NCBI GenBank assembly: GCA_026709625.1
Contig: JAPOSR010000019.1
Location: 1-64,000 of the forward strand
DNA from: Chloroflexota bacterium
Lineage (GTDB): Bacteria; Chloroflexota; Anaerolineae; Aggregatilineales; Phototrophicaceae
Length of the DNA stretch: 64,000 nucleotides
Direction: 5' to 3'
The position numbers and the translations under genes were made by a program. Under the pieces are notes generated by a model. That model ran no database searches and was not told the DNA's origin. It saw nothing but the letters and a program-made list of their open reading frames with translations. How positions within the stretch are numbered: position 1 is the stretch's first letter; each line of letters starts with the position of its first letter. Positions 1 to 64,000 of the stretch are shown here, piece by piece.

Positions 1-149
1 TGGGGAGAGGTAGATGCGGGGGGAGGGGCACCCAGCCCCCAGACCGAGGAAAAGGGAGGTTTTCCCGCGCTTCCGCAGGACGTTAGCCCCCTCCTCATTT
101 TTTGGGGGTGGGGGTAAAGCAACGCGTACCCACCAAAATCACCACTCCC
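1..149 (-). repeat. MITE-like repeat, copy A (cut by window edge)
   Basis: Read on the minus strand this begins with GGGAGTGGTGATTTT, then GGGTACGCGTTGC, a C-rich tract, a TGAGGAGGGGG block, a conserved core around CTGCGGAAGCGC and a second G-rich tract. The same order recurs at about 20.3, 28.3, 35.2, 38.3, 41.6 and 48.1 kb. The distal end is diverged or lies outside the window. The terminal repeat overlaps the last codons of the neighbouring hydrolase gene. Non-coding in all frames as far as I can see. Confidence 0.75.
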
Positions 150-999
150 GGCATTTCTCCAGCCACCTCGCAATGACCCGCGCGGTCAATTCGGGCGCTG
201 CCAGTGGAAAGAGATGCCCCTGATCGTCGAGGGTGATGAAATCGGCGGCAGGCAGCATGCTTCGCGCCTGCCCAAGCACGGAGTCGGGGAAGGTGTCGCT
301 GCCCCGCGCGCGCACCAAAAGCATGGGCGCGAGGCCATTCAGCCCAGGCAGATCCTGCCAGACGCGCCGATATACCGTGGCAAAATAATGCGCTTCCCAA
401 TCTGCGCTCCAAACCAGCTCAATGCCGCATCCGTCCGCGCTCGCTTTTGTGCCTTGCCGGACATAGAGCCACAGCGCTTCGTCTGTCCAGTCCGCGAAGA
501 TCGGCTTTTTGCGAAACCGACAAAATGCCTCGGCTTGGCTGTCAAACTTGCGGCGGCGGCGGCGCGCGCCCTGCACCAGTGGAAATTGCTCGATGCTGCC
601 GTCTTGCCAGGCGCGGGCGAAGGCGCGCAGCGTTGTCCGAGGCAGCAGGACGGGGTCCAGCATAATCAAGGCGCGGAAACGCCCGGGCTGCTTCATCAGC
701 GCCAGCATAGACACGATGCCGCCCAGCGAATGCCCGACCGCCACGCCGCCATGTCCAGTGTGCGCCTCCAAACCAGCCAGCAGATCATCGGCTGCTTCGT
801 CCCAGCCGCGGTAATCATCAGGCGCAGCTTGGTCGCCCCACAAGGCGCGCGGCGGCAGGCAGAAGGCGCGATAACCCGGTAGCCGGCGCAGCAGCGGCAA
901 ATAGCACTGGGGCGGAAAGCCGTTGGCTGGCATCAGATGCAGCGGCGGCGCATCAGCTGGGCCACAGAGGTGGATGATAGGCTGCGGCAAGTGTGGCAT
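139..999 (-). CDS. Alpha/beta-hydrolase fold protein
   Basis: Single-domain alpha/beta hydrolase of about 286 residues. The nucleophile elbow GHSLGG is clear, followed by a helix-rich cap and a late DDQGHLFPL segment that supplies the catalytic histidine. The oxyanion-side motif near the N-terminus (ANGFPPQCY) is typical of esterase/lipase or C-C hydrolase relatives. I start at the ATG at 999; the longer reading frame to 1107 adds a low-complexity extension that overlaps the upstream region of the next gene. The last residues (CREW) and the TGA stop are written by the terminal repeat of the adjacent MITE-like element, so the native C-terminus may have been longer. Substrate unknown. Confidence 0.8.
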   Translation of the reverse strand: MPHLPQPIIHLCGPADAPPLHLMPANGFPPQCYLPLLRRLPGYRAFCLPPRALWGDQAAPDDYRGWDEAADDLLAGLEAHTGHGGVAVGHSLGGIVSMLALMKQPGRFRALIMLDPVLLPRTTLRAFARAWQDGSIEQFPLVQGARRRRRKFDSQAEAFCRFRKKPIFADWTDEALWLYVRQGTKASADGCGIELVWSADWEAHYFATVYRRVWQDLPGLNGLAPMLLVRARGSDTFPDSVLGQARSMLPAADFITLDDQGHLFPLAAPELTARVIARWLEKCREW

Positions 1000-1164
1000 A
1001 CGCCCTGCAAGCGAGATCGACAAGCTGTCATAGTACAAGCCGAGGCCAGGCGCGCGCGAGGGTGAATGCGCGCTGGCGGCGATTCTGCCCATCATGGCTG
1101 GCGGCATCTCGGCGATTATGCGCTACAGTTTGGGTGGACGCGGGGGAGGCGAGGGACGGAAACC

Positions 1165-1545
1165 ATGATCGACCGCTCAATGATTTTCACTGTGGGCGCG
1201 GCGCTGGCGGCGCTGCTGGTCGTGCTGGAGCTGGTTCGGCGGCGGCACCTGAGCGAGGAGTATTCATTGCTGTGGCTGGGCACAGCCGCGGCGATGCTGC
1301 TGCTGGGCATCTGGCGCGACCTGCTGCATCAATTGGCGGCGGCGCTTAACATCTTCGACCCGACCAACCTGCTCTTTTTGTTGGCGCTGCTCTTCCTGCT
1401 ATTCATTCAACTGCACTTTTCCATGATCGTCACGCGGCTGACGCGCGAAAACAAGGAAGCGGCGCAGCAAATCGCCCTGTTGCGCCATCAGATAGCGCAA
1501 TCAGCCAGCGCGAACCAAGATGACCAGCGCGCTGAGAGCGATTAG
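1165..1545 (+). CDS. DUF2304 family membrane protein
   Basis: About 126 residues with an N-terminal hydrophobic helix, a charged loop (RRRHLSEEYSLLW), two further hydrophobic segments and a C-terminal amphipathic stretch (TRENKEAAQQIALLRHQ) likely to be coiled coil. This order, including the LSEEYSLLW signature, matches the DUF2304 family, small membrane proteins often found near glycosyltransferases. The ATG at 1165 follows a GAGGGACGGA purine stretch. Its last 45 bases overlap the end of the convergent rhomboid gene. Function unknown. Confidence 0.75.
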   Translation: MIDRSMIFTVGAALAALLVVLELVRRRHLSEEYSLLWLGTAAAMLLLGIWRDLLHQLAAALNIFDPTNLLFLLALLFLLFIQLHFSMIVTRLTRENKEAAQQIALLRHQIAQSASANQDDQRAESD

Positions 1546-2307
1546 TCCGCCGCAGTACAGCGCGACGAACGGCGCTTGCAAACCCAGCGGGTTCGTATCG
1601 GTGCGCGCCAGGTCTCGCAGCGAGCGCATGGGCAGCGCTATTGGCGGAAAGCGCGGCGCAACCCGCCAAGCCAGCAGCAGCCCGCCCAGCATGCCGCCGA
1701 TATGCCCCCAGTTGTCGATGCGCGAGCCGGGCATGAAGCCGATGACCAGGTTGATGCCGATGATGAAAAGCATGTGCCGCAGCTTGCCGCGCACGTCCAC
1801 ATACAGGGCGCGATGCTGGTGCAAGTGCAGCGCCTGCGCCGTAAACAGGGCGAAGACCGCGCCCGACGCGCCCACCGACCACGAGCCGCCCTGTCCGCCC
1901 AGCGCCAGGCTCAGCAGCGAGCCGCTCAAGCCGCCCAGCAAATAAATCAGCAGCAGCCGCGCCCGCCCAAAGAGCGTTTCCATCCCGCTGCCGAACATAT
2001 ACAGGGCATAGGCGTTGAAAAAGATGTGCCCCGGGCTGGCGTGCAAAAACATGGCGGTGAACAAGCGATACACTTGTCCGCCGTCTATGACAGCAGCGGG
2101 GATCAGCGCGCCGCCTACCAGCAGCTGCGCGCCCAACTCGGGCAGCAGCTCGCCCGCCAGATAAATCGCAACCAGCAGGCCAACCAGCAGATAGGTCAGC
2201 AGCGGTCCTTCCCCGCGCGGCTGGGGTGGCGCTTTGCGCGGCGTTGCGGGCTGCGGCTGCTGCGAGCGCTGCTGATACAGGGGATGGTCGTGCTGGCTTT
2301 CAGACAT
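1501..2307 (-). CDS. Rhomboid family intramembrane serine protease
   Basis: 268 residues. A proline/glutamine-rich cytoplasmic N-terminus of about 35 residues precedes six or more hydrophobic segments. The catalytic serine sits in GASGAVFAL and the catalytic histidine in the later helix at WGHIGGMLGG. The HASPGHIFFNAYALYMFG segment corresponds to the conserved H-xx-xN region of the rhomboid core. It should cleave transmembrane substrates within the membrane. The gene is convergent with, and overlaps, the DUF2304 gene. Family assignment is firm; the substrate is unknown. Confidence 0.9.
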   Translation of the reverse strand: MSESQHDHPLYQQRSQQPQPATPRKAPPQPRGEGPLLTYLLVGLLVAIYLAGELLPELGAQLLVGGALIPAAVIDGGQVYRLFTAMFLHASPGHIFFNAYALYMFGSGMETLFGRARLLLIYLLGGLSGSLLSLALGGQGGSWSVGASGAVFALFTAQALHLHQHRALYVDVRGKLRHMLFIIGINLVIGFMPGSRIDNWGHIGGMLGGLLLAWRVAPRFPPIALPMRSLRDLARTDTNPLGLQAPFVALYCGGLIALSALVILVRAG

Positions 2308-2491
2308 GGTCGCTGCCTCGCTGGGTATTCTGCTAGTTTATCGTATGCCAGCCGCGTCAGAATCATATAGGCAAACCGCCGCGACCTTATCAAATAATTT
2401 GCCAGCGTCCGCCGCAGTGTGCTATGCTGAATCATATACGCGCAGCCTTGCCTTCACGATGAAAACAGCCTTGTTGAGACGGGATAAAATC

Positions 2492-2908
2492 ATGCCAGAC
2501 GACGCCACTGAAAAGATCATGATTGTGCCCGACGCAGTCTTTTGCGAACCGCTCGAAGACGGTGACGCCTGCGATGTGCTTGTGCGCATGGAAGACGGCA
2601 CGGTCTATACCGCGCTCTTCGCCACTGTCGACTATATTCATCGCCAGTTGCAGGTGACATGGCTGGCCACCGATTCCATCCCCGAGACGCCGCCGGTGCG
2701 CTATGCCGTGCTGGACACGCCGCATATCATCGTCGAGCAGCTGCGCTTGGAAATCATCGAAGGCACCATCGACAACCTGGTCGCGCAAGATGTCTTCGAG
2801 AGCCTGTTCACGCGCGTCACCCACGACGAGCCAGCCGACCAAAAGCAATTCGCCACCCAGGAAATCGCCCAAGCTGTCATTGACGAGGTGCTGGTGCTCA
2901 GCGGCTGA
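2492..2908 (+). CDS. Conserved-looking hypothetical protein
   Basis: About 138 residues, acidic and soluble (starts MPDDATEKIMIVPDAVF), with alternating strand-like segments in the first half and a helical C-terminal half (QEIAQAVIDEVLVLSG). I do not recognise a family. I take the ATG at 2492, preceded by GAGACGGG; earlier in-frame starts give an unlikely extension that runs into the divergent rhomboid gene. It ends 79 bases before thrS on the same strand, so the two may be co-transcribed. Codon use matches its neighbours. Confidence 0.65.
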   Translation: MPDDATEKIMIVPDAVFCEPLEDGDACDVLVRMEDGTVYTALFATVDYIHRQLQVTWLATDSIPETPPVRYAVLDTPHIIVEQLRLEIIEGTIDNLVAQDVFESLFTRVTHDEPADQKQFATQEIAQAVIDEVLVLSG

Positions 2909-2987
2909 CGGCGCGGTTTTCCCCTGCACACTGGCGATATGTTGTTTACAATAGCGGCAAATGCCCTGCAGCCAGCGAGATGTTCGC

Positions 2988-4769
2988 ATGTCCGACGAGC
3001 GCTATGAAGACAACCAGTTGTACAAGATTCGTCATTCAGCCGCCCATGTGTTGGCCGAGGCGATGCTTGAGCGTTTCCCCGCTGCCAAGACCGCCATTGG
3101 CCCGCCCATCGAAGACGGGTTCTATTACGACTTCGACCTGCCGCAGCCGATCAGCGCCGACGATGTCAAGTGGGTCGAGCGGCGCATGCGCAAGATCTTG
3201 GCGGGAGCGCACGAATTCCAATGTCGTGAAGTCGCGCCAGACACAGCGCGCGAACTTTTCCGCGACCAGCCCTACAAGCTGGAGCTGATCGACGATCTGC
3301 TGGCGGATGACAATGCCGCCCAACTAACCATCTACACGCAGCGCGGCTTTACCGACCTGTGCCGTGGGCCACATGTGGCGAGCACCGCCGATATCGACCC
3401 CAAAGCAGTCAGCATATCGCTGCGGCCGCCGGCGGGCGCCTATTGGCGGGGCGACGAAAAACGCCAGCAGCTGACGCGCATTTATGGCACAGCCTGGCGC
3501 ACCCCCGCTGAATTGGCTGAGCACCGCGCGCAACTCGCAGAAGCCGCCAAGCGCGACCACCGCGTCTTGGGCGAAAAGCTCGGGCTGTTCATCATCGACT
3601 CCATGGTGGGCAAGGGGCTGCCGCTGTGGCTGCCGGCTGGCGCGACTCTGCGCGATACGCTCGAGCGTTGGCTGCGCGATACCCAGGTCGAGCGCGGCTA
3701 CCTGCCCATCATCACGCCGCACCTGGGCAACATTCAACTCTACAAGACCTCTGGGCATTATCCCTATTATGCCGACAGCCAGTACAGTCCCATCGATGTG
3801 GATGGCGACGAATTCTTGCTGCGGCCCATGAACTGCCCGCACCACTGCCGCATCTACGCCAGCCAACCCCGCTCTTATCGTGATTTGCCGCTGCGGTATG
3901 CTGAATTTGGCGCTGTCTATCGCTATGAACAATCGGGCGAGCTGCGCGGATTGACTCGCGCGCGCGGCTTCACGGTCGACGATGCCCATCTCTTCGTGCG
4001 CCCCGATCAGCTGCTGGACGAATTCATAGATGTTGTGCGCCTGATTCAAGAAGTCTTTGGCACGCTGGGCATGACCGACTTTCGCGCCCGAGTCGGCACG
4101 CGCGACCCAGCCAGCGACAAATATGTGGGCGACGCGGATATGTGGGAAGCCGCCACCGCCGCCATTGTCCGCGCCTGCGACCAACTGAACCTGGCCTATC
4201 ATATTGAGCCGGGCGAAGCCGCTTTTTATGGACCCAAGCTGGATTTTATCGTGCGCGATGTATTGAAGCGCGAATGGCAGTTGGGCACAGTGCAGGTCGA
4301 CTACAACCTGCCCCATCGCTTCGACCTGGACTATGTCGACAGCGACAACACACGCAAGCGCCCGGTCATGATCCACCGCGCCCCCTTCGGCAGTCTGGAG
4401 CGATTCATCGGCATCCTCATCGAGCACTTCGCCGGCGCCTTTCCGCCTTGGCTGGCGCCGTTGCAAGCTGTCGTCATCCCCATCCGCGAGTCGCACAACG
4501 ATTATGCGCTGGAGGTAACCGCCCGGCTGAAAGCGTGTGGCATGCGCGCGCATGCCGATACCACCGACCGCAACATGCGCTCCAAGATTCGCCAGCGCCG
4601 CGCTATGCTGGTGCCCTGGCTGCTCATCGTGGGCGACCGCGATGTGGCCGCGCGGACTGTGAGCGTACGGCTGCGGGGCGACGAAGATGTCGGCGCGTTG
4701 GACATAGAAGACTTCGCCGCGGCCGCGCAGGCAAATATCGCGGCGAAAGCCATGACAGTCGACTTCTAA
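2988..4769 (+). CDS. thrS: Threonyl-tRNA synthetase lacking the TGS domain
   Basis: Charges tRNA-Thr. From ATG 2988 it has 593 residues. It opens directly in the editing domain: H16-SAA-H20 is the HxxxH half and DLCRGPH the CxxxH half of the editing zinc site. The class II core follows, with motif 2 YRYEQSGELRGLTRARGF, zinc ligands in RPMNCPHH, DDAHLF and MIHRAPFGSLERF (motif 3), then an anticodon-binding domain. The roughly 60-residue N-terminal TGS domain of typical ThrRS is absent. No TGS-like reading is visible just upstream, where a separate gene ends at 2908. A TTTACAAT -10-like box lies at about 2944-2951. Confidence 0.97.
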   Translation: MSDERYEDNQLYKIRHSAAHVLAEAMLERFPAAKTAIGPPIEDGFYYDFDLPQPISADDVKWVERRMRKILAGAHEFQCREVAPDTARELFRDQPYKLELIDDLLADDNAAQLTIYTQRGFTDLCRGPHVASTADIDPKAVSISLRPPAGAYWRGDEKRQQLTRIYGTAWRTPAELAEHRAQLAEAAKRDHRVLGEKLGLFIIDSMVGKGLPLWLPAGATLRDTLERWLRDTQVERGYLPIITPHLGNIQLYKTSGHYPYYADSQYSPIDVDGDEFLLRPMNCPHHCRIYASQPRSYRDLPLRYAEFGAVYRYEQSGELRGLTRARGFTVDDAHLFVRPDQLLDEFIDVVRLIQEVFGTLGMTDFRARVGTRDPASDKYVGDADMWEAATAAIVRACDQLNLAYHIEPGEAAFYGPKLDFIVRDVLKREWQLGTVQVDYNLPHRFDLDYVDSDNTRKRPVMIHRAPFGSLERFIGILIEHFAGAFPPWLAPLQAVVIPIRESHNDYALEVTARLKACGMRAHADTTDRNMRSKIRQRRAMLVPWLLIVGDRDVAARTVSVRLRGDEDVGALDIEDFAAAAQANIAAKAMTVDF

Positions 4770-4842
4770 CGCTCCAGGCAGGATTCGAACCTGCGACACT
4801 TGGTTTAGGAAACCAATGCTCTGTCCCCTGAGCTACTGGAGC
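4770..4842 (-). tRNA. tRNA-Arg (anticodon CCT)
   Basis: The minus strand folds as a standard cloverleaf of 73 bases. Acceptor stem GCTCCAG/CTGGAGC, D-stem GCTC/GAGC, anticodon stem TTGGT/ACCAA with loop TTCCTAA (anticodon CCT, reading AGG), variable GTGTC, T-arm GCAGG-TTCGAAT-CCTGC, and discriminator G. CCA is not encoded. It abuts the stop codon of thrS on the opposite strand. Confidence 0.95.
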
Positions 4843-5027
4843 CGAGGCTGCAGCGAATTGTAACGAAACTGGCGCGGCGAATCACCCTTGAATTTGGCGG
4901 GCAAGCTGCGATAAACATGCTGGCAACGCGCCGTATTCTGCGTTAGCATAAGGAAAAGTCGAAGCAAAGCCGCTCGAAATCGGCGCTGACTCCCCAGCCT
5001 GATGAAACGAGCAAGGAGAAGCTCAGT

Positions 5028-5381
5028 ATGACGCATATCATCACCAGCTTGTGCCTGCGCGATGGCGCTTGTGTTGAAGTTTGCCCGGTCGAGTGCATCA
5101 TTGGCGGCAAGCCCGAAAACGAGTGGCCCTGGTTCTACATTGACCCGGATACCTGCATCGACTGTGGCGCGTGCATCCCCGAATGCCCATTCGAGGCCAT
5201 CTTCGTCGAAGAAGAAGTGCCGACCGAATACGAGATGATGGAGGGGCAGGAACGTCTCCCGCATGACGTCAAGGTCATCATCGAGCACGAAGAAGGCGAC
5301 ATGATCGACTTGACACCGGATATCCAGCCCAATTACGACTTCTTCACGAAGGGTCCAGGCTACGATGCGCTGAATATGTGA
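5028..5381 (+). CDS. Ferredoxin, 7Fe type (3Fe-4S / 4Fe-4S)
   Basis: 117 residues, soluble electron carrier. The first cluster motif is C9-x5-C15-x3-C19-P-x2-C23 and the second is C43-x2-C46-x2-C49-x3-C53-P. In Azotobacter-type ferredoxin I the first spacing is Cx7C with an extra cysteine between; here it is two residues shorter and that cysteine is absent, so a 3Fe-4S plus 4Fe-4S pair is the most likely content. An acidic C-terminal tail of about 60 residues (EEEVPTEYEMMEGQE and on) is typical of longer bacterial and archaeal homologues. RBS GCAAGGAGAAGC lies just before the ATG. No redox partner is adjacent. Confidence 0.93.
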   Translation: MTHIITSLCLRDGACVEVCPVECIIGGKPENEWPWFYIDPDTCIDCGACIPECPFEAIFVEEEVPTEYEMMEGQERLPHDVKVIIEHEEGDMIDLTPDIQPNYDFFTKGPGYDALNM

Positions 5382-5404
5382 GCTCGCGGCGCGGTTTGCC
5401 TGGC

Positions 5405-6301
5405 TCAGGCAGGCTGTGCCCCGCGCAGATTTCGCCGGCGTGGCGAGATCATCCCCGTCACCAGCCCCACACTGCAAAGCACAAGGACCAGCCCGGCCAG
5501 CATGCCCGGGCTGATTGTTTCCCCCAGCAGCAGCGCGCCCCAAATCACGCCAAACACCGGCACCAGCAAGGTGACGGTCAGCGCGTTTAGAGGCCCCGCG
5601 TGTATGAGCAAGTAATAATACAACTGATAGGCGAAAGCTGTGCAGAGGACCACCAGCGCAAGCACTGCCCAGACAGCTGCTTCGGGTATGCTGTGGCTGG
5701 GCAGGTTCAGCATAGACAGCGGCGCAAGCACAAATGACGCCCCCAGCAGCTGCCCGCAAGACATCGACAGGTTGTTCAAGCCAATAAAGGCGCGCTTGGC
5801 GAAGACGCCGCCACAGGCATAGCTTAAGGTCGCCGTCAGCAGCGCCAATGTCGCCATGATGACATTGGGCGTCAGCTCCATGTCTCCGCCACCCACCGTG
5901 ATCGCAACGCCGATGACGCCCAGCAGCGCGCCCAGCAGCTTGGCAGCCGTCAGTCGCTCGCCCAAGCCGATCGCCGCGACAAAGGTGGTGAACAGCGGCG
6001 TGGTCGACATCAAGATAGCCGCCATCGACGCCGTCACCGTCAGCTCTGCCCAGCCGATCAGCGAAAATGGCAAGGCAGAGCCCAACAAGCCCAGCAGCAA
6101 AAATTGCCGCCAATGCCCGCGGATATTCATCCGCACACGGCGCAGACGCGCGTAGGCCACTATAATCAGCCCGCTTAGAAAAACACGCGCAAACATCAAG
6201 AAGAGCGGCCCCAATGGCTCGACCGCGATGCGGATGAAAATGTAAGACGCGCCCCAAACCGCGCCCAGCAGCAACAGCGCCGCCAGTTGAATCAGGCTCA
6301 C
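5405..6301 (-). CDS. EamA/DMT-superfamily transporter
   Basis: 298 residues with ten hydrophobic segments in two tandem EamA repeats. The first repeat begins LGAVWGASYIFIRIAVE and the second contains ALLTATLSYACGGVFAKRA. The C-terminus is short and basic (SPRRRNLRGAQPA). Such proteins export amino acids, nucleobases or other small metabolites across the inner membrane; the substrate cannot be read from sequence. It is divergent from the protease gene at 6487 and convergent with the ferredoxin gene, with 23 bases between stops. Confidence 0.88.
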   Translation of the reverse strand: MSLIQLAALLLLGAVWGASYIFIRIAVEPLGPLFLMFARVFLSGLIIVAYARLRRVRMNIRGHWRQFLLLGLLGSALPFSLIGWAELTVTASMAAILMSTTPLFTTFVAAIGLGERLTAAKLLGALLGVIGVAITVGGGDMELTPNVIMATLALLTATLSYACGGVFAKRAFIGLNNLSMSCGQLLGASFVLAPLSMLNLPSHSIPEAAVWAVLALVVLCTAFAYQLYYYLLIHAGPLNALTVTLLVPVFGVIWGALLLGETISPGMLAGLVLVLCSVGLVTGMISPRRRNLRGAQPA

Positions 6302-6486
6302 AACCGCTCGTTTCGACTATCGCAAAGAACGCCATTCTAGCACAGCGGCGGGCTGGCGCGACGGTCGAATGCGCGCCGCGACCTGCCCAAATGGACAGGC
6401 AGCGCTCGCCATTGGCGCGATGCGCTGACGCGGCTAGTCGGGGCAGAATAAAGAGCAAGACAAACATAAGCAAAAGGAGGAAACGG

Positions 6487-7470
6487 ATGACAGAAGCGCT
6501 GAAGACCCTGTCAGCCGACCTGGCTGAACTGGTGGCGAACGCTGCCGACAGCGTGCAGCAGGTGGATGCGCGGCGTCGGCTGCCAGCCACTGGCATCGCC
6601 TGGGCAGAAGACCTGGTCGTAACCGCGCATCATGTCGTGGAAAACGACGAGGATATTACAATCGGCTCTGCCAATGGCGATCGGCAGGATGCCCGTCTGG
6701 TCGGGCGTGACCCGCGCAACGACCTGGCGCTGCTGCGGGTAGAAGGCGGGCTGACTCCAGCCAATTGGGCGGCGGACAACAGCCTGCGCGTTGGCAATCT
6801 GGCTTTGGCGGTGGCGCGCCCACGTCGCATCCGCGCCAGCGCCGGCATCGTCAGTGGCATCATTCAAGCGCAAGCCGCCCGGCGGCCTATGCGCAGGCGA
6901 ATGGCCAAGGGGCAGATGAAAAAAGGGAAGCGGCTCCACAGGCAGCATGACAAATGGCGAAGACGCATGAGAGAATGGGGCGGCTTCGCGCTGGCCGATG
7001 GACTGCTGCAACTGGACCTCATCATGTACCCCGGTTTTTCTGGCGGAGCCCTGCTCGGCGCAGATGGCGGCGTCCACGGCCTGCTTACATCCGGTTTCGG
7101 CGGGGGTATCGGCATCGCCGTGCCCGTATCCACTTTGCGCAGGTCGGTCGCGGCGCTCTTGACAGATGGCAAGATTCGCAGCGGGTATATCGGCGTGGGT
7201 GTGCAGGCGGCGCAGTTGCCCGATGCCCTCATTGAGACGCTGGAGCAAGCGACGGGCTTGCTGGTCGTCTCGGTCGCGGCGGACAGCCCGGCTGCTGCGG
7301 CTGGCATGCTGGTTGGCGATATCCTGGTGGCGCTGGATAAAGAAGCTATCGCCGATATGGATGAGCTGCAAGTGGCGCTGGCGCGGCTTAAAGTGGGCGC
7401 GGCGGTCGAGATGGCTTTCGTGCGCGGCGGCGAATTGCGCGAAGGCAGCGTGGTGATCGGCGCGCGGTGA
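6487..7470 (+). CDS. HtrA-like trypsin-type serine protease with PDZ domain and basic insert
   Basis: 327 residues from the ATG at 6487, which has a strong RBS (AAAAGGAGGAAACGG). The triad is H49 (VTAHHVV), D79 (RNDLALL) and S185 (PGFSGGAL). A C-terminal PDZ domain starts near GYIGVGVQ and carries the SPAAAAGMLVGD core. It lacks a signal peptide or N-terminal membrane helix, unusual for DegP/HtrA, so it is probably cytoplasmic. Between the D and S strands, residues 132-162 hold 18 Arg/Lys/His out of 31, an insert absent from ordinary HtrA; it could bind nucleic acid, membrane or polyanions (inference). Confidence 0.88.
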   Translation: MTEALKTLSADLAELVANAADSVQQVDARRRLPATGIAWAEDLVVTAHHVVENDEDITIGSANGDRQDARLVGRDPRNDLALLRVEGGLTPANWAADNSLRVGNLALAVARPRRIRASAGIVSGIIQAQAARRPMRRRMAKGQMKKGKRLHRQHDKWRRRMREWGGFALADGLLQLDLIMYPGFSGGALLGADGGVHGLLTSGFGGGIGIAVPVSTLRRSVAALLTDGKIRSGYIGVGVQAAQLPDALIETLEQATGLLVVSVAADSPAAAAGMLVGDILVALDKEAIADMDELQVALARLKVGAAVEMAFVRGGELREGSVVIGAR

Positions 7471-7554
7471 ACGCTCTCAGGCGCGATTGCAGGGGCGACG
7501 GTCATCGTCGCCCACTGCTATGCTTGAAGGACGGCGAGGACGCGCCGCCGCTTA

Positions 7555-9567
7555 TCACGCTGGCGCATGAATCTGCCGTGCCAGCACGATCTCGCTTTGC
7601 GCTGCCGATTCCGCCGTTTCATACACGATGTCCCAGCGGGCGCTTTCGATGTAACACAGCGCTTCTGCCCCTTCGCGGCAATAGTAGAGTGTCAGCTCGG
7701 CTTGCAAGCTGCCTCCGGCCTCGCTAAATGTGATGGGCAAGCTGGTTATACGCTGCGCCACCACAATCTCTGCCAGCGCCTCGCCATCTTGCATAACCGC
7801 CAGTTGGCTATCGATGAGTGGATTGATCTTGAGATCGTCGGCAAAGCTCAGCTGCAGGCTCAGCGCGCCCTCGCCGACGGCGACCTGCTGCGCGTCCAGC
7901 CGGATTGGCTCATCATCGACCTGGTTCCCGCCCAGCAGGGTCAAGGACTCGGCGTCAATGACCAGCGCTTCTGGATTTGCAAAACGCAATGTGCCGACAG
8001 CGCCTTGTTCCAGGTCAATCGTGCGGATGACATGGTTGTTGGTATCGGCGATGTACAAGATGCCTTCCGCAAGGCTCAATCCGCCGGGCTCGTCAAATTC
8101 TGCCTGGCTGGCGGGGCCATCGGCATATCCGCCGCTGCCGCCCAGCCCAGCCAGCGTCTGCGTGGCGGTTTCGCCGGACGGGATGATCTTGATGCGGCTG
8201 TTGTAAGTATCGGCGATATACAATGTGCCATCGGGCGCGCCCTCGATGCCCAAGGCATGCTGCAAGCGATTCTCGCCCAGAGCGCCGTCTATGTCGCCGA
8301 AGTCGAAGAGGCTGTTTGCGGTGGTGCCGGCAACCACGCTGACCAGGTCATTCGCAAAGTCGGCCAAGCGGATGGCGCTGCTTTCGCTGTCGGCGAAGTA
8401 TAGCTTGCCCGCGCCGGCATAATAGAGACCGCTGGGCTGGGCAAGCTCGCTGTCTGCCAGGCTGACGCCATTCAGATTGGCTTCGCGCCCGTTGCCGACC
8501 GACGGGAAAAGCCGATTGGCGGCTGGCTCATAGATATAAAGCTGGTGCGTTCCAGCCATGGCGATGTGCAGCCGTCCCGCATCGTCCAGTTCGACATCCC
8601 ATGGGCTGCGCAGCGAGACGCCCAGCGGATTGGAGATGTCTTGCCCAAAAGGCAGGCGGCTGATGCCCATGCTGCCATTGCCAGCCAGCGTCATGACCTC
8701 GCGCGCGGCCAGATCGGCCAGACGGATGGCATGGTTGTTGACATCGGCGATATAGAGCCAGTCGCCATCCAGCGCCATGCCCTGCGGCTTGTCGAAGCGC
8801 GCCTCGTCAAATGTGCCGCCCGTGAATCCACGCGCGCCAGAGCCGATGATGTCCAGCACTTCATGCGTGTCCATATCGACGATGACGATGCGATTGTGGC
8901 TGCTGTCGGCGATGAAAAGACGGCTGCTGGCGGCATCAGCCAGAACCTTGCCCGGAAAGAGCAGCGGCGTGCCGGGGTCGCTCGCGCCTTCCAGAGCCAG
9001 CTGCAAGGGACTGCGGTCGATCAACGATTCGTCCAGCCCGTCGAAATACTCGATCATGCCGGTGAGGTAGGTGTCAAAAGCCTCGAATGGAATCTCGCCC
9101 GCCTGGCGGACGACCAGCTTGCCGCGCGGATTGATGATGGCGACGGTGGGCCAGGCATTCACGCCATAGCTGCGCCAGATGACGAACTCGTTGTCGTTGA
9201 CGACCGGGTGATGCACCGCATAGCGCTGGACGATCTGGCGCAGATTCTCGGTCTGCCCTTCGTTTTCGAACTTGGCGGAATGCACGCCGATGACCACCAC
9301 CTCATCAGCGAATTTGGTCTCTATCCGCTCCAGCACCGGGATAATATGCAGGCAGTTGACACAGCCATAGGTCCAAAAGTCGAGGATGACGATCTTGCCC
9401 TGCAAGCCAGCCATGGTCAGCGGCTCGTCGACATTAATCCAATCCAGACCGGGCGCAAATTCGGGAGCGGGGAACTCATTTTCGTACAGTTCTTCGGGCG
9501 TGCGCTGCGCCTGCGCAAAAAATGTCAGCAGCAGCAAGATCAGCGCGGTCACTGTCCATTTCTTCAT
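7555..9567 (-). CDS. Secreted thioredoxin-fold / NHL-repeat protein (NHLRC2-like)
   Basis: 670 residues from ATG 9567, which has a perfect AGGAGG six bases upstream. Residues 1-20 are a signal peptide (hydrophobic run to AQAQ). A thioredoxin/TlpA-like domain follows with the redox motif C69-VN-C72 and the cis-proline region NAWPTVAII. From about residue 200 on there are five or six NHL beta-propeller blades (for example NRIVIVDMDTHEV, WLYIADVNNHAIRLADL, LYIADTYNSRIKII). The order thioredoxin then NHL propeller is that of eukaryotic NHLRC2 and bacterial homologues. A C-terminal strand-rich domain of about 120 residues with cysteines (YYCREGAEALCYIE) completes it. Likely extracytoplasmic; role unknown. 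Confidence 0.9.
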   Translation of the reverse strand: MKKWTVTALILLLLTFFAQAQRTPEELYENEFPAPEFAPGLDWINVDEPLTMAGLQGKIVILDFWTYGCVNCLHIIPVLERIETKFADEVVVIGVHSAKFENEGQTENLRQIVQRYAVHHPVVNDNEFVIWRSYGVNAWPTVAIINPRGKLVVRQAGEIPFEAFDTYLTGMIEYFDGLDESLIDRSPLQLALEGASDPGTPLLFPGKVLADAASSRLFIADSSHNRIVIVDMDTHEVLDIIGSGARGFTGGTFDEARFDKPQGMALDGDWLYIADVNNHAIRLADLAAREVMTLAGNGSMGISRLPFGQDISNPLGVSLRSPWDVELDDAGRLHIAMAGTHQLYIYEPAANRLFPSVGNGREANLNGVSLADSELAQPSGLYYAGAGKLYFADSESSAIRLADFANDLVSVVAGTTANSLFDFGDIDGALGENRLQHALGIEGAPDGTLYIADTYNSRIKIIPSGETATQTLAGLGGSGGYADGPASQAEFDEPGGLSLAEGILYIADTNNHVIRTIDLEQGAVGTLRFANPEALVIDAESLTLLGGNQVDDEPIRLDAQQVAVGEGALSLQLSFADDLKINPLIDSQLAVMQDGEALAEIVVAQRITSLPITFSEAGGSLQAELTLYYCREGAEALCYIESARWDIVYETAESAAQSEIVLARQIHAPA

Positions 9568-9586
9568 GGCAATCCTCCTGAACAAG

Positions 9587-9615
9587 AAAAAAGAGCATAC
9601 AAGTTATGCTCTTTT
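9587..9615 (-). terminator. Rho-independent-type terminator
   Basis: On the minus strand the sequence forms an 11-bp perfect stem (AAAAGAGCATA / TATGCTCTTTT) with a 5-base loop, continued by TTCTTG, giving a run of six T at the end of the stem. It sits about 75 bases downstream of the TPR gene stop at 9689 and just before the RBS of the next minus-strand gene. It therefore separates the two transcription units. The stem is A/T-rich, so termination strength is uncertain. Confidence 0.65.
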
Positions 9616-9688
9616 CGTTAGCGATTGCGCCCAGCTTAGACGGCATTGCTAAAGCGGGGCTAACGAGTTTCTTGCCAAAGTCTTACGC

Positions 9689-10993
9689 CTACTCAGTGCG
9701 CAGACGCTGCATCAGCGCAGAACGGTTGGAGCTGGCGCAGGGGTCGAGGCTGTCGTTCGCGAGGATGCGGTCGAATTGCGCCAAGGCGTAGCGGGTGTCG
9801 CCCAGCTGCCAAGCAACCATGCCCAGCTCGCAGCGCATATAGCTGCGCGTCGGATCGAGCGCCAAGCCACGCTCAAGGGCAGCGAGCGCCTGGGTCCATG
9901 CTTCTATGCGCAGGTATTGGCGCGCGTGATAGAAATAGTCGTCCACCACCAGCGGCACATACATAGCGAGCAGCTTTTCGACAGTGTCGAGGCGGCCGGC
10001 GATTGCGCAGTCATCGTCCGGCTGATGATCCAGGATGCGCTCGAATTCACGCAAAGCCCGTCCATAATTCGACCAGTCGCTGAAGATCTTCGCGAGCTCG
10101 CAACGCGCCTGACTATGCGCCGAGTCAAGAGCCAGCGCTTCGACCAAGGTGTTGGCGGCGGCGAAGAGCTTCCCCGCGTCCCGGTAGCCCAAGGCGCGGG
10201 TGACGATTGCCTGGGCGGGCGAGGCGGCTTGGGGCGCGGGCGCGGCTTTCTGCACAGTGGCATTGGCTGCGCGATGCAGTGCCCGGCGGTTTTCGCTGGC
10301 GCAGATATTGCTAGGGTCGCGTGAAATCACATGGTCGAATTGCGCAAGCGCCGCGTCGTCATCGCCCAGCGCCTGATACATCGAACCCAGACGGCAGCGC
10401 AAATCATCGTGATAGGGCTGCAGCTCCAGAGCGCGCTCCAGCGACTTTGCCGCTCGCTGCCATTCGCCGCGCTTGCTGAACCAGTCTGCGAAGTCGATGT
10501 AATCCGCAAAATCCAGACCAAGTTCCTGGCTGGCTTGCGGCGGCGGCTGGATGACCAGCCAGGTTATTTGCGAAAGCGAATGGGCGGGTTGGGCGATGGC
10601 TGGCGCGACTTCATATGGCCTCAGCCAGTCGGGCATGATGAATCCGCGTTGGACGGGCGCTGTATCGGTCGAGTCGGCGCGTTCGAAAGATGCCTCGACA
10701 GTACGCGCGCTGCTGCTGCGCCCCGTCGGCTCCGCAGACCAGGCCGTGGGCGCGCTAACGATGTCTTCGCGCAGGTTTTCGATCAAGACTGGAATGATCG
10801 CATGGTCGGGATCGTCCGCGAGCGCGCAGTTGTAATGGCGCAGGGCGCGCGTGTAATCGCCCATATCGTGCAGCTGGACGGCGCGGGCATAGTGAGAGAT
10901 ATTTGCGGCACAGTCGGCATCGGCAAGCGCAAGTGGGGCTACGCTGAGGATTAAAATGAGGCTGAGCAGTATGAGCGCGAGTCGCTTGACCAT
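9689..10993 (-). CDS. Secreted TPR-repeat protein
   Basis: 434 residues from ATG 10993 (AAAGAAG purine stretch upstream). Residues 1-24 are a signal peptide ending LALADADC. The body is built of degenerate tetratricopeptide units, clearest at YTRALRHYNCALADDPDHA, WQRAAKSLERALELQPYHD and DAALAQFDHVISRDPS. A similar unit recurs at the C-terminus (YALAQFDRILANDSLDPC). Recurrent single cysteines near the ends of repeats (ADDPDH, SNICASENR, DPCASSNR) suggest one ancestral module duplicated three times. Probably a periplasmic or surface scaffold; partners unknown. Followed by a terminator at 9587-9615. Confidence 0.82.
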   Translation of the reverse strand: MVKRLALILLSLILILSVAPLALADADCAANISHYARAVQLHDMGDYTRALRHYNCALADDPDHAIIPVLIENLREDIVSAPTAWSAEPTGRSSSARTVEASFERADSTDTAPVQRGFIMPDWLRPYEVAPAIAQPAHSLSQITWLVIQPPPQASQELGLDFADYIDFADWFSKRGEWQRAAKSLERALELQPYHDDLRCRLGSMYQALGDDDAALAQFDHVISRDPSNICASENRRALHRAANATVQKAAPAPQAASPAQAIVTRALGYRDAGKLFAAANTLVEALALDSAHSQARCELAKIFSDWSNYGRALREFERILDHQPDDDCAIAGRLDTVEKLLAMYVPLVVDDYFYHARQYLRIEAWTQALAALERGLALDPTRSYMRCELGMVAWQLGDTRYALAQFDRILANDSLDPCASSNRSALMQRLRTE

Positions 10994-11085
10994 GAGCCAT
11001 CTTCTTTCGCCAGTCATCGATACACTCAATGGTAACGCGGAAGCCGGCGGCGGCGCAAGCGATTCGGCGAATTGGCAAAGCTCCC

Positions 11086-12987
11086 TCAGACCGATAAAAA
11101 TTCCTGAGTCAGCGGCGGGCGCGGCCGGCCATGCTGGTCGACCAGCCCATAGCCATTGTGCATGCCCTGCGACCAGGCGTACCAGATCATCACGGCGACG
11201 CGCCCCGGATACTGGCGCTTGAGATAGCGAATGAAATTAAGGGCATAGCGCGCGATATGCGCCGGGTTGTCACTGCCACGATCTAGCACGCCCCATTCGG
11301 TGATCCACAATGGCTTGTCTGGCATCACGCTGCTGTAAGCCCAGATCGATTCGTCAATATGCCCAAACATGGAGTAGTAGGGGTGGCCATTGACGCCGCG
11401 CCCATACGGATGAAAAGCCAAGCCGTCGGGTTTGGTGTCGGCGGGCAGCTCGCGCAGCATGGAGCGGGCATAGGCGCTGCCGCGGCCTGGTCCGCTGTTG
11501 AAACCCGCTGTGATGACCTGCACGCGGCTGTCGGCGCTGCGGATGGCGCGTTTGACATCGCGGAACATCAAGCCATAGTTGCGCGCGCGCAGCGGCACAG
11601 ACGCCACCCCGCTCAATGAATCTGGCTCGTTCCAGATCTGCCAGGCTGAGATCAGGTCGCGCCCAGCCCACTGCGCAGAAATGTCGTGCATCATATCGGC
11701 GAAGCGCGCAATCAGCCGTTGCCATTTAGCATCTGTCATCTGCTCCCAGGGCCAAAATTCATTCTTGCCTTCGCCATAAGTCTGGTGGCTGGTGGTGACG
11801 ACGATGCGATAGCCAGCGGCGCGATACTTCTCAAAAAGCGGCAGATACCGTTGCAAGGCGGCATGAATATCCTCTGAGCCGCGTCGATTGGACACATTGT
11901 AGCCAAAGCGCACCCAGCCCAGCCCGCCCAGTTTGGATGGGGCTGGCTTGCCGCGCGGATGAAAAATATCCAGATTGACCCCGACCGGGTTGATGCCGGG
12001 GAAGACCTCAGCGCCTTCGTGCTGGGCAGTCGCGCTCAGATACCAGGCAGCCGCATAGCCTTCTGTGCCATTGGCCGCGCGCACCTTCAGCCAACTGCCG
12101 TTTTCGCCGATCTTTTCCAGCGCCCTGCCATGATGCTCGCGCGGCTCGAGCAGCTGCCAGCTATAGGCGCGGCTGACGATGCTGGCATACAGGCTGGGCA
12201 GCGCGCGCAGGTTCAGGTTGTCGACAGTTGGCCGAACGCGAAACGCAGGGACATACAGAAATTCGCGCGGATTTAGCAGGTTGTCCAGCCCGCTCAGGCT
12301 GATTCCGCCCGATGGCGGCGTCTGCACAGTCAAAGCCAGGCGATCGCCTGCCGCCACGCCCAGCCGCTGCCCCGCTGCGACCGCTGCGCCTTTGCGAGCG
12401 CGCGCCTGCTGGATGCCGCTGTAGGTGGTGAGGTAACGCCGCCCCTCCACCAGCGATTCAATTTGGATTTTTTCGCCTGTAGAAACGACTGTTCCCGCCG
12501 CGCCACAGAGCACATCAGCGCCCGCTTGGCTGGCGACATCCAGGCTGGGGCGCAATGCGCCGGCTTCTTCATCGGCGTTGAAGCGTGCCAGCACTCGCAT
12601 CGGACGCGCGCTGGTGGGCCATTCCAGCACGAAGCGGTGAAAAAGATGTTGGGGTTCGCTTTCGCGCTCGCCATAGCGGTCTGTTTGTTTGATGCGCCGC
12701 TGCAGAACCGGCCGCAGCTTGGCTGGCGAAGCAGCCGCGATGACATCGACCATCACCACCGAGGGATAGACGCGCCGAATATGCGTCAAAGCCGAGTCAT
12801 TCCACCAGGTCAGAGGCGCTTCGACGGCTGTTACATTGCGAAAGCGGTTTAAGTTGTTGCCCGCTGGCGAGCGCACCACTGCCACGCGCGGAAAGATTTT
12901 CAGATACGGACCCAGCACAGCCAGCCACTCGTCAAAGTCGTGGTCGGGCAGGACAAATGCGTGCGAAATAGGGGGTTGCTTGGGCAT
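11086..12987 (-). CDS. Multidomain glycoside-hydrolase-like protein with SH3 module
   Basis: 633 residues from ATG 12987 (GAGGT upstream). In order: an N-terminal alpha/beta domain of about 150 residues; a segment with the glycine-spaced pattern of LytM/M23-like or biotinyl-like folds (VVSTGEKIQIESLVEGRRY to AVAAGQRLGVAAGDR) but without zinc ligands; an SH3b-like module (NLNLRALPSLYASIVSRAY to EGYAAAWYL); and a C-terminal (beta/alpha)8 domain. The barrel has a candidate acid/base Glu in QIWNEPDS and nucleophile Glu in WITEWGVLD, as in clan GH-A enzymes (GH39/GH5-like). No signal peptide is visible. Substrate unknown; cell-wall or polysaccharide targeting is suggested by the SH3 module. Confidence 0.75.
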   Translation of the reverse strand: MPKQPPISHAFVLPDHDFDEWLAVLGPYLKIFPRVAVVRSPAGNNLNRFRNVTAVEAPLTWWNDSALTHIRRVYPSVVMVDVIAAASPAKLRPVLQRRIKQTDRYGERESEPQHLFHRFVLEWPTSARPMRVLARFNADEEAGALRPSLDVASQAGADVLCGAAGTVVSTGEKIQIESLVEGRRYLTTYSGIQQARARKGAAVAAGQRLGVAAGDRLALTVQTPPSGGISLSGLDNLLNPREFLYVPAFRVRPTVDNLNLRALPSLYASIVSRAYSWQLLEPREHHGRALEKIGENGSWLKVRAANGTEGYAAAWYLSATAQHEGAEVFPGINPVGVNLDIFHPRGKPAPSKLGGLGWVRFGYNVSNRRGSEDIHAALQRYLPLFEKYRAAGYRIVVTTSHQTYGEGKNEFWPWEQMTDAKWQRLIARFADMMHDISAQWAGRDLISAWQIWNEPDSLSGVASVPLRARNYGLMFRDVKRAIRSADSRVQVITAGFNSGPGRGSAYARSMLRELPADTKPDGLAFHPYGRGVNGHPYYSMFGHIDESIWAYSSVMPDKPLWITEWGVLDRGSDNPAHIARYALNFIRYLKRQYPGRVAVMIWYAWSQGMHNGYGLVDQHGRPRPPLTQEFLSV

Positions 12988-13092
12988 GTGGCTAGACCTC
13001 GGCAAGCGCGCTTCAAGACCTTCATCCGCCTTTTTCGTAGCACAATCAAAAGCCTGCGCGGGCGAAGTATGGTCGCGCCGCCACAAGCCGCA

Positions 13093-13121
13093 TTGTCCTA
13101 TCCTGCGGCAAATGGCATACT
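13093..13121 (+). promoter_or_regulatory. Candidate promoter for the 13194 gene
   Basis: TTGTCC (-35-like, 4/6) and CATACT (-10-like, 4/6) are separated by 17 bases in the divergent gap between the glycosidase gene and the membrane-protein gene. The -10 lies within an ACTATAGT palindromic region that could also serve the opposite strand. Position and spacing are the only support. Confidence 0.35.
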
Positions 13122-13193
13122 ATAGTATAGGCTGTCATGCCGATGGAGGCGCGCTGGCAGGGACGGCATCCGGGTGATACAGGAGCGGCTGGC

Positions 13194-13826
13194 ATGGTGG
13201 TGGACAGAGAAAAGACGCTCAAGCTGATCATTGTCGTCTTGGCGACTCTGGCCGCCTTGGCCGTGATGAGCACCCTGGTGCAGTTAATCCAGACTGTGCT
13301 GCCCTTTCTGATCGTCGGCGCGGGGATTTATGTCGGTTATCGCTGGGCATTGAGCGATGCGCCAGCGCCAACAGCCGACGAGGTCGAAGAGCAGGCGCGC
13401 GGATTGTTCAGCCGCTTTCGCCGCACAAGGAAAACAGTCGAAACGACGATGAAAGTAGCGGATGTTGTGGACAACCTGGCCGCCAAACCCGCAGAGAAAC
13501 CCGCCGATGCCAAAGACGAAGCGCCCCCGCCGCGCGAACGCAAACGCCGTCGCCTGGGACGGTCGCAGCCAGCGGACGAATCGTCAGCCGCGCCAGCCAA
13601 GCCAGATGACCGCGCCGCGAAAGCCCGCCAAATGAAACAGGGGCTGGACAGCAACCCAGAGGGCGCAGTCGAATTCAAAGACAGCGATGTGGTTATCAGC
13701 GCGGCCGACATCGTACAGCCTGATTTATCGCGCTTGCAAGAAAAAGAAAAACAGCCCCCAGAAGTAACCAGCGATGTGCTTTCGCAGATTGAAGAAAGGC
13801 AGCGGCGCTTGCAGAGTGGCCGCTAG
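13194..13826 (+). CDS. Membrane-anchored hypothetical protein with charged C-terminal tail
   Basis: 210 residues from ATG 13194 with RBS AGGAGCGGC. Two adjacent hydrophobic segments (LIIVVLATLAALAVMSTLV and VLPFLIVGAGIYVGYRWAL) form a hairpin. They are followed by about 140 residues rich in Ala, Pro, Lys, Arg, Glu and Asp, including a basic patch (PRERKRRRLGRSQ) and a glutamate/glutamine-rich end. The tail is predicted disordered to helical. No family is recognised. It converges on the kinase gene with a 4-base overlap of stop regions. Confidence 0.72.
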   Translation: MVVDREKTLKLIIVVLATLAALAVMSTLVQLIQTVLPFLIVGAGIYVGYRWALSDAPAPTADEVEEQARGLFSRFRRTRKTVETTMKVADVVDNLAAKPAEKPADAKDEAPPPRERKRRRLGRSQPADESSAAPAKPDDRAAKARQMKQGLDSNPEGAVEFKDSDVVISAADIVQPDLSRLQEKEKQPPEVTSDVLSQIEERQRRLQSGR

Positions 13827-15331
13827 TCGCGCGCCATGGCTTGGTAAAGGGGGCGCAGCGCCTCGTAAAGCTGTGTGTAGCGCGTCAACTGCCGCCCATA
13901 CTGTTTGGCGCGGTCCTGGCGGGGGGTGAATGTCTTGCGCACGCGGATAAGTTGTTCGGCCGCTTCATGCAGGCTCGCATACACGCCCGTTGCCCAGCCG
14001 GCCAACATGGCCGCGCCCAGGCTGGCTGCTTCGGATGTATGCAGCGCCGAAACCGGGATTCCGCAGATATCAGCTTTCATCTGCATCCAGCGTTGACTGC
14101 GAGCGCCGCCGCCCACAGCCGTCAATTCGTTTATCTCCACGCCGATCTCCTTCAGTTTGCGCAGCCCCAGGGCTTGTTCAAAAGACAGCCCTTCCAATAT
14201 GGCGCGCACAATATCGGCGCGCTTGCTGTCGAAGCTCAATCCAAGCAGCGCGCCAGTCGCCGTCGCGTCGCTGTACAGAGTGCCGCTGCCGACAAAATAG
14301 GGCAGCAGCAGCAAATCGCCCGGCGCATCTGCGATCTGCTCGACAATGACATCATAGACATCGCGCCCGCTGCTGGTGGCTTCTGCGCGCTCGGCCGCCG
14401 CCAGCTCATCCCGATACCAGCGCAGCAGCCGCCCGCCCGTTTGGTTGCCGCTGAGCGCGATAAAACTGCCCGGCGCGGCATGTGGATAGCAAGACACATG
14501 ACAAGCCAGCATCTCGGGGCGCGGCGCATCGGTGACAGCGACCATGGCTTCCGTCGTGCCGATCGACAGCATCGCTCTGCCCGGCGCCAGCACGCCAGCC
14601 CCCAGCGCGCCAGCCGGTTGATCATGCCCGCCTGTCACGACTGTCACCGCAGCGCCGAATCCCAGGTCGTCCGCCAGCCGCCGCGGGATCTCGCCGATGA
14701 TCGTGCCGCTGGGCACAGGGGTCGCCAGCTGCTCGCGCCGCAGTCCGCCCGCTGCCAGCAGCTCGTCCGACCAGTCCAGGCGATGCACATCAAAGGCCAA
14801 GGTGCGCGCGGCCATGCTGTAGTCGATCGCCGGCTCCGCCCCCAGCCGATGAGCCACGAAATCGACATAACACAAGATCTTCCAGCTGTCGTCCAGCAGA
14901 TGCGGCATGTGGTCGCGCCACCACAGGACCTTGGGCACGGTGTAGATCGTATCCATGGGCTGGCCCGTGATGGCATAGATGCGCTCTGCGCCCAGCGCCG
15001 CCTCGAGCAGCGCGGTTTGGCTGGCGTTGCGGCGGTCGGAGCTGACAGGGCTGTTCGCCATTACGCTGCCATCGCGCGCGATCGGGATCATCGCTTCGCC
15101 TTGTGAAGACAGCGCCAGCGCCGACACGGGGTCTTTCTTAAGCTGGGCATTGACCTCGCGCAGGCAGTCGCAGACGAATGCCCAGACCTGCTCGGGGTCG
15201 AGCTCGTACCAGCCGGGCTGCGGGCTGAGCAGGGGATATTCGCGGGCGGCTTGCGCCAAGACAGTCCCGCTATGGTCAAAAACCACAACCTTGCAGCCGG
15301 TCGTGCCGACATCCACGCCCATCAAGCTCAT
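13823..15331 (-). CDS. FGGY-family carbohydrate kinase (xylulokinase-like)
   Basis: 502 residues. ATP-dependent phosphorylation of a ketose or sugar alcohol. The N-terminal phosphate motif is MGVDVGTTGCKVVVFD; the catalytic-aspartate region is VVTGGHDQPAGALGAGV; the C-terminal adenosine motif is TAVGGGARSQRWMQMKAD. It closes a minus-strand cassette of class II aldolase, solute-binding protein and two permeases, only three bases after the second permease. With a class II aldolase the expected logic is ketose to ketose-1-phosphate to dihydroxyacetone-phosphate plus an aldehyde, so fuculose-, rhamnulose- or xylulose-type substrates are all possible. I leave the symbol blank because family members are not separable by eye. 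Confidence 0.88.
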   Translation of the reverse strand: MSLMGVDVGTTGCKVVVFDHSGTVLAQAAREYPLLSPQPGWYELDPEQVWAFVCDCLREVNAQLKKDPVSALALSSQGEAMIPIARDGSVMANSPVSSDRRNASQTALLEAALGAERIYAITGQPMDTIYTVPKVLWWRDHMPHLLDDSWKILCYVDFVAHRLGAEPAIDYSMAARTLAFDVHRLDWSDELLAAGGLRREQLATPVPSGTIIGEIPRRLADDLGFGAAVTVVTGGHDQPAGALGAGVLAPGRAMLSIGTTEAMVAVTDAPRPEMLACHVSCYPHAAPGSFIALSGNQTGGRLLRWYRDELAAAERAEATSSGRDVYDVIVEQIADAPGDLLLLPYFVGSGTLYSDATATGALLGLSFDSKRADIVRAILEGLSFEQALGLRKLKEIGVEINELTAVGGGARSQRWMQMKADICGIPVSALHTSEAASLGAAMLAGWATGVYASLHEAAEQLIRVRKTFTPRQDRAKQYGRQLTRYTQLYEALRPLYQAMARD

Positions 15332-15334
15332 GCC

Positions 15335-16162
15335 TCACCCCCGTACCGCGCCGGCTGTCAAGCCGCTGACCATGAAACGCTGCATCAGATAGTACACCAC
15401 GATGACTGGCAACGTAATCAGCGTCAGGATGGCGAACATCGGTCCCGGGCGCATCATGAATTGTCCACTGTAGACCAGCGGCACCAGCGTCAGCGGCTTG
15501 GTTTCAACTGAATTCATCGTCACCAGCGCCAGGATGAATTCATTCCATGAAGTCATAAATTGCCAGATGATGACCACCGCCACAGCCGGCCCACTCACTG
15601 GCATCATGATGCGCCAGTAGATTCCGAAAGGCGTGCAGCCGTCCAGGATAGCCGCTTCTTCCAGCTCGCGCAGAAAACCCGCGAAGAAGCTGCGAAAAAT
15701 CACGATGGCGAAGGGCACGCCCAAAGCGGTATAGGGAAGAATCAAACCCAGGTAACTATCGAGCAAGCCCAGCGCCTTGTTGATCTGGAAGATCGGCACG
15801 ACCAGCGTGGGGATAGGCAGCATTAGTGTCATGATAAGCAAATAAAACCACAGATCGCGCGCGAAGAATGCAAGGCGCGCCAGGGCAAATGCCGCCAGCG
15901 AGCTGATCAGCACAACCAGCGCGACAGAGGGAATGGTGATGGCGAGGCTGTTGATGAAGTGCTGTAAAATGGGCGCGTCCAGAAAGACGGTCACATAATT
16001 CTGGATGCTGACGCCACGGATAAGCAGCCCGCCAAAACGTGGCGCGCGCTGGTCGGGCGGCATCAGCGAGACGACCAGCATCATAAGAATCGGCACCAGC
16101 CACAGCAGCGCCAGCAAGCTGACGAAGATGAAGCCGAGCGCTTTGGCTGTCCGGGCAGGCAT
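15335..16162 (-). CDS. Carbohydrate ABC transporter permease (MalG type)
   Basis: 275 residues with six hydrophobic segments. The EAA loop that contacts the ATPase is EEAAILDGCTPFGIYWRIMM. The C-terminus (MQRFMVSGLTAGAVRG) is the characteristic CUT1 MalG/LacG ending. It lies between the MalF-type permease (3-base gap) and the FGGY kinase (3-base gap), so the three are certainly one operon. Imports the sugar delivered by the binding protein at 17181. Confidence 0.93.
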   Translation of the reverse strand: MPARTAKALGFIFVSLLALLWLVPILMMLVVSLMPPDQRAPRFGGLLIRGVSIQNYVTVFLDAPILQHFINSLAITIPSVALVVLISSLAAFALARLAFFARDLWFYLLIMTLMLPIPTLVVPIFQINKALGLLDSYLGLILPYTALGVPFAIVIFRSFFAGFLRELEEAAILDGCTPFGIYWRIMMPVSGPAVAVVIIWQFMTSWNEFILALVTMNSVETKPLTLVPLVYSGQFMMRPGPMFAILTLITLPVIVVYYLMQRFMVSGLTAGAVRG

Positions 16163-16165
16163 GAA

Positions 16166-17068
16166 TCAACCCCCGATGGTGAAGCGCGAGCCCAAAACTC
16201 GCACCTGAAAGATGCTGGCACTCAAGGCGATTGCCAACAGCGCCACCGCCAGCGCCGAGGCATAGCCCATGCCCTGCAGGGTGAAGGCTTTTTGAAAGAT
16301 GTAGGTGGGCAGCATCTCTGTGGCATGGTTGGGTCCGCCCTTCGTCAGCATATAAACCAGCGCGAAGGTTTGCAACGTGCCGATGACGCCCAGCAGGATC
16401 AAAGTCTGGTGCACATGGCGCAACATAGGCAGGACGATATAGCGCGTTCGCTGCAGGCTCCCCGCGCCATCAACCTCAGCGGCGCTCAATACCTCGCGGG
16501 GCAAACTATTCAGTCCAGCCACATACATCAGCATGGAAAACCCTGTCCACTGCCAGACATTGACAGCGATGGCGGAGAAGATGGCGATCTTCGGGTCGGA
16601 CAAATAGGGCTGCATGAGGAAGCGCGCGCCGGTTTCCCAAGCCAAATCGGCCAACAATCCGCCAAAAGGCGCATAAATCCGCTGCCAGATGATGCCCAGC
16701 ACCACCGGCGATATGATTGCTGGCATAAAAAAGATGACGCGGAAGGCGTTTTGAAAGGGGATGCCCGAGGTCAACAGGCTGGCCAGCACAAAACCCAAAA
16801 TCATCTGCGGAAAGATGGTCAAGACTGTCCAATAAAGAGAATTGCGAATGGCGACTCGGAAGGCGCGGTCATCGGTCAGCATCTCGATGTAATTCTGCAA
16901 GCCGACATAGACTGCCTGGTTGATGCCATCCCACTCGTACAGGCTGGCCGCGAAGATGTAGAAAATGGGATAGATCACAAACACGCCGAAGAGAATCAGC
17001 GCTGGCACCATGAAGAGCAGCCCTTGATTGGCGATGAGCCATGTGCGAGGCATAACAGCGCGCTGCAC
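16166..17068 (-). CDS. Carbohydrate ABC transporter permease (MalF type)
   Basis: 300 residues if the GTG at 17068 is used, or 295 from the ATG at 17053; CAAGGCT just before the GTG slightly favours it. Six hydrophobic segments; the EAA loop is VLSAAEVDGAGSLQRTRYI. The LTKGGPNHATEMLPTYIF signature is typical of CUT1 MalF/UgpA proteins. It pairs with the MalG-type permease directly downstream. No ABC ATPase gene lies in the cassette, so a shared MsmK/UgpC-type ATPase encoded elsewhere is implied. Confidence 0.92.
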   Translation of the reverse strand: MQRAVMPRTWLIANQGLLFMVPALILFGVFVIYPIFYIFAASLYEWDGINQAVYVGLQNYIEMLTDDRAFRVAIRNSLYWTVLTIFPQMILGFVLASLLTSGIPFQNAFRVIFFMPAIISPVVLGIIWQRIYAPFGGLLADLAWETGARFLMQPYLSDPKIAIFSAIAVNVWQWTGFSMLMYVAGLNSLPREVLSAAEVDGAGSLQRTRYIVLPMLRHVHQTLILLGVIGTLQTFALVYMLTKGGPNHATEMLPTYIFQKAFTLQGMGYASALAVALLAIALSASIFQVRVLGSRFTIGG

Positions 17069-17180
17069 AGCCTTGACCTGCGTCAGTCTATGGGGCGGGA
17101 GTGGGAGCAGCTCAGACAGTCGTCTGCATTGGCGCTCTCGGCGCAGCAGCGGGCAACCCCGAGGGGCTGCCCCAACAAAT

Positions 17181-18455
17181 CTACATAGTTGCGTCTTGCA
17201 CCATCTGCATGCCCTCAGCTGGCGTCATCTCGCCAGCCGCCACGCCAGACAAGGCATCTTCCAGCGCCTGCTTGACATCCGGGCTCTTCAACTGGCGCGC
17301 GTACTTCACCGTCGCCAACCAGTCTTCGGTAAACAGATCCCAGACCGCTTCTTGATTGGCAGAGCCGAAAGACTCGGGACGCAGACCGATATAGGCGGGC
17401 AGATCGTTGTAGGTATTGATCAAGGCTTGCGCGCCCGCGCCGCTGATCCAATCGGTGATGACCTTGCATGCCGCTTCGGGATTCGCCGAGGCGCGCGTTA
17501 CCCCCAGCATGACATCGATGCCGCCCAGCAAATCTTCTGGCGCGCCCATGCCCGTCACATCTGGGAACTTAAACGGCGCATAGCCTTGCAAGTTTTGGTC
17601 GAGTGGCGGTGGGTTGGGGTTGGCGGCTTGCTGCTGCCACCAAGCGCCCATGGGAAACATGGCGGCGCGCCCACCCTGGATTTGCTCGACAGCGGCGGGA
17701 TAGTGAGACATGCCCAGCGCGCCCGTCTGGAAGATGCCATCATCGAAAAGACGTTTCCACCAGGTCATAGCTTCGACGAACGGTTCGTCGGTAAAGCTGG
17801 CTTCGCCATCTTCTGCCTGATAGATCAAGCCGGGCGCGATGTTGTGTATCAACTGCATATAGACATCGCGGCGGATCCAACCATCGCCTGCGCCAATCAT
17901 CACCGGCGCGATACCTTGCGCATTGAACATGTCGGCCAGCTCCAGCAATTCGTCGTAGGTAGCGGGCGGACCGACGCCAGCTTCTTCAAAGATGGGCACC
18001 GTGTACCACATATTGATCGTCTGGGTGAGCACCGGCAATCCATAGATGTTGTCGTCGCCTTCGGGATTGCCCAGGCGCGCCTGCTCAATGCCGACCGGGT
18101 AGAATTGCGCTTCCCAGTCTTCGCCCCAGGTCGACACAGCGCAATCTTGCATGGGCATCAGCTGGTCGCGATACTGCTGGGTCAACGCGCCTGGCTCTAA
18201 GCCGATCAGATCAGGCAACGCGCCGCCAGCCGCCATCGTCTGTAGATCGACCAAGTATTCGGTATAATTCGTGATGTTCGGCTCGATGAGGATATTGGGA
18301 TTTTCGGCGTTGAACGCTTCGATCATGGCTTCGGTGGTGGCGATGACCGGACTCCATGAGCGGAAGCGGATGACCACTTCATCCTGTGCTGTGGCGGTCA
18401 ATCCAGGCAGCAGCAAAACCATCGACAATAGCGCCAGGGTGACTCTTCGCAACAT
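17181..18455 (-). CDS. Sugar ABC transporter solute-binding protein (CUT1)
   Basis: 424 residues from ATG 18455, with RBS AAGGAG six bases upstream. A signal peptide (MLRRVTLALLSMVLLLPGL to TATAQ) is followed by the family-1 binding-protein fold starting VVIRFRSWSPVIATTEAMI. The GGRAAMFPMGAWW segment is the conserved hinge-side motif of sugar binders of this family. There is no N-terminal lipobox cysteine, so retention would be in a periplasm or by interaction with the permeases. First transport gene of the cassette; sugar specificity cannot be read. Confidence 0.92.
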   Translation of the reverse strand: MLRRVTLALLSMVLLLPGLTATAQDEVVIRFRSWSPVIATTEAMIEAFNAENPNILIEPNITNYTEYLVDLQTMAAGGALPDLIGLEPGALTQQYRDQLMPMQDCAVSTWGEDWEAQFYPVGIEQARLGNPEGDDNIYGLPVLTQTINMWYTVPIFEEAGVGPPATYDELLELADMFNAQGIAPVMIGAGDGWIRRDVYMQLIHNIAPGLIYQAEDGEASFTDEPFVEAMTWWKRLFDDGIFQTGALGMSHYPAAVEQIQGGRAAMFPMGAWWQQQAANPNPPPLDQNLQGYAPFKFPDVTGMGAPEDLLGGIDVMLGVTRASANPEAACKVITDWISGAGAQALINTYNDLPAYIGLRPESFGSANQEAVWDLFTEDWLATVKYARQLKSPDVKQALEDALSGVAAGEMTPAEGMQMVQDATM

Positions 18456-18581
18456 GGTGGAACTCCTTAGAAAGAACTGAAATGCTTGCGATGATCTGTC
18501 AGCTTGCGATCTTCGCTTGCGCGCGCCTCCTTTCTCGGGCGACTCCATAACTCGCCCTCGCTATTTCACAGCATCCTGCCC

Positions 18582-19211
18582 CTACCCAACCAGACGGGCG
18601 TGATAGCGCTCGGGGATTTCCTGCGGTTGCCCGTGCAAAAGCGCCATATGATGCAGCTGCGCGGCGATCTCTACCATAACTGTGCAGTGAATGGCTTTGC
18701 GCAGGCTGTCCGCCAATGCCAGCATGCCATGATTCGCCCAGACGACCGCGTTGCGCGCGCCCATCACATCCAGCATGGCATAGCCAAATTCCCGCGATCC
18801 ACTGGGTGCGAACGGCATGACCGGCACATCGCCACCGACATCAATCAGCGTACTGACATGCAGCGGCGCGATCGCTTTGTGCAAGACGCCGAAAAGATTG
18901 GTGTAGACTGGCTCGGCATGCACGACAGCGCCGGCATCGCTGCGTCTTTCATAAACCGCTAGATGCACCGGAGCTTCATGCGATGGTTCACGCTCGCCCG
19001 CCACAACATCGCCCGCCAGGTTCATGACCACGACATCAGCCGGCTGCAGTTGGTCGTATGGGAAGTCGTGCGGCGTAATGAGAATGAGCCCGCTGTTTGG
19101 GTCGCGCAGGCTCAAGTTGCCCTGCGTCAGCGGCATCAGGTTCAGGCGCGATACTTGCCTGGCACCATCAATCAACGCGCGCTTCAAGGCAGAGAAATCG
19201 TTTTCTAGCAT
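18582..19211 (-). CDS. Class II aldolase/adducin family protein with altered metal site
   Basis: 209 residues, the usual length of fuculose/ribulose-phosphate aldolase relatives. Conserved: TQGNLSLRD phosphate loop (residues 29-37), catalytic-type Glu79 in PSHEAP, and the third zinc histidine in WANHGMLA (H161). In FucA-type enzymes the other two zinc ligands form HxH; here the motif is H98-A-E100, so one ligand is glutamate. The site may still bind metal or the activity may differ. It heads the sugar cassette at 13823-19211, 126 bases upstream of the binding-protein start, and probably cleaves the phosphorylated sugar made by the FGGY kinase. Confidence 0.83.
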   Translation of the reverse strand: MLENDFSALKRALIDGARQVSRLNLMPLTQGNLSLRDPNSGLILITPHDFPYDQLQPADVVVMNLAGDVVAGEREPSHEAPVHLAVYERRSDAGAVVHAEPVYTNLFGVLHKAIAPLHVSTLIDVGGDVPVMPFAPSGSREFGYAMLDVMGARNAVVWANHGMLALADSLRKAIHCTVMVEIAAQLHHMALLHGQPQEIPERYHARLVG

Positions 19212-19350
19212 AAGAGATCCTTAGCTTAGCATCTTAAGTATAACGAGCCGCAGCGCGCCTGCAAAGCAGCAGCAAATTGCGGGAGTGCGCAGAAGAAAAC
19301 AAAGTCGCTCAGGCAAGTAACGGGCAATGGTAGCCAGCGCCCTCTGGCTG

Positions 19351-19359
19351 TGCTAGCAT
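19351..19359 (+). promoter_or_regulatory. Extended -10 box, probably giving a leaderless transcript
   Basis: TGCTAGCAT is a TGn-extended -10 with a TAGCCA -35-like hexamer at 19331-19336 (17-base spacer). The ATG of the downstream gene starts only six bases after the box, the normal distance to the transcription start. No Shine-Dalgarno can fit, so a leaderless mRNA is predicted. Confidence 0.5.
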
Positions 19360-19365
19360 TCCGCA

Positions 19366-20271
19366 ATGCGTGACAAACGCGCCATCATCATGCTGACGCT
19401 GGTATGTTCGGCCGGCCTAACGCCCATCGCCATCCGCATCGCCCAGAGTGAAGGCATCCCTTCGCTGATAATCGTGTTGCTGCGGCTGTGGCTGGTCTCG
19501 CTGGGCTTGCTGCCGCTGGTGTGGACTCGCTACCGACCAGACTTGCTTCGCCTCACGCGCCGCCAGGCTTTGCTGTCCAGCTTGGCTGGCTTTTGGCTGG
19601 CGCTCAACCTGCTGCTGCTTTTTGTGTCGCTGGAATACACCAGTGTGCTGATGACCAGTTTGCTGCGGCGCACGACGCCCATGTGGATCGCGCTGCCCGA
19701 GATTTTGATATTCGGCGTGGCTTTTTCTCGGCGCTTTTGGGTCAGCCTGGCTGTCACCTTGGTGGGCGTGGCGCTGGTGGGGCTGGGCGGATTGACCGCT
19801 GTCCAGGCGGGCAGCGACCCCCTGCTCGGCGGCGCGCTGGCGCTCGTCGGCTCGTTCTGCTTCGGCGCCTATCTGCTCATCGGGCGGCAGCTGAACAACC
19901 TCATCCCGCCGCTTCTCTATAGCTTTCTGGTTTTCTTCAGCGCGGCAATCTGTGTCAGCCTGGCTGTGGCGGCGACCGGCGCGCCAGTCACCGGCTATTC
20001 GCTGGAAGCGTATCTATGGACGCTGGTGGTGACGATCTTGGCGCAGGTTTTGGGGCACCTGGGCATGAATCTGGCGCTGCAATTTTTGCGGGCGACGGCG
20101 CTGGCCATCCTGCTGCAAGTCAGCGTGGTTCTGAGCGCGGCAATTGCGCTGCTGGTCTTTGGCGAGTCGCCATCGATCGCGCAGGTGGCCGGCAGCGCGC
20201 TGGTGATCGGTGGCGTGATCGTCGTCACCTACGAGCAGACACGAGCGCGTTGGCGGCATCGCGCTGGGTAA
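19366..20271 (+). CDS. EamA/DMT-superfamily transporter (second copy)
   Basis: 301 residues with ten hydrophobic segments in two EamA repeats (TPIAIRIAQSEGIPSLIIV in the first; CFGAYLLIGRQLNNLIPPL in the second). Only distantly similar by eye to the exporter at 5405-6301. The conserved VSVVLSAAIALLVFGESPS near the end is typical of the family's last repeat. Its ATG sits immediately after an extended -10 box, implying leaderless translation. The TAA stop lies five bases before a MITE-like element. Substrate unknown. Confidence 0.88.
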   Translation: MRDKRAIIMLTLVCSAGLTPIAIRIAQSEGIPSLIIVLLRLWLVSLGLLPLVWTRYRPDLLRLTRRQALLSSLAGFWLALNLLLLFVSLEYTSVLMTSLLRRTTPMWIALPEILIFGVAFSRRFWVSLAVTLVGVALVGLGGLTAVQAGSDPLLGGALALVGSFCFGAYLLIGRQLNNLIPPLLYSFLVFFSAAICVSLAVAATGAPVTGYSLEAYLWTLVVTILAQVLGHLGMNLALQFLRATALAILLQVSVVLSAAIALLVFGESPSIAQVAGSALVIGGVIVVTYEQTRARWRHRAG

Positions 20272-20276
20272 AGGCA

Positions 20277-20451
20277 GGGAGTGGTGATGTTGGTGGATAC
20301 GCGTTGCTTTGCCTCTACCCCAAACCCCTTGCCCCAACAATGAGGGAGGGGCTACCATGCTGCGGAAGCGCAGGCAAAACTCCCCTTCCCTCGTTCTGGG
20401 GGCAAGGGGCCGGGGGATGGGGGCTTGGCCTTGCCCCCATTCGCGCACTGG
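20277..20451 (+). repeat. MITE-like repeat, copy B
   Basis: Starts GGGAGTGGTGATGTTGG and GTGGATACGCGTTGC, then a C-rich stretch, TGAGGGAGGGGCTACCATGC, the GCGGAAGCGCAGG core, CTCCCCTTCCCTCG and a long G-rich tract. The right terminal repeat is degenerate, so the end is approximate. GGGAGGGG and CCCCTTCCC can pair as an internal hairpin. Lies between the exporter stop and the sulfhydrylase start. Confidence 0.8.
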
Positions 20452-20517
20452 TAAGAATCGATGCGGCAAAGTAATCTATATGCTGTATGAATTGCTATTA
20501 ATCCAGGAGAGATTTGC

Positions 20518-21792
20518 ATGAAGCAAGAAACACTCGCCATTCACGCTGGCTACCAGAGCGAGCCAACCACCAATGCCGTGGCGGTGCCGATTTATCAGAC
20601 CGTCGCCTATGAATTTGACAATGCGCAACACGGCGCTGACCTGTTTAACCTGGCTGTGCCGGGCAATATCTATACGCGCATCATGAACCCGACCAATGCC
20701 GTGCTTGAAGAGCGCGTCGCGGCGATGGAAGGCGGCGTGGCGGCGCTGGCGCTGGCCAGCGGGCAGGCTGCCATTCATTATGCAATCGTCAATTTGGCTG
20801 AATCGGGCAACAATATCGTCACTGTGCCCCAGCTCTATGGCGGCACCTGGACGCTCTTCCGCCACATGCTGCCCAAGCTGGGCATCGATGTGCGCTTTGC
20901 CGAAGATGACAGCGCCGAGAGCCTGGCTCAGCACATTGACGCCGATACGCGCGCCGTCTATTGCGAGTCGATCGGCAACCCCGCTGGCAATATTCCCGAT
21001 TTGGCCGCCATCGCCGATATGGCGCATGCGCACGGCCTGCCAGTCATCGTCGACAACACTGTGCCGACCCCGGCGCTCTGCCGACCGGTGGAATATGGCT
21101 GCGACATCGTCTTGCATTCCGCCACCAAGTACCTGGGCGGGCTGGGCACGACCATCGCGGGCGTGCTGGTCGATGGCGGCAGCTTCGACTGGGCGGCGCA
21201 TGGCGACAAGTTCTACCAGTTCACCGAGCCAGAGCCGAGTTATCACGGCGTCGTCTATGCAGACGCGCTGGGTCCCGCCGCCTATATCGGTCGGGCGCGC
21301 ACGGTGGCGCTTCGCAACACGGGCTCGGCGCTCAGCCCCTTCAACGCTTTCTTGATTCTGCAAGGCATCCAGACGCTTTCGCTGCGCATGGAGCGGCATA
21401 CCGACAACGCGCTGGCTGTGGCGCGGCATTTGCAAGGGCATAGCAAGGTTGAGTGGGTCAGCTATGCGGGCTTGGACGATTCGCCATATTATGAGCTGGC
21501 GCAGAAGTATACCGGCGGCCGCCCCTCGGCGCTGTTGACCTTCGGCATCAAGGGCGGATTTGACGCTGGCGTGAAGTTCTATGACGCGCTGAAGGTCTTC
21601 AAGCGGCTGGTCAACATTGGCGATGCCAAGTCGCTGGCCGCGCATCCGGCTTCGACCACCCACCGCCAGCTGACAGAAGACGAGCAAGCGGCGGCTGGCG
21701 TCTCAGCCGAGACGATCCGCCTGTGCGTCGGCATCGAACACATCGACGACATCATCGAAGATCTGGAACAGGCCATGGCCGCCGCCGGCTGA
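20518..21792 (+). CDS. metY: O-acetylhomoserine sulfhydrylase (Cys/Met metabolism PLP enzyme)
   Basis: 424 residues, the usual length for O-acetyl-L-homoserine/O-acetylserine (thiol)-lyase. Makes homocysteine from O-acetylhomoserine and sulfide. N-terminal signature ETLAIHAGYQ; YTRIMNPTNAVLEERVAAMEG; PLP lysine K204 in HSATKYLGG; PLP-phosphate contacts around LASGQAA and VDNTVPTP; the C-terminal SLAAHPASTTH and CVGIEHIDDII motifs. RBS CAGGAGAG is well placed before ATG 20518. The usual partner metX is not adjacent. Gamma-synthase relatives share the fold, but the length and the SLAAHPASTTH context favour MetY. Confidence 0.93.
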   Translation: MKQETLAIHAGYQSEPTTNAVAVPIYQTVAYEFDNAQHGADLFNLAVPGNIYTRIMNPTNAVLEERVAAMEGGVAALALASGQAAIHYAIVNLAESGNNIVTVPQLYGGTWTLFRHMLPKLGIDVRFAEDDSAESLAQHIDADTRAVYCESIGNPAGNIPDLAAIADMAHAHGLPVIVDNTVPTPALCRPVEYGCDIVLHSATKYLGGLGTTIAGVLVDGGSFDWAAHGDKFYQFTEPEPSYHGVVYADALGPAAYIGRARTVALRNTGSALSPFNAFLILQGIQTLSLRMERHTDNALAVARHLQGHSKVEWVSYAGLDDSPYYELAQKYTGGRPSALLTFGIKGGFDAGVKFYDALKVFKRLVNIGDAKSLAAHPASTTHRQLTEDEQAAAGVSAETIRLCVGIEHIDDIIEDLEQAMAAAG

Positions 21793-21909
21793 GCGAACTT
21801 GTTCCCCCAAAAACGCGGCAAGCGGGCGATTCGCTGGGTCGCCCATTTGCCCATCATGCGCCATAGCCTGCGCAGTCTTGGGCAAGCGCGTCTGGTTTGC
21901 CAGACGCCG

Positions 21910-22308
21910 CTACAAGTTGTCGGTTTCGACCGGGATAAACACGCGCATCTCGAGCAAGTCCGAGCGTTCGCGGAAGTAGCGAATGACCGCATCGCCGATA
22001 ACCTTGGCTTTGGCAGCCATCGCCGCGCTTTTGACTGCCCAGCCGAGCAGTGGGATCAAACCAGCCGCCTCTGCGATCACGCCGCCAGCAATCGCGCTGC
22101 CCACCGCGCCCGAAAGAGTCGACAACAGATGGTCCATATCAAAAGCATTAACTTCGTAGGCGCGAGATACCTGGTGAATCATGGCGGTATCGGCGGCTGT
22201 GAGGAAGAAGGCGCTGCCAGGAATCCAGCCGGTGAGCGCCGCGCCGGTCGTCCAGTTCATCACGATTTTGCGCGCTTCGCGGTCGGCATCTTGCAATGAC
22301 TTGGGCAT
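21910..22308 (-). CDS. DUF697-like membrane-associated protein
   Basis: 132 residues from ATG 22308 with RBS CAGGAGCTG; longer readings extend into the divergent gap and are less likely. The sequence alternates glycine/alanine-rich hydrophobic helices (TTGAALTGWIPGSAFFL, GAVGSAIAGGVIAEAAGLIP) with a DMDHLLSTL segment, the layout of the DUF697/YcjF C-terminal domain that often accompanies GTPases. No GTPase gene is adjacent. It ends in a charged helix (ERSDLLEMRVFIPVETD). Probably membrane-interacting; function unknown. Confidence 0.65.
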   Translation of the reverse strand: MPKSLQDADREARKIVMNWTTGAALTGWIPGSAFFLTAADTAMIHQVSRAYEVNAFDMDHLLSTLSGAVGSAIAGGVIAEAAGLIPLLGWAVKSAAMAAKAKVIGDAVIRYFRERSDLLEMRVFIPVETDNL

Positions 22309-22447
22309 GGGCAGCTCCTGCTGTTTCGTGTATCGACTTATACGCGAGATGGGCAAGGCGGTTGTCCCTGCGCCTGCTCCTTCGCATTGCCCGCCACGAT
22401 AATCAAGGAGCCAGACCAGTCGCCAGCACAAGGCTGCGCCGATAGCG

Positions 22448-23683
22448 ATGAAGATCCTCCTGCTCAACGACCGCATCCCGCCGGAGGGACGAGGTGGCGC
22501 CGAGGCAGTCGTCTGGCGGCTCGCATTGGGTTTGCGCGCGCAGAGCCACCAGGTTCACATCGCTGCCGCCACCGAGGGCGATTCCTTTGACGACCAGCGT
22601 TCCGGCATCCCGACTCATCATTTGCGCGCGCGCTATCCCGAACGGCTGCGCAGTTGGCTGTCTCTTTACAATCCACAGACAGCGCGGGCTTTTCGCCGCT
22701 TGCTGGCGCGCATCCAGCCCGATGTTGTCAATGCGCACAATGTGCATGCCTGGCTGAGTTGGCATACAGTGCGGCAGGCGCGGGACTTTGGTTGCCGGGT
22801 CGTCTTCAGCGGGCACGACTGTATGCCCATCGTCTATGGAAAAATGCGCTATTTCATACATCCCGATGGCGGGCGGCTGCGCATCCCAGCGGCCTATCGT
22901 CTGCCGAGGCTGCGCAACCTGCGCGAAAATCGCTTTCGCTACAATCCATTTCGCAACCCGCTGATTCGCCGCGCCATGCGCCAGGCGCAGGCGGTCACTG
23001 TGCCCAGCCAGGCGCTGGCTGATGTCTACGCAGTCAATGGCTTGCCGTCCGCGCAAGTCGTGCCCAACGGCATCGACCTGAATACTTGGACTTCGGTCAG
23101 CTCTGAATGGGTGGACCGGCTGCGGCAACGCTACAGCCTGGCGGACAAGCGCGTCATCTTGGTCGCCGGGCGGATGACCAGAGAAAAGGGCGTCGAGCAG
23201 CTTCTGGCTGCCTTGGACGGGCTGCGGCTGGGCATGCCGAATGCGCGCTTGCTCGTGCTGTCTTCGCGCAGCATCGAGTCGCAGGTCCCGGCGCGCTTCC
23301 GCCATTTGCTTGGCTTGATGATTGCCGGCGGCTGGCTGGCTGGGGCAGAGCTGCGCGCGGCCTTTCAATTGGCGGATGTCGTGGCTGTTCCATCGATCTG
23401 TTTTGATACCTTCCCGACTGTCAGTCTGGAAGCCATGGCCCTGGGCAGGCCTGTGATAGCGACTTGCTTTGGCGGCTCGCAAGAACTGGTCAAAGATGGC
23501 GAAACGGGGTATATTGTCAACCCCTTTGACACTGAGTTGTTCGTCCAACGCCTGCAAGCTTTGCTGGGCGATCGTGCGCTGCGCGAGCAGATGGGGCGGC
23601 GCGGTCGGGACCATGTCGCCGCTCATTATCGCCTGGATCAACAAGTTTCGACCATGACGGCTCTATACGAGGCAACCAGGTGA
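22448..23683 (+). CDS. Glycosyltransferase family 4 (GT-B fold)
   Basis: 411 residues. Retaining sugar transferase. N-terminal donor-side glycine loop in PPEGRGGAEAVVWRLALGL; VPNGIDLNTW; VAGRMTREKGVEQLLAAL; and the C-terminal nucleotide-sugar motif SLEAMALGRPVIATCFGGSQE with the conserved Glu pair (SLEAM, SQELV). Likely acts on the cytoplasmic face of the membrane in glycolipid or polysaccharide synthesis. The stop codon overlaps the GTG start of the following acetyltransferase, so the two are translationally coupled. Confidence 0.9.
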   Translation: MKILLLNDRIPPEGRGGAEAVVWRLALGLRAQSHQVHIAAATEGDSFDDQRSGIPTHHLRARYPERLRSWLSLYNPQTARAFRRLLARIQPDVVNAHNVHAWLSWHTVRQARDFGCRVVFSGHDCMPIVYGKMRYFIHPDGGRLRIPAAYRLPRLRNLRENRFRYNPFRNPLIRRAMRQAQAVTVPSQALADVYAVNGLPSAQVVPNGIDLNTWTSVSSEWVDRLRQRYSLADKRVILVAGRMTREKGVEQLLAALDGLRLGMPNARLLVLSSRSIESQVPARFRHLLGLMIAGGWLAGAELRAAFQLADVVAVPSICFDTFPTVSLEAMALGRPVIATCFGGSQELVKDGETGYIVNPFDTELFVQRLQALLGDRALREQMGRRGRDHVAAHYRLDQQVSTMTALYEATR

Positions 23684-24588
23684 TTCAAGCGCAGGCTTAT
23701 CGAGACTCAGGCGACCTGTTTCGCGCGCAAGCCGCACTGATGCGCTGGGTGCGCGAGCGCGGCCTCGGCTACTACATTCACAAGGGCGATGTCGGACATC
23801 GCCTCTGCAATGGCGGTTACAAGTTTGCTCCCTGCGAGATCTTCTTCAGCTGGCTGCATGGGGACGAGCTAGCCGCCTTCGCTATTTTGTTGCCAAATTG
23901 GGAGATCTTTGATCTGCAAGTCGCGCCGGCTTGGCTCTACAGCGACTTGCACAGCGGGGCGATGCGCTTTTGCGAAGGCAAGATGCTGGAGCTGGCGCAG
24001 CGCCACAAGCTGACCATGAAGAAGCTGCTGGTCGAGGTGGGCGAAACTGACCGAGCCTATGCCGATTTTGTCGTTCAGCGCGGTTACACCTACAGCAAGC
24101 CCTGCATTTCGCTTGCCCGCCACGACCTCGCCGAGCTGCCAGACAAGCCGCTGCCAGCCGGTTTTCGATTTCACGATGCCGACGCCGCCGACGCCGCAAA
24201 CCTGGCTGATGCGCACAACCACAGCTTCACACCCAAGTGGGATGCCGAAGCCTACGCCGCCGTCTTCCAAGCGCCGCACATGGAACGCGAGATTGTGGTC
24301 ATAGCGCCGGATGGCCGATTTGCGGCTTTTGTCAATGTCTGGCATGACAGCGTGAATCGCTCACTGCTTTTTGAACCGGTGGGCACGCACAGCGACTTCC
24401 GCCGGCGTGGCTTGGCCAGCGCCTTGATGAGCTACGCGATGCGGCGCATGCAAAGCGAGTGGGGCATCGAATGCGCCTATGTCTGCCATCAACCACTGGC
24501 GATGAATGCCGCGTCAGGCCCGCTCTACGCCTCGCTGGGCTTCGTCAAGCTGCATGACTTTGCCGAATACGCCAAGCCCATGAGCTAG
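23680..24588 (+). CDS. GNAT-family N-acetyltransferase
   Basis: 302 residues from a GTG that overlaps the glycosyltransferase stop (GTGA). The N-terminal half resembles a degenerate acetyltransferase lobe. The C-terminal lobe carries the acetyl-CoA loop HSDFRRRGLASALMSYAM (R-x-x-G-x-A) and NAASGPLYASLGFVKLHDF, the usual GNAT ending. The tandem-GNAT length of about 300 residues is common. Coupling to the glycosyltransferase suggests a glycoconjugate or antibiotic-like substrate, but that is inference. Confidence 0.82.
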   Translation: MIQAQAYRDSGDLFRAQAALMRWVRERGLGYYIHKGDVGHRLCNGGYKFAPCEIFFSWLHGDELAAFAILLPNWEIFDLQVAPAWLYSDLHSGAMRFCEGKMLELAQRHKLTMKKLLVEVGETDRAYADFVVQRGYTYSKPCISLARHDLAELPDKPLPAGFRFHDADAADAANLADAHNHSFTPKWDAEAYAAVFQAPHMEREIVVIAPDGRFAAFVNVWHDSVNRSLLFEPVGTHSDFRRRGLASALMSYAMRRMQSEWGIECAYVCHQPLAMNAASGPLYASLGFVKLHDFAEYAKPMS

Positions 24589-24610
24589 CCCGCCGCGCCG
24601 CCCGACTATC

Positions 24611-24619
24611 TGCTACAAT
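24611..24619 (+). promoter_or_regulatory. Extended -10 box before cysS
   Basis: TGCTACAAT (TGn plus TACAAT, 5/6 to consensus) lies 42 bases before the cysS ATG. No convincing -35 is visible, which is usual for TGn promoters. Confidence 0.5.
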
Positions 24620-24660
24620 GCCCCAAGTGCCGCCAGCCAATCGACAGGATTTCGTCAGCG

Positions 24661-26124
24661 ATGACCTTGCAGCTATTCAATGTATTGGGGCGCGAGAAGC
24701 AGCCCTTCAAGCCGATTACCGAGGGTCGCGTCGGCATGTATGTCTGTGGGCCGACTGTCTATGAACATTCGCATCTGGGGCATGCCAAGACGTATGTGTC
24801 CTTCGATGTCGTCGTCCGTTATCTGCGCTGGCGCGGCTATGAGCTGCTCTATGTGCAGAATATCACTGATGTCGGGCACCTGCGCGAAAATGAAGAAGAC
24901 CGCGTGCTGGCGCGCGCCGCCCAGCTCAATGCCAAGCCCATGCAAGTGGTGGAAACTTATACCCGCAGCTACTTCGAAGATATGGACTCGCTGGGTGTCA
25001 TGCGCCCCGATATCTCGCCGCGCGCTTCGGGCCATGTGCCCGAGCAGATTGAAATGATCGAGACTCTGCTGGCAAATGGCAATGCCTATATCGCTGATGG
25101 CAACGTCTATTTTGATGTGCGCAGCGATGCGGACTATGGCAAGCTGTCGAACCGGCGCGTCGAAGAGCAGCAAGACGAATCGCGCGAGTTGATCGGCGGC
25201 GGCAAACAGCATCCAGCCGATTTCGCCTTGTGGAAACGCGCCGATCCAGAGCATATCTTGCGCTGGAACAGCCCCTGGGGCGAGGGCTTCCCGGGCTGGC
25301 ACATCGAATGCTCGGCAATGGCGAAGAAATATCTGGGCGCGAACTTTGATATCCACGGCGGCGGCATCGACAACATCTATCCGCACAACGAGAACGAAAT
25401 CGCCCAGAGCGAATGCGCCAATCACGAAGCCTTCGCCAATTATTGGATGCTCACCGGCAGCCTGAATGTGCTTGACCCAGACGAAGGCATCCCCGTCAAG
25501 ATGAGCAAGTCGCTGGGCAACTACATCACAATCAAAGACGCGCTGAAAAACTGGAAGCCGCAAACCCTGCGCTACTTCATCTTGACCTCGCATTACAGCA
25601 GCCCGGTCGTCTATGGCGAAGAAGCGCTCGCCTCGGCGAAAGCTGGCTGCGAGCGGTTGATGAATGCCCGTCAGTTGGTCCTGCGGCAGTTGAACAGCGC
25701 GCCCGCCGGCGGAGCTGGCAATGGCTTTCTGGAGCGCCTGGACAAAGCTAATGCCGACTTCCGCGCGGTGATGGACGACGATTTCAATTCGCCGCGCGGC
25801 ATTGCGACTCTGCAAGACCTGACGCGCGATGTCAACAGCCTGCTCAACAGCGATGCCGAGATCGGCGCTGATACGCTGGCGGCTATCAACGCGACTTATC
25901 AGGCTTTGGGCGGCGATGTGCTGGGGCTGCTGGACGACGAAGCGGCTGATGGCGGCGGCGACAGCCAACGCGAGGCGGCGCTCATCGAGCTGCTGGTGGA
26001 GATGCGCGCTCAAGCCCGCGCCCAGCGTGATTATGCGCGCAGCGACCATATCCGCGATCAGTTGCTGGCGCTGGGCGTCGCGCTGGAAGACCGAGCCGAT
26101 GGCACGTTGTGGAAGCTGCAATAG
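24661..26124 (+). CDS. cysS: Cysteinyl-tRNA synthetase
   Basis: 487 residues, class I synthetase. Zinc/substrate cysteine in [14 protein letters not shown] motif present as [17 protein letters not shown] and [17 protein letters not shown] for the metal site; KMSKS motif K280-M-S-K-S followed by LGNYITI; then the DALR and anticodon domains. ATG at 24661. Followed 42 bases later by a SpoU methyltransferase, the common cysS-rlmB pairing, so an operon is very likely. Confidence 0.97.
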
Positions 26125-26166
26125 GGGCGGCTTGTTGATGCGCGCCCGCGCAAAAAAGGGTGGGCC

Positions 26167-26928
26167 ATGCCAGAATTTCTTTATGGACATTGGGCGGTGA
26201 TCGAGGCGATGCGTTCGCGGCGGCGCCAGTTGGATTCGCTGATGATCCACGAGCGCGCCGACAAACGCGGCTCTATCGGCGATGCGCTGACGATGGCCGA
26301 CGAGATCAATCTGCCAGTGCAGCGCGTGCAGCGGCGCATCCTCGACGATCTGGCAAAAGGCGGCAATCATCAGGGCATGGCGCTGCGCGTTGGCGGCTAT
26401 CCCTATTGCGATCTGGAAGATATCCTCGCGACTGCGGCCCGCCGTGACGAAAAACCGTTTGTCCTGCTGCTCGACCTGCTGAAAGACCCGCAGAATGTCG
26501 GCGCGTTGATCCGCGTAAGCGATGCCGTTGGCGTGCATGGGATCGTCATTCAAGAGCGGCGCAGCGTGGCGGTTACGCCGGCTGTGGTCAATGCCAGCTC
26601 TGGCGCGGTCGAGCACAGCCAGGTCGCCCAGGTGCCAAATCTGGTGGCGGCGATGAGACAACTCAAGCAAAACGATGTCTGGCTGGTGGGCTTGGATGTC
26701 GGCGCGAACATTCCGCCGCTGGACAAAACCGACCTCAATATGTCGCTGGGGCTGGTGATGGGCAGCGAGGGCGAGGGCTTGCGGCGGCTGGTGCGCGATA
26801 CCTGCGACCTGCTGCTGACTCTGCCTATGCGCGGCGCGGTAGGCAGCCTGAATGTGGCGACAGCGGGCGCGATTGCCTTGTATGCCGCCTGGAGCGCGCG
26901 CAGCTGGCAGGGCTGGGCGCACGCCTAG
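26167..26928 (+). CDS. rlmB: 23S rRNA 2'-O-ribose methyltransferase, TrmH/RlmB type
   Basis: 253 residues. N-terminal substrate-binding domain starting PEFLYGHWAVIEAM, then the SPOUT knot with motif 1 NVGALIRVSDAVGVHGIV, motif 2 LGLVMGSEGEGLRRLV and motif 3 LPMRGAVGSLNVATAGAIA. These are the three TrmH signatures. It most likely methylates guanosine 2251 of 23S rRNA (E. coli numbering), as RlmB does. Immediately downstream of cysS. The tRNA-specific TrmH alternative is less likely given the gene neighbourhood. Confidence 0.88.
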   Translation: MPEFLYGHWAVIEAMRSRRRQLDSLMIHERADKRGSIGDALTMADEINLPVQRVQRRILDDLAKGGNHQGMALRVGGYPYCDLEDILATAARRDEKPFVLLLDLLKDPQNVGALIRVSDAVGVHGIVIQERRSVAVTPAVVNASSGAVEHSQVAQVPNLVAAMRQLKQNDVWLVGLDVGANIPPLDKTDLNMSLGLVMGSEGEGLRRLVRDTCDLLLTLPMRGAVGSLNVATAGAIALYAAWSARSWQGWAHA

Positions 26929-27030
26929 GCGCAGTGGACTTTACATGTAGCGGCGGCGCCTGCATTTGCCCGCGAATCATTTCTGTGCTAGCGTTCAGGC
27001 AATGCTTCCAAGGTGTCTGGACTCCTTGAG

Positions 27031-27714
27031 ATGCCAACATCACGCGAATATGCCCGTCTGCGCAGCCGCATGGTGGACGAACAGCTTGTCGAGCGCGGGG
27101 TAAGCGAAAGCCGCCTGCTGGATGCCTTGCGCATGATGCCGCGCCATCAGTTTGTGCCTGACGAGCACAAGCCGCAGTCTTATGACGATAAGCCCTTGCC
27201 CATCGGCGATGGCCAGACCATTTCGCAGCCCTACATCGTCGGTTTCATGACGGAAACCCTGCGCTTGAAGCCGCATCATAGAGTGCTGGAGATCGGCACC
27301 GGCTCCGGTTATCAGACAGCTATCCTCTGTCACTTGGCGGATTATGTCTACAGCGTCGAGCGCGTTGCGCGGCTGGCAGAAACAGCGGGCGCGCGCCTTG
27401 GCGATCTGGGTTACAGCAACCTGGATATTCATATCGGCGATGGCAGCCAGGGACTGCCAGACCAAGCGCCTTTTGACCGCATCATGGTGACAGCGGCTGT
27501 GCCACGCCTGCCCCAGGTCTTGTGCGCCCAGCTCAGTGAGTTCGGCGGGCAACTCATCTTGCCAATCGGCTCTGCGCCCGCGCAAGAACTCATGCTTATC
27601 ACGCGCGCGACCGACCGCTTCACCAGGCGCAGCTTGCTGGGCTGCCGCTTCGTCCCGTTGATCGGGCGTTACGGCTTCGACAGCAAGACCGATAGCGCGT
27701 CTTTTGTGAGCTGA
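27031..27714 (+). CDS. pcm: Protein-L-isoaspartate O-methyltransferase
   Basis: 227 residues from ATG 27031; a GTG at 27013 is an alternative and neither has a good RBS. Repairs isoaspartyl residues with S-adenosylmethionine. Hallmarks: RHQFVPDEH; the conserved LPIGDGQTISQPYIVGFM; SAM motif VLEIGTGSGYQTAIL; and GGQLILPIGSAPAQELMLI. A TGTGCTAGCGT -10-like box lies at 26984-26994. It ends two bases before the DUF1917-like gene. Confidence 0.93.
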   Translation: MPTSREYARLRSRMVDEQLVERGVSESRLLDALRMMPRHQFVPDEHKPQSYDDKPLPIGDGQTISQPYIVGFMTETLRLKPHHRVLEIGTGSGYQTAILCHLADYVYSVERVARLAETAGARLGDLGYSNLDIHIGDGSQGLPDQAPFDRIMVTAAVPRLPQVLCAQLSEFGGQLILPIGSAPAQELMLITRATDRFTRRSLLGCRFVPLIGRYGFDSKTDSASFVS

Positions 27715-27716
27715 CC

Positions 27717-28142
27717 ATGGCCGATTCCCAGCCCAGCGCGGATATCAACCTGGCGCTGATCACGATGGTGCAAGACGCGCGCATGCTTCATGACAAGGCC
27801 GCGCTGCCCAGCGACTATGCCGCTGTGTATTGGATCGAAGCCAAGCGCCCCGCCGGCGATTGCCCTGCGCCGACTGCCAATGCCGGCGAATGGCGCGTCA
27901 GCCTGCGCGCGGACGAAGTCGACACAGCCTGGCAAAGGGTCAAGGCGGCGACTGTTGCGGGCGAGCTCGGCTACAAGTCGAAGGTATCGACGCGCCCTGC
28001 CGCTGGACAGGCGCATCCCGACCAGCGCATGCTTTGCGTCCGCACCGGCGATGCCGATGATGTCCAGGCGGTGGCGCGCGTCAAAGCGGTTTTGCTGGCG
28101 ATGGGGCTGCGCAGCCTGGTCTATGTGCCCGACAAATCATAA
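27717..28142 (+). CDS. DUF1917/Bles03-like small protein
   Basis: 141 residues, two bases after pcm and therefore probably in its operon. The central block WRVSLRADEVDTAWQRVKAA, followed by GELGYKSKVSTRPA and a late CVRTGDADDVQAVARVKAVL and LGLRSLVYVPDKS, matches what I remember of the DUF1917 (Bles03, putative phosphothreonine-lyase-like) family. That family's nearly invariant features are W...W..., a K-S/T pair and a C-terminal Y-K. Biochemical function is not established. Assignment is from memory of the pattern, so moderate. Confidence 0.55.
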   Translation: MADSQPSADINLALITMVQDARMLHDKAALPSDYAAVYWIEAKRPAGDCPAPTANAGEWRVSLRADEVDTAWQRVKAATVAGELGYKSKVSTRPAAGQAHPDQRMLCVRTGDADDVQAVARVKAVLLAMGLRSLVYVPDKS

Positions 28143-28210
28143 GCGAGCGCAGCGCCGCAATAAACTGAAGCAACCCTGAAAAAACTGGGTAGAATATCCG
28201 AACAACCGGA

Positions 28211-28354
28211 TGAGCGTTCCCGCTGATGCGCCCCCCCCCAAAAAATGAGGGAGGGGCTACCATACTGTGGAAGCGCAGGGAAAACTCCCCTTCTCTCGTT
28301 CTGGGGGCAAGGGGATGGGGGCTTGGTTGCTATATCCACGCAAATGCCACTCCC
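28211..28354 (+). repeat. MITE-like repeat, copy C
   Basis: Left end is truncated to CTGATGCGCCCC; the rest is intact: TGAGGGAGGGGCTACCAT, GGAAGCGCAGGGAAAACTCC, G-rich tract, and a good right terminus (TATCCACGCAAATGCCACTCCC), which is the inverted complement of the left terminus of the other copies. That right end defines the element boundary well. Confidence 0.8.
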
Positions 28355-28556
28355 AGGGCATTTGACAGGCTGGACGCGCCACTATACCATTGTGGGCAGC
28401 ATAGAGAGCATATCATGGTGGCAGAAGTAAATTTGAGCGGACTGGCGAAAGTGGCCGAAATCGCAAGCCGGGTCGCGCGGTTGGCAGGGGCATCTGTTTT
28501 GGGCTGTTCGTCGCCAAGCTGGAGCGGCGCGTTATTGGATAAAGAAGGATTGGGCG
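28355..28556. other. Gap with no recognisable gene
   Basis: The 200 bases between repeat copy C and the dihydropyrimidinase start hold only short frames without family resemblance. I see an AAAGAAGGAT ribosome-binding sequence at its right end serving the ATG at 28557, but no convincing promoter or hairpin. Confidence 0.5.
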
Positions 28557-30035
28557 ATGGGAACACTATTCAAAAACGGCACAATCATCACCGCCAGCGA
28601 CACAGTGAGCGCCGATGTGCTGGTCGAGGGCGAGGTCATAACGCTTATCGGGCAAGACCTGCGCGCCGATCAGCACGAGTTGGTCGATTGCGCTGGCAAG
28701 TATCTGTTGCCTGGCGGCATTGATGTGCACACCCACCTCGACCTGCCTTTCGGCGGCACCATCAGCAACGATGACTTCGATGTCGGGCATATGGCGGCGG
28801 CTTTTGGCGGCACGACCACGCACATCGACTTCGTCGTCCAGCCGATTGGCGGGAGTCTGCGCGACGGGCTGGAGACCTGGTGGAAGAAATCGCGGGATAT
28901 CGCCCAGATCGACTATGGCTTTCACATGGCGGTTACCGATCTTAATGATGATGTCATGGCAGAAATCCCCGCCATGCTCGCCGAAGGCATCACCAGCCTC
29001 AAGCTCTTCATGGCTTACAAAAATGTTTTCCAGATCGACGATGCCACGCTCTTCAACACCATGCGCGTGGCGGCGGACAATGGCATGCTCGTTATGGTAC
29101 ATGCCGAAAATGGCGATGTCGAGGCGGCGCTGACCCCCGCGCTGCTGGCGGCTGGCAAGACCGACCCCGTCTATCACGCCGCATCGCGCCCACCCGAAAT
29201 CGAAGGCGAAGCCACCAACCGCGCTGTCGTCATGTCGGGCATCACCGGTTGTCCGCTTTATGTCGTGCACATGACCTGCGAGCCAGCTATCGATGCGCTG
29301 CGGCGTGGACGGGCGCTGGGCTATCCCGTCATGGGCGAAACCTGCGTGCAATACTTCTTCCTGACAGTGGACGGCCACATGGCGCTGCCCGGCTTTGAAG
29401 GCGCGAAATATGTGTGCAGCCCGCCCATCCGCAGCGAGCATGATCACGGGATACTGTGGCAGGCTGTGCGCGATGGCACATTGCAGGTCGTCAGCACCGA
29501 CCATTGCGATTTCTGGTACGACGGCGGGCATGGCCCCTGGCGGGAGTGGAGCGACCGCACGGGCGGCGCCGACTGGGTCGGCTATGAAAAGCAAGATCCG
29601 TCGTACCGGCGGCCCGGCAAAGAACTGGGGATGGGCAACTTCGCCAAGATCCCCAATGGCATGCCAGGCTTGGAAGACCGCATGCTGGTGATGTGGGATG
29701 CCGGCGTGAACAGCGGGAAGCTGTCGCCTTCGCGCTTTGTCGAGCTTTGCTGCAGCAATCCCGCCAAGATCTTCGGCATGTATCCGCGCAAAGGCACCAT
29801 CGCTGTGGGGTCGGATGCTGATATTTTGGTGTGGGATCCAAACAAGCAGCACACCATCAGCGCCGCGACGCATCATATGCGCGTCGATTACAACTGCTAC
29901 GAAGGCCGGGTGGTGACAGGTGTGCCCACGCAGGTCTATCAGCGTGGCCGCAAGCTGGTGGATGGCGCGCAGTGGCACGGCACGAATGGCAGCGGGCAGT
30001 TTGTTGCGCGGGCGGCTGGCGCGCCGGTGCTATAG
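28557..30035 (+). CDS. hydA: Dihydropyrimidinase / D-hydantoinase
   Basis: 492 residues. Cyclic amidohydrolase opening dihydropyrimidine or hydantoin rings. HxH metal pair in GIDVHTHLDLPFGG; carboxylated lysine K149 in SLKLFMAYK; metal histidines in MVHAENGD and YVVHMTCEP; and the metal aspartate region VVSTDHCDF. The SNPAKIFGMYPRKGTIAVG end is conserved in dihydropyrimidinases. RBS AAAGAAGG before ATG 28557. No other pyrimidine-catabolic gene is adjacent. Allantoinase is unlikely from the length and the FGGTISNDDF motif. Confidence 0.92.
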   Translation: MGTLFKNGTIITASDTVSADVLVEGEVITLIGQDLRADQHELVDCAGKYLLPGGIDVHTHLDLPFGGTISNDDFDVGHMAAAFGGTTTHIDFVVQPIGGSLRDGLETWWKKSRDIAQIDYGFHMAVTDLNDDVMAEIPAMLAEGITSLKLFMAYKNVFQIDDATLFNTMRVAADNGMLVMVHAENGDVEAALTPALLAAGKTDPVYHAASRPPEIEGEATNRAVVMSGITGCPLYVVHMTCEPAIDALRRGRALGYPVMGETCVQYFFLTVDGHMALPGFEGAKYVCSPPIRSEHDHGILWQAVRDGTLQVVSTDHCDFWYDGGHGPWREWSDRTGGADWVGYEKQDPSYRRPGKELGMGNFAKIPNGMPGLEDRMLVMWDAGVNSGKLSPSRFVELCCSNPAKIFGMYPRKGTIAVGSDADILVWDPNKQHTISAATHHMRVDYNCYEGRVVTGVPTQVYQRGRKLVDGAQWHGTNGSGQFVARAAGAPVL

Positions 30036-30095
30036 GCATTCTCTTAAGTTTGCCGGCGCGCCGATTCGCATGACAAGGCCGCGGGGAAGGCTGGG

Positions 30096-30584
30096 ATGAA
30101 ACGAATCGCGATTGCCGCATTGTTAGCGAGTCTATTCTTGGGGACGGCGCTGGCTGGCGCGGAAGAGGCTTGCGACACAGCCGAGATTCAAGCGGATATT
30201 CAGGCGCAGCTTGACCTGCTGGATGAAAACCCTGTCAGCGCGCTGATCAACGTCATCGACCTGGCTTTGGCGGGCTTTCACGATTGCTCGGGCGAGGTTT
30301 ACGAATTCAGCGATCGCGAGGGCGCGCAGCCGGTCTTGGGTCCGCTGGCTTTATCTGAAGGCTTGCATATTGTAACGATGACCACCGCGGGCAGCGCCAG
30401 GATAGATGGTGTCGCTATCAAGGGATGTGGCAAAGAACTGGATGGTGTGATCCACAATTTTTCCAGCGGGCAAGCCATACGCGGCGCGGCAAGTCTGGTC
30501 GAAGTGCTGGACGACTGCATAGTCTATCTGGAGCTCAGCAAGCTCACCAATCCTTGGATCTTAACCATCGACAAACTCAACTGA
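30096..30584 (+). CDS. Small secreted hypothetical protein
   Basis: 162 residues. Signal peptide MKRIAIAALLASLFLGTALAG then a compact acidic domain with four cysteines (EEACDT, FHDCSGE, KGCGKE, LDDCIVY) that could make two disulfides. The middle (LSEGLHIVTMTTAGSARID) is strand-rich. No family recognised. The same lineage makes many such exported proteins; role unknown. Confidence 0.68.
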   Translation: MKRIAIAALLASLFLGTALAGAEEACDTAEIQADIQAQLDLLDENPVSALINVIDLALAGFHDCSGEVYEFSDREGAQPVLGPLALSEGLHIVTMTTAGSARIDGVAIKGCGKELDGVIHNFSSGQAIRGAASLVEVLDDCIVYLELSKLTNPWILTIDKLN

Positions 30585-30674
30585 TGTAGCCTCGCTCGCG
30601 CAACCATCTTCACATTGACAGGGCAGCGCCCAGCGGCAGGACTGGCGCGCCGCAGATTTGCTCATGCCAACCTG

Positions 30675-30683
30675 TGTTATGCT
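30675..30683 (+). promoter_or_regulatory. Extended -10 box before the Uma2 gene
   Basis: TGTTATGCT (TGn plus TATGCT) occurs within the wider string CCTGTGTTATGCT, 34 bases before the ATG at 30718. The same TGTGTTA pattern recurs before the methyltransferase gene at 53474. Confidence 0.45.
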
Positions 30684-30717
30684 ACGGGCCGAGCGCAAGC
30701 AACCAGGAGATAGCGCA

Positions 30718-31317
30718 ATGCGCGAAACAATCATGGACGCATCGGCGCAGATCGACCAGCAGCGCAGATTCACGGTGGCTGACATGTGGCGGCTGGCGCG
30801 GCTGCCCGAATACGCCGACTGCCGTTATGAACTGGTTGAAGGAGAGTTGAGAGAGATGTCGCCAGTTGGTGAGCTGCATGGGTACTTAGCGAGCGTAATC
30901 AATAGACTGCTGGGTAACTACATTGATGAGATGGGTGCTGGCCGCGTTACTATAGAAACTGGCTATTACGAGTTGGGCGATGACGAAACCGTCTTGGCAC
31001 CGGACATAGCATTTCGGCGCGTCGACACAAAAGCAAATCCGCCAACGAGCAGCTATGTCATGCAGATGCCCGACCTGGCTGCCGAGATCAAATCGCCCGG
31101 CGACAGTTACGCGTATATGCGCCGCAAAGCCGAGCTGTATCTGCGGCGCGGCACACGGGTTGTCTGGCTGGTTTACCCTGAGCGGCGCGGCGTGGATGTC
31201 TGCGATCGGGACGAAACTGGCGCTGTTGTCTTCGCCTTCATCGATGAGACGGGCTCGTTGAGTGGCGGGGATGCCTTGCCTGGCTTTATACTGGAGTTGC
31301 GCCGCCTGTTCACCTAA
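30718..31317 (+). CDS. Uma2 family protein (DUF820, PD-(D/E)XK fold)
   Basis: 199 residues from ATG 30718 with RBS CAGGAGATAG. The pattern RYELVEGELREMSP, then GELHGYLASVINRLL, APDIAFRR and PDLAAEIKSPGD is the DUF820/Uma2 signature; the D of APDIAF and the E-x-K of AAEIKSP are the nuclease-fold residues. These genes are greatly expanded in cyanobacteria and Chloroflexota and often sit alone; the biological role is unknown. An endonuclease-like fold does not prove activity. Confidence 0.9.
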   Translation: MRETIMDASAQIDQQRRFTVADMWRLARLPEYADCRYELVEGELREMSPVGELHGYLASVINRLLGNYIDEMGAGRVTIETGYYELGDDETVLAPDIAFRRVDTKANPPTSSYVMQMPDLAAEIKSPGDSYAYMRRKAELYLRRGTRVVWLVYPERRGVDVCDRDETGAVVFAFIDETGSLSGGDALPGFILELRRLFT

Positions 31318-31401
31318 CATTCAAAAAACAGTCGACGAGTGTTGACGATTGAGACGCTGTGATAATCGCCCGGTGGCGCGGTTCGTTGATGTCGCCGCTC
31401 G

Positions 31402-31410
31402 TGTTACACT
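31402..31410 (+). promoter_or_regulatory. Extended -10 box before the M16 peptidase gene
   Basis: TGTTACACT (TGn plus TACACT) lies 31 bases before the ATG at 31441, with an AAAGGAGA ribosome-binding site between. Confidence 0.45.
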
Positions 31411-31440
31411 GCGATCATGCAACGAAAGGAGACGAATCGT

Positions 31441-34170
31441 ATGAAACATTGCACGTTGTTGCTCTTGGTCTTGCTGCTGGTCAGCGGGCTCAGTTTCGCT
31501 GAGTCGCAACAATCGCTTGACCTCGAGCAGTATTGGCTGGAAAACGGCTTGGAGGTAATCCTGGTGCGCGATACCACGGCGCCGACGGTCGCGGTGGATA
31601 TCTGGTACAAGGTGGGCAGCGCCAACGATCCCCCGGGCAAAAGCGGCTTCGCCCATTTCTTTGAACACATGATGTTTGAAGGCTCTCCGCATATTCCAAA
31701 CAACACCCTGGATCAATTGCTAGAGCCAGTTGGCGGCTCGTCCAATGCCTATGTCGGCAAAGACTACACCGCCTACTACGCGACAGTGCCGTCTCATCAA
31801 CTGCCGCTGGCGCTTTGGATAGAAGCGGATCGTATGGGCGGACTGGATGTGACGCAGGAAAATCTCGATAACCAGCGCGCCGTTGTCATCGAAGAGCTGC
31901 AACGGAGTTATGACAATCGACCCTATGGCACCGCGGTGAAAGCGCTGACCACCGTGCCCTATTCCTATGAACCATACAAACGACCCGCCATCGGCAACAT
32001 TGAGGATGTCAACAGCGCGCAGATTGAGGATGTCATTGATTTCCACCGGATCTACTACATCCCCAACAACGCCACCTTGGTCGTCGCCGGTGACATTGAC
32101 TTTGATACGACGCGCAGGCTCGTCGCCGAGCTGTTTGCCCCCATCCCGCGCGGAGACGACCCGCCCGCGCTGCCGGCCTTTGTGCCGGTTGACCAAGAGG
32201 CAGCGGAGCATATCACGATCGAAGACCCTTTCATCAACTTGCCGGCGCTGCTGGTCGCCTACGAGATCCCGCCGCTCGTCCATGCAGACTTCCCGGCGCT
32301 TAATGTGCTTGCCAGCGTGCTGAGCGTCGGCGACTCCAGTCGTCTGGCAAAGCGCTTGGTCGATACGGGCAAGGCGCTGCAAGCGGATGCCTGGATTTTT
32401 GAAAACCAAGGCCCGGGCCTCTTTTCTTTCATCCTCATCGCCAATGTCGGTGTCGATCTGGCTGAACTTGAAGAAGCCGCCTATGAGGAACTGCAAAACA
32501 TCATCGACGACGGCGTTCCGCAAGACGATCTGAACAAGGTCATCGCCGGCATCCGCAGCAGCAACATACTGGGCTTGGAAACAGCGCTGGGCTTGGCAGA
32601 AAGCGTTCAAAGCGCCAACTACTATTCTGGCGACCCGCAGGCTCTGTTCACAGGCATCAGTCGCTATGAGGCGGTCACCAGCGCGGACATCCAGCGCGTG
32701 GCTGCGCAATATCTGGAAGCGAAGGACCGGCATGTCTTCAATGTGGTGGAAACCGATGCGGAAGCGCCGCCACGGGTAGAACCGTACGCGGCTGCGGACG
32801 CTCTCGACATGGAGCCTGATTACCGCTATGTCATCGAGCAGGCTGAACCGCCGCCGCCTTTGGATTCAAACGCATTCAACCTGCCGACCATCACCGAAAC
32901 CGTCATGGACAATGGGTTGGAGGTTGTGGTGATTGAGCAGCCCAATATGCCCATTATCTCGCTGGATGTTTTCTTCGCCGGTGGCGCAACCGCCCAACCG
33001 ACAGACTTGCCCGGCACAGCCGGCATCACCGGCTATTTGATCTCTCGCGGCACCGAGACGCGAAGCGCTCAAGACATCGCCGGCGCGATCGAGCAAGTTG
33101 GCGGCGCTTTGAACAGCGTTGGCACCAGCGATTATCTGCAGCTTGGCGTATTCGCCCTGATTGAAAATGCCGACCTAGCTTTCGATCTGCTTGCCGATAT
33201 GACTCTCAATGCCAACTTCCCCGAAAATGAATTCGAACGCGAGCGGGCGGAATGGATCAGCAGCCTGGAAGCCACCTTGGCTGAGTCAGGCTCTGTCGCC
33301 CGCCGTATCTTCGCCAACCGTCTCTATGGCGGCGATCATGGCTATGGCAATCTGTACACCAGCGAGTCGCTGGCGGCGATCACCCGCGAGGATATTGTCG
33401 CCTTCTATGAATCGCGCCGCCAGCCTGACAATGCCCTGCTGATCATCGCCGGGGCGGTCACCACCGAAGCCGGGCTGGCTTATGCCGAGCAGCACTTCGC
33501 CGATTGGCAAGGCAGCGCCGAAGCCATCAGCTATCCAGCGCTGCCAGAAAACAGCGGGCAGCGGACCTTGCTGGTGGACCGCCCCGGCAGCACACAGGCG
33601 ACCTTCCGACTGGGCAATATCGGCATTCATGGCGCCAGCCTCGATTACTTCCCGGCGCGCGTGATGAACCATGTGTTGGGCGGCACTTTTTCTTCGCGCC
33701 TGGTGCAAAATATCCGCGAAGAAAAAGGCTATACCTACAGCATTGGCTCCGGCTTCAGCTATCCGTCCGATATAGGTTCCTTTGTCGTTACGGCGGATGT
33801 GCGCAACGATGTCATCGCGGCGGCGCTGGAAGAAGTCTTCATGGAAATCGAGCGCATCCAGACCGAGCCGCTGACAGACGCTGAAATCAACGACGCCCGC
33901 GAGGGTATTGTCGGCGAGTTTGTCTTCGGCCTCGAGACCTATCAGGACTTCGTCGAGGTGGTGGCGTCTTACAAGATTCGCGGCGTCGAGCTCGCTCGGC
34001 TCAGCCAGTGGCTGGGCTATATCAAGGATGTTTCCACCGAGGATGTTCTCGATATCGCAAACACCTATATTCACCCCGAAGACTTCACCATCGTTGTGGT
34101 CGGCGATGCCAGCGCAATCCAGGAGCAACTAGAGACGCTGGGCGAAGTTACGCTGGTCACAGCCGAGTAA
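31441..34170 (+). CDS. Secreted M16 zinc peptidase, two-domain pitrilysin-like
   Basis: 909 residues from ATG 31441 with a strong RBS (AAAGGAGA). Signal peptide to about residue 20. The inverted zinc motif is H72-FF-E75-H76, with the distal glutamate expected in the following helix (VIEELQRSYDNRPYGT). The second M16 domain, from about residue 480 (TETVMDNGLEVVVIEQ), lacks the zinc motif and carries the substrate-binding QNIREEKGYTYSIGSGF. The single-chain arrangement of active plus inactive halves is that of bacterial M16B-type peptidases. It should degrade peptides outside the cytoplasm. Confidence 0.94.
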   Translation: MKHCTLLLLVLLLVSGLSFAESQQSLDLEQYWLENGLEVILVRDTTAPTVAVDIWYKVGSANDPPGKSGFAHFFEHMMFEGSPHIPNNTLDQLLEPVGGSSNAYVGKDYTAYYATVPSHQLPLALWIEADRMGGLDVTQENLDNQRAVVIEELQRSYDNRPYGTAVKALTTVPYSYEPYKRPAIGNIEDVNSAQIEDVIDFHRIYYIPNNATLVVAGDIDFDTTRRLVAELFAPIPRGDDPPALPAFVPVDQEAAEHITIEDPFINLPALLVAYEIPPLVHADFPALNVLASVLSVGDSSRLAKRLVDTGKALQADAWIFENQGPGLFSFILIANVGVDLAELEEAAYEELQNIIDDGVPQDDLNKVIAGIRSSNILGLETALGLAESVQSANYYSGDPQALFTGISRYEAVTSADIQRVAAQYLEAKDRHVFNVVETDAEAPPRVEPYAAADALDMEPDYRYVIEQAEPPPPLDSNAFNLPTITETVMDNGLEVVVIEQPNMPIISLDVFFAGGATAQPTDLPGTAGITGYLISRGTETRSAQDIAGAIEQVGGALNSVGTSDYLQLGVFALIENADLAFDLLADMTLNANFPENEFERERAEWISSLEATLAESGSVARRIFANRLYGGDHGYGNLYTSESLAAITREDIVAFYESRRQPDNALLIIAGAVTTEAGLAYAEQHFADWQGSAEAISYPALPENSGQRTLLVDRPGSTQATFRLGNIGIHGASLDYFPARVMNHVLGGTFSSRLVQNIREEKGYTYSIGSGFSYPSDIGSFVVTADVRNDVIAAALEEVFMEIERIQTEPLTDAEINDAREGIVGEFVFGLETYQDFVEVVASYKIRGVELARLSQWLGYIKDVSTEDVLDIANTYIHPEDFTIVVVGDASAIQEQLETLGEVTLVTAE

Positions 34171-34309
34171 CCGCCCATTTGGGTCTATCCATCTCCCTGT
34201 CCCTTCTCTGCATCGTCCGGGAAGGGGCACAGGCTCAGTGTGAACGAGCGTGTCGAAGCCAGCTTGCCGCTGTTGAGGCGGAAAGTTGCTGAAAGAGGGC
34301 TAGGCTCAA

Positions 34310-35092
34310 TCAAGCGCGTGTCAGGACATACCAGGCGCGGCCATCGCCACGTTTGAAACCGCTGACCACATAGCCCGCCGCCAGCAGCGCCAGCATACCG
34401 CTGCGCACCGCCAGCTGCCATTGTTGCGCTTGTTTGGCATCCACCTGCTTCAACGCGCCGATATCCAGCGGGATTTCGATGCCATAGCCAGGCGCATCAG
34501 GCGCCGCCGGAATATCGCAGCGCCAGTTGCGGCTCGTATCGCAGCTCAGCAGCATGGTCAGCTCGTCAGGAATTGGCGAATTGCGGCGTGGCGCAGCCAA
34601 CTGCCAATGCGCTTCCAGACGGTCGCTGGCCAGCCCAGCGTTGATGCCATCGCGCATCGCGCCATAATGATTGACTTCGTAGCGCCATGCTGTAATGCCC
34701 AGTCGGTTGAAATTGAAATTGGCATTGCCGCTCTGCAGCGGGTCGAATGTCCATGCCATGTCCCTATAGCCACGTTCCAGCGCCCATTCTCGCTGCGCCT
34801 GCTTCAACTGTTGCCCGATGCCTCGCCCTTGCAGATCTGGCAGCACCGCCGCCATATGCGACCACAGAAAGAGCTGCTCGCCGCGCCGCGCCGCAAACCC
34901 TGTGCAGAACCCGACCAGCCGTCCGCCAAGCCTTGCGCCCAGCACGCAGCCGCCGGTGTGCGCAATGGCTTTTAGCGTATGTGGCGATGCCACCTCGATA
35001 TCCGTCATGCGCCAGACCGCCTTCTGCAAGCCGATAGTCTCAGAAAGCTCCGCCATGCTGCGCAGTTCGTGGATGTTGATCGCGGAATTCAT
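34310..35092 (-). CDS. GNAT-like acetyltransferase, COG3375-type
   Basis: 260 residues from ATG 35092. An open frame continues upstream to 35530, but that part runs through a MITE-like repeat and has no protein-like character, so I exclude it. The acetyl-CoA loop is LPDLQGRGIGQQLKQAQREW, followed by FDPLQSGNANFNFNRLG, a signature I associate with the COG3375 group of predicted acetyltransferases. The C-terminal third (PLDIGALKQVDAKQAQQWQ) is variable. Substrate unknown. Confidence 0.8.
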   Translation of the reverse strand: MNSAINIHELRSMAELSETIGLQKAVWRMTDIEVASPHTLKAIAHTGGCVLGARLGGRLVGFCTGFAARRGEQLFLWSHMAAVLPDLQGRGIGQQLKQAQREWALERGYRDMAWTFDPLQSGNANFNFNRLGITAWRYEVNHYGAMRDGINAGLASDRLEAHWQLAAPRRNSPIPDELTMLLSCDTSRNWRCDIPAAPDAPGYGIEIPLDIGALKQVDAKQAQQWQLAVRSGMLALLAAGYVVSGFKRGDGRAWYVLTRA

Positions 35093-35133
35093 ACGCGGAA
35101 GTGTAGCCGATCGGCGCGGACAAGGGAAATGGC

Positions 35134-35266
35134 TGAGGAGCGCCAAATCGGCTGAATGCGCGTTGCCTTGCCGCCACCCAAAGTGGGGAGAGGCTTTACA
35201 TGCTGCGGAGGCGCTGGAAAAACGCCCCCTCCTTCGTTCTGGGGGCTTGATTGCCATTGACACTGC
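35134..35266 (+). repeat. MITE-like repeat, copy D (degenerate)
   Basis: Weak match over the whole element: GCTGAATGCGCGTTGCC on the left, GTGGGGAGAGGCTTTACATG and CTGCGGAGGCGCTGG in the middle, CGTTCTGGGGGCTTGATTGC on the right. The C-tract is short and the termini are decayed, as expected of an old copy. Boundaries are approximate. Confidence 0.6.
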
Positions 35267-35309
35267 GCCCAACTTCGCGGTTGGCGCGAGGCTCGGCGGT
35301 GTATCTGGA

Positions 35310-36263
35310 TCACAACCCGCGATACCCGCAATACCATTCCCAGGTTCGGCGCAGGCCCTCGCCCGTGTCGACTGACGGCGCGAAGCCGAGCAGACGCCGC
35401 GCCTTGCTGTTGTCGCAAAAGGTGATGGGCGGGTCGCTGGATGGCGTGGGCACAGACACGGCGTTGATCGTTGCGCCAGCCAGCTCTTCGATGATGCCCA
35501 CGAACTCGCCCAGCGAAATGGGCGCGCCACAGCCCAGGTTGATAACTTCGCTGCCCAGCGGTTTTTCCAGCGCGGCAGTCACGCCAGCCACTGTATCGGT
35601 GATATAGGTCCAGTCGCGCTGGATGTCGCCGCCATTGAACAAGCGCATCGGCTCGCCGCTTTGGGTGGCTTCCATCAACCGCCAGGGCATCATGTCGGGG
35701 CGTCCCGCCGGCCCGTAGACATTGAAGAAGCGCAGCGCCGTAACCTGCAGTCCGACCAGATTGTGATAGCTGTGCGCGAGCATCTCGGCGGCGCGCTTGC
35801 TGGCTGGATAGGCGGCCAGCGGACGATCGGCGCGGTCGCTTTCGATGAAAGGCAATCGGCGCGTTTTGCCATAGACCGACGAGGTCGATGCCAGCACAAA
35901 TTGCTCGCAGCCGCCCAGCTTTGCGCCTTCCAGCAGATTCAATGTGCCGCCCAGGTTGACATCCATGTACAGGCGCGGCTGGGATACGCTGGCGCGGACG
36001 CCGGCCATTGCCGCCAGGTGCGCCACGCGGCGAATGCTGCGCGACCGAAACAGCCCCTCCACCAAGTCAACATCGCGGATATCGCCCTCGACCAACTGGA
36101 AATTATCATATTCGCGCAGGGTTTCGACATTGGCTCGTTTGATGGCTGGCTCGTAATAATCGTTGAAATTGTCGATGACGAGCACAGGCTCGCCGCGCCG
36201 CAGCAGAGCTTCCGCCACATGGCTGCCGATAAAGCCAGCGCCACCGGTGATGAGAGTGGTCAT
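35310..36263 (-). CDS. NAD-dependent nucleotide-sugar epimerase (UDP-glucuronate 4-epimerase-like)
   Basis: 317 residues, extended short-chain dehydrogenase. NAD loop TLITGGAGFIGSHVAEALL; the DNFNDYYEPAIKR segment typical of UDP-glucuronate/UDP-galacturonate 4-epimerases; catalytic TSSVYG and Y-x3-K in AAYPASKRAAE; LRFFNVYGPAGRPDMMPW and QRDWTYITD for substrate binding. Probably supplies uronate-type sugars for polysaccharide. It could relate functionally to the uronate enzymes at 43-48 kb, but those are catabolic and it may not. A TGGTATAAC -10 box lies 27 bases upstream. Confidence 0.88.
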   Translation of the reverse strand: MTTLITGGAGFIGSHVAEALLRRGEPVLVIDNFNDYYEPAIKRANVETLREYDNFQLVEGDIRDVDLVEGLFRSRSIRRVAHLAAMAGVRASVSQPRLYMDVNLGGTLNLLEGAKLGGCEQFVLASTSSVYGKTRRLPFIESDRADRPLAAYPASKRAAEMLAHSYHNLVGLQVTALRFFNVYGPAGRPDMMPWRLMEATQSGEPMRLFNGGDIQRDWTYITDTVAGVTAALEKPLGSEVINLGCGAPISLGEFVGIIEELAGATINAVSVPTPSSDPPITFCDNSKARRLLGFAPSVDTGEGLRRTWEWYCGYRGL

Positions 36264-36289
36264 AAACCTGTCCTTTGCTTCTCGGAAAA

Positions 36290-36298
36290 GTTATACCA
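36290..36298 (-). promoter_or_regulatory. Extended -10 box before the epimerase gene
   Basis: On the minus strand TGGTATAAC (TGn plus TATAAC, 5/6) lies 27 bases before the epimerase ATG at 36263. Confidence 0.45.
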
Positions 36299-36397
36299 CA
36301 GACATGCAAGCAGCGACCCCCAGGGCATCGCGCCGGTTGCGTTATCGCTTATGCGCGGCTACCATTCGCCACTGGATCTACACAACACAGGCGGTTA

Positions 36398-37213
36398 ATG
36401 CGCATGAATGGACAACAGTTGATAAAGGCTCTGCGCAGCGGGCAGCGCGTGTATGGCAGCGCCATGTATTCGCCCTCGCCGATATGGGCGCGCGTGGTGA
36501 AAAACCTTGATTTGGATATGGTCTTTATTGACACCGAGCATACGCCGCAAGACCGCAGCGCTATCTCATGGCTGTGCCAGCTGTACGCCGCGCTCGACCT
36601 GGCGCCCGTTGTGCGCATCCCCGAGCCCGACCCCTACCTGGCGCAGATGACCCTGGATGGCGGCGCGCACGGCATCATCGCGCCCTATGTAGAATCGCCC
36701 GCGCAGGTCATCGATCTGGGTGGCGCAGTCAAGCTTGCCCCGCTGAAAGGCGAGAAGCTGCGCGCGGCGCTGGCTGGCGAAAGCGAGCTCGAGCCAGACC
36801 TGGCTGACTATCTCGCGCGGCGCAATGCGCACAAAGCGCTCTTCATCAATATCGAAAGTGTGCCGGCGCTGGAAAATCTTGATGACATCCTGCGCCAGCC
36901 TTATGTCGACTGCGTGCTGGTGGGCCCGCACGATCTGTCATGCAGCCTGGGTCTGCCCGAGCAGTACGACCATCCCGACTTTCAAGCCGCCATCCGCAAG
37001 ATCATCAGCAAGTCGCGAGCCGCCAATGTGGGCGTGGGCATCCACCATAATTTCGCGCATCACGAGATCGAGTGGGTCAAAGCGGGCGCCAATCTGGTCA
37101 TGCACAGCTCCGACATCTCGGCATTTAACCGCGCCTTGACCGCCGAATTCCGGCAAATCCGCGCAGCCACGAATGATATCGGCGAAATCGTTGACGAAGA
37201 TGTGCATTTTTAG
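36398..37213 (+). CDS. HpcH/HpaI-family class II aldolase
   Basis: 271 residues from ATG 36398 (a second ATG follows at 36404). Metal-dependent pyruvate aldolase fold. FIDTEHTPQDRSA holds the conserved D-x-EH; VVRIPEPDPYLAQMTLDGGAHGIIAPYVES holds the substrate arginine and metal glutamate region; VLVGPHDLSCSLG is the late family motif. Relatives cleave 4-hydroxy-2-oxo acids. A 2-hydroxyacid dehydrogenase follows 38 bases later, so the pair likely handles one oxo-acid route. The sequence is longer than HpaI in the middle, with a GAVKLAPLKGEKL insertion. Confidence 0.85.
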   Translation: MRMNGQQLIKALRSGQRVYGSAMYSPSPIWARVVKNLDLDMVFIDTEHTPQDRSAISWLCQLYAALDLAPVVRIPEPDPYLAQMTLDGGAHGIIAPYVESPAQVIDLGGAVKLAPLKGEKLRAALAGESELEPDLADYLARRNAHKALFINIESVPALENLDDILRQPYVDCVLVGPHDLSCSLGLPEQYDHPDFQAAIRKIISKSRAANVGVGIHHNFAHHEIEWVKAGANLVMHSSDISAFNRALTAEFRQIRAATNDIGEIVDEDVHF

Positions 37214-37251
37214 CCCGTTGCGCAAACACTCGCCAAGAAACGGAAGCGACC

Positions 37252-38250
37252 ATGTACAAAATCTGGTTTGAAAAATCAGCGCCCACTGACGTTCGCCCCC
37301 TCTTCGACCATGTGGCGGAGAGCATCAGCCCTGCCGACCAGCGCGACCGTTGGCAGCATATCGAAGCGGCGGACGCGGTCATGGCTGGCGGGAACAACTA
37401 CGATGCCGCGTGCATGGATCGCGCGCCGCGCCTGCTGATCATCGCGCGCACGGGCATCGGCTATGACAAGGTCGATATCGCTGCGGCAAGCGCCCGCCAA
37501 ATCGCCGTGGTCAACGCGCCAGACGCTCCCACCGTCTCCACTGCCGAGCACGCCATCGCCTTGATGTTCAGTGTGGCGCGCCGCCTAAAAAGCGTAGAAA
37601 ACGCGCTGAATCATAGGCTGGCAAGCGGCGAGCCTACCGATGTCTGGGGCGGCTATCGCGCGCTTGAATTGCAGAACAAGCGGCTGGGGCTGGTGGGTTT
37701 GGGGCGCATCGGTGGACATGTCGGCAGGATTGCGCGAGCCATCGGCATGCATGTCGCGGCTTATGACCCCTATGCGGGCGGCGACTCCTTCGCGGCGCTG
37801 GGTGTCCAACGCGTCGAGTCGCTGGAGGCGCTGCTGGGGGAATCTGATGTGGTCTCGCTGCACCTGCCGCTGAACAACAAGACGCGCAAGCTGATGAATG
37901 CGCAGCGGTTTGCGCAGATGAAAGAGGGCGCGCTCTTCATCAATGTATCGCGTGGCGGTCATGTCGATGAGGCGGCGCTGGTCGATGCGTTGGACGCGGG
38001 GCGGCTCTTCGGCGCAGGACTGGATGTGACCGACCCGGAACCACCGCTGGCAGACAATCCGCTGCTGGGGCGGCACAATGTGGTAATCACGCCGCATATC
38101 GCCAGCGCCACCCTGGTTGGCAAACGCCGCCTGGTCGTGCACGCGCTGGAGCAGGTGCTGCAAATGCTGCGTGGCGAACGCCCGCCGCACCTGATCAATC
38201 CCGAGGTATGGGATGCTGTGCACGCGCGCTGGAAAAGCGCTGCGGGATAA
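37252..38250 (+). CDS. D-isomer-specific 2-hydroxyacid dehydrogenase
   Basis: 332 residues. NAD loop LGLVGLGRIGGHVGRIARAIG; substrate/catalytic Arg in FINVSRGGHVDEAAL; Glu in the DPEPPL region; catalytic His in ITPHIASAT. No ACT or other C-terminal domain, so not a full-length SerA. It could act as phosphoglycerate, glyoxylate/hydroxypyruvate or another D-2-hydroxyacid dehydrogenase. Probably in an operon with the HpcH-type aldolase. Confidence 0.9.
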   Translation: MYKIWFEKSAPTDVRPLFDHVAESISPADQRDRWQHIEAADAVMAGGNNYDAACMDRAPRLLIIARTGIGYDKVDIAAASARQIAVVNAPDAPTVSTAEHAIALMFSVARRLKSVENALNHRLASGEPTDVWGGYRALELQNKRLGLVGLGRIGGHVGRIARAIGMHVAAYDPYAGGDSFAALGVQRVESLEALLGESDVVSLHLPLNNKTRKLMNAQRFAQMKEGALFINVSRGGHVDEAALVDALDAGRLFGAGLDVTDPEPPLADNPLLGRHNVVITPHIASATLVGKRRLVVHALEQVLQMLRGERPPHLINPEVWDAVHARWKSAAG

Positions 38251-38287
38251 GCAGTTTTCTCAGTAGAAGCAAATAAACCTTGCCCGA

Positions 38288-38331
38288 GGGAGTGGCGAAT
38301 CTGCTGGATGCGCGTTGCTTTGCCCCCCCCC
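38288..38331 (+). repeat. MITE-like repeat, copy E1 (left-end fragment)
   Basis: GGGAGTGGCGAATCTGCTGG, then ATGCGCGTTGCTTTGCCCCC, and then the match stops. The first part is base-for-base the same as copy E2 at 41559, and differs from the other copies (GTGATGTTGG or CGATTTTTTG), so E1 and E2 are a closely related pair. Confidence 0.75.
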
Positions 38332-38401
38332 AGCTCCCCGACCGCCTGTGTCTACGCGGCGCAACATGAGGGTTTGCGCGCTGGAGATGGCGGCGCTTAG
38401 C

Positions 38402-40738
38402 TTAGGGCAGGGCATCTATGGGCAAGCCGCTGGGCACGGTTTTGGGCAGGATATGCGACAGATCTTGGGCGGCGGGGTCAGTCAGGGCTTGCAGGAAGCG
38501 CACCATATCGGCTGCGTCCGCCTCGCTGATGGACAGTCCAGCGCGCAACGGTCTCGCCACCGAATGCGCTTGTCTGTCGAAGTCGTAGGGCAAGACATGA
38601 TTTTGCAGCTCGGGCGGCAGGTGCTGGCTCGGCGTATAGGCGATATTGGCGCGCCACGGATTGGCATGATGCCAGATGACATCCACCAGCTCTCGGTACG
38701 CGCCGCTGTGCAGGTAGGGGCTGGTCAGCGACACATTGCGCAGGCTGGGCGTTTTGAAGCGGTACTGGTCGCGATAATCAAAGCTAACATTGGCGCGGCC
38801 AAGATCATCGTGGCCGCCTTCGCCATTGCCCTTGCCGGGACCCAGTTGTGGCGCGAGCAGGTTATGAAATCGCTGGTCGGTGAACAAGTCGCCCCTGTGG
38901 CAGCCGGCGCATCGGATGCCCGCCTTCATTTCGCCAAAAAACAGCAACGCGCCGCGTTTTTGCGCCTGGCTCAACGCAGCGTCATCGCCAGCCACATAAT
39001 CGTCCCAGGGCGCGGCGGTGAAGATAAGCTGGCGTTCGAAAGCCGCGATCGCTTCTGCCAGCTGCCGCACGTTGATTTCTTCGCCGCCAAAGACATCGGC
39101 AAAGCGCGCGGCGTATTCTGGGTTGTCGCGAAGCCGCCGCAGCAGCGTCTGGCGGACGACCATAGGCGGAAGCGAGCCCAAGGTAATGCCCGCCATCTCG
39201 TGCTGCGATGTGATCGGGAAGATCGCCTGCGCTGTCAACGAGTCGCCGAAGCCGAGGTCGTTGATGGCGGCTTCTGGCGTGCGCACACCGCCGCTCGTCT
39301 CGACCCGCCCATCCCAAAATTGCGTTGAAAGCAGGGCGCTGTTGATGACAGTCGGGCTGTTGCGGGGAACAAATACATCGATGAAAGGGTTGGCGACTGC
39401 GCCTTCGCCGGCCACCTGCACCACTGCGCGAAAGGCGCGCTCTTCGCCCAAGCCCGTCCCGCCAGCGCCGATAGGCAGCGCGCGCGCATCGGCCATGGCA
39501 AAGGCGGGATGATGACAGGTCGCGCAGGCGATATTCTGGTCGCCCGACAAAATCGGGTCAAAAAACAGGTCGCGGCCCAGGCGCGTCAGCTCGCTGTCGG
39601 GTTCAATCCGTTCGCGGCCCGGATAGGCGCTCAACCCTCGCTGAACGATAACGCGGCGCAGGGCTGCGTCCAGGTCGCTGATTTGCGCGTAGGCCGCGGG
39701 CGGCGGGGCGACTGGCGGATCGCGGCGCGGTTGCTGGGGCGGCTCGCCGGCGAAGCTGATTCGCAGCAGGCGACCGCGATAGACTTCGCTGATATAGACG
39801 CTGCCATCGGGCATCGGCAGCAGGGCGCTGGGAAAGTGCAGGTCGGCAAGGATCGTCCGCAGCACGCCATTGGCATCCAGGCGGCTGAGGCGTCCGCTGG
39901 CGGGCAGATCGTCCAAATCAATGAAGCAGGGGCTGTCAGGCGGCAAAGCGCCAAACTCCAATATCCACAGAGCGCCATCATCGGACTGCGCCACATCAAT
40001 GGGCATATTCAAACCGGCGGCCAGGCTGCCCAGCCCACCCGCATCGCGCATCGCCACCAGTTCGCCGCTGTTCTGCGCATGCGGGCAGCCACCCAGCAGC
40101 GCCACCACAGTAGCATTTGATTGCCGCGTTATCCCCGTGGGCAGCGCATCCAGCCGTCCGCCCGGCAGGCGCGGATTGTCCAGGCGAGCGAAATGATGGG
40201 CATAGCGCAGCGATCTGTCTCTGCCCTCGCCGACCAAGCCGTTGCCCGCGGCATCGCTGATTAGTGGCGCGCCAGCCGCGTCAAAAGCGATATCAAAAGG
40301 ATGCAGCAAAAACACCTTGCCGCGCTCAGTCTGGCGAGGTCGCAGATCTTGCGGCGTCAGAGGCTGGTCTGGCAATTGAGCAGCCTGCGCAGCCGGCAGG
40401 CTGTAGAGACCGGCGCTGGGGAAAGCCACGATGATGTCTGCGCCATCTGGCGTTACGGCCACGACTGGCGCGCTGAAGAGACCGTTCTGGACGCGCCCGG
40501 TCGGCACAAAGGAAAGCAGCCGCCCCAAGGTGCCATCACTTTGCAGCAGGCTGATGCCGGCGCTGCGCTCGCCCTGCCCACCGGCTTCGGCGATTAAGAT
40601 GCCGCCATCGGGCAAAGCCGCCAAGCCAGCCGGAAAATACAAGCCTTCGGCGATAAGTTGCACGCGCGGCGCTTGTGCCTGGCTGGGCAAAGCCAGCAGG
40701 CAATATACAACAATCAGCATTCCCCAAGCGCGGCGCAT
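38402..40738 (-). CDS. Secreted beta-propeller / di-haem cytochrome c peroxidase-like fusion
   Basis: 778 residues. Signal peptide MRRAWGMLIVVYCLLALPSQ. Residues about 25-330 form a propeller resembling the ScyD/ScyE or sorbosone-dehydrogenase group (IAEGLYFPAGLAALPDGGIL, LHFPSALLPMPDGSVYISE). Residues about 375-770 are a CCP/MauG-type domain with two haem c sites, C405-AT-C408-H409 and C610-AG-C613-H614. The axial-ligand region is around QHEMAG. Fused in one chain, they suggest an extracytoplasmic oxidoreductase. It starts three bases after the iolB stop, so the two are co-transcribed. Confidence 0.9.
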   Translation of the reverse strand: MRRAWGMLIVVYCLLALPSQAQAPRVQLIAEGLYFPAGLAALPDGGILIAEAGGQGERSAGISLLQSDGTLGRLLSFVPTGRVQNGLFSAPVVAVTPDGADIIVAFPSAGLYSLPAAQAAQLPDQPLTPQDLRPRQTERGKVFLLHPFDIAFDAAGAPLISDAAGNGLVGEGRDRSLRYAHHFARLDNPRLPGGRLDALPTGITRQSNATVVALLGGCPHAQNSGELVAMRDAGGLGSLAAGLNMPIDVAQSDDGALWILEFGALPPDSPCFIDLDDLPASGRLSRLDANGVLRTILADLHFPSALLPMPDGSVYISEVYRGRLLRISFAGEPPQQPRRDPPVAPPPAAYAQISDLDAALRRVIVQRGLSAYPGRERIEPDSELTRLGRDLFFDPILSGDQNIACATCHHPAFAMADARALPIGAGGTGLGEERAFRAVVQVAGEGAVANPFIDVFVPRNSPTVINSALLSTQFWDGRVETSGGVRTPEAAINDLGFGDSLTAQAIFPITSQHEMAGITLGSLPPMVVRQTLLRRLRDNPEYAARFADVFGGEEINVRQLAEAIAAFERQLIFTAAPWDDYVAGDDAALSQAQKRGALLFFGEMKAGIRCAGCHRGDLFTDQRFHNLLAPQLGPGKGNGEGGHDDLGRANVSFDYRDQYRFKTPSLRNVSLTSPYLHSGAYRELVDVIWHHANPWRANIAYTPSQHLPPELQNHVLPYDFDRQAHSVARPLRAGLSISEADAADMVRFLQALTDPAAQDLSHILPKTVPSGLPIDALP

Positions 40739-40741
40739 ACT

Positions 40742-41482
40742 CTAAATGATAACGCTTTTTGGGCGATGGTCATGCTGCAATTTTAACATGACAGTTTCGC
40801 GGGCGGCGCTGGTCGAATGGAAGCCTTGTGTGACCAGCGCCAGGTCGCGGTCGCGCACGGCGAAGATTTCTTCAAAGTCGCTGTCCACTCGATAATTGCG
40901 GTGCAACGCCACGCCATTGCCTGGCTGCGTGCGGAAGTAATAGGTTTCGTCCAGCGCAGGCGAGCCCAGATACCCATCGTGGCAGTGGGGCGGATACCCC
41001 GACCAAGCGCCGCCCGGCACATAGACTTCGTAGAGAATCAACCGCTCGGCCGGCAGAGGGTGTGCCAGAATGTGGTTGACCTGTCGCCGCGCCGCCCCGC
41101 CACCGCGCACTTCCGAGCGAATCTCGTCGGGCAGGAAAAGCCGCGGCGGATACTTGCCAGTCGCTGGCGCCGCCCCCAGCGCAAACTCAAAGCGCGATTG
41201 GCTGCGCACGCCGAACTCTTGCCCGGGCGGCAGGTAGAGCACAGACGGTTTCTCGGCAAAGACGTCCGCGCGCCGCATCGAGAAGCTGCCCGCCGCCGTT
41301 TCGATGCAGCCCGCGCCCGTCAGCGGCACCAGCGCCAGCTCGGTGGCTTCGGTGCGATGCAGATACACCTGCCCGGCGCGAAGGTTGACCACGCGATAAG
41401 ACAAATACTGCCAGCCAGCGGATTGTGGCGTCACATCCAGCGCGATCATGGCATCGGCGGTTGATTTGAGATGATTGGTCAT
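40742..41482 (-). CDS. iolB: 5-deoxy-glucuronate isomerase-like, C-terminus altered
   Basis: 246 residues from ATG 41482 (RBS GGAGAG). Converts 5-deoxy-glucuronate to 5-dehydro-2-deoxygluconate in myo-inositol breakdown. The double-cupin motifs GGAWSGYPPHCHDG, ALDETYYF and VTQGFHST keep the metal His, His, Glu, His. The normal ending after this point (the YYLNVMAGP block and about 25 more residues) is missing; instead the frame reads RETVMLKLQHDHRPKSVII and stops three bases before the next gene. No other frame restores it. The gene may be truncated but functional, or a decaying copy. Lies downstream of iolC, separated by MITE copy E2. Confidence 0.85.
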   Translation of the reverse strand: MTNHLKSTADAMIALDVTPQSAGWQYLSYRVVNLRAGQVYLHRTEATELALVPLTGAGCIETAAGSFSMRRADVFAEKPSVLYLPPGQEFGVRSQSRFEFALGAAPATGKYPPRLFLPDEIRSEVRGGGAARRQVNHILAHPLPAERLILYEVYVPGGAWSGYPPHCHDGYLGSPALDETYYFRTQPGNGVALHRNYRVDSDFEEIFAVRDRDLALVTQGFHSTSAARETVMLKLQHDHRPKSVII

Positions 41483-41558
41483 GTGGACTCTCCAATTTCG
41501 AGTGAGTTGTCGCTTTTTAATGAATGAAAGCAGGTCCAAGCAAGTCGCTCAATAACAA

Positions 41559-41652
41559 GGGAGTGGCGAATCTGCTGGATACCCGTTGCTTTGCCCCCCC
41601 CCCCACCCCAAACCCCTCCTCCCAAGAAGAGGGAGGGGCTACCATGCTGCGG
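41559..41652 (+). repeat. MITE-like repeat, copy E2 (right-truncated)
   Basis: GGGAGTGGCGAATCTGCTGG, then ATACCCGTTGCTTTG, 12 or more C, ACCCCTCCTC, GAGGGAGGGGCTACCATGC and TGCGG, then the match breaks off. With copy E1 it brackets the iolB plus peroxidase-fusion segment in the same orientation. Confidence 0.78.
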
Positions 41653-41690
41653 CGTCAATGAATGGTTTTCTCGGGCTTTTTTCGGTGCTT

Positions 41691-42671
41691 CTAAGGATAG
41701 CGCGCGAGAAACTCTTCGACTTCGAGCAGGGTTGGCAGCGCCCTGGCGCAGCCCTGCCGCGAGACGACCAGCGCGCCGCAAGCATTGCCAAAACGCGCTG
41801 CCCGCTGCCAGCCCCAGCCGCGCGCCCAGCCGCAGATCAAACCGCTGGCAAATCCATCGCCCGCGCCGACTGTGTTGACGACCGGCACCGGGAAGCCTGG
41901 CGCATCCATCCGCGCTCGCTGCTGCACGATGCTGACGCCATCCGCGCCCCGTTTGACGATCAGCGTCGCCGGATGTTTCTTCGCCGTTTCATCCAGCAGG
42001 TTTTCCAGCTCACCTTTGTCGGGCGCTGTGCCACCGGCCATGACCACGCTTGGGTCGGGCGCAAGGGCGGCATAAAACTCTTCTTCGGTGCCGATAACGA
42101 CATCGCAAAGCGGCAGCAGCCGGCGCATTCGCAAGCCATAAGCCAGTTTGTGCGTCCATTGGTCGGGGCGCAGGTCGAGGTCGAGGAAGGTGGTCGCGTT
42201 CAGCATCTGCGCTTGTTCCGCCAGGTAGACCGTTGCGTCCGCCGCGCCGCCGCGACTCATCGCTGTGCCAGACAGCTGCAACGCTCGCGCCTCGTTCAGT
42301 GGCAGCGTTTGCGCGTCGTCCAGGCTGAGGTGAATGTCGGCGGGGTTTTCGCGGTAGAAAAGCAGGGGAAACTTGTCGGGCGGCTGCACGCCCACCACCG
42401 CCATGCCCGTCCGCCGCCCCGCTTTGACAGCGATATGCGCCGTGTCGACGCCCTCGCGCGCCAGATAATGCCGCACAAATCGCCCCACCTCGTCATCGCC
42501 GACCGCCGTAAAAGCCAGCGCGCGCAACCCTAGCCGACTCGCGCCGATGGCGATATTGACGGGGCTGCCGCCTACGCTGGTTTCGAAGCTGTTGATCTGT
42601 GCGAAAGGCGCGCCAATATCGCGCGAGAACAAATCCAGCGACACCCGGCCAACTGTGATGAGGTCAGGCAT
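41691..42671 (-). CDS. iolC: 5-dehydro-2-deoxygluconokinase (PfkB family)
   Basis: 326 residues. PfkB ribokinase fold: N-terminal ITVGRVSLDLFSRDIGAPF; GGSPVNIAIGASRLG (the first PfkB signature, with the SPVNIA variant common in IolC); YRENPADIHL; FLDLDLRPDQW; and the catalytic NTVGAGDGFASG. Phosphorylates 5-dehydro-2-deoxygluconate in inositol catabolism. Its neighbour downstream is iolB, supporting the call. No iolD, iolE, iolG or iolJ is visible nearby, although the Gfo/Idh oxidoreductase at 48263 could play an iolG-like part. Confidence 0.88.
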   Translation of the reverse strand: MPDLITVGRVSLDLFSRDIGAPFAQINSFETSVGGSPVNIAIGASRLGLRALAFTAVGDDEVGRFVRHYLAREGVDTAHIAVKAGRRTGMAVVGVQPPDKFPLLFYRENPADIHLSLDDAQTLPLNEARALQLSGTAMSRGGAADATVYLAEQAQMLNATTFLDLDLRPDQWTHKLAYGLRMRRLLPLCDVVIGTEEEFYAALAPDPSVVMAGGTAPDKGELENLLDETAKKHPATLIVKRGADGVSIVQQRARMDAPGFPVPVVNTVGAGDGFASGLICGWARGWGWQRAARFGNACGALVVSRQGCARALPTLLEVEEFLARYP

Positions 42672-42818
42672 CAGCCCCCTCCCCCTGTGTCAATAACTTT
42701 TTCAGCCATTCAATTTACTATATTCTACCCTGCGAGACCTGGAAGGTAGCTCTTTAATTCACTTCCCATAACTAAACCAATCAACCTAGGCAGTGCTCGG
42801 AGGTCGCTTCTTCCGAGT

Positions 42819-43055
42819 TTGTCTTTGAAAAAGTATTGCATCATCTTTCTGACGGTCCTAGTGGCCGTGACGCTGTTTGTCCCTGCTGGAAGTATTTCAG
42901 CTAACGAATTCACTCCCGGTGAAGGGAGTGCAGGTAGTGGGCCTGTGTGGCGCTGCAGGTGGGAGTTGGTGCCGTATCAAGAAAAAGACAAGGTGACCGG
43001 AAGAACGATACATGTATACCTGCTCAAAAAGGTGTGCAGACTCGCCTCCGGCTAA
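42819..43055 (+). CDS. Possible small secreted protein in an AT-richer gap
   Basis: 78 residues from TTG 42819 (TTG 42825 is equally possible). Signal-peptide-like start (KKYCIIFLTVLVAVTLFVPAG then SISANE) and a short tail with two cysteines (VWRCRWEL, KKVCRLASG). Local GC is about 45-50 %, lower than flanking genes. No family recognised; the start codon and expression are unproven. Confidence 0.4.
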   Translation: MSLKKYCIIFLTVLVAVTLFVPAGSISANEFTPGEGSAGSGPVWRCRWELVPYQEKDKVTGRTIHVYLLKKVCRLASG

Positions 43056-43243
43056 TCGACCAAGTCTTCATCAGACCGCTCACCTTGTGGACGGTTTTTG
43101 ATTCTGATTGCTGTGGTTTGAAAAAACTGTTCCCAGGATTGGTTGGGGTCGCTAGATAATTCTTTTGCGATAAGCAAGCCAGCTGAAACAATGGCTGGAA
43201 TAAAGATAAATATCACTAGCGCAGGGACGTTTACAGGGGGCAT
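43052..43243 (-). CDS. Possible single-pass small membrane protein
   Basis: 63 residues from ATG 43243. One hydrophobic helix (VNVPALVIFIFIPAIVSAGLL) followed by a charged tail (GERSDEDLVD). It faces the small secreted gene with a four-base end overlap, in the same AT-richer region. No RBS is evident. Speculative. Confidence 0.32.
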   Translation of the reverse strand: MPPVNVPALVIFIFIPAIVSAGLLIAKELSSDPNQSWEQFFQTTAIRIKNRPQGERSDEDLVD

Positions 43244-43289
43244 GGTTATTGGGCTTTTTACACCGCAGGCAGTTTTCAATTCCAGGGCA

Positions 43290-44726
43290 TCAGCCGTCCG
43301 CCCGCGTCAACAGCTCTTCCAGCCGTCCGGCTTCGATCGCGTCCAGCGCCGCGGCGACGGCTTCGACCAAGCCGGGCAGCGCGCTCAAATCGACATCCCA
43401 GAGCGCCTCGTTTCTCAGCGCAGCGCGCGCCAAGCCTTTGTGCGTCGCGGCGGCGCTCCATTGCCGGGCAAACCAATCCAGCAAGGGCGGGGCATCGTTG
43501 AGCGGGCAGGTGTCGCCGCGGTACAAGCGCAAAAAACCCGCCAGCGCCAAGACCAGCCGCTCGGGCAGCTCGCCCTCATGGGTCTGATAGCCCAGCAGCG
43601 ATGGCACGATGCGCTCTTTGACCTTGCTGGCGCTGTTGAGCGAGATGGTGCGCAGGCGATGATGGATGCGCGGGTTGCGGAAGCGGTCGAAGACATGACG
43701 CGCGAAGGCGTCCAGCTCCTGCCGCGGCAGCTCGCTGACCGACGGGATAACTTCCTGGAAGATAAGCTCCTGGAGAAAAGGCCCCAGCGCTGGATGCTCG
43801 ATGGCTTCGCGCACCGATTCAATGCCCAGCAGCAGCCCCAGCGGCACCATGGCGGTGTGCGCGCCATTCAGCAGGCGGACTTTGATGGTGCGGTAGGGCG
43901 TGGCATCGGCGACGACTTTGACATTCAGCGGTGTAGCGGCTCGTCCCAGCGGCAGCTCGTCCAGCAGGCTCTGTGGCGCTTCGATGATAAAGCTGTGATA
44001 GATCTCGCCAGCCACCAGCAGGCGGTCGCGGTAGCCCAACTGCGCAAAGAGGCGCTCGGCATCGGCGGCGGGATAACCGGGAATGATGCGGTCGACCAAG
44101 GTGTTGCAGAACAGGTTGCAATTCGCCAGCCAGGCGCGGAAGTCTTGCGGCAATGCCCATTGCGCGGCGTACTGCAGGATGATCTCGCGCAGGCGGGTTG
44201 CGTTGTCGGTGATCAATTCAGTCGGGATGATGATGCAGCCAACCTCGCTCGCTCCGCCGAAATGCCGCCACCGTTCATACAAGAAGCGCGTCAGCTTGGC
44301 GGGAAAAGTCGCTGGCGGGGCATCGTCCAGTTGGTCGTCTGGCGAATGCGCAATGCCCGATTCGGTGGTGTTGGAAACGATGAAGCGGATGCCAGCCTGA
44401 CGAGCTAGCGCCAGGTAAGACGCGAAGTCGTCATATGGATAGACGACGCGGTTGACGCAGGTGATCAACCGGGTCTGTTCGTGAAATTCGCCAGCCCGCA
44501 GGCCATGCAGCCAGGTCGTGAACAAGCCATCCTGGGCATCCAGCGCCTCGTAGCGGCCGGGCGTGGCTTTGACCAGCGCGATGCCAGCGCCAAAGTCCGC
44601 TTCATCATTCAGCGTCTCCACCAGCCAATCGACGAAGCCGCGCAGAAAGTTGCCGCCGCCGAATTGCACGATGCGCTCGGGCTGGCGCGGCGTTTTGCGA
44701 TTTTTCTTGCTCAAGAATTGCGTCAA
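43290..44726 (-). CDS. uxaB: Tagaturonate reductase / altronate oxidoreductase
   Basis: 478 residues from TTG 44726, with AAGGGG five bases upstream. Polyol-dehydrogenase (mannitol dehydrogenase) family: FGGGNFLRGFVDWLVETLN for NAD binding; NTTESGIAHSPDD; GCIIIPTELITDNATRLRE; NCNLFCNTLVDRIIPGYP with the catalytic lysine replaced region before it; VRLLNGAHTAMVPLG. The NTTESGI and PTELI motifs mark the UxaB branch. It reduces tagaturonate to altronate. The partner isomerase uxaC lies at 46549, but uxaA (altronate dehydratase) is not in the window. Confidence 0.9.
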   Translation of the reverse strand: MTQFLSKKNRKTPRQPERIVQFGGGNFLRGFVDWLVETLNDEADFGAGIALVKATPGRYEALDAQDGLFTTWLHGLRAGEFHEQTRLITCVNRVVYPYDDFASYLALARQAGIRFIVSNTTESGIAHSPDDQLDDAPPATFPAKLTRFLYERWRHFGGASEVGCIIIPTELITDNATRLREIILQYAAQWALPQDFRAWLANCNLFCNTLVDRIIPGYPAADAERLFAQLGYRDRLLVAGEIYHSFIIEAPQSLLDELPLGRAATPLNVKVVADATPYRTIKVRLLNGAHTAMVPLGLLLGIESVREAIEHPALGPFLQELIFQEVIPSVSELPRQELDAFARHVFDRFRNPRIHHRLRTISLNSASKVKERIVPSLLGYQTHEGELPERLVLALAGFLRLYRGDTCPLNDAPPLLDWFARQWSAAATHKGLARAALRNEALWDVDLSALPGLVEAVAAALDAIEAGRLEELLTRADG

Positions 44727-44894
44727 CTCGCCCCTTCATGATGACCCGCTTGTGTTACGACCCAGTACTATACTACGATGTGAAAAGTCCGATAGACAGG
44801 TCGAAGATTTATTTCATCTGCGGCGAAGATTGCTTGATGCGATTACAATGCAGCGTATAACTTCTGCCGCTCGGAAACATGCCAGGTCAAGCCA

Positions 44895-46457
44895 ATGTCG
44901 AGTCCCGAAGCCATAAGCTACATTGCATTGCTGGCGTTTGGACCGGCTATCGGCGTGTTCGTCCTGCGACAAAGCCTCCCGAGCCTCCCAACTTTCGCGC
45001 GGGCCTATGCTGTCTTTCTGTTTGTAGCCTGCATCGCCTTGCTGGTCGCGCATACACTGATCCGAATCCCGCCTTACTACGACAAAGTGCTGTGGGTCGA
45101 TAGGTGGCTTTGGAATGTAAAACACGAATACTCGATTCCCACGACATTCGCTACCCTGCAGCTGGCGATAATCGCTTTGTTGGCCATTCTCACCGCCTTG
45201 TCCGCAAAATCAAAGCCAGCTTGGCGCCGCCTTTATTTTCTTGCCTTTGGCATCCTCTTTATCTATCTGGCGCTGGACGAGTATTACCTCCTTCACGAAG
45301 CCAATGAGCTGCTGTACGGGTCAATATATGCGGGCATCGGCGCAATCATCGTGCTGGCTGCGCTGCGTGTCCTGCCCCGTTCGCGCGCGCGAGGCCTGCT
45401 GCTTAGCGGCTTGGCGCTCGCGGCCGCAGGCGGCTTGGGCATAGACCTGTTCAATTACAACGACACTTGCCTGCGTTTCCTGCCTAGCGATGCTTGCTTT
45501 GCCTTTAAATACCTTGAAGAAGGTCTTGAAATGCTGGGGATGTGCTTGACGCTACTCGCCATGCTGGAGATTTATTGCGAAGTCAAACCGAAACCCAGAC
45601 CCATGTACAGCCGCCTGCTGTTTGCAACGCCGCTGCTTTTGGCGGTCATGCTGCCAGTGTCAGTCTCTGTTCGGCAATACTATTTCGACTTGCACGAGCC
45701 CCCATGGCGCCTGATCAACCCTTGGTTGCTTCAAACGCGCGAAAACCTGTTAGGGCTGGCATTCGGGGTTAGACATAATACACTGGACAATTCACAACTC
45801 GTGTTTCCATGGCATTTCTACGGACAACTCGGCTCCGACACGCAATACCGCAGCACACTGGATATCGACGGGCGCATCGGCGATAACAAGCTGGAAACAC
45901 CCGGCTATTGGATCTTGTTTCAGCGCGGGGTCACCGAGCCGACAGATATGGCGATTGTCGAGGCGATTCTGGACGAATACGACTATGAAGCCTGCGACAT
46001 GCAGACTTTTCCCAACAGTGCCGATCTGTACACCTACCGCTGGAAGAGCCTGCGCTGCGATGCATTGCCGAAAACGATATACGACACCGATGTGGGTGCC
46101 TACTGGCATTACGGCGCGCGCCACGTCGAGACCAGGCTGCTCTTAACAGGCGCATGGCAAAGGACTACTGACGCCGACCCAGACGCCCACAATATCTCGT
46201 TCCAACTGATCGATGCCGACTGGCGCAGCCACGCGCAGATTGACTTGCCGACTGGGAGCTTGAGCGATATGCGGCAATTCGTCTTCGAGCTCGCAGACGT
46301 CCCCGCCGGCGACTATCGGCTTATGGCAGTCACCTATGACTCGCGGACAGGCGAACGACAGGCATGGCAAGGCAACGAAGACTGGATCCCTGAAATGCAG
46401 CCGCTGGCGGAGATTGCGATTCCCGAGCGAGCTGCTGATGCCACTGCATCAAGCTGA
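44895..46457 (+). CDS. Polytopic membrane protein with soluble C-terminal domain
   Basis: 520 residues. Residues 1-250 have about seven hydrophobic helices. One contains FIYLALDEYYLLHEANELL, an acidic/His-rich helix motif (LDE...LHE) I associate with a poorly characterised membrane family in cyanobacteria and Chloroflexota. Residues 275-515 form an exported beta-rich domain (WHFYGQLGSDTQYR, AHNISFQLIDADWRSHAQI, LPTGSLSDMRQFVF). ATG 44895 has AGGTC upstream. It sits between, and opposite to, uxaB and uxaC, so it is not part of their operon. Function unknown. Confidence 0.7.
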   Translation: MSSPEAISYIALLAFGPAIGVFVLRQSLPSLPTFARAYAVFLFVACIALLVAHTLIRIPPYYDKVLWVDRWLWNVKHEYSIPTTFATLQLAIIALLAILTALSAKSKPAWRRLYFLAFGILFIYLALDEYYLLHEANELLYGSIYAGIGAIIVLAALRVLPRSRARGLLLSGLALAAAGGLGIDLFNYNDTCLRFLPSDACFAFKYLEEGLEMLGMCLTLLAMLEIYCEVKPKPRPMYSRLLFATPLLLAVMLPVSVSVRQYYFDLHEPPWRLINPWLLQTRENLLGLAFGVRHNTLDNSQLVFPWHFYGQLGSDTQYRSTLDIDGRIGDNKLETPGYWILFQRGVTEPTDMAIVEAILDEYDYEACDMQTFPNSADLYTYRWKSLRCDALPKTIYDTDVGAYWHYGARHVETRLLLTGAWQRTTDADPDAHNISFQLIDADWRSHAQIDLPTGSLSDMRQFVFELADVPAGDYRLMAVTYDSRTGERQAWQGNEDWIPEMQPLAEIAIPERAADATASS

Positions 46458-46548
46458 ACGCCCGCGCCCGCAATGCTTGAGCACCGAGGGGGGATTTTTG
46501 CTTCCCCTAACTTGTCGGGTGGACCAAGGGGGCTGCCTGTCCCGCTCA

Positions 46549-47973
46549 TCACAAACGATAGGTTTCTTTCGCCAGGTCATAGGCCAGCGCGCGCATCATG
46601 GCTTGGGCGTCTTCGTCATCAATGAAACCGCGAACCAACTGCCCAGCCAGCCAATGCGCGCAAGCCCGCCGCCAGACATCATGCCGCGCCGGAATGCTGG
46701 GATAGGCGCGCGTGTCATCGTTGAAGCCCGCTAGGTTGTAGATGCCAGCTGTTTCGACCACAGCGTCCAAAAAGCGAATGATGCCCAGCCAGCTGTCATA
46801 AAACCACCAAGGCGGTCCCAGGCGCAGGGTAGGGTAGTGGCCAGCCAGTGGCGCAAGCTCGCGGCTGAGCGTGGTTTCGTCCAGGTTGAAGAGCACGAGC
46901 CGCAGCTTGCTGTGGTTGCCGAAGCGGTCGAGCAGCGGTTTCAGGCTGCGCGTGAATTCGCTGGCTGTGGGCAGGTCCGCGCCCATATCCCGCCCGTGCC
47001 GCGCGTAAAGAGCTGGATTATGGTTGCGCCACGAGCCGATATGCAGCTGCATCACCAAGCCGTCTTCGCTGCTCATCCGCGCCATTTCCAGCAGCATGTG
47101 GCCGGTGAAGCGCTTGGCATCATCACGGCTGGCTTCTCTCTTCAGCGCCCGCTGGAAGATGGCCTCGGCGGTGGTGGCATCCAGCTTTTCGGTATAGGCG
47201 GATGCAGCAGCGTGGTCGGTGGCTGTCGCGCCCAGCGACTGGAAGCAGGCTCTGCGTTCTTCGAGCGCCTGGATATAGCTGGCATAATCGCGGATTGTCG
47301 CCCCAGCCGCCTCGCCCAGCCGCTCGATATTGTCGTGCCAGTCCGCATCGATATTGACCACGGCATCGGGGCGAAAAGTGGGGATGATGCGCCCGCTCCA
47401 GCCCGATTCGCGGATGGCGATATGCTGCGCCAGGCTGTCGGTGGCGGCGTCGGTGGTGGCTAAGACCTCGATATTGAAGCGCTCGTACAAGGCGCGCGGA
47501 CGGAAGGCGTCGCTTGCCAACTGCGCAGCGATTTCGTCATAAATCGTCATGGCATTGGCGCTGTTCAGCTTGCGGGTGACGCCAAAGACATCCGCCAGCT
47601 CATCGCGTATCCAGATGCCGGTCGGCGTGGCGCGAAAGAGATGCCAATTGTCACAGACCAACTGCCAGATCTTGCGGTGGTCGCTTTCGATCGGCGCGCC
47701 CGTCAACGTGGGGATGCCCAGCCGCTCCAGAGAAATCCCCTGCGAATAGAGCATGCGAAAGATGTAGTGGTCGGGGATGATCAGCAAATCGACCGGGCTG
47801 CCAAACTGGTAGTTGGGGTCGGCAAACAGGCGCGGATCAACATGGCCATGCGGACAGACCAGCGGCAGGTTTTTTGCGCCCTCGTAGAGCTGCGCGGCGG
47901 CGCGCTGGATATCTGGCTGGGCAGAAAAGTAGCGGTTGCGCATGGGCAGATTTCGCACTGGCGAGCGTGTCAT
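46549..47973 (-). CDS. uxaC: Glucuronate/galacturonate isomerase
   Basis: 474 residues from ATG 47973 (464 if the ATG at 47943 is used; neither has a clear RBS). Amidohydrolase-fold uronate isomerase. LPLVCPHGHVDPRLFADPNYQF is the hallmark N-terminal metal motif; AELADVFGV and LEVLATTDAATDSLAQH follow; LQLHIGSWRNHNPALY and AGFNDDTRAYPSIPARHDVWRRA complete the family pattern. Converts glucuronate to fructuronate or galacturonate to tagaturonate, feeding uxaB. Upstream of it lies MITE copy F. Confidence 0.95.
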   Translation of the reverse strand: MTRSPVRNLPMRNRYFSAQPDIQRAAAQLYEGAKNLPLVCPHGHVDPRLFADPNYQFGSPVDLLIIPDHYIFRMLYSQGISLERLGIPTLTGAPIESDHRKIWQLVCDNWHLFRATPTGIWIRDELADVFGVTRKLNSANAMTIYDEIAAQLASDAFRPRALYERFNIEVLATTDAATDSLAQHIAIRESGWSGRIIPTFRPDAVVNIDADWHDNIERLGEAAGATIRDYASYIQALEERRACFQSLGATATDHAAASAYTEKLDATTAEAIFQRALKREASRDDAKRFTGHMLLEMARMSSEDGLVMQLHIGSWRNHNPALYARHGRDMGADLPTASEFTRSLKPLLDRFGNHSKLRLVLFNLDETTLSRELAPLAGHYPTLRLGPPWWFYDSWLGIIRFLDAVVETAGIYNLAGFNDDTRAYPSIPARHDVWRRACAHWLAGQLVRGFIDDEDAQAMMRALAYDLAKETYRL

Positions 47974-48027
47974 TGCTGACCGTTATTGTACCCACAGCCC
48001 TGCGCGCGGCAAGCCCCCGCCGCTGCC

Positions 48028-48207
48028 GGGAGTGGCGATTTTTTGTGGATACGCGTTGCTTTTACCCCCCCCCCACACACACACACAAAATGAGGGAGGG
48101 GCTACCATGCTGCGGAAGCGCAGGCAAAACTCCCCTTCCCTCGCTCTGGGGGCAAGGGGCCGGGGGATGGGGGCTTGGTTGCCATATCCACGCAACCAGC
48201 CACTCCG
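48028..48207 (+). repeat. MITE-like repeat, copy F (most complete)
   Basis: 180 bp with both termini: left GGGAGTGGCGATTTTTTGTG then GATACGCGTTGC; right, read inward on the other strand, CGGAGTGGCTGGTTGCGTGG then ATATGGCAACC. Between them: a run of C interrupted by (CA)n, TGAGGGAGGGGCTACCATGC, the GCGGAAGCGCAGG core, CTCCCCTTCCCTCG, and GGGGGCAAGGGGCCGGGGG. The C-tract can pair with the G-tract, and GGGAGGGG with CCCCTTCCC. No open frame of note. Confidence 0.85.
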
Positions 48208-48262
48208 CCGCTTTCGTGGCAAAATCTCGCCTCTCCATGACCTGACGACGGGATTGCGCAGC

Positions 48263-49552
48263 CTAGAGCGCAAACAGTTCGCGGAGATCGACCAGGCGGC
48301 CGGTTTCTATGGACAGATTGGCGGCGATGCCCACCAGCGCCGAAGCCGCGCCATCGATATGCGTTGCGGCGCGCTCAAGCGGGTCGGGCTGGGCATCGGG
48401 CGCGAAGAGCTCTGCCAGCATACGCGGGTCTGCGCCGCCATGACCGCCCGCCGCCTTGGGCGTTTCAATTCGGTAGGGCTCGCCAAACATGGGGAATACG
48501 CGAATGTCGGCCCGCTCGAAAGCGCCTTTGCTGGCAGAGGCGGCGGCTTTCTCGGCGCGCAGGTGGGTAACATTTTCCACGATATCCATTTCCAGCCGCC
48601 CGCGCGTCCCCGTCACCGCCACGCGCAGGCCCTCCCAGGGCGCATAAGCCACCAGACAATAAGACAGCAACGCGCCATTGCTGTAGCGCGCTGTGACAGT
48701 CATGGTGTCTTCGGCTGTGATGGGCGCGCCAAAGACATTTTGGTCGCGGATATAGCCGGTCTCGGCTTCTGCAGCCAAATATAGTCCGCGGAAAGCCGGT
48801 TTTGTATTCAGGTCTAGGGCGAACGGGTCGTCGGTCGCTGCGGATACGCCAGTATAGCGCGCATAATCGTAGCTTTCGCCGCGCGCCTTGGCATTGTCCG
48901 CGCCATAGAAGAGCAGATCGCCCAAGGCGAAGACTTGCTCGGGACGCGCGTCAACCCACCAGTTGACCAGGTCGAAATGATGCGTGGCTTTGTGCACCAG
49001 CAAGCCGCCGCTGTTGGCTTTTTCGCGATGCCAGCGCCGGAAATAATCCGCGCCATGACTCGTGTCGAGCAGCCAGCTGAAATCGACCAGCAGCGGGCGT
49101 CCGACCACGCCAGCGCGCAGCAGCTCGCAGAAACGCGCATAGGCTGGCGCATAACGATAATTAAAAGTGACCCGCAGCGATCTGCCCGTGCGCCACACCG
49201 CCGCGAAGATGTCTTGCAGCCTGTCCAATGTCGTGGTCAGCGGCTTTTCGCAGATGACATCGCAGCCGGCTTCCAGCGCCGCGATGATGTACTGATGATG
49301 CCAGGCATCGACTGTGGTTACGATGACCGTGTCGGGCTGGGTTTCTGTCAGCATGCGCGTGAAGTCGTCAGCGTGATAAGTGGGGGCTGGCGCCGGCAGC
49401 TGCGCCGTGTACCAGTTCATGCGACTGTGGCTGAGGTCGCAGAGCGCGACCAAGCGGGCTTGGTCGGGATACTGACTGATGATGGCATGGATGAACATGC
49501 CCGCGCGCGAGCCTGTGCCGACGATGGCATAGTTTTTTCTGAGACTGGACAT
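48263..49552 (-). CDS. Gfo/Idh/MocA-family oxidoreductase
   Basis: 429 residues from ATG 49552 (AGGGA five bases before). NAD loop [18 protein letters not shown]; the family EKP motif in [13 protein letters not shown]; the catalytic histidine/lysine region [20 protein letters not shown]-terminal beta-sheet domain ends [18 protein letters not shown]. Relatives oxidise or reduce sugars and cyclitols. Near iolB/iolC it could serve as an inositol-type dehydrogenase, but the sequence alone does not prove that. Confidence 0.88.
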
Positions 49553-49583
49553 GGCATTCCCTGCGACGGCTGACAATCAAGCC

Positions 49584-49612
49584 AGTATGATACAAGCGTA
49601 AAAGATAAACAA
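49584..49612 (-). promoter_or_regulatory. Candidate promoter for the Gfo/Idh gene
   Basis: On the minus strand TTGTTT (-35-like, 4/6) and CATACT (-10-like, 4/6) are separated by 17 bases, 32 bases upstream of the ATG at 49552. The stretch is AT-rich compared with its surroundings. Confidence 0.45.
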
Positions 49613-49708
49613 AATAGACCGTCAGGGATTCTGTGCGGACTTTCTTTACAGTCGCCGCGGCTTTGAATCAGCAGCCTTTACCAAGTTGACCAGCAAAGGA
49701 TAGTCCTC

Positions 49709-50152
49709 ATGACTCATCAGCGCATCCTCACCAAGTCCAGCAAAGACGGCAATATATTCCCCGATATCGACTATCGCACCAGCAAAGCGGTCCGCGCCGG
49801 CAACATGGTCTTTGTCGAAGGACAGACGGGCTTGACCATGGACGGCAGCGGCTTTGTGGGGGAAGGCGACCCAGCCGCCCAAGCCGACCATGCGATGAAA
49901 AATGTCAAAATCATCCTGGAAGCGGCTGGCGCGCGCATGAGCGACATCTGCAAAATCACCACGTATGTGACCGATGCCAGCTATCGCGAGCTGGTTTATC
50001 CAGTGCTGGCGCGGCACATGCCGGCTGTGTATCCTTGCTCAACTGGCGTGGTGGTTTCGGCGCTGGGGAAACCGTATGTCGATTTTGAGATCGATGTCTT
50101 CGCGGTGATACCCGATGACCGGGCAGCAGAAGCGCATACTCCGGGCAAATGA
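49709..50152 (+). CDS. RidA-family protein lacking the usual arginine
   Basis: 147 residues. Trimeric YjgF/YER057c/UK114 fold: NMVFVEGQTGLT; DHAMKNVKIILEAAGARMSDICKITTYVTD; and the C-terminal PYVDFEIDVFAVI. In RidA proper the imine-deaminating arginine sits in a PAR motif; the equivalent here is YPCSTGVVV, so the Arg is Ser and classic deaminase activity is doubtful. It belongs to another Rid subgroup. RBS AAAGGATAG before ATG 49709. Convergent with the P-loop gene. Confidence 0.88.
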   Translation: MTHQRILTKSSKDGNIFPDIDYRTSKAVRAGNMVFVEGQTGLTMDGSGFVGEGDPAAQADHAMKNVKIILEAAGARMSDICKITTYVTDASYRELVYPVLARHMPAVYPCSTGVVVSALGKPYVDFEIDVFAVIPDDRAAEAHTPGK

Positions 50153-50165
50153 TTGTCAGGGTGCC

Positions 50166-50969
50166 TCACACCTTCCACCAGGCGCGCGCGGCGGGGCTCG
50201 ATTCGGCATGTCGCAGCGCGGCTTGGGCTTCGTCTGGCTTGGCGCGCAGCTGGGGCAGATCGGCCAGGTGCGCATAGACCGAGCCGCGAGTTGGCAGGAG
50301 CGTTTCCACCGGCAAAATGCTGGCATGGCGGCGGCGCAGCAACCGCAGATAGACAGCGGCATAAGTCGCCGGGCAATAGGCTGAGGCGCGCGGCTGCCTG
50401 GCCAGGCCAAGCGTTTGCGCCAGCGTTTGCAGGTCTTGCCACAGCGCGCGCAGCACATTCGGCGGCGCGTCATCCGCCTCATTTGAATGCTGGGGCGCGG
50501 CGATGGTTTGGGCGCGTTTGGCTTCGATGCCGGCGCGCACTTCACGCGAGGGCACGGGCACGACAAATTGCGTGCGCGCATCCCTCAGCAGTGGCTCGGC
50601 GGCATCGTCCCGCGCCTGCGCCAGCTCGATCAGCCGTCCGCCGATCAGGGGCAATTCGCCGATTAGCAAGTCGCAAGCGAGTGTTGGCAGCTGCGCTCGC
50701 AGCCAATTGCCCGCCGCGCGCATAACCAGCGGATGCGTCGCGCCATTCTCCAGAGGATGCCGCGGGCTTTCAAAAGGCTGGCGCAGCACATCCCACTGCA
50801 GCAGCGTGACCGCGCGCCCGGCCTCGCCGGCCAGCAGCGCCAGTTGCTGCAACAGCAGACTCTTGCCCACGCCCGGCAGCCCGGCGAAGAAGACGCGGTC
50901 GCACCCGCCGATCAATGTTATGAAGCGCTCGCGGATTGCCGATTCTGGCGGCAGGCTCGACTCAGCCAT
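50166..50969 (-). CDS. P-loop NTPase of unknown function
   Basis: 267 residues from ATG 50969, which overlaps the end of the TPP-enzyme gene (ATGGCTGA). Walker A is FAGLPGVGKSLLLQQLALLAG. A hydrophobic strand followed by ExP (ACDLLIGELPLIGGRLIEL) may be the Walker B region. The C-terminal half is helical and basic (YAAVYLRLLRRRHAS). No family recognised. Translational coupling to the TPP enzyme suggests joint regulation or a chaperone/activator role, as an inference. Confidence 0.7.
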   Translation of the reverse strand: MAESSLPPESAIRERFITLIGGCDRVFFAGLPGVGKSLLLQQLALLAGEAGRAVTLLQWDVLRQPFESPRHPLENGATHPLVMRAAGNWLRAQLPTLACDLLIGELPLIGGRLIELAQARDDAAEPLLRDARTQFVVPVPSREVRAGIEAKRAQTIAAPQHSNEADDAPPNVLRALWQDLQTLAQTLGLARQPRASAYCPATYAAVYLRLLRRRHASILPVETLLPTRGSVYAHLADLPQLRAKPDEAQAALRHAESSPAARAWWKV

Positions 50970-52599
50970 GCTGCGGCGGGCGGATCCGCCCCTGGTCATA
51001 AAAGCTGTCGAAGCTGGGTGTATCGCCCATAGGCACTTCGATCAGGGTCGGCAAGTCGCTTTTGAAGCCATAGCGCAGCGCCTGACGCAGTTGGCTCTCT
51101 GTCTCGGCGCGGAAGGCGTTGGTGCCAAATGCCTCGCCCAGTTTGACAAAATCTGGATTGACCAGGTCGCTGGCAATGACGCGTTCGTCATAATCGCGGA
51201 TCTGCATCTTGCGGACATTGCCATAGGCGTCGTTGTTAAAGACGATCGCGACCAAGGGAATGCCGTGCTGCGCAGCGGCAGCCATCTCGCCCGCGCAGTA
51301 CATGAAACCGCCATCGCCGCAGATCGCGATCACGGGGGCATCGGGCTTGGCGACCTTTGCGCCCAAGCCGGTTGGAAAAGCAAAGCCGAGCGTGCCCTGA
51401 TAGCCGCTGGTGATGCAGGTGCGCGGCTTGTACACAGGAAAGTTGGCTCGCGCGGCATAGGCCACCTGGGTCATGCCCATGACCGCGATGCCGTCTTCGC
51501 CAAGTTCTTCGCGCAAGATCCGCGAATAGGTATTCTGCGGCTCCATGAATGCCATCCGCTTGGCGAATGCCGCTCGCAATTCGAGCATCTCGTCACGGCG
51601 GGATTCGCGCTTGTGGTTGTGGCGCTCGACTGCGGCGATCAACGGCGGCAAGGCAGCTTCCGCCCGCGCGACAATGCCCAGGTCGGGGGGCTGGATGCGG
51701 GGGATGGCTGCGCTGTCGACATCGATGCGGACGACGGTCATGCCCTCGTCGGTTCCCCAGCGCTGCAGCGGCAGGCGCATGTTGCTGCCGATGCCGAGCA
51801 GCAGGTCGGTTTTTCGGTAATAGTCATGCGCCTCGGGCGTTTTCAAGCTCAGTGGATTGCGGCTGTCGAGCACGCCGTTGCCCGTGCGATAGGCAAAGAC
51901 TGGCGCGCCCAGCATTTCCGCCAACCGCGTGACCTCTGCGCTGACGCCTTGCGCGCCGCTGCCGACGCAGATCATCGGGCGCTTGGATTTGCCCAGCAAC
52001 TGCCCGGCCGCTTCAATCATGCCCGCATCCACCGGTGGCGCGTATGGCTGCAGGGGCATCGGCGTTTTGGGGACTTCGGCCCGCAGTTTCAGCACATCCG
52101 GCGGGATCTCCAGCGCGACCGGGCGCGGACGGCCTGAACGCATTTCTTGAAAGGCCTGCGCCACTTTGCGCCCCGCATCGGCTGGATGCAGCACGAGCTC
52201 GCTCCACTTGGTCAGCCCGCGCAAGATCTCGGACTGATGCGGGATTTCGTGCAGGTCGCCCAGGGCTCTGCCGATGCGCGCGCTGTGGATCTGCCCGGCG
52301 ATGCAAAAAACCGGGGCGTTGACCGCATAAGCGCTGGCCAAACCCGCGCCGGCATTCAGCAAGCCAGGCCCCGGCACGACATTGAAGACTGCTGGCTCGC
52401 CAGTTGCGGCGGCCGCGCCAAATGCCATGTAGGCCGCGCCTTCTTCATGCCGCGTGTGGATGACTTGGATCTGCTCGCGCCGGTCAAAGAGCGCGTTGTA
52501 GAGCCAGTCGTTCTGCACGCCGGGCAAACCGAAGAGGGTGCGGGCACCATGCGCGATGAGGCTGTCGACAATGACTTCGCCGCCGGTTTTTTGGGGCAT
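50962..52599 (-). CDS. Thiamine-pyrophosphate enzyme, acetolactate-synthase-like
   Basis: 545 residues, three-domain TPP fold. Catalytic E52 in VIHTRHEEGAAYMA; FNVVPGPGLLNAGAGLASAY; central Rossmann domain with RPMICVGSGAQGVSAEVTR; TPP/Mg motif starting ICGDGGFMYCAGEMA and ending in FNNDAYGNVRKMQ. It resembles acetolactate synthase large subunits, but no ilvN or branched-chain genes are nearby and the C-terminus is short. A decarboxylase or another ligase of the family is equally possible. It is followed, with an eight-base overlap, by a P-loop NTPase. Confidence 0.88.
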   Translation of the reverse strand: MPQKTGGEVIVDSLIAHGARTLFGLPGVQNDWLYNALFDRREQIQVIHTRHEEGAAYMAFGAAAATGEPAVFNVVPGPGLLNAGAGLASAYAVNAPVFCIAGQIHSARIGRALGDLHEIPHQSEILRGLTKWSELVLHPADAGRKVAQAFQEMRSGRPRPVALEIPPDVLKLRAEVPKTPMPLQPYAPPVDAGMIEAAGQLLGKSKRPMICVGSGAQGVSAEVTRLAEMLGAPVFAYRTGNGVLDSRNPLSLKTPEAHDYYRKTDLLLGIGSNMRLPLQRWGTDEGMTVVRIDVDSAAIPRIQPPDLGIVARAEAALPPLIAAVERHNHKRESRRDEMLELRAAFAKRMAFMEPQNTYSRILREELGEDGIAVMGMTQVAYAARANFPVYKPRTCITSGYQGTLGFAFPTGLGAKVAKPDAPVIAICGDGGFMYCAGEMAAAAQHGIPLVAIVFNNDAYGNVRKMQIRDYDERVIASDLVNPDFVKLGEAFGTNAFRAETESQLRQALRYGFKSDLPTLIEVPMGDTPSFDSFYDQGRIRPPQHG

Positions 52600-52681
52600 G
52601 GAAAGCTCCTGTCATGTATGCGGCTGAATGGAACAATTTTTACCACAGAGACACGGAGGACACAGCGGCTATTGGGGCGAA

Positions 52682-53101
52682 CTAGCCGGATTCGCTGCTG
52701 CCATCTGGCAATTCGGGGCGCGGCGGGGGCTTTTGCAACGCTGCCAGGCGTTCCCGTTGGAGATGATGGCGAGTGCGGTTGCCATGTATGAATGCGCCGG
52801 CACCCGATATGATTCCGCCAATGATGACAGCAACGCTAGCTGATGCCAAACCCAGAGACGCAAGAAAAGCGCTCAAGCCCATCAAAACCAACACAGCCAG
52901 AAAGCCGAAGAGCAGCCCACGGTTCTCGTATGTCGCGTACTGCTTCTGCTGTTGCTCAGCCAATGATAAGATGCGATCAGCGCTGCCAGGCAAAACCTCT
53001 TCATATTCGCGCATCATGGACGGTGGCGGCAGAGGGCCTGAATAATAGGCAACTTGCTGTTCTATCTGGACGAATTCTCGTTCTTGGGATTCCTGTGGCA
53101 T
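52682..53101 (-). CDS. DUF2335 family membrane protein
   Basis: 139 residues. The signature SGPLPPPSMMREYEEVLPGS then ADRILSLAEQQQKQ is the DUF2335 motif. It is followed by two hydrophobic helices (LLFGFLAVLVLMGLSAFLA, VAVIIGGIISGAGAFIHG) and a short basic tail. DUF2335 proteins are holin-like in size and are seen near mobile and defence genes; their role is not established. It overlaps the 3' end of the small gene at 53062-53316 by 40 bases, so the two are one unit. Confidence 0.85.
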   Translation of the reverse strand: MPQESQEREFVQIEQQVAYYSGPLPPPSMMREYEEVLPGSADRILSLAEQQQKQYATYENRGLLFGFLAVLVLMGLSAFLASLGLASASVAVIIGGIISGAGAFIHGNRTRHHLQRERLAALQKPPPRPELPDGSSESG

Positions 53102-53316
53102 GGCTCTTTTCTAGGTCTCTCCACAACGGTCGTATAGGTACGCGAATGCACACCCATGGCATCGTACAAATAGCCGCCGACATCCTCCCAAACTTCGCGC
53201 AGCGCCTCTGCATTGGCTTCCGCCGGCGTCTCTGCCAGCAAGCGCCGATTCAGCACATCCACCCAACTGAACATGCCGCCCAAGCCACGAATGAATGCGT
53301 TTGCCCTGGCTGCCAT
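53062..53316 (-). CDS. Small helical protein upstream of DUF2335
   Basis: 84 residues from ATG 53316 (GAGGGAG eight bases upstream); an ATG at 53331 is too close to that RBS. Mostly helical (AEANAEALREVWEDVGGYLYD), with no transmembrane segment. Its tail (ERPRKEPCHRNPKNENSS) is hydrophilic and lies in the overlap with the DUF2335 gene. No family recognised. Confidence 0.6.
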   Translation of the reverse strand: MAARANAFIRGLGGMFSWVDVLNRRLLAETPAEANAEALREVWEDVGGYLYDAMGVHSRTYTTVVERPRKEPCHRNPKNENSSR

Positions 53317-53433
53317 TTCATTCTCCCTCAACTAAATCTACGGTGCGACAGATATTCGCTGCCGAAATGCCACTAACTGTACAATAGCATATAGTCAGCG
53401 CCCCCTCCTGTCAACATAGCCGAATCCGCCCTG

Positions 53434-53442
53434 TGTTATACT
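53434..53442 (+). promoter_or_regulatory. Extended -10 box before the methyltransferase gene
   Basis: TGTTATACT (TGn plus TATACT, 5/6) lies 31 bases before the ATG at 53474, within CCTGTGTTATACTC. Nearly the same string occurs at 30671-30683 before the Uma2 gene. Confidence 0.5.
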
Positions 53443-53473
53443 CTTTGCGCCCACTCACCCCCGAGGCAGCCGC

Positions 53474-54997
53474 ATGACCAACCGACTCTATTATGGCGAC
53501 AACCTCGATATCCTGCGCAGCCGCGAATACTTCCCCGACGCCTGCGTCGACCTGATTTACCTCGACCCGCCTTTCAACAGCAACCGCAATTACAATGTGC
53601 TGTTTCGCTCGGAAAGCGGCGCTGACAGCCAAGCCCAGATCACCGCTTTCGAAGATACCTGGCATTGGGGCGAAACCGCTGAAGAAACTTATCGCGACCT
53701 CATCACCGACGCGCCAGAAAAAGTCTCGACCGCCATCGAGGCGCTGCTGAATCTCATCGACCGCAACCAGATGATGGCTTACTTGGTCATGATGACAGCG
53801 CGGCTGGTCGAATTGCATCGCGTTTTGAAAGCGACCGGCAGCTTGTATCTGCACTGCGACCCGACCGCCAGTCATTATTTGAAGATTGTGCTGGATGCGA
53901 TTTTCGATAACAGAAACTTCAGGAATGAAATCATTTGGCACTATCGTAGATGGACAGCTGGTAGCAAGCACTTTCAGCGCATGCACGATGTGATTCTCCG
54001 ATATACAAAGTCACAAGACTTCGTATTTAATTTACAGTATGAGCCTTATGGAGATTGGATAAAGAAAGACTACGGGTATGTCGATGAAGAAACAGGTAAA
54101 CGGTGGCGGTGGCACACTGTTAAGGGAAATCGGTATAAGGTGTTCTTGGAAGATGAAAACCGAGGCGTAAAGCTAAATGATGTGTGGATAATTCCGTATC
54201 TAGGTTCTACGGCAAAAGAAAGGCTTGGCTATCCGACGCAGAAGCCGCTCGCCCTGCTGGAACGGATCATTCGCGCCTCGTCCAACGAAGGCGATATCGT
54301 GCTGGATCCTTTCTGCGGCTGTGGCACGGCGATCGCGGCGGCGCACAAATTGAATCGCCAGTGGATCGGCATCGACATCACCCACCTGTCCATCGCCCTG
54401 CAAAAGTATCGCCTGGGCGATATGTTCGAGTTGGAATCGGGCAAGGACTACGAGGTCATCGGCGAGCCGACAACCGAAGCGGGCGCGCGCGAGCTGGCGC
54501 AGGATTCCGCCAACGAAGGGTGCTATCAGTTTGAGTGGTGGGCGCTTTCGCTGGTGGGCGCGAAGCCGGTCGGCGGGCAGGCGGGCTCAAAGCGCGGCAA
54601 GAAGGGCGCGGACAAGGGCATCGATGGCATCATCAATTTCTTCGAGCAGGGCGCGAACGGCAAGGCGCGGGCACGAAAAGTTGTCGTGCAGGTGAAGTCG
54701 GGGGCGGTGAAAGCCGGCGACATCCGCGATTTGGCAGGCACAATCGAGCGCGAGCAAGCGGCTATCGGCGTCTTCGTCACGCTGGAAAGCCCCACGCAGC
54801 CGATGCGCAAAGAAGCCTTGGCGGCTGGCTATTACGAGTCCGACTTTTGGCAGCGGTCCTATCGCAGGCTGCAGATTCTGTCGATCCGCGATCTCTTTGC
54901 TGGCGAGCGGGTGGATATGCCGCCGCAGCATGGCACATTCAAGCAGGCGGCGCGCGCCAGGACCAGCGATGGCAAGCAGCAGAGCGATTTGATTTGA
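53474..54997 (+). CDS. DNA methyltransferase fused to a restriction-nuclease-like domain
   Basis: 507 residues. N6-adenine (or N4-cytosine) methyltransferase of the beta class: motif IV DPPF at 31-34 in LIYLDPPFNSN precedes motif I DPFCGCGTA at 278. Residues about 150-256 between them are the expected target-recognition region; bases 54001-54240 there are about 42 % GC against about 60 % in the flanks. From about residue 380 a PD-(D/E)XK-like Mrr domain follows (GIDGII with D384, VVVQVKSGAV with K408, GVFVTLES). One chain thus has both a modification and a potential cleavage module. No specificity subunit or separate endonuclease gene is adjacent. Confidence 0.9.
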   Translation: MTNRLYYGDNLDILRSREYFPDACVDLIYLDPPFNSNRNYNVLFRSESGADSQAQITAFEDTWHWGETAEETYRDLITDAPEKVSTAIEALLNLIDRNQMMAYLVMMTARLVELHRVLKATGSLYLHCDPTASHYLKIVLDAIFDNRNFRNEIIWHYRRWTAGSKHFQRMHDVILRYTKSQDFVFNLQYEPYGDWIKKDYGYVDEETGKRWRWHTVKGNRYKVFLEDENRGVKLNDVWIIPYLGSTAKERLGYPTQKPLALLERIIRASSNEGDIVLDPFCGCGTAIAAAHKLNRQWIGIDITHLSIALQKYRLGDMFELESGKDYEVIGEPTTEAGARELAQDSANEGCYQFEWWALSLVGAKPVGGQAGSKRGKKGADKGIDGIINFFEQGANGKARARKVVVQVKSGAVKAGDIRDLAGTIEREQAAIGVFVTLESPTQPMRKEALAAGYYESDFWQRSYRRLQILSIRDLFAGERVDMPPQHGTFKQAARARTSDGKQQSDLI

Positions 54998-55049
54998 GCG
55001 GGTAGATAAACTACACTATTATCAAACCGGTCAGATTTGGAGAGTTGTT

Positions 55050-55331
55050 TTGGACCAGAATGTGCAGTTCATCATCACGGTTGGCACTGTCATCGGCGTG
55101 TTCTTGTGGCTGCGGCATGATATCAATTTGCTGAACGCCAAGATTGACAAGGTCGCAGATGATTTGAACGTCAAAATCGACAAGGTCGCGGATGACTCGA
55201 ACGCGAGGATGGATAGCCTCAGCGCAAGGCAAGACAGGATGAATGAAAGCATCGGCGCGCTCCGAGAAAGTCTCGGCTGGATTCGCGGGCGCATGGGCTT
55301 CACCGAGCCACAGCCACCCAACGCCGACTGA
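55050..55331 (+). CDS. One-TM coiled-coil protein with hendecad repeats
   Basis: 93 residues from TTG 55050 with GGAGAG upstream. N-terminal hydrophobic helix (VQFIITVGTVIGVFLWL), then 11-residue repeats KIDKVADDLNV / KIDKVADDSNA / RMDSLSARQDR. The first two are encoded by a 33-bp tandem repeat at 55140-55205. A membrane-anchored oligomeric coiled coil is likely. It follows the methyltransferase-nuclease gene by 52 bases on the same strand, so co-transcription is plausible. Confidence 0.75.
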   Translation: MDQNVQFIITVGTVIGVFLWLRHDINLLNAKIDKVADDLNVKIDKVADDSNARMDSLSARQDRMNESIGALRESLGWIRGRMGFTEPQPPNAD

Positions 55332-55385
55332 ACACTCCTGCATCCGCCGTCTTTTCTCCCCGCCTCTGTGCTGACCCCTTACACC

Positions 55386-56432
55386 TTACACCAGCTTGCC
55401 CAGCGGATCCAATGTCGCTTTCACCCGCGCCGCCAGCACATTTTCCAGTGGCGCGCCCAGCAGCGGCGACCGCGCCCCGCCCCGCAGCAGCAGCCCGCGC
55501 AGACCCAGCCCCGCCAGCGCATCGCCCAGCCAGTCCGCGTCTTCGCAAGCCACAAACGCGATATTGCCAGCCAAAATGTAGCGGCGCTGCGCCTTGTCCA
55601 CAGCGGCATCCAACGCGAGCAGCTGCCGCGGCGCCAGCGTGACCTTCGCCAGGCACGCGCCACCCAAGCCCGCCACGCAATCCCAAAGCGACAACTCGTC
55701 TTTGCTGCCCTCGATATGCTGCGGCGCAGTCGTCTTTGCCACAAAGTCCCTGAATCGCTCGGCGCGCGCCGGCAATGAGTCGCTAAAGCCGCCCAGCCGC
55801 GCCAATACCGCCGCTCCATCCGCGCCTGGCAATATATCCAGGGCATCCAGATCGAAGTGGCTGCTGTTGATGGCATAGCTGGCTGTCAGCGCATCTGCCA
55901 AATTCGCATAGCGGAAGCGCAGGCTGCGGAATTGCGGCACATCGGGGAAGACCTTAACAGTCAGCTCGGTCAAGATGGCGTATCTGCCCAGGCTGCCGAC
56001 CAGGAACTTCGCCAGGTCGAAGCCAGCGGCATTCTTCACCACCTTGCCGCCGACAGTGTAGGCTTGCCCAGCGCCATCGACGACTGCCGCGCCCAGCACA
56101 AAGTCGCGCGCTCCGCCGAAGCGATGCCGCCGCGAACCCGACAGGTTGCTCGCCACCGTCCCGCCGATACTCGCGCTGTCTGGCAGCAGCGGGTCGAAGG
56201 GCAGATATTGACCTTGCTCTGCCAGCGCATCGATAACCTCGCGCAGCGGTGTGCCAGCCCGCACAGTCAGCGTGAATTCCTGCGGCTGATAGTCGACGAT
56301 GCCGCCCAGCGCCGACATGTCGAGGATGGGCGCATCGACCTGGTGCAAAGCCGGCTTGCTGCCCAAGCCCCGCACATGCAGGCGGTCATGCGCGCCGACA
56401 AATTCTCTGATTTGTTTTTCGCTGGCGATCAT
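55386..56432 (-). CDS. glcE: Glycolate oxidase, FAD-binding subunit E
   Basis: 348 residues from ATG 56432, which overlaps the glcD stop as ATGA. FAD-binding (PCMH-type) domain: [72 protein letters not shown]. It is shorter than GlcD and lacks GlcD's C-terminal catalytic histidine region, as expected for the E subunit. No iron-sulfur subunit gene glcF follows; downstream is the convergent coiled-coil gene. Confidence 0.92.
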
Positions 56433-57874
56433 TCGCGCGAGATCACTCCTTGTCGCTCCAACGGGTGCATGCCCTGCATCGTCAGCGCGGGCGCTTCGCC
56501 ACCCGGGAACATCTTGCCGCGATTGGCGATTTCGCGCGGGTCGATGGCTTTGCGCAGCGCCAGCATGACATCTAGCTCGGTTTCGCTGAACATAGCTGGC
56601 ATATAGTCGCGCTTTTCGACGCCGACTCCGTGCTCGCCGGTGATGCTGCCGCCCAGCTCGACGCACATAGCCAGAATCTCGCCAGCCAGCGCTTCGGCTT
56701 TGTGCAGCGCGCCTTTTTCGCGCCCGTCAAAGAGAATCAACGGATGCAGGTTGCCATCGCCAGCGTGGAAGACATTCGCCACTTCCAGCCCATAACGCCG
56801 TTTCGATGCATCGATTTTCAGCAGCGCCTCGCCCAGTCGGCTGCGCGGCACCACGCCGTCTTGCACGATGTAATCGGGGTAAAGCCGCCCCACCGCCGAG
56901 AAAGCGCTCTTGCGCCCTTTCCAGATGCGCGCTCGTTCGTCTTCGCTCTGCGCTGTGCGGATTTCAAAAGCGCCTGATCGATCAATCAACTCGCGCAGTT
57001 GGGCAAACTCGGCTTCGACCTGCTGCGCTTCGCCTTCCAGCTCGACGATGAGCAGCGCTTCGGCATCGGGATAATTGGCGCCCACAGTTTCGGCGGCGCG
57101 GATCGCCAGTCTGTCCATGATTTCTATCGCGCCGGGCAGCAAGCCCGAAGCCACCACCGCGGAAACCGCATCGCCGGCTTGTCCCAGGTCATCAAACGCG
57201 GCCAGCACAGTGCGATACAGCTCGGGCAGGGGCAGCAGGCGCAAGGTCAATTCCAGCGCAATGCCAAACAAGCCCTCGCTGCCTACAAAAAGCCCGATTA
57301 GATCAGGCCCAATGCCACATCCATCCAGGCTTTCGCCACCAAATTCGGTCAGGCTGCCATCCGCCAGCACAACGTTCATGCCCAGGACATGGTTGCTGGT
57401 CATGCCATATTTCAAACAGTGCGCGCCGCCGCTGTTGAAAGCGATATTGCCGCCGATGGTGCAGATAGACTGGCTGGACGGGTCGGGCGCATAATACAGG
57501 CCATGTGGCTGCGCGGCTTGGGAAATGTGCAGGTTGACCACGCCCGGCTCGACTATGGCGATGCGCTGCTGCGGGTCGATGTGTTTGATGCGGTTGAGTC
57601 GGTTCAGCGCGATGGTCAGCCCATCGGCGATTGGCAGGCTGCCGCCCGACAAGCTCGTGCCGCTGCCGCGCGCCACAAACGGCACACCGCGCTCGTGGCA
57701 CAGACGCACAGTGGCGATGACCTCATCGGCATTGTCTGGCAGCGCGACGGCACCAGGCTTGGTCTGAAAAGCGGTCAGCGCGTCCGATTCATACGGCAGC
57801 AGCTCGACATCGCGCGTTAGCAGGCGATTGCCCGGGTAGATCTCGCCGAGCGCGCTGAGAAATCTGCGGTCCAA
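56429..57874 (-). CDS. glcD: Glycolate oxidase, catalytic subunit D
   Basis: 481 residues from TTG 57874, chosen because AAAGGAGG is perfectly placed before it; the longer frame to 57901 has none. FAD-linked oxidase. [60 protein letters not shown]; and the catalytic-side C-terminal [14 protein letters not shown] and [18 protein letters not shown]. With glcE it should oxidise glycolate or D-lactate to the oxo acid. Confidence 0.95.
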
Positions 57875-57915
57875 GCCGCCTCCTTTCTGGCGCTGACGCA
57901 AAGCGGCATGAGCGC

Positions 57916-58371
57916 TTATGCCGCCGCCTCGATCCGCGCCGCGACCTGCTGCGACAGCTTGCGCAGCGCCTGCCGGGCGATCTGTTTGGCCGCCGCATCC
58001 AGCAGCCGCTGTCCGACAGCAGCGATCTTGCCGCCGATGCGCGCATCGCCCGCGTAGCGCATGGTGGTCGTACCATTTTCCTGGCTTAATTCAATGGTGC
58101 CTTCGCCTGTCACATGCCCGGCTGGTCCCTTGCCCTCGACCAACAGCCGATAGCTCTGCGGCTCATTGATATCCACCAGTTCAAAGCTGGCTTCGAACTT
58201 GCCATTGACCGGCCCAACCCTGACGGCAAGCCGACTCTGGTATTTGTTTTCGGCAATTTCTTCCAACCCCTGCGAGCCGGGGATAATGCTGCCCAAGACA
58301 TCCAGGTCCATCAGCGCGTCCCAGACCAACTCGCGTTCGCCCTTGAAGTCATAACTGCCTTCAATGTGCAT
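57916..58371 (-). CDS. CoxG-like SRPBCC protein
   Basis: 151 residues from ATG 58371 (CAGGAGAAG upstream). START-like fold: [73 protein letters not shown]. This matches carbon-monoxide dehydrogenase subunit G (CoxG), a membrane-recruitment or maturation factor of molybdenum hydroxylases. No coxMSL genes lie here; it precedes glcDE by 42 bases on the same strand, so it may serve that oxidase instead. A long C-terminal membrane anchor is absent. Confidence 0.85.
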
Positions 58372-58448
58372 GTCATTCTTCTCCTGCAGAAACATTTAGC
58401 GCATGCTATTGTAGCGCGATTCATGCTGTATCGGGATGCGGCAGCCGT

Positions 58449-59603
58449 TTAGCTCGCTTTGTACGGATAATTCTCGCGCCAGCGCGCCGCAGCCGCCTCG
58501 ACCCGTTCGCGCAGGACCTCGACGCCGATACCCGTGCCGGCCGGCACAGTCAGGGTGCTGTCCGCGCCCAGCACAAAGGGCGGCTCGCTGATATCTTCAG
58601 CGAAGTAGCGATCGGTCGCGCTGATGTCACTGGGCAGGTTCACTGCTGGCAGCGCTGCAAAGGCCAGGTTGGCGGCTCTGCCCACACCTGTTTCCAGCAT
58701 GCCACCCACCCACAGAGGCAGATTCGCCTCGGCGCAGATGCTATAAATCTCCAGACTTTCGCTGAAGCCGCCCACGCGCGCCGGCTTCAGGTTCAGCACG
58801 CCCAGCGCGCCCACTTGCAGCGCCAGCCGCAGATCCCCCGCCGTCTTCACGCTTTCGTCCAGGCAAACGCGCGTCTGCAAGCGCGCCTGCAAGCCACCGT
58901 GCTCATAAATATCATCGTGCGAAAGCGGCTGTTCGATCATCAACAGGTTAAATTCATCCAACTCCGCCAGGCGGTCGGCATCGTTGGCGCGGTAGTCGCT
59001 GTTGGCATCCAGCATCAGCAGGATGTCGGGGTGCGCTGCCCGCACTGCCCGCGCCACTTCAATATCCCAGCCGCGCTTGATCTTGAGCTTGATGCGCCTA
59101 TAGCCCTCGTCCAGCCGCTGCTGCACCACCGCCAGGGTCGCTTCAAGCGATGGCTGAATGCCGATGCTGACGCCGACCACCGCTTTGCCTTGCGAAGCAT
59201 GGCCGGGCGGCGCATAGGCGGCAAAGAGGTCGGTCAAGCGCATGTCGTTGGCCTTGGCGAAGGCATCCCACACTGCCGCTTCCAGCCCAGCCCGCGTATG
59301 TTGGTTGCCACGAAAACGCCGCAGCAGCGCCGGTGTTTCGCGCGGATCTTGAATGGTCGCCCCGAGCATCGCCGAGACGAGAAATTCGCCCAGGATATGC
59401 TCGGCCATCAGCGCGGTTTCGTGACCATAGCCGGGCCACAGCTCAATGGAGCACTCGCCCCAGCCGACCACTCCGTCCGCGGTGGTCAGCTCGACCAGCA
59501 GGGCGACCTTGTCGGTCTCCGCGCCAAAGCTGGTTTCAAAAGGCGCGAGGTAAGGCAGCAGCACCGTGTGCAAATCAATGGACTGAATGGTGATCGGTTT
59601 CAT
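58449..59603 (-). CDS. Enolase-superfamily enzyme, o-succinylbenzoate synthase/NSAR type
   Basis: 384 residues from ATG 59603 with GGAGGAGCG upstream. N-terminal capping domain: YLAPFETSFGAETDKVALLV, WGECSIELWPGYGHET. Barrel residues: lysines 172-176 in RIKLKIKRGW (the KxK acid/base), metal ligands in MLDANSDY, MIEQPLSHDDI and CLDESVKTA, and the opposite lysine in LNLKPARVGGFSE. WVGGMLETGVGRAANLAFAA is the MenC2/NSAR ending. Activity could be o-succinylbenzoate synthase for menaquinone or N-succinylamino-acid racemase; no other men gene is near, so I leave the symbol blank. Confidence 0.88.
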   Translation of the reverse strand: MKPITIQSIDLHTVLLPYLAPFETSFGAETDKVALLVELTTADGVVGWGECSIELWPGYGHETALMAEHILGEFLVSAMLGATIQDPRETPALLRRFRGNQHTRAGLEAAVWDAFAKANDMRLTDLFAAYAPPGHASQGKAVVGVSIGIQPSLEATLAVVQQRLDEGYRRIKLKIKRGWDIEVARAVRAAHPDILLMLDANSDYRANDADRLAELDEFNLLMIEQPLSHDDIYEHGGLQARLQTRVCLDESVKTAGDLRLALQVGALGVLNLKPARVGGFSESLEIYSICAEANLPLWVGGMLETGVGRAANLAFAALPAVNLPSDISATDRYFAEDISEPPFVLGADSTLTVPAGTGIGVEVLRERVEAAAARWRENYPYKAS

Positions 59604-59820
59604 ACGCTCCTCCATGTTGTGTGTGCCGCAAAGCATAGCTGAAATCGTTTGCATTGCCACACCTGGGTGGAACGACTGGAACGATGTCCGGTTCGTCTTG
59701 CCAATGAAGTTGCTACCGACACATTGGCCTGCGGCAGGCCGAAGCGCCCCTTGCCGCGGGGATTCTTGATAAGCCGGCTTATCAGCGAGACGCTTCTGCC
59801 GCTTGCGTGGCATCGGCTAG
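59604..59820. other. Intergenic region with inverted repeats
   Basis: 217 bases without a protein-like frame. It contains GGCCTGCGGCAGGCC (7-bp arms) at 59726-59740 and an 18-bp perfect palindrome at 59767-59784. It lies between the stop of the solute-binding gene and the start of the enolase-superfamily gene, both on the minus strand. Confidence 0.6.
59767..59784. promoter_or_regulatory. 18-bp perfect palindrome
   Basis: TGATAAGCCGGCTTATCA is a perfect inverted repeat without spacer, 37 bases past the stop of the 59821 gene. No T-run follows on either strand, so it looks more like a dimeric regulator's operator for the downstream minus-strand gene than a terminator. No regulator gene is adjacent. 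Confidence 0.4.
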
Positions 59821-61020
59821 CTAGCTGGTGGAGTTCGCGTCCAACCGCGCCTGCTGCTCGGCGATCCGCTCTGGCGTACACTCGAGCCCGGCGAGGAAAG
59901 CCAGGTCGGCGGCGCGGCGCTCTTCAAAAGTCATCTCGGGCAGGTTGATCTCCGCTTCTGGATATTGCCGCGTGACGCCCTGCGCAGATTGTCCGTTTTC
60001 GACGATATACGCGGCACCATCCAGCAATGTCTGCGAGATCTCGACATCTTGCAGGCTGGCCGCGTCTAGGTTGACCGCAAAGGCGAAATCTTCGCTTTCG
60101 TAGATGCTGCTGGTGCCGATATCCAGATCGCCGTTAAGATGTCCGATCAGCATATTGCCGGCGATGACGCCCTGTTTGTACAGACCATAGAATCCGCCGC
60201 CGATTGTCCCGCCGCGATAGGCGTTCTGGGGCGCGGAAAAGACCACGGGCAGCCCGTAATCATGGGAAAGCGACAGCAGCAGGCCAAACCCTTGAAAGGT
60301 GAAGATCGGGATGATAATTGCCTCGACGCCCTGGTCGGCCAGGTTTGCGACCGCCTGATATAGATCGACCGTGGCAAAGATGGGCTCGGCTACGATTGTC
60401 AAGCCAAGCGACTCGGCGATTTGCGTTATCCGCGCCACGCCCACTTCGCTGGCTCGCTGCTGGGGCGAATAGATTGCCCCAGCCACTTTCATGTCCGGGT
60501 CTTGCATCAGCAGCAAGGGAACGATGTCTTCGTACTTGGTCACGGGCACTGTGCCGGTCACAAAGTCGGGTTTGATGCATGAAGATTGGGCGACCCCGGT
60601 TATGTAAGGTCCCGAAGTCACGGTGAAGATCAGCTTGGGCGGGTCAATAAATTCGCGGATGGCATAATAGACGATTTGGGTCATGCGGGTGGTGAATGTA
60701 ATGAAGACATCGACATCCTTGTCAAACGCTTCGTCAATCAGGACATTCGCCTCTAGGGGGCTGAAGAGCGCATCGCCATAGATGATATTGATCCGTTCGC
60801 CTTCAATAGAGCGCTCGTCATCCAGCAGCGCTCGCTCGTCCGAATTGATAAAGCCATACACTTCCAGCACATCGAGGATGGCTTTTTCCGCTAAGCCAAC
60901 GTTGCTGGAATCTCCCCATTTCATCCAGGCGATTGTGGGTTTGTCATCGTCCTGCGCGGTTGCAACAGGCGCGACCAGCAACCATGTCAAAGTTAGCAAG
61001 AGCGCAGCGGTTTTTGTCAT
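59821..61020 (-). CDS. ABC-type solute-binding protein, COG2984-like
   Basis: 399 residues from ATG 61020 with GGAAGG upstream. Signal peptide (KTAALLLTLTWLLVAPVATA then QD). Two Rossmann-like lobes: DVDVFITFTTRMTQIVYYAI and KLIFTVTSGPYITGVAQ in the first; VAGAIYSPQQRASEVGVARI and GVEAIIIPIFTFQGFGLLLSL in the second. AYRGGTIGGGFYGLYKQGVIAG is the characteristic COG2984/TrpX-type block. The permease and ATPase partners are not adjacent. Its length exceeds the usual 320 or so because of an N-terminal insert (LDDERSIEGERIN). Confidence 0.83.
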   Translation of the reverse strand: MTKTAALLLTLTWLLVAPVATAQDDDKPTIAWMKWGDSSNVGLAEKAILDVLEVYGFINSDERALLDDERSIEGERINIIYGDALFSPLEANVLIDEAFDKDVDVFITFTTRMTQIVYYAIREFIDPPKLIFTVTSGPYITGVAQSSCIKPDFVTGTVPVTKYEDIVPLLLMQDPDMKVAGAIYSPQQRASEVGVARITQIAESLGLTIVAEPIFATVDLYQAVANLADQGVEAIIIPIFTFQGFGLLLSLSHDYGLPVVFSAPQNAYRGGTIGGGFYGLYKQGVIAGNMLIGHLNGDLDIGTSSIYESEDFAFAVNLDAASLQDVEISQTLLDGAAYIVENGQSAQGVTRQYPEAEINLPEMTFEERRAADLAFLAGLECTPERIAEQQARLDANSTS

Positions 61021-61201
61021 CTTGGCCTTCCAGAGTTTAGACAGAAAATGCGCGGCGAGAACAATTCGCTTCCGCGTTGTCAGACACGACTTAATCAACT
61101 CCCTCCGACAGTATACCCTAAGACCATACAGCTAGCCGATAGTTTTCAGGGTAAACAGTTGTTCCAAAGTTGCCTGATTGATGTCGATTCAACCTGCGCG
61201 C

Positions 61202-64000
61202 CTAGATGCCCAGCCCAGCCGCCGCCAGCGCATACTCATCCAGCTTGTCGCAAAGCTCGGCGAAGACTTCGCGCGCGCCCTGGGGCGGAGCGAAATCGGC
61301 GCTGTCTACCGAATCGAAGAGCGCATTCAGCTTCTCGTGCAAGCCGCTAGCATACAACTGCGCCTCAGTATAACCGACATTCATCAGCAGCGGCAGCAGC
61401 GATTCGACACCAGCGTCGCCGCGTCTTTGCGCGAGTTGGTCGACCAGGGCGTTGGTCTGCGAGAGCGAAACGCAGATCTCCAGCAGCATATCCCGCTGGG
61501 CGACCAGGTCATCGGCGCTGGTCGTCACACGCGGATCTGGCAACAAGCGAAAAGGCTGGCGGCTGCATTGATCGCCCGCGACCAGCTCGGCGGTATATTC
61601 GCCGGGCACGATCATAGGCCCATCTTCCCGCGGCCAAGCCCCGTCAATGCCTGCAACCGAGGGCGCGCCGGGATAACGGAGATTCCAATGAAAGCGGTTG
61701 ACGCCGACTGTGGATGGCAGCGCATCGCCGCTGTAGCTGCGCACAAGCTCGCCATTCGCGTCGCGGATATGCAGCGCTGCCTCGCGCTCGTCTGCCAGCC
61801 AATACTGAAAGACGATGCCAACCGGCGGATTTTGTCCGGCTGTCAAAAAAGTCGGCTCTTCATCGCCCTCGCTGCTGACGAAGCCGGCATTGCTCGTGCC
61901 CACTCCGCCATAATTGACCATGTCATCGCCAAAATGCGCGCCCCAGTTGCCAAAGCCAGGGTAAGTCCGCATGCGCGCTTTTGGCGCTGGCGCGAACAAG
62001 TGACAACTGCCCGCCGGCAGCCCGTCCGCCAACTGCTGCAAAGGGCAGAGATCATCCAGTATCCAAAAAGAGCGCCCATGGGTGGCCACCACCAGCGCGC
62101 GGTCTTTGATGACGAAGTCGTGAATGGGCACGACAGGCAGGTTGCCGCCCAGCCGCCGCCAAGCCTCGCCATCATCAAAAGACACATAGATGCTCGTCTC
62201 TGTGCCCGCATAGAGCAGACCGCGCCGATTGGGGTCTTCGCGGATGACGCGCGTGAATTCACCTGCGGAGATGCCAGCCGTAATGCGCTGCCAGGTCGCG
62301 CCATAATCGGTTGTCTTGTAGAGGTAGGGGCGCGTATCGTCCAGCTTGTAGCGAGTCGCGGCGATGTAGGCTGCGCCGGGTTGATGCGGCGATGGCTCGA
62401 TGATGCTGATCAGCGCCCAATCGGGCAGGTCGGGCGGGGTGATCTCGCGCCAGTTGCGGCCGCCATCTCGCGACAGATGAACCAGCCCATCGTCCGTGCC
62501 CGCCCACAGCACATCCGCCTCGTGCGGACATTCCGCCAGCGCGAAGATCGTGCAATAGACCTCTGCGCCGGTGTTGTCGCGCGTGATGGGCCCGCCCGAT
62601 GCCCGCAGCTTGTCGGGATCATTGCGCGTCAAGTCGGGGCTTAGCGCTGTGAAGCTCGCGCCCAGATCAGTGGAGCGGTGCAGGTGCTGGCTGCACACAT
62701 AGAGCGTATCGTGGTCGTGCCGCGAAAAATGAATGGGAAATGTCCACTGAAAGCGGTACTTTAGCGTTTCCGCGCCGACGCCCCAGCCATAGAGCTCGGG
62801 CCAAGGCGTGATGATCCACCTTTGCCCGGTGCGGTCGTTGTACTGCGTCATCAGGTCGTTGTAGGCACGCTGTCCGATGGGACCCGAAGCGACCACAATG
62901 GCGGGGTCATCGGGCTTGATGGCGATGTAACCGCTTTCACCGCCGCCGGGCGCATACCAGTCACGTTCGTGTATCGCGCCATCGACCGAGGCGCTGGGCA
63001 CGCTGATGGCGGTGTTGTCTTGCTGCGATCCATATACGCGGTAGGGAAAACTGTCATCGACGCAGACATGATAGAGCTGGGCGGTCGGCTGGTTGTAGAT
63101 AGAGGACCAGCTTGCGCCGCCATTGAACGACACGCATGCGCCGCCGTCGTTGCCTTTGACGATGCGCTGATTGTCGGCCGGGTCAATCCACATGGCATGT
63201 TCGTCGCCGTGCGGGGTGGGCATTTGCTCGAAGCTGTCGCCGGCATCGGTCGATTTCCAGCAGCCATAATTCTGCACATAGACCATGTCGGCGTCTTGCG
63301 TGTCGGCGGTGATATGCATGTAATACCAGGGGCGCGTGCGCAAAAGGGATTGTTCGCTGCCGCGCGTCCAGCTTTCGCCATAATCATCCGAGCGAAAAAC
63401 CGCGCCATCTTCGGCTTCGACCACTGCCCAGACGCGGCCTGGCTTCGCCGGCGAGACCGTCACGCCGATTTTGCCCAATAGTCCAGTCGGCAAGCCGGAA
63501 TTGCGCGAGATGTCTTGCCAGCTTTCGCCACCGTCCAGGCTGCGCCACAACCCGCAGTCCTCGCCGCCGCTGTCCAGTTTGTGCGGATACCGCTGCGCCT
63601 GCCAGACCGCCGCGAATAGGATGCGCGGATCTCCTGGAGCCAGCGAGACATCGTGGCTGCCAGCCCGGGCGCTTTTGTGCAAGACCAGCTGCCAGCTTGC
63701 TCCGCCGTCCTGGCTGCGATAGACGCCGCGTTCCGCGCTCTGCCCAAAGGCGCGTCCAAATGCCGCCACATAGAGCGTAGCCGGGTCTTGCGGATGGACG
63801 ATGATCTTGCCGATATGCCGCGTTTCTCGCAGCCCGATATGCTGCCAGCTGCGGCCGCCATCGCTGGATTTGTAGACGCCATCGCCATGCGAGACATTGC
63901 TGCGGATGGCGCTTTCGCCCGTGCCGGCATAGAGTATCTGGGGGTCGGATGGCGCGACAGCCAGCGCGCCCACCGCAGCCGTGCCAAAATAGCCATCGCT
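61202..64000 (-). CDS. BNR/sortilin-type beta-propeller protein (5' end outside window)
   Basis: At least 932 residues; the frame runs off the right edge with SDGYFGTAA before the first in-window GTG, so the N-terminus is missing. Repeated BNR/Asp-box units (SSDGGRSWQHI, SQDGGASWQLV, SLDGGESWQDI, STDLGASFTAL, TTDYGATWQRI, SFDDGEAWRRL) form one or two seven-to-ten-bladed propellers as in VPS10/sortilin and xyloglucanase-like proteins. Residues near 700-900 form a carbohydrate-binding or FN3-like domain (YWLADEREAALHIRDANGELV) and a helical tail. Likely secreted; function unknown, enzymatic activity not evident. Confidence 0.9.
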   Translation of the reverse strand, partial: SDGYFGTAAVGALAVAPSDPQILYAGTGESAIRSNVSHGDGVYKSSDGGRSWQHIGLRETRHIGKIIVHPQDPATLYVAAFGRAFGQSAERGVYRSQDGGASWQLVLHKSARAGSHDVSLAPGDPRILFAAVWQAQRYPHKLDSGGEDCGLWRSLDGGESWQDISRNSGLPTGLLGKIGVTVSPAKPGRVWAVVEAEDGAVFRSDDYGESWTRGSEQSLLRTRPWYYMHITADTQDADMVYVQNYGCWKSTDAGDSFEQMPTPHGDEHAMWIDPADNQRIVKGNDGGACVSFNGGASWSSIYNQPTAQLYHVCVDDSFPYRVYGSQQDNTAISVPSASVDGAIHERDWYAPGGGESGYIAIKPDDPAIVVASGPIGQRAYNDLMTQYNDRTGQRWIITPWPELYGWGVGAETLKYRFQWTFPIHFSRHDHDTLYVCSQHLHRSTDLGASFTALSPDLTRNDPDKLRASGGPITRDNTGAEVYCTIFALAECPHEADVLWAGTDDGLVHLSRDGGRNWREITPPDLPDWALISIIEPSPHQPGAAYIAATRYKLDDTRPYLYKTTDYGATWQRITAGISAGEFTRVIREDPNRRGLLYAGTETSIYVSFDDGEAWRRLGGNLPVVPIHDFVIKDRALVVATHGRSFWILDDLCPLQQLADGLPAGSCHLFAPAPKARMRTYPGFGNWGAHFGDDMVNYGGVGTSNAGFVSSEGDEEPTFLTAGQNPPVGIVFQYWLADEREAALHIRDANGELVRSYSGDALPSTVGVNRFHWNLRYPGAPSVAGIDGAWPREDGPMIVPGEYTAELVAGDQCSRQPFRLLPDPRVTTSADDLVAQRDMLLEICVSLSQTNALVDQLAQRRGDAGVESLLPLLMNVGYTEAQLYASGLHEKLNALFDSVDSADFAPPQGAREVFAELCDKLDEYALAAAGLGI

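Follow-up and report, generated by a model that had tools for sequence, protein, structure and literature searches.

An IS1-type MITE family, apparently orphaned in its Chloroflexota host, with an unusual core shared within the genus

The window is a 64,000-nucleotide stretch (C75:1-64000) of a 3.24-Mb draft genome of the Anaerolineae, and it holds seven copies of one repeat (Table 1). Isolate labels suggest that the host and its congeners are sponge-associated; for the congeners that share its core, the records are metagenome-assembled genomes under the titles Chloroflexota bacterium or Anaerolineae bacterium. An earlier note on this DNA had described the seven copies as a MITE-like, self-folding family. 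Our repeat search recovered all of them in the same places, and we verified the motif positions in each copy individually. Copy F carries every motif that had been ascribed to it: GGAGTGGC and GTGGATA at both ends, a C-tract facing a G-tract, GGGAGGGG opposite CCCCTTCCC, and the constant CTGCGGAAGCGCAGG. Many copies, in several species, have GACCGCCTGTGTCTACGCGGCGC or a close relative in place of the loop of the first hairpin; this alternative loop is found at 38330-38372 of the window, at L019, L056, L083, L087, L092 and L106, and, in other species, at L037-L039.

Table 1. Copies of the element in the window and parts of its most complete copy
Feature	Position	Strand	Description
Copy A	1-149	-	Nearly complete, at contig start; left end 119-149, weak right end 3-24
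Copy B	20277-20435	+	Left end and core; right end lost
Copy C	28220-28354	+	Left end lost; right end 28333-28354
Copy D	35136-35266	+	Decayed throughout
Copy E	38288-38372	+	Left end, then only the alternative loop GACCGCCTGTGTCTACGCGGCGC
Further copy	41559-41652	+	Left end and first half only
Copy F, left flank	48020-48027		CCGCTGCC; decayed target-site duplication, 6/8 match with 48208-48215
Copy F, whole element	48028-48207	+	180 bp; most complete copy of the window
Copy F, left terminal inverted repeat	48028-48058	+	GGGAGTGGCGATTTTTTGTGGATACGCGTTG
Copy F, core, first half	48065-48104	+	C-tracts, then GAGGGAGGGGCTA; a CA run replaces part
Copy F, spacer hairpin	48110-48124	+	CTGCGGAAGCGCAGG; separates the two core halves
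Copy F, core, second half	48130-48173	+	Inverted relative to the first half; G-quadruplex motif 48148-48173
Copy F, right terminal inverted repeat	48185-48207	+	TATCCACGCAACCAGCCACTCCG
Copy F, right flank	48208-48215		CCGCTTTC; pairs with 48020-48027 as the decayed target-site duplication

The family extends well beyond the window. With up to three mismatches allowed, the genome contains 100 matches to the left end and 74 to the right end, and none to the reversed patterns; 35 left-right pairs span 144-203 bp, which leaves about 139 distinct copies. Since the left end of copy F itself falls below this stringency, the true number is higher than 139. A consensus was built from 47 copies, gathered from pattern searches and retrieved stretches of the genome. 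It is 179 bp long; the proposed size of roughly 180 bp needs correcting to the range of 144-203 bp for the paired copies. The copies diverge by approximately 10% from this consensus. The element is short, non-coding and bounded by terminal inverted repeats. The earlier description of copies that range from intact to decayed holds, with the correction that part of the apparent decay consists of end-truncated, inverted-core and tandem-core forms. The core is inverted between the same ends at L090 and L099, and at L109 a core unit is present in tandem triplicate, suggesting recombination inside the palindrome. An Rfam search matched nothing except one tRNA.

Mobility of the element is demonstrated by target duplications and by empty sites. 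Among 73 copies with both ends, the 8-bp flanks match in at least seven of eight positions in 16 cases, compared with a mean of 0.29 and a maximum of 3 after shuffling. Other flank lengths gave lower counts in the same 73 copies (11 for 7 bp at six or more of seven, 3 for 6 bp and 2 for 9 bp). To find empty sites, we fused the two flanks of each of three copies (L014, L016 and L029), leaving out the element, and looked for the resulting sequences in the genus. The insertion at L014 is absent from G043, G023, G013 and G006. In G043, a sister species that is about 90% identical, the site reads CTCAACTGAGGAGAATCGCGTC with a single intact GGAGAATC, whereas two copies of GGAGAATC bracket the element in the host. 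The insertion at L016 is absent from G003, G007 and G046; in G043, the site has a short stretch that is not element-like. The site of L029 is complex: the gene beside it has, in both G023 and G007, a solo core devoid of the ends that lies upstream and directly adjoins its start codon (L038 and L142).

The GGnnnTG ends and the 8-bp duplication together are features that we take to point to the IS1 family, a reading that PMC6807381 supports. We searched for the transposase families Y1 (PF01797), IS256 (PF00872) and IS1. IS1 transposase matches are present in 18 of the 34 genomes of the genus, three of them above the curated cut-off, and scores with NF033558 reach 180 bits. Five genomes (G045, G012, G007, G041 and G023) contain a complete IS1-family element of approximately 795 bp (792-802 bp), and it is at the ends of these elements that the link to the repeat lies: seven of the ten ends are exactly GGGAGTGGTGAAT, and the remainder have one or two mismatches. 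All five have an A-rich slippery run (A7) at nucleotides 367-376, and in four of them InsA and InsB' are encoded in two frames with the switch at this run, as for a programmed frameshift. The element of G045 has a single frame throughout, yet it is interrupted by stops. Pfam finds Zn_ribbon_InsA and DDE_Tnp_IS1 just below their curated cut-offs, matching the InsA zinc ribbon/HTH and the InsB DDE transposase of an IS1 element. A second end type, GGGAGTGTCTAA...GTGGATA, occurs on IS1 remnants in G013 and G019 and on MITEs in G022, and the IS1 end of G001 equals the MITE end of G015 over the first 23 bases. One point against a simple match is that GTGGATA, the inner end block of the host element, resembles IS1 ends of the GGGAGTGTCTAA type more closely than those of the GGGAGTGGTGAAT type.

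In the host itself, IS1 is reduced to one scrap of approximately 51 residues (C3:65808-65960), and the MITE family therefore looks orphaned there. None of the host end matches that we examined encloses a gene. A long autonomous element was sought among 44 inward-facing pairs within 8 kb, nine of which are long; these are chance-looking pairs of separate MITEs. The one that was read fully, a 1126-bp pair on C19, begins with a mini copy of only 57 bp from end to end, after which comes another copy. Several of the congeneric IS1 copies are frameshifted or interrupted, and no target duplication is visible at the four copies with both flanks, which may be old or rearranged. In G017 and G022, contigs break at IS1 copies. 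For G015, which has at least 130 exact MITE ends, a protein search gave no IS1 transposase match, and we found no genome that combines many MITEs with a plainly intact matching IS1. We considered and rejected one further candidate for an autonomous element, a pair 1.7 kb apart in G015 that surrounds a DNA methyltransferase gene: it consists of two separate MITEs and has no duplication. The gene lies between these two MITEs with the outermost ends facing inward (L300:520-1344); given the lack of a target duplication the arrangement is probably due to chance, although a composite element is possible.

MITE and IS1 align at their ends only. The core between the ends, about 105 bp long, is built from two inverted hairpin units, CCCCCACCCCAAACCCCTCCCCCAAAATGAGGGAGGGGCTT and an inverted relative, around a short spacer. 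It is not IS1-derived; the IS1 elements have a G+C content of approximately 50% and no quadruplex motif. In a survey of 49 sampled loci with both core halves, the core occurs within the genus in two variants of IS1-type ends, in two unrelated inverted-repeat frames (GGAC(T/G)CTGTTGAAAA and AAGGCTTGTCCG) and with no visible frame. Taken individually, only five of the loci pass a 99% null, but identical end sequences return at different loci. For frames 4 and 5, we could not establish a consistent target duplication. Judged by their sequences, the spacers appear to track the frame and not the genome. Conversely, IS1-type ends in G015 enclose at least three unrelated interiors; several of these lie within the same ends at L302-L311, where L308, with the G-rich core, and L309, with another interior, show 8-bp duplications. 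A different recurring unit, TCCGACCTGCGGTCGG...GCGCAAGTTCATAACACGCTCTAG, holds one core half (L150-L225, on JADLHR contigs of isolate SJ484). Among the matches listed for the core-half pattern in other genomes, all are Chloroflexota; the strict core pattern was found in none of the 399 other Chloroflexota genomes sampled. The multiple frames per core, the multiple interiors per end type and the inverted and tandem variants suggest that ends and core are separable parts. We propose, tentatively and with more doubt than conviction, that the G-rich double-hairpin core might be a module exchanged among unrelated MITE frames (the IS1 type and at least two other inverted-repeat types) that can in addition spread or persist by itself in the genus, so that ends and cores would evolve as separable, recombining parts. 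Common descent of the core with later divergence of the frames stands beside exchange as a hypothesis.

The hairpins, the G-tracts and the placement of the copies bring to mind a regulatory or terminator unit that acts through a hairpin or a G-quadruplex and is maintained by selection. The copy consensus is predicted to fold along its whole length into a single long hairpin. As RNA, copy F has a strong predicted fold (z = -4.0; none of 200 shuffles is equally stable), and as DNA it reaches only z = -1.3. The motif (G3+N1-7)x4 is present in 33 of 47 copies, with about 0.2 expected from mononucleotide shuffles, so the suspicion that the G-rich arm could form quadruplexes is borne out at the level of the motif, and the G-tracts of the core would be quadruplex-capable to that extent. 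Furthermore, 55 of 58 classified copies are intergenic by our home-made gene finder. However, intergenic placement is also what tolerated insertions would give, and with 25 divergent, 27 tandem and only 3 convergent positions, the gene context speaks against a role as terminator. The divergent share exceeds the intergenic make-up of the window (about 27% by length), an excess that is no more than suggestive. Along the element, the copies of the genome show near-even conservation of about 0.9, as under neutral decay, and at both sites tested the insertions are limited to one species. We therefore consider selection for such a function unlikely.

Two other readings accept a mobile element and assign it to a different enzyme. 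The core, with its two inverted imperfect palindromes and variable spacer, resembles a REPIN and occurs without the outer ends at many loci; it could thus be the mobile unit of a REP/BIME/REPIN-type repeat moved by a RAYT, with the outer ends incidental. IS200/605-type movement makes no target duplications, whereas the host copies have 8-bp duplications precisely at the outer ends. RAYT was rejected as the mover because PF01797 has no match in the host, and its matches in the genus are weak and mostly lie inside large proteins; we give this reading the least credence of all. Alternatively, the ends might derive from another family that duplicates 8 bp, such as an IS6/IS26-like or IS256 element, and resemble IS1 by coincidence. 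GGnnnTG ends are indeed common to IS6/IS26 and IS1, and IS6/IS26 elements also duplicate 8 bp (PMC6807381). IS256 was rejected as the mover, since PF00872 has no match in the host and is rare in the genus. Near-identical 13-base ends on both sides of an IS1 transposase in five separate genomes make a coincidence very improbable.

The element is thus very probably an IS1-family MITE that was moved in trans by an IS1 transposase and now persists as fossil copies around a non-IS1 core. Its inverted ends of approximately 25 bp, an outer GGGAGTGGTGAAT followed by a TGGATA-like inner block, are those of the congeneric IS1 elements, and the transposase of such an element would have inserted the MITE and duplicated 8 bp of the target. 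The ends, the duplications and the empty sites are all present, as are IS1 elements with these ends; it is the matching ends that point to the IS1 enzyme as the likely mover. With the host transposase down to its scrap, the copies, at least 139 of them, would be decaying remains of past bursts. Between the IS1 ends lie the two inverted G/C-tract hairpin units, which represent a repeat module of the genus that exists in several frames and frameless. The spreading, non-autonomous, MITE-like element of the earlier note is supported by copy number, 8-bp duplications, empty sites and matching-end IS1 elements in congeners. Each check it had proposed gave a supporting result: at least 139 copies in the genome search, duplicated target sites, relatives that lack the L014 and L016 insertions, and, in the congeners, a transposase element with matching ends (an IS1-family element, the host having a scrap only). 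The earlier note named neither the parent nor the core as a separate module common to other frames.

Compared with the IS1 family (InsA/InsB', A-run frameshift, GGnnnTG ends), the MITE has the same terminal bases as the congeneric elements and an 8-bp target duplication, but it has no coding sequence and measures 144-203 bp, and its interior did not arise from IS1 by deletion. Known prokaryotic MITEs (Correia/NEMIS, RUP, Nezha, MITEAba12 and the Sulfolobus SM elements) are likewise short and non-coding with terminal inverted repeats, and they share target duplications, many intergenic copies and dependence on a transposase in trans. What differs here is the interior, a G/C-tract double hairpin that recurs in unrelated frames as well as by itself. 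RAYT-associated REPINs and BIMEs are intergenic and share the architecture of the core, in which a spacer of variable type separates two palindromic units in inverted orientation, but our host has no RAYT and its element has outer ends with 8-bp duplications. The GGGNATC repeats of Xanthomonas and Nostoc are abundant, intergenic, G-rich and capable of quadruplex motifs (PMC4692102). Those repeats are simple tandem heptamers, whereas the element described here is a dispersed transposon in which G-tracts on one strand are opposed to G-tracts on the other. A literature search for MITEs that occur in Chloroflexi or derive from the IS1 family found none among the papers it covered, and the one review of prokaryotic MITEs that we searched does not mention the IS1 family.

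The repeat is a new IS1-type MITE family, orphaned in its host, with an unusual shared core. It adds a family of at least 139 copies in an apparently sponge-associated lineage in which the transposase was then lost and the parent is known by its ends. If the core is truly exchanged, it would illustrate how a single structured sequence can travel with several transposition systems, and dozens of genomes from the genus are available to test both this exchange and the part of quadruplex-capable DNA in the success of a transposon.
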